Below are positions 1 to 11,199 of a stretch of DNA of 11,199 bases, in pieces. The stretch comes from Deltaproteobacteria bacterium (GTDB lineage Bacteria > Myxococcota_A > JAADFL01), in contig JAADFL010000218.1 of assembly GCA_013152945.1 (NCBI GenBank), forward strand, positions 1 to 11,199, written 5' to 3'. The notes under the pieces were generated by a model that worked only from the letters and a program-made list of their open reading frames with translations, made no database searches and was not told the origin of the DNA. The translations under genes were made by a program, and so were the position numbers. Within the stretch, counting starts at the first letter, position 1; each line of letters starts with the position of its first letter.

Positions 1-1
1 G

Positions 2-112
2 ACCAAAAATGTCAAGCAAAATTGCGAAGTTATATTCCTACACCGCGCTACACCAGGCCATGAAAGGCGACATGTGGTATATCTGGGCCTGGCTTCCCTC
101 GGCCCGGCCTAG
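2..112 (+). other. possible C-terminal end of a plus-strand gene entering from the left edge
   Basis: Reading frame 2 is open from the window edge to a TAG at 110-112 and gives 36 residues, ending in HVVYLGLASLGPA. I do not recognise the product. The only support is position: a strong plus-direction terminator follows about 50 bases after the stop, as expected for a gene that ends here and converges on the minus-strand cluster. An open stretch of 36 codons can occur by chance, and frames 1 and 3 are partly open too. The RRHVVYLG segment loosely recalls the N-terminal part of some transposases, but this is too weak for a call. Confidence 0.2.
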
Positions 113-160
113 CCATGGCTCGGCTGCCCCTCTCCCGCAAAGCAGGCGAGGACAAGGTAG

Positions 161-188
161 AAGCGCCGGCCCGGCGCTTTTTATTTGC
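161..188 (+). terminator. rho-independent terminator, plus direction
   Basis: The arms AAGCGCCGG (161-169) and CCGGCGCTT (171-179) are perfect reverse complements around a single central base, so the folded form has about 7 to 8 GC-rich pairs and a 3 to 5 base loop. The stem runs into TTTTTATTT on the plus strand. On the minus strand the stem is preceded by an A-rich run and followed by CTACC, with no U-tract. It should therefore stop plus-strand transcription only, and it is not a normal intrinsic terminator for the minus-strand operon that ends at 295. Confidence 0.75.
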
Positions 189-294
189 CTTCGGCGCCCT
201 TTTCCGGAGGAATCTCCCATGGCCTGGCTCTGACTCAACTCGCTCCCTTAAAATTCCTCACAGCTCGAATAGCTCAATTCCTACCGTTCGCTTG

Positions 295-1356
295 TCACCC
301 AAACATCTTTTCAAACAATGCCCTGGACCTCAATTCACGCCCGGCGAAATACAAGGCCTTTTCCTCCAGTTCTGCTCTCTTATCCGGAGATTCCATCAAT
401 TCCAGAATTGCCTCCCTCAATGCAACGAAATCACCTTCGGCCACGAGTTTCAGCCCTCCCGATGCAGCATACGCCTCTGTAAAAGCGGTTCTTGTTGCAA
501 CAATCGTCTTTGCAAGTGACATGGACATGCTAAGAGAAACCAGGCCGCAGTTCATGTCATTTAACGGCAAAACGACTATTTGAGCCCTTTCGAGCAGATC
601 CCTGTATTCGAAATACCTTAATCTACCAAGGTATTTCATATTGTCCGGCCTGCCCGTTTTTGTCTCTCGATTCGCCTGGAAGGCAAGGCCGGCATCACCA
701 CCGGCAACAATCACGTCCCCGGGAAAACCCCGGCAGGCTGTTTCCAGGCATTCAAAGTCCCTGCCTGTCTCGCCCGGGGCAACTAATATTCCTGTTTCTT
801 CCTTTTTATTACGGCCGGGCGAAAAAAACTCCCCGCTTACAGGCTGTAAAATGCAGGTGACCATGTCCTTTCGAAAGCCGAGAGCCTCGTATCTTTCGAG
901 AAAGGACGGACCGTACGGGGTGACTATCTCAACCCTGCCAAGCAGGCCCATCACCCTGTCCATGCCGAATACTTCAAAAAGTGGGCCCAGGCCACGAAGA
1001 AAGTGTGCATCGAAGACAATTATCCGGATCCTTCCTCCGGCAGTATCGATGAATTTTAACAAGTATCCTGAAAGACCGAAGAACAAGGCGACATCGTAAC
1101 CCCGGGCATTTAAAGCAGCCTGATTGGTGAGTTTTCCAAGCAACGGGCCATCAGCACTGCTCAGGACGATATTTTTTCCACACGAGCCATCTATCCCGGG
1201 TCTTGGTGAAAGTTCCACATCGAGCCGATCGGACTTTTCCACCACCACCTGGTCCAGGCCAAAGCCCCTGGCCTTGCAGTACCTGAAAAATTCGTACCTG
1301 AACAAGTACGCATTAACGAAATCATCCAGTTCACTGCAAAAAAAGAACAGCCTCAC
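295..1356 (-). CDS. GT-B fold glycosyltransferase-like protein (family 4/group 1 type)
   Basis: A 353-residue protein, likely a cytosolic sugar transferase. The length and two-lobed layout fit GT-B enzymes: residues 1-175 form a variable N-terminal lobe, and 185-345 a C-terminal nucleotide-sugar lobe with the strand-turn segments VAPGE (192-196), DVIVAGG (214-220), KYLGRL (241-246), the helix EYRDLLERAQIVVLPL (250-265) and IVATRT (285-290). The GDFVALREAIL segment (308-318) matches the usual end of the family. The acidic pair of the classical EX7E motif is absent: the region reads NCGLVSLSMSMSLAKTIVA, with Ser where the second Glu is expected. The start is GTG at 1356, supported by GAGGTG (1364-1369) seven bases upstream. 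That site overlaps the TGA stop of the preceding gene, so the two are translationally coupled. No membrane segment is visible. Sugar and acceptor are unknown. Family call fairly secure, activity less so. Confidence 0.75.
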   Translation of the reverse strand: MRLFFFCSELDDFVNAYLFRYEFFRYCKARGFGLDQVVVEKSDRLDVELSPRPGIDGSCGKNIVLSSADGPLLGKLTNQAALNARGYDVALFFGLSGYLLKFIDTAGGRIRIIVFDAHFLRGLGPLFEVFGMDRVMGLLGRVEIVTPYGPSFLERYEALGFRKDMVTCILQPVSGEFFSPGRNKKEETGILVAPGETGRDFECLETACRGFPGDVIVAGGDAGLAFQANRETKTGRPDNMKYLGRLRYFEYRDLLERAQIVVLPLNDMNCGLVSLSMSMSLAKTIVATRTAFTEAYAASGGLKLVAEGDFVALREAILELMESPDKRAELEEKALYFAGRELRSRALFEKMFG

Positions 1357-1362
1357 TTGAAT

Positions 1363-3981
1363 TCACCTCGGCTCCAGCCCTGCTGTTCCGAAAACAGAAA
1401 GGTATTGCCCGAACAATCCGGGACACACGGATGCAAACCCGCAACTCCCAGCCAAGGGACACACCTTCCTTTTCTTGAACTCCGTCCCCCGTGCCTCTCC
1501 GATTTCAGCGAGTTTCAATACCGGTTTCTCGACTTCCCGCACAAGCCTTGTCGTCTCCATTTCAAGAGCCCTGAACAGTACACATGTCGGGACCTGTCCG
1601 AACAACTTTCCGACCATCTCCCGGCCGATGTCCAAAGGGGCTGTACGTATTACTTTTTCCAGATCGCTGAAAGGAAAAGCAATCTCCATATAAGTCTCGA
1701 TATCATGTGTTGAAGGCTCCGCAACAACCAGACTGTCGAGCCTGCCTGGAATTCTCGTAATGCAGGCATTTACCGTATCCGCCAAACGGGAAACATTGTC
1801 CCGCACAATCACACTGGACAAGAATATTTCCACCATGCCGAGTTCCTGCATGTTTTCCAGCCCCTTCAGGGTTTCATCGAATGCTCCCTTTTGACCCGCC
1901 ACCTTGTCGTGAACCTCTTTGTCAGGGCCCAACACCGTTACGTTCACCCTGGATACGATGGATTTCGAAAGGGCCATGGCTGCAATCGGATCCGCAAGCG
2001 GCCTTGCATGAGTCCATACCGCAATGTCGGAAAATCCCATGTCTGCAGCATGTGAAAGTACGGAAGGCCAGTTCGGATGGTCCAGTATCTCGTATGCTAC
2101 AATATCGAGGTTTTCGAGCCCCTGTTTTCTTATCACCCCGAGTGTGGCAATGATTTTTTCCAGGGCATCGGTCTGTAATGCGCGTCCTGCTTCCCGATTT
2201 ACGATCATGGTGGTACAAAAGGAGCAGGAATTCCTGCATGGATTCTTTATCACCAGCCTGGCGCGGCCATCTTCCATGATGCTGTAGTCACAAAGCCCGG
2301 AATTCGGCTGCGGTTCCTCTCCCGATAGCACCGGCGTCAATGCGCCCAGACCGAATGCCCTGACATAGTTAATGTGCAAACCCGGGCACGATTCCTCTTC
2401 CGGGCAACTTGAACACCTGAAAGATTTTTCACGGTACAGGCGCCCGATGTAATGCTCGACCACGCGGTCCAAGTCCAGACAAGCCTTTGAATCCCGCCCG
2501 TTTATAACAATGGATGCCAAGTCAATCTCTGTGCGGACTTTGTCATCGCTTCCGCCGAGACAAAAAGGAGCCCCTCTTACTCCGGTCAGGTTTTCAATTG
2601 CCAATCCAGACATATCCATGTCGATATCCATATCGAGAACCTGTCCGACCTCGGCCCTGTATTCAATAAACGGCCTGACATTGCCGGGCCAGGTTCCCCA
2701 CTTCGGCAGGGATTCGATAACCTTCCTGTTCAACTCGAGCATGAGTTCTATTCGCCCGTGCGCGGCGGACTTGAATTCTTCGAGTGCCTCCAGGTCATGA
2801 AATAATAAACATTGTTCTCTCACACCCGATTCTTGAAGCGCTTCATAAAAATTGCGGACCGGCTCCTTGCCCTGCTTTCCAGGCAAGTCAAGCTCAACAC
2901 GATTCGGTTTTTCATCCAGTCTTGAAAAGAAAGAAACCAGGTCCAAAGGATCGGAGGCCTGTATTCGCATACTCCCCGTTCCTTTCAGTGCACCGGCTCT
3001 TTCAGCGGATTGTCCCGGCCCAAGCTCATCAAGGTCTACCAGCACCAGGTCTGCAGGTGAGCCATGAATGACCGACCATGCCTGCTCGATGTGTTCACAA
3101 AGGCCCTGCATGAAGCAGTACCTGCACCGGCCGTCCCTGCACGAAAGCGGATTTCCAACAGATGCCCATTCTTCCAGTTCCGCACGCCTGCCCCTTACCT
3201 CGTCCCAGATTTTGTGCGGGTCCTGGACAAGGTGCTCGATCCCCTCCAGCCATGGAGCGGGAAACCTGTTGGTCCACAGGTACACGCCCGGATTCATGGA
3301 TTGCGACAATGCCTGCCTTACCGACGATACAGCACCCCTTGGATCCCCGGGTTCAAAGAGAATCCCGGGATCGTTTCCCCTTCCAAACGGCATTACTTTC
3401 AGGATATCGAACTCGTGCACACCGATTGCCTGCATCTTTTCAAGAATTTTTCCAAGATACATCACATTCCTGCGGTTGACGACCACGTCCACACTGACGT
3501 GACATGCGCCCTGCTCCAGCAGGTTGACAATTCCGGCCAGGGATTGTTCGAAAGCTCCTTTCACGCCTACCAGTTCATCGTGCAAGCTGGAATCATGGCC
3601 GTGTATGGATATTGTTGCTTCATCCAGCCCGGCCCTGATCGCCTTGCTCGCAAAACCCGGATAGGCAAACATCCGGCCGTTGGATATCACCTGAATCCTC
3701 TGGTAGCCAAGCTCCCTTCCAAGCGCCGTGAAATCCAGGAAACCCGGATGAATCGTAGGTTCACCACCGGAAAGAATGAGCCTTGTAAATCCCTGCGCCC
3801 TGCCCTCTTTGATCCGGCGCTCGATTTCACTCGATGTCCTGTGTGTCCTTTCCTTTCTGCCCCCGTCCAGGCAAAATACACAACGATTGTTACACGCGTA
3901 CGTCAGCCTCACCCATAGGCGCTTTTCCTCGGCCACTAGGCTCCTTTCCCTAAGCTCGTCTTGCCTTGTAACCATGTTCAC
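1363..3981 (-). CDS. large multi-module radical SAM protein with two CxxxCxxC motifs
   Basis: An 872-residue putative iron-sulfur enzyme. Module 1 (about 20-300) has C30-C34-C37 in CNNRCVFC, the GGE motif (72-74), SNGRM and a SIHGHD segment, then a cysteine group at 281, 286, 289 and 295. Module 2 (about 345-550) lacks CxxxCxxC but keeps an auxiliary-cluster tail: APFC (C474) and C523, C526, C532 in a CxxCxxxxxCPGLHxxYVxxFG pattern. Module 3 (about 575-872) has C582-C586-C589 in CRNSCSFC. Its GGE is replaced by AYE (629-631), and it ends with C800 and C841, C847, C853 in another CPGLxxxYxxxFG tail. Known radical SAM enzymes hold a [4Fe-4S] cluster and cleave SAM reductively; tail cysteines of this kind bind auxiliary clusters. 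GTG at 3981 is chosen because AAAGGA lies eight bases upstream; ATG at 3975 is the alternative. The start overlaps the upstream radical SAM gene. No known enzyme of this architecture is recognised, and the substrate is unknown. Confidence 0.85.
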   Translation of the reverse strand: MNMVTRQDELRERSLVAEEKRLWVRLTYACNNRCVFCLDGGRKERTHRTSSEIERRIKEGRAQGFTRLILSGGEPTIHPGFLDFTALGRELGYQRIQVISNGRMFAYPGFASKAIRAGLDEATISIHGHDSSLHDELVGVKGAFEQSLAGIVNLLEQGACHVSVDVVVNRRNVMYLGKILEKMQAIGVHEFDILKVMPFGRGNDPGILFEPGDPRGAVSSVRQALSQSMNPGVYLWTNRFPAPWLEGIEHLVQDPHKIWDEVRGRRAELEEWASVGNPLSCRDGRCRYCFMQGLCEHIEQAWSVIHGSPADLVLVDLDELGPGQSAERAGALKGTGSMRIQASDPLDLVSFFSRLDEKPNRVELDLPGKQGKEPVRNFYEALQESGVREQCLLFHDLEALEEFKSAAHGRIELMLELNRKVIESLPKWGTWPGNVRPFIEYRAEVGQVLDMDIDMDMSGLAIENLTGVRGAPFCLGGSDDKVRTEIDLASIVINGRDSKACLDLDRVVEHYIGRLYREKSFRCSSCPEEESCPGLHINYVRAFGLGALTPVLSGEEPQPNSGLCDYSIMEDGRARLVIKNPCRNSCSFCTTMIVNREAGRALQTDALEKIIATLGVIRKQGLENLDIVAYEILDHPNWPSVLSHAADMGFSDIAVWTHARPLADPIAAMALSKSIVSRVNVTVLGPDKEVHDKVAGQKGAFDETLKGLENMQELGMVEIFLSSVIVRDNVSRLADTVNACITRIPGRLDSLVVAEPSTHDIETYMEIAFPFSDLEKVIRTAPLDIGREMVGKLFGQVPTCVLFRALEMETTRLVREVEKPVLKLAEIGEARGTEFKKRKVCPLAGSCGFASVCPGLFGQYLSVFGTAGLEPR

Positions 3982-4882
3982 CGGGATCGTCCTTTCTTGG
4001 AACCAATTCGTCTGCGCCATATCCTTCCACGTATTCCCGCCAGGGCCCTTCGCAGATTCCCATCCACAAGCAATCCTTGCAGGCAGGGCCATGAACCTTG
4101 CCTTCGGTAAGCCTGTACTGGGTATAATCTTCCAAGACATTGTCGGCATCGAAAATCTTTGTCCTTGGAATGTAGAGCTCTGCAGCGCAATCCTCGTAGC
4201 CGGGGAGAAAACAATAAGGCACGGCCTCTGTCATTACACTCACGTTTGCAGCAAGCCCCTTTTCTATGGCCTCTGTTAAATATGGCTCGACAAGGGTTAG
4301 CCTGGGCACAATGGAATAGAAATTATCTCCTGCAGCACCGGCAGGATGGACGAAAGCAAGCTGGTATTGGTCTACTCCGAGATCTATGAAAAGCGAGGCC
4401 AAGTCCGGCAAGTGCCTGTAGTTGGACCTTACCACGACCGTATTGGTCAATACCTTTTGGCCCAGGTCGACGAGATTCTCGATTCCCTTGACGGTTTGGG
4501 AAAACGAACCCCTTGACCTTGTGAGGTATTCGTGAATCTCCGCGAGCGGGCCATGCAGGGCCGGTGAAAACTCGTTCGCACCTGCTGCGATGAGATCTTC
4601 ACAAAAGGCCCGGTATGCCAGCATCCTGCCGTTGGTCTGCACTTGTATTCGCCTGAATCCAAGACTCGATGCAAACCGCACCAGTTCAACTGCATCCTTT
4701 CTTATGGTGAATTCCCCACCGGTGAAAACAATTGAATCAGCATCCTTGCGTGCATCCTCCAGGAGGGCCTTGACCTCTGGAGTCGGCTTGTCCGGATATC
4801 TCTTGCGCTTGTCTCCCTGTACACAGAACCTGCACCTGTTGTTGCAGGAAAACCCAACCTTTACATCGACTCTTTCAGACAA
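3950..4882 (-). CDS. radical SAM protein with C-terminal auxiliary-cluster (twitch/SPASM-like) tail
   Basis: A 310-residue radical SAM enzyme. C13, C17 and C20 in FSCNNRCRFC bind the SAM cluster. GGE at 55-57 contacts the SAM amino group in this superfamily. VQTNGRM (81-87) and the SPALHGP segment (106-112) follow. The tail has VPYC (C224) and C268, C271, C277, followed by GPWREYVEGYG, which fits a partial SPASM or twitch domain with an auxiliary [4Fe-4S] cluster. The start is TTG at 4882, supported by AAGGA (4891-4895) eight bases upstream; no ATG alternative lies ahead of the cluster motif. It is followed by an overlapping larger homologue and preceded by ridA after 72 bases, so it is likely in one operon. 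Enzymes of this shape often act on peptides, but no precursor gene is visible. The exact reaction cannot be named. Confidence 0.88.
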   Translation of the reverse strand: MSERVDVKVGFSCNNRCRFCVQGDKRKRYPDKPTPEVKALLEDARKDADSIVFTGGEFTIRKDAVELVRFASSLGFRRIQVQTNGRMLAYRAFCEDLIAAGANEFSPALHGPLAEIHEYLTRSRGSFSQTVKGIENLVDLGQKVLTNTVVVRSNYRHLPDLASLFIDLGVDQYQLAFVHPAGAAGDNFYSIVPRLTLVEPYLTEAIEKGLAANVSVMTEAVPYCFLPGYEDCAAELYIPRTKIFDADNVLEDYTQYRLTEGKVHGPACKDCLWMGICEGPWREYVEGYGADELVPRKDDPGEHGYKARRA

Positions 4883-4954
4883 AACAAAGGTCCTTGCCGA
4901 ATAAACTCTTTTTCAAGAATTGTTGCACAAGGCCTGCCTGGAAAAATCGGTGCA

Positions 4955-5341
4955 TCATCCTATGGCAATACACTCTATCTCCACGCCTGCGCCCATCGGC
5001 AACGCAGCAACCTGCACAGTAGCCCTTGCAGGAAAGGGCTCTTCGAAAAAGCCTGAATAAACCTGGTTCACATCCCTGAAAAAAGCCAAGTCGGAGAGAA
5101 ATATGGTTGTCTTCACCACGTTGTGCATGCCGAGCCCGGCCTTTTCCAGTATGGCGCGAATGTTTTCCAGCGACCTTGCAGCCTGTTCAACTGGTGAGTC
5201 CCCGGCCAACTCGCCTGTCCGCGGGTCCACCGGGAGCTGGCCGGAAATGAAAAACAACCTTCCCGGACCTGCCTCCACTCCCTGGGAATAGGGCCCTATG
5301 GCATCCGGAGCCGCCTTTGTTACTATTGCCTTCTTTGTCAT
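4955..5341 (-). CDS. ridA: RidA family (YjgF/UK114) protein, likely enamine/imine deaminase
   Basis: A 128-residue protein of the usual RidA length. Archetypal RidA is a cytosolic trimer that hydrolyses reactive enamine/imine intermediates released by PLP enzymes. Signature parts are present: AIGPYSQ (14-20), FISGQLPVDP (31-40), the NVVKTTIFLSDL stretch (74-85), FPARATVQVAALP (103-115) and EIECIAIG at the C-terminus. Arg106 in ARATV is the expected substrate-carboxylate-binding arginine, and Tyr18 and Glu122 are in the expected places, so the active subgroup is likely. ATG at 5341 is chosen over longer forms because AGGAGG (5349-5354) lies seven bases upstream. It stands between a secreted glycosidase-like gene and the radical SAM pair. 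Such proteins are common and may be housekeeping, so a link to the radical SAM chemistry is only inference. Confidence 0.93.
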   Translation of the reverse strand: MTKKAIVTKAAPDAIGPYSQGVEAGPGRLFFISGQLPVDPRTGELAGDSPVEQAARSLENIRAILEKAGLGMHNVVKTTIFLSDLAFFRDVNQVYSGFFEEPFPARATVQVAALPMGAGVEIECIAIG

Positions 5342-5348
5342 GCCCGCT

Positions 5349-5354
5349 CCTCCT
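5349..5354 (-). promoter_or_regulatory. strong ribosome binding site of ridA
   Basis: AGGAGG on the minus strand, seven bases before the ATG at 5341. It decides the 128-residue start against the ten-residue-longer in-frame form and is the best Shine-Dalgarno match in the window. Confidence 0.8.
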
Positions 5355-5371
5355 CTGTTTGAGCCGACCAA

Positions 5372-5401
5372 TCTATATTTTGCTTGTATATTCGGTTACA
5401 A
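5372..5401 (-). promoter_or_regulatory. candidate sigma-70-type promoter for ridA and downstream genes
   Basis: On the minus strand TTGTAA (5401-5396) and TATAGA (5377-5372) are separated by 18 bases. Each hexamer matches 4 of 6 consensus positions. The segment is clearly AT-rich and lies in the 67-base gap between the glycosidase-like gene and ridA, so transcription would begin shortly before the ribosome binding site. A match of this quality is expected by chance in AT-rich spacers. Confidence 0.3.
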
Positions 5402-5408
5402 CAAGCTG

Positions 5409-8400
5409 TCAAAAGGAAATCTTTCCAAAATATTTCCGGCAGCCGAAGCCAAGAACCATGAACAACCAGATTATTCCGGGACCCGGCCCAAGGGAATTAT
5501 TTACCGAGCACCCACATCCACCAGTACTTGAATTCGAGCCGTTGTTATTATCCGTGTCGGTGTCGGTATCCGTGTCAATATCGGTGTCTGTGTCTGAGTC
5601 AGTATCCGTGTCGGTATCGGTATCCGTGTCGGTATCCGTGTCGGTGTCGGTATCCGTGTCGATATCCGTGTCAATATCCGTGTCAATATCCATGTCGGTA
5701 TCTGTGTCGATATCCGTGTCGATATCCGTGTCGATATCCGTGTCGATATCCGTGTCCGCGTCTGTGTCCGTGTCTGTATCCGTGTCGGCGTCACTACCAG
5801 CCGATTCCAGTATTTCCTGGAGCAGGTCTCCGACCTCCAGGCGATAGGCCTCGAGTATTGACGGAGAGGTCGTGTAATCGGTGAGGTCTCGAACCAACCT
5901 GTCCGGTATTTCCAGCAGGCTCCCGGCTTTGGCTGCCAGGTCCGGCCTCTTCCCCCTGTTCTCAAGATCTTTCCTTGCATGATCGAGGAGCCAGAGGTAC
6001 TCGTAGTCCTCGATTCCCTCGCGCAACAGCTCGAAACGCAGGGAAGGAACAGGCCCCCGGACCCTGGTTTGGCCGTCGGCCCACTGCCTCGGAGGATAGA
6101 TCAGCCTGCCGTCGCCGTTGCCCCAGGTTCCTGTCATACCTTGCTGTTTGAAGTAACTCTGTGGGTCTTGCCATGGGTCCTGGCGATTCGGCTCCGGAAA
6201 CACCTGGGTGTTGGTCCAATAGTTTGTCTGCCAATACAGAGAGCCTTGCACGCCGTACTTCCAAGCCATCCAGAAACGGATCCTGTGTTCTATACCCGGA
6301 TGGTCTATAAAGTTGTTGGGATACGGGCTCTTGGGGCCGGTACAGACATACCACCACACCTCATCTCCCATGGACTGCCTTTCGTGCGCCCAGTCCGGCG
6401 AGTACATATGCAGCACAGGCGACCAAATATCCACGTGACCCAGGAGTTCGGGCTCGGCCTGCTCGGTCAAGAGACGCGCCAGCCATGGAGCCGCCTTTTT
6501 TATCAGGTCCATTCCCTGGACAACGAAGTCATAATCCCGGGGATTGGGCTCGTCGAACCAGTATGCGTATGCAAGGTTCGACCAGCCTTTTGTTTCCATG
6601 TGGCCGGCTATCGTATCCATGACCCTGGAGAACAGCTTTTCGTACTCGGGCGTACCCCATTCGAGGCCCAGCAGTCGGCCGATCCTGTGCTCCTGGATGT
6701 CACCCCAGGCGAATCCGGGCAAGGGCAGCCTGAACGAGTCGAATCCGAGTTCGTCAAAGGCGAATGCCGCGGCCTTGTCGAAATCCGTGAAGTCGACGGC
6801 GACCCGGGCGTCTTGAGGCAGGGTTTGGAAGTCGCCGTTGGCCACGAGGTTTTCCGGACTTCCCCGTTGTACCAGGGTGACATCATCGAACCACGTTGTT
6901 CCGGTGAGTTCGCCCGACTGGGTCCATTTCCTGGCAAACAGGGTTATCTTCACCCCGTCCGCGTTTGGTGCGAAGCCGTCGGGTGACAGCACCTCGTGTT
7001 CCTGCTTCCACGTGCCGTCTCCCTGCCCTACCATGTCGATGTTTCGGCCGGATATCCATTCGCCGCTCGAGTCGTACTGGTTCACGGCTACCAGGTAGTC
7101 ATGCGAACCGTCTGTCTTGGCCCTGAAGGACAGCTCGTAGGCGGAACCAGGATCTATTCGTATCAACATCGATGTTCTCACACCGACCGATGCCGTGTCG
7201 TCGTCGTCCCGCACCTCGAGGACCATGTTTCCGGGCGAATCGTGGTCTTCTACTATCTTGCCGTCCATCCAGTTGTAGTCGGGGAATGTTAGATCGTACC
7301 AGTCGTCTCCTATCGGGTCGTAGGGCGAAATCCTGTGCGCCGCGAATTCCTTCAAGTACAATTCAAACGTCCGGCGGCGCAAGTCCGGGTCGTTGTGCAG
7401 GTTGTGATACAGGTCGATCATGCCGAGTGAAAGGCCGTATGCAGTCTTGATGTGGTGTTCTTTCGGTACCACGAAATTCCAGACCGAGAGCCTTACGGGA
7501 ATTTGCACTGTTCCTGATGCCAGGTCCAGCTCGATCGTCCCCTCGTACGCTCCAGGCGCGGTATCGGCCGGAACATACACCGTGAACCACAAAGGCTGCT
7601 GCTTGCCGGCCTCCAAGTCGAGCGGTGGTTCGAAAAGCGGAAGAGGATCCGGGACCAAACCGTCGAAGGATCCCCAGTCCGTGGGTTCCGTGATGTCAAG
7701 GTACGCGACCCGCCTGACGATTACTTGTTCGGCCGGAATAGTGGAGCCGGATGTTCCTGTGAGATCCGAGACATCGACGTTGGTCAAGGTATCGTCGTTC
7801 CGGGGCCACAGCACGATCTGAAAGGGCTCGTACTCGTTGCCGGCCGAGTGAATTTCTATGGAGTCCGTATCCTCCAGGCCCGAGGGATCGATATCCGGCC
7901 GCACCTTGTATTCGACCGGCGCCTGCCACACCCTCACCGGACCTTGTTTCGATAACCAAGAGCCTAACGCGCGGTCCTGCACCTCGACTTGCTCGAATAC
8001 CACGTCGTCGAACCAGGCCCTGCCGGTCAGCTCGCCTTTCTCTGTCCAGGGAACAGGCCTCAAGTTTATCGAAATGGCGGCGGCCCTGGAATGGAAGTTC
8101 CGAAGCACGATGTCGAAGTCCTCCCATCCGGTTCCAGCCTCGAAGGTGAAGTCCATGTTGTAACCCGGTATCCACGAACCCGATGAATCGTACTGGTTCA
8201 AGCTCAACAGCACTTTCTGCTGTTCTGTTTCTCCCTTGACCCATACGCTGAACCTGTAAGGCTTCTCCCTGTCTATTGTTATCGTCCGGATGGTGAAGGC
8301 CACGATGCTCCGGCTGTCGCTCTGATCTTCCACAAGCATGCACCTGGAGCCGGAATGGGGCTGGTCGGAAACCACGTCCCCCCCTGCCCAACCCTGACCG

Positions 8401-8525
8401 TTGTTCTCGAACCCGGGATCCGGTGCGAGGTTCCTGCCCAAGGCATCAATCGGCATGATAATTAGGAATATTGCAACCAGTGTCTCATACAATAAGGCCA
8501 TGCGGATTGATGTATAACAAACCAT
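5409..8525 (-). CDS. secreted GH123/DUF4091-type glycoside hydrolase-like protein with two CBM-like modules, Asp-Xaa linker and MYXO-CTERM-like tail
   Basis: A 1038-residue exported protein. Layout: signal peptide (1-30, hydrophobic core LVAIFLIIMPIDALG); jelly-roll carbohydrate-binding-like module A (31-182); GH123-type N-terminal beta-sandwich (about 195-355); a barrel beginning at HIKTAYG (about 358); a second CBM-like module B (about 415-565) homologous to A (shared NQYDSSG, GELTG and WFDDV); then the rest of the barrel (about 574-860). The barrel includes YWFDEP with D658-E659, SLYWQTNYW and LRFELLREGIEDYEYL. GH123 enzymes are retaining beta-N-acetylgalactosaminidases that use an adjacent Asp-Glu pair, which fits; the real substrate is unknown. 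Residues 912-992 are Asp-Xaa dipeptides. The tail has C1004 and C1006 in GGCGC, a hydrophobic stretch and CRKYFGK, like a MYXO-CTERM signal for surface anchoring. ATG at 8525 is preferred, with GGGAGG 12 bases upstream; ATG at 8501 is possible but lacks a clear ribosome site. Confidence 0.85.
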   Translation of the reverse strand: MVCYTSIRMALLYETLVAIFLIIMPIDALGRNLAPDPGFENNGQGWAGGDVVSDQPHSGSRCMLVEDQSDSRSIVAFTIRTITIDREKPYRFSVWVKGETEQQKVLLSLNQYDSSGSWIPGYNMDFTFEAGTGWEDFDIVLRNFHSRAAAISINLRPVPWTEKGELTGRAWFDDVVFEQVEVQDRALGSWLSKQGPVRVWQAPVEYKVRPDIDPSGLEDTDSIEIHSAGNEYEPFQIVLWPRNDDTLTNVDVSDLTGTSGSTIPAEQVIVRRVAYLDITEPTDWGSFDGLVPDPLPLFEPPLDLEAGKQQPLWFTVYVPADTAPGAYEGTIELDLASGTVQIPVRLSVWNFVVPKEHHIKTAYGLSLGMIDLYHNLHNDPDLRRRTFELYLKEFAAHRISPYDPIGDDWYDLTFPDYNWMDGKIVEDHDSPGNMVLEVRDDDDTASVGVRTSMLIRIDPGSAYELSFRAKTDGSHDYLVAVNQYDSSGEWISGRNIDMVGQGDGTWKQEHEVLSPDGFAPNADGVKITLFARKWTQSGELTGTTWFDDVTLVQRGSPENLVANGDFQTLPQDARVAVDFTDFDKAAAFAFDELGFDSFRLPLPGFAWGDIQEHRIGRLLGLEWGTPEYEKLFSRVMDTIAGHMETKGWSNLAYAYWFDEPNPRDYDFVVQGMDLIKKAAPWLARLLTEQAEPELLGHVDIWSPVLHMYSPDWAHERQSMGDEVWWYVCTGPKSPYPNNFIDHPGIEHRIRFWMAWKYGVQGSLYWQTNYWTNTQVFPEPNRQDPWQDPQSYFKQQGMTGTWGNGDGRLIYPPRQWADGQTRVRGPVPSLRFELLREGIEDYEYLWLLDHARKDLENRGKRPDLAAKAGSLLEIPDRLVRDLTDYTTSPSILEAYRLEVGDLLQEILESAGSDADTDTDTDTDADTDIDTDIDTDIDTDIDTDTDMDIDTDIDTDIDTDTDTDTDTDTDTDTDTDTDSDTDTDIDTDTDTDTDNNNGSNSSTGGCGCSVNNSLGPGPGIIWLFMVLGFGCRKYFGKISF
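5550..5792 (-). repeat. tandem 6/12-base repeat encoding an (Asp-Thr/Ile)n linker
   Basis: The 243 bases encode 81 residues alternating Asp with Thr, and less often Ile, Ala, Ser or Met. The base period is 6, and in 5645-5760 a 12-base unit GACACGGATATC dominates, giving Asp-Thr-Asp-Ile. All copies are in frame within the hydrolase gene, between the catalytic part and the sorting-signal-like tail. The likely role is a stiff, acidic, possibly calcium-binding or glycosylated spacer that holds the enzyme away from the surface. The low complexity leaves several frames open here, which creates false reading frames on both strands. Confidence 0.9.
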
Positions 8526-8538
8526 CACCCTGCAAGAC

Positions 8539-8555
8539 CTCCCAGGAAAAGGGAG
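8539..8555 (-). promoter_or_regulatory. small hairpin over the hydrolase ribosome binding site
   Basis: On the minus strand CTCCC and GGGAG pair around a seven-base loop (TTTTCCT). The 3' arm is the GGGAGG ribosome binding site of the hydrolase gene (start at 8525), so pairing could hide it. No U-run follows, so it is not an intrinsic terminator. Five pairs are weak and may be chance. Confidence 0.25.
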
Positions 8556-8568
8556 AGTAACACCCTTG

Positions 8569-11199
8569 TTACTTCCTGACACATGCAAAGGTAAAACTCG
8601 ATGACGCTGGTGCGCCGGTGCAGGTTACAGGAGTCGACGGGCTGTCCACAAATCCGCAGACACAATGATCTTTACCACATGTTGAAACAGACCAATAACC
8701 AACAGGGTCGAGGCTACTGGCGGCCCTTATCATTTTGAAAGCAGGATCAACGTATATGTTGCGCGGATGCAATTTATCGCAATCGTTATGGCGCTGGGAT
8801 GTGCCCAGATCTTGATAATCTTTGTTCGAAGGAACGACCCAGCCAAATCCAATATTCTTACATTGCAACTTGGTATCTGCGAAAAGTATCCGGTCTCTAT
8901 TACAAGAATCGAAAATCCATCTAAATCCCGTCTTGTAATCACGGATACATGAAAGCCAACCACTGCCGCTGACATAGACGCATTTAGAAATCTCACTCCA
9001 CCGGCCCCTGCAGGCACCTGAAACACACAGGCTCCCGTACGTGGAAGAGTTGTGGTCATCACAGTCGGCACCCTCGTTTGTGGCGGTATGCGAGCACCCG
9101 CTTGCAGCCGAGCACACATCGGTTGTGCAAATACTGTTATCATCGCAAAGAGCGTTGTTAGGGGTGTTGACACAGCTATTGGTGGATGCATTGCACGAAT
9201 CCACAGTGCAGCCGACACCGTCATCGCATCCCGCCTGGATAGTGCCCGATACACAGGTCGAGCACTGGCCCTGGGGATGGCCGCCGTCCGGCACGCACTG
9301 TCCCTCTCCTCCGACTTCCACGTAACATTCAGAGGCGCCTGCCTGTGTGTGTGAGCACTCTCCGTTGCTGGGATTGCAGTTGTCTACGCTGCACGAGAGT
9401 CCATCGTCACACTTGGCCTCAATGCCGACGCAAAACCCGCCCTGACACTCGCTCTTGCTGCTGCACGGGTCGCCGTCGTCACAAACAGTATGGTCATCGG
9501 CATTGTCGTAACTACAAGAGTGATTACCGTTATTTTCAATACAACTGCCGACCTTGCACGCCTCTGTTGGAACACAGTCAGCATCGACTGCACAAGTTCC
9601 CTCCACGCATACACCCGTGTCTTCGTTGCATACCCTGCCGGTTCCACAGTTACTGTCCTGCTCGCAGTTCTTGCACCTGCCGCCTGCACACCAGTTCGAG
9701 GCGCATTCGGCATTTATCGAACATCCCTGCTGGCAAAGGCCGTTGTCACAAATCGTGCCCGCCGGGTAACCTGCGGTTATACACTCGGGGTCATTGGCGC
9801 ATGCAACGCAAGTGTGCGTGAGCGAATCACATATCTGACCTGCCTGTGTGCCTTCCATGACACCGCAATGCTCCCTGCCGAGGCAGTTTCCGGTAAGGCA
9901 GGCATGGGTGGCGGTGTCGCAAATCCTGCCGGCGCCGCACTCATTGAGCGCGTAACATGCAATACAATTGTGGTCCTTGCACAACCTCGTGCTCGGGCAA
10001 TCAGTATCCTGATCCGCATCGGTGCACTCGCCGGTTACACAGTCACCGTTATCGCAGACCCTGCCCTGGCCGCAGTCCGACTTGTCCGTGCAGCTCATGC
10101 ACGTATTCTTCGAAGGATCGCATAAGTTGGTGCTGCAGAGGTCGTCCTGGGTCGAAACAGTACATTCGCCCTCGTAACAACGCTTGGTGTCTCCAAGGTC
10201 GCATACCTTGCCTTCTCCGCACTCCTCGTGGGTCCTGCAATTTCGACAGATATTCAACTGGCCGTCACATACCTGGCCCTGGGTGCAGGGCTTTTCATCG
10301 TTGCATTCAGCCTTGATACATGATCCGCCTATACAGAGATAGTCTGTATTATAGCACTCTGCATTACCCGTGCAGCCGGTGCACCTGTGATCCTGTCCGC
10401 ATACCTTACCGGAAGCCTGGCAATCGACCGCCTTATCGCAACCAAGCGCACACTTGCCGGACTTGCAGATACCGTTTTCCACGGACATGGCGACCCTGCA
10501 CTCGATGTCCTCGGTACAATCGGCGCAGTAATAGTCGACTCCGCATATCCTGTCCTTGGATTCGCCGCAAAGACCACCGGGAGGCGAACAATCGCCCTCG
10601 GTACAACGACCGGTCAAAGTCACACAATAATACCCCTTGTCCACATTCTCCAGGTCCAGGCATTCCTGGTCTTTTTGGCATCCCCGGCAACGAAAATCTT
10701 CTCCGCATATGGGCTTGTCATCATTGCAATCCACGCTGTCCTCACAATCACCTTCCACGCAAAGACCTTGTATGCACGTGGTTCTTGCCGGATAATTACC
10801 TTTTTCCTGATCCAGACAGTCATCCGTTTTTTCGCAAGGTACGCACCGGCTGTCGGCCGAGCACACTTTGTGCGTTTTCCAACAATCCTCGCCTCCCGTG
10901 CATTGATCAGGACCGCAAAGTCCATCGTCCCAGCACTTGTAACCAACATCATTGTACTGGACGCCGCATGCTTCGTCGTCGTCCCCCGGCACACACTTGC
11001 GGCATGCCCCTGAATCACAAAGACCGCCGTCGCATTCGCCGGCGGAAATACAAGCACCGCATACGCCGTCTGCACACGCCTCACCCGGCCTGCACTCGGA
11101 AGCTGTACGACAGGGCCCGCATTCTCCTGTAACAGTCATGCAGGCCTCTCCGCTTGGACAATCCTCGGAAGAATTACAATACGTGTCAGTGTCCGTGTC
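8569..11199 (-). CDS. giant Cys-rich secreted protein with C-terminal DUF1566-like domain (5' end outside window)
   Basis: A partial gene: the frame is open to the right edge, so the start and any signal peptide are missing and 876 residues are visible. It opens with DTDTDT and then YCNSSEDCPSGEAC. The methionine 21 codons in is internal, not a start. Residues 7 to about 566 are short disulfide-type repeats of the form CxxDxxCGxGxVCDxxxxxCxxGxC in varied spacing. About 567-732 is a second type, CDDGxxCTxDxCxxxxxxCxHT. The last 144 residues (about 8572-9003) differ: GFGWVVPSNKDYQDLG, NIYVDPAFKMI, GYWSVSTC and the end FTFACVRK fit the DUF1566/Lcl C-terminal fold. Such proteins are common on deltaproteobacterial and myxobacterial cell surfaces; a role in adhesion or binding is inference. 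The hydrolase gene starts 43 bases downstream, so the two are likely co-transcribed. High confidence in coding, low in role. Confidence 0.88.
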   Translation of the reverse strand, partial: DTDTDTYCNSSEDCPSGEACMTVTGECGPCRTASECRPGEACADGVCGACISAGECDGGLCDSGACRKCVPGDDDEACGVQYNDVGYKCWDDGLCGPDQCTGGEDCWKTHKVCSADSRCVPCEKTDDCLDQEKGNYPARTTCIQGLCVEGDCEDSVDCNDDKPICGEDFRCRGCQKDQECLDLENVDKGYYCVTLTGRCTEGDCSPPGGLCGESKDRICGVDYYCADCTEDIECRVAMSVENGICKSGKCALGCDKAVDCQASGKVCGQDHRCTGCTGNAECYNTDYLCIGGSCIKAECNDEKPCTQGQVCDGQLNICRNCRTHEECGEGKVCDLGDTKRCYEGECTVSTQDDLCSTNLCDPSKNTCMSCTDKSDCGQGRVCDNGDCVTGECTDADQDTDCPSTRLCKDHNCIACYALNECGAGRICDTATHACLTGNCLGREHCGVMEGTQAGQICDSLTHTCVACANDPECITAGYPAGTICDNGLCQQGCSINAECASNWCAGGRCKNCEQDSNCGTGRVCNEDTGVCVEGTCAVDADCVPTEACKVGSCIENNGNHSCSYDNADDHTVCDDGDPCSSKSECQGGFCVGIEAKCDDGLSCSVDNCNPSNGECSHTQAGASECYVEVGGEGQCVPDGGHPQGQCSTCVSGTIQAGCDDGVGCTVDSCNASTNSCVNTPNNALCDDNSICTTDVCSAASGCSHTATNEGADCDDHNSSTYGSLCVSGACRGRWSEISKCVYVSGSGWLSCIRDYKTGFRWIFDSCNRDRILFADTKLQCKNIGFGWVVPSNKDYQDLGTSQRHNDCDKLHPRNIYVDPAFKMIRAASSLDPVGYWSVSTCGKDHCVCGFVDSPSTPVTCTGAPASSSFTFACVRK
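11182..11199 (-). repeat. start of an Asp-Thr repeat at the right window edge
   Basis: The last 18 bases read GACACGGACACTGACACG on the minus strand, three in-frame Asp-Thr pairs directly before the first Cys module. They use the same GACACG hexamer as the linker in the downstream hydrolase gene. The full length cannot be seen because the window ends here. Confidence 0.55.

Follow-up and report, generated by a model that had tools for sequence, protein, structure and literature searches.

P0001, an 872-residue protein, is best read as a core protein, so far unrecognised, of the His-Xaa-Ser (Hxs) system of HxsA4 type, in which module 1 would be catalytic and the degenerate middle module (module 2) a former radical SAM barrel that has kept an auxiliary cluster, most likely as an electron relay for module 1; we give this reading a probability of just under 60%. 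The gene lies in the window, i.e. the whole 11,199-nucleotide stretch of DNA analysed, where stops interrupt the plus strand of 1363-3981 and the P0001 frame runs on the minus strand (Table 1). Pfam recognised two Radical_SAM stretches in the protein, and its top NCBIfam match was HxsC4 (NF038332; 1.4e-50), at 172.4 bits against a curated cut-off of 500 bits. In relatives, the P0002-type gene (gene B) is conserved next to the two-module gene, and none of the other loci examined gave a match to P0003. At 5409-8588 and 8569-11139, the minus strand of the window also encodes a protein resembling glycoside hydrolase 123, in which a long Asp-Thr repeat stands close to the C-terminus, and a repeat protein rich in Cys; further Asp-Thr repeat tracts occur on the contig outside the window.

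Table 1. Positions of P0001, its modules and predicted cluster sites, and the adjoining genes in the window
Feature	Position	Strand	Basis or remark
P0001 (872 aa), composed of modules 1 and 3 with the degenerate middle module between them	1363..3981	minus	GTG start at 3981, stop 1363-1365
Radical SAM barrel of module 1 with its own four-Cys auxiliary tail, residues 1-310	3052..3981	minus	Pfam PF04055, 1.7e-30
CxxxCxxC of module 1, C30/C34/C37, predicted SAM-cleaving cluster site	3871..3894	minus	67/67 homologues
Auxiliary site 1, C281/C286/C289/C295	3097..3141	minus	67/67 homologues
Middle module (residues 312-473) of six beta-alpha units lacking CxxxCxxC and a stretch running into P-x-C	2563..3048	minus	AlphaFold2
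Auxiliary site 2 tail, residues 474-544: C474, C523, C526, C532, G534, R541, G544	2350..2562	minus	Conservation and HxsC4-like profile match
C523-x2-C526-x5-C532 of auxiliary site 2	2386..2415	minus	67/67 homologues
Module 3 (residues 557-872), a divergent radical SAM module whose fusion is peculiar to the window genome	1366..2313	minus	Search of 377 genomes and module tree
CxxxCxxC of module 3, C582/C586/C589	2215..2238	minus	Translation
AYE (residues 629-631) replacing the SAM-binding GGE in module 3	2089..2097	minus	By eye, against SGGEP of module 1
Module 3 tail Cys, C841/C847/C853	1423..1461	minus	C800 (P-x-C) upstream at 1582-1584
P0002 (gene B), 310-aa HxsC4-like radical SAM protein	3950..4882	minus	Upstream; overlaps the P0001 start
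P0003, GT4-like glycosyltransferase	295..1356	minus	Directly downstream of P0001
RidA-family protein	4955..5371	minus	Upstream of P0002; PF01042, 1.7e-39

The translation of P0001 carries its two CxxxCxxC motifs exactly where the preliminary description had placed them, and the segment between them indeed has no such motif and contains APFC, whose cysteine is C474, together with C523/C526/C532. The same description held the tails of the middle module and of module 3 to be of one kind, and the presence and positions of the cysteines agree with this; their spacing differs, being C-x2-C-x5-C in the middle tail (with PGLHINYVRAFG directly after C523/C526/C532) versus C-x5-C-x5-C in module 3 (with PGLFGQYLSVFG directly after C841/C847/C853). 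The four-Cys tail of module 1, C281/C286/C289/C295, had been overlooked. Module 1 itself has the CxxxCxxC, the GGE motif (SGGEP) and the barrel fold of the radical SAM superfamily, its AlphaFold2 model reaching Z scores of 19-21 to BlsE, SkfB and viperin in a fold search; C30/C34/C37 would hold the SAM-cleaving cluster and the four tail cysteines a first auxiliary cluster.

Modules 1 and 2 together are an old unit. A strong module 1 homologue was detected in 21 of 57 genomes of the phylum, including the window genome (G000, 4.84 Mb, the sole member of its family among the genomes searched), and module 2 follows it in the loci read; by a 21-sequence profile, the two-module gene was found in 122 of 377 genomes, about a third. 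A single-sequence scan of the genome contigs returned one distant radical SAM protein among the matches listed. In the loci read, the stand-alone protein of modules 1 and 2 usually measures 450-630 aa, and of the 88 examined members of the family, some of which came from overlapping loci, the window frame alone has a second CxxxCxxC. The idea that three modules form one characteristic, conserved architecture was thus rejected, the first two being a widespread stand-alone gene and the third private to the window genome. In relatives, separate radical SAM genes flank the two-module gene, with A and/or B upstream and D downstream. One genome holds three copies of the two-module gene (G376:C178, G376:C214), and in one family gene D is directly followed by a conserved membrane protein of ~430 aa, prepilin-peptidase-like by eye (L039:10927-12222, L042:7185-8486, L043:10726-12192, L046:5079-6383), a tested member of which matched no Pfam or NCBIfam family.

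The two-module gene was closely associated with the His-Xaa-Ser system across genomes. In operons of several relatives, HxsD (TIGR03976) and an HxsD-like protein (NF038315), both over cut-off, and HxsB (TIGR03978, 515 bits) are encoded together with it. Among the 57 genomes, HxsB over cut-off as well as HxsD and HxsD-like proteins (E ≤ 0.001) were present in exactly the same 21 as the two-module gene. The pattern held among the 377 genomes, of which 117 had both the two-module and the HxsD-like gene, 247 neither and 13 were discordant, i.e. the HxsD-like gene was found in 117 of 122 genomes with the two-module gene and missing from 247 of 255 without it; a Fisher test of this co-occurrence was extreme but ignores shared ancestry. 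Of the pairs compared, 59 have both genes on one contig, and 36 have them no more than 6 kb apart. Near HxsD, several loci also encode small conserved proteins with a twin-arginine-like signal peptide (L050:5520-6050, L048:5628-6167, L049:13543-14256, L031:2930-3595, L032:14728-15336), a possible extra partner whose tested member had no family match.

A candidate substrate accompanies these genes. The DNA pattern (His-Gly/Ala-Ser)n matched 20 of the 21 genomes with the two-module gene, plus one other, where the hit encodes His-Gly-Arg; the two-module gene thus occurs alongside HxsB, HxsD and a repeat precursor in the same genomes. The (Ser-His-Gly)n proteins read have the common start HCSHGSHG (HCSHASHG in one), and the complete ones end in SHGSW or SHGQW; they were assigned to HxsA4 (NF038313), the window genome's own precursor at 55.1 bits, just over the cut-off of 55, and four others at 90-114 bits. 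A His-rich precursor beside every copy of the gene was looked for and dismissed, since none was found next to many loci, even though one is present somewhere in 20 of the 21 genomes. In the window genome, HxsD, HxsD-like, HxsB and HxsA4, in this order, lie on another contig (C27) than P0001, so its linkage to the system rests on co-occurrence rather than neighbourhood. The next gene there fuses an HxsC-like radical SAM protein to a class I methyltransferase (L066:10286-12124), and an FHA-like protein, recognised by eye, follows. Hxs systems received their names from sequence. The literature searched yielded no paper testing Hxs chemistry and mentions of the systems only, in PMC9062424 and a genome paper. 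The Hxs system appears to modify Ser-His-Gly repeat proteins, and we infer that P0001 acts on precursors ending in (Ser-His-Gly)n.

Comparison with the known families places P0001 beside HxsC4 (NF038332) and HxsC (TIGR03977), the best family matches of both P0001 and P0002, while the 335-position HxsC4 model fits one barrel, the two-module protein has two and P0001 three. Likewise, the two-module protein shares genome-wide co-occurrence, and in several relatives an operon, with the HxsA4/HxsB/HxsD system, yet it reaches no NCBIfam cut-off.

The best conserved part of the middle module is its tail. In all 67 non-redundant homologues, C523/C526/C532, G534, R541 and G544 are invariant, just as C30/C34/C37 and C281/C286/C289/C295 are, and 66 have C474; the conservation of the middle-tail cysteines, on which the preliminary description depended, is thereby established. 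By profile-profile comparison, the middle tail matched the tail of the HxsC4-like P0002 family (P 92%, E 8e-7) and that of B genes having lost CxxxCxxC (P 85%), and 41 of 62 middle segments matched NF038332, the window segment covering the last 49 positions of HxsC4. Such B genes neighbour the two-module gene at six loci of the f4 family, where they lie upstream as free-standing pseudo-radical SAM genes (L034:6475-7428, L035:7580-8485, L037:8308-9261, L038:6461-7414, L041:9714-10682, L045:6630-7607) and retain P-x-C and CxxC-x5-C-x-G. They resemble the haloarchaeal pseudo-radical-SAM family TIGR04347 in the loss of the motif, the gene B versions also keeping the tail cysteines; these are separate polypeptides, whereas the degenerate module of P0001 is joined in cis to an intact module.

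In contrast to its tail, the barrel of the middle module is variable and in some lineages nearly absent, the distance from C295 to C523 ranging from 48 to 281 residues across the 67 homologues. In a module 1 tree, the root of which is uncertain, six short forms of the f9 family grouped as one clade (98/86), which nested with a long form (100/97), whereas the short form L135 stood apart; the simplest reading is that the barrel was reduced twice while C523/C526/C532 were kept. Site 2 most likely serves module 1, because lineages nearly devoid of the barrel keep its cysteine cluster site.

AlphaFold2 modelling of residues 1-556 with a 66-sequence alignment (pLDDT 90.2, pTM 0.90) showed the middle module as a partial TIM barrel without a cluster loop, followed by the tail, and the fold was retained when the segment was modelled alone (pLDDT 86.6, pTM 0.83). 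The six strands (312-316, 337-341, 361-365, 389-394, 411-416 and 435-438) are each followed by a helix, so the segment took the form of a partial beta-alpha barrel, and no unrelated fold was seen. The first strand-to-strand step takes 25 residues versus 46 in module 1, where the cluster loop sits; the SAM-cluster loop is therefore absent from the middle module, and all SAM chemistry was probably lost there, with an auxiliary cluster at C474/C523/C526/C532 putatively kept. The ancestry of the barrel is less clear. Profile searches with the segment alone succeeded for the tail through its HxsC4-like match and failed for the barrel, which had no sequence match to radical SAM proteins in profile searches, Pfam, NCBIfam or PDB sequences. 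Structural comparison gave viperin (Z 8.2; 3.9 Å over 181 residues) and AbmM (Z about 7.6) among the best natural matches, on par with a designed (de novo) TIM barrel (Z 8.5) and other TIM barrels (Z ~7), and Foldseek with the middle module alone returned nothing under 1e-3, ordinary TIM barrels taking the top ranks. Thus, of the proposal that this unit is a radical SAM module that lost SAM cleavage and kept its auxiliary site, the partial barrel without CxxxCxxC and the conserved four-Cys tail hold, while radical SAM ancestry is unproven by profile or fold; such an origin is suggested, and the context makes it likely.

As no sequence profile ties the middle barrel to radical SAM proteins, it could be another TIM-like insert, and P0001 would then be a single radical SAM enzyme whose two clusters (C281-C295 and C474-C532) form a SPASM-like pair, a barrel that was never radical SAM having been inserted between them. 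We consider this rather unlikely, though it draws on several observations besides the Foldseek ranking: only 48 (L135) and 69 (L131) residues separate the two cysteine clusters in the shortest forms, and alignments of BlsE (263 residues) and CteB (260) to the whole model reach residue 542, while most viperin-type ones end near 270, which hints at SPASM-like packing in the model. Against it, six beta-alpha units followed by P-x-C are the order of the one-barrel HxsC4-like proteins, in which P-x-C and CxxCx5C-x-G come after the barrel, and the short forms look derived. Moreover, tandem radical SAM proteins in which both CxxxCxxC are intact exist in the window genome and its relatives (L053, L047, L040). 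The one in the window genome (L053:298-2040, G000:C14) has 580 aa and the motifs at residues 30 and 312. Whether the barrel is a degenerate radical SAM module or an insert, site 2 is placed in the service of module 1.

The SPASM domain is marked by the seven-Cys motif CX9-15GX4C-gap-CX2CX5CX3C-gap-C. Like the SPASM maturases PapB, CteB, SkfB and PqqE, P0001 has a radical SAM barrel followed by auxiliary cluster sites, CX2CX5C motifs and a RiPP-type candidate substrate; unlike them, with their one compact SPASM domain, it has two CX2CX5C groups with a degenerate barrel between. The seven-Cys motif was absent from the translation and the 67 homologues, each of these two tails combining a single Cys with a CX2CX5C that is not followed by CX3C, and the eight conserved cysteines are compatible with two auxiliary [4Fe-4S] clusters. 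PapB without its AC2 cluster (C408/C411/C417/C440, also CX2CX5C plus one Cys) performs a single turnover only and AC2 has been linked to electron transfer, although the roles of auxiliary clusters are described as largely enigmatic (PMC10470005). We infer that site 2 holds a second, fully Cys-ligated auxiliary cluster that would serve module 1 as an electron relay and not as a substrate-binding site.

An electron relay is the likelier role than a substrate platform because site 2 has four conserved cysteines, which leave no iron site open to a substrate. That the middle module serves mainly as a platform on which the repeat protein, HxsD-type proteins or partner radical SAM proteins bind or dock, with its Fe-S or metal site being structural, seems improbable to us. 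The barrel does vary in sequence and in length as a recognition surface might, and several small HxsD-type partners are present; however, the metal site and R541/G544, not a surface, are the best-conserved part, and some lineages dispense with the barrel.

Module 3 is set apart from this conserved unit. Among the 377 genomes of the phylum, it had no match above 71.4 bits outside the window genome. Its end branch is the longest in the module tree (2.69), and it carries, besides AYE for GGE, THA in place of the TNG motif (by eye, in the translation). Its SAM-binding motifs are eroded as judged from sequence, and it is a private, fast-evolving addition, perhaps with impaired SAM binding. The idea that it is the usual downstream partner D, copied and fused, was rejected because module 3 is placed outside the D clade in the module tree and a separate D orthologue lies on G000:C10 (354 bits, 54% identity). 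That P0001 as a whole is a decaying or chimeric version, fused through loss of a stop, the fusion serving no current function, would suit the eroded motifs, the long branch and the lack of orthologues, but is very improbable given the open 872-codon frame, the fully conserved residues of modules 1 and 2, the CxxxCxxC and four tail-type cysteines retained in module 3, and the intact separate D-type protein, which makes module 3 an addition and not a broken copy of D.

More broadly, P0001 may exemplify a catalytically dead radical SAM module retained in cis throughout the phylum solely for an auxiliary cluster that serves its live neighbour, in an unrecognised core enzyme of a (Ser-His-Gly)n-modifying pathway with multiple radical SAM proteins, the barrel having been trimmed down to the cluster in some lineages; this wider claim is tentative, and we rate it at slightly less than even odds. 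The analysis adds a protein that accompanies HxsA4-type systems in roughly one third of the genomes sampled from the phylum, and the apparent removal of most of the barrel in nature, at least twice, with retention of the cluster site offers a clear test of what the second auxiliary cluster is for.
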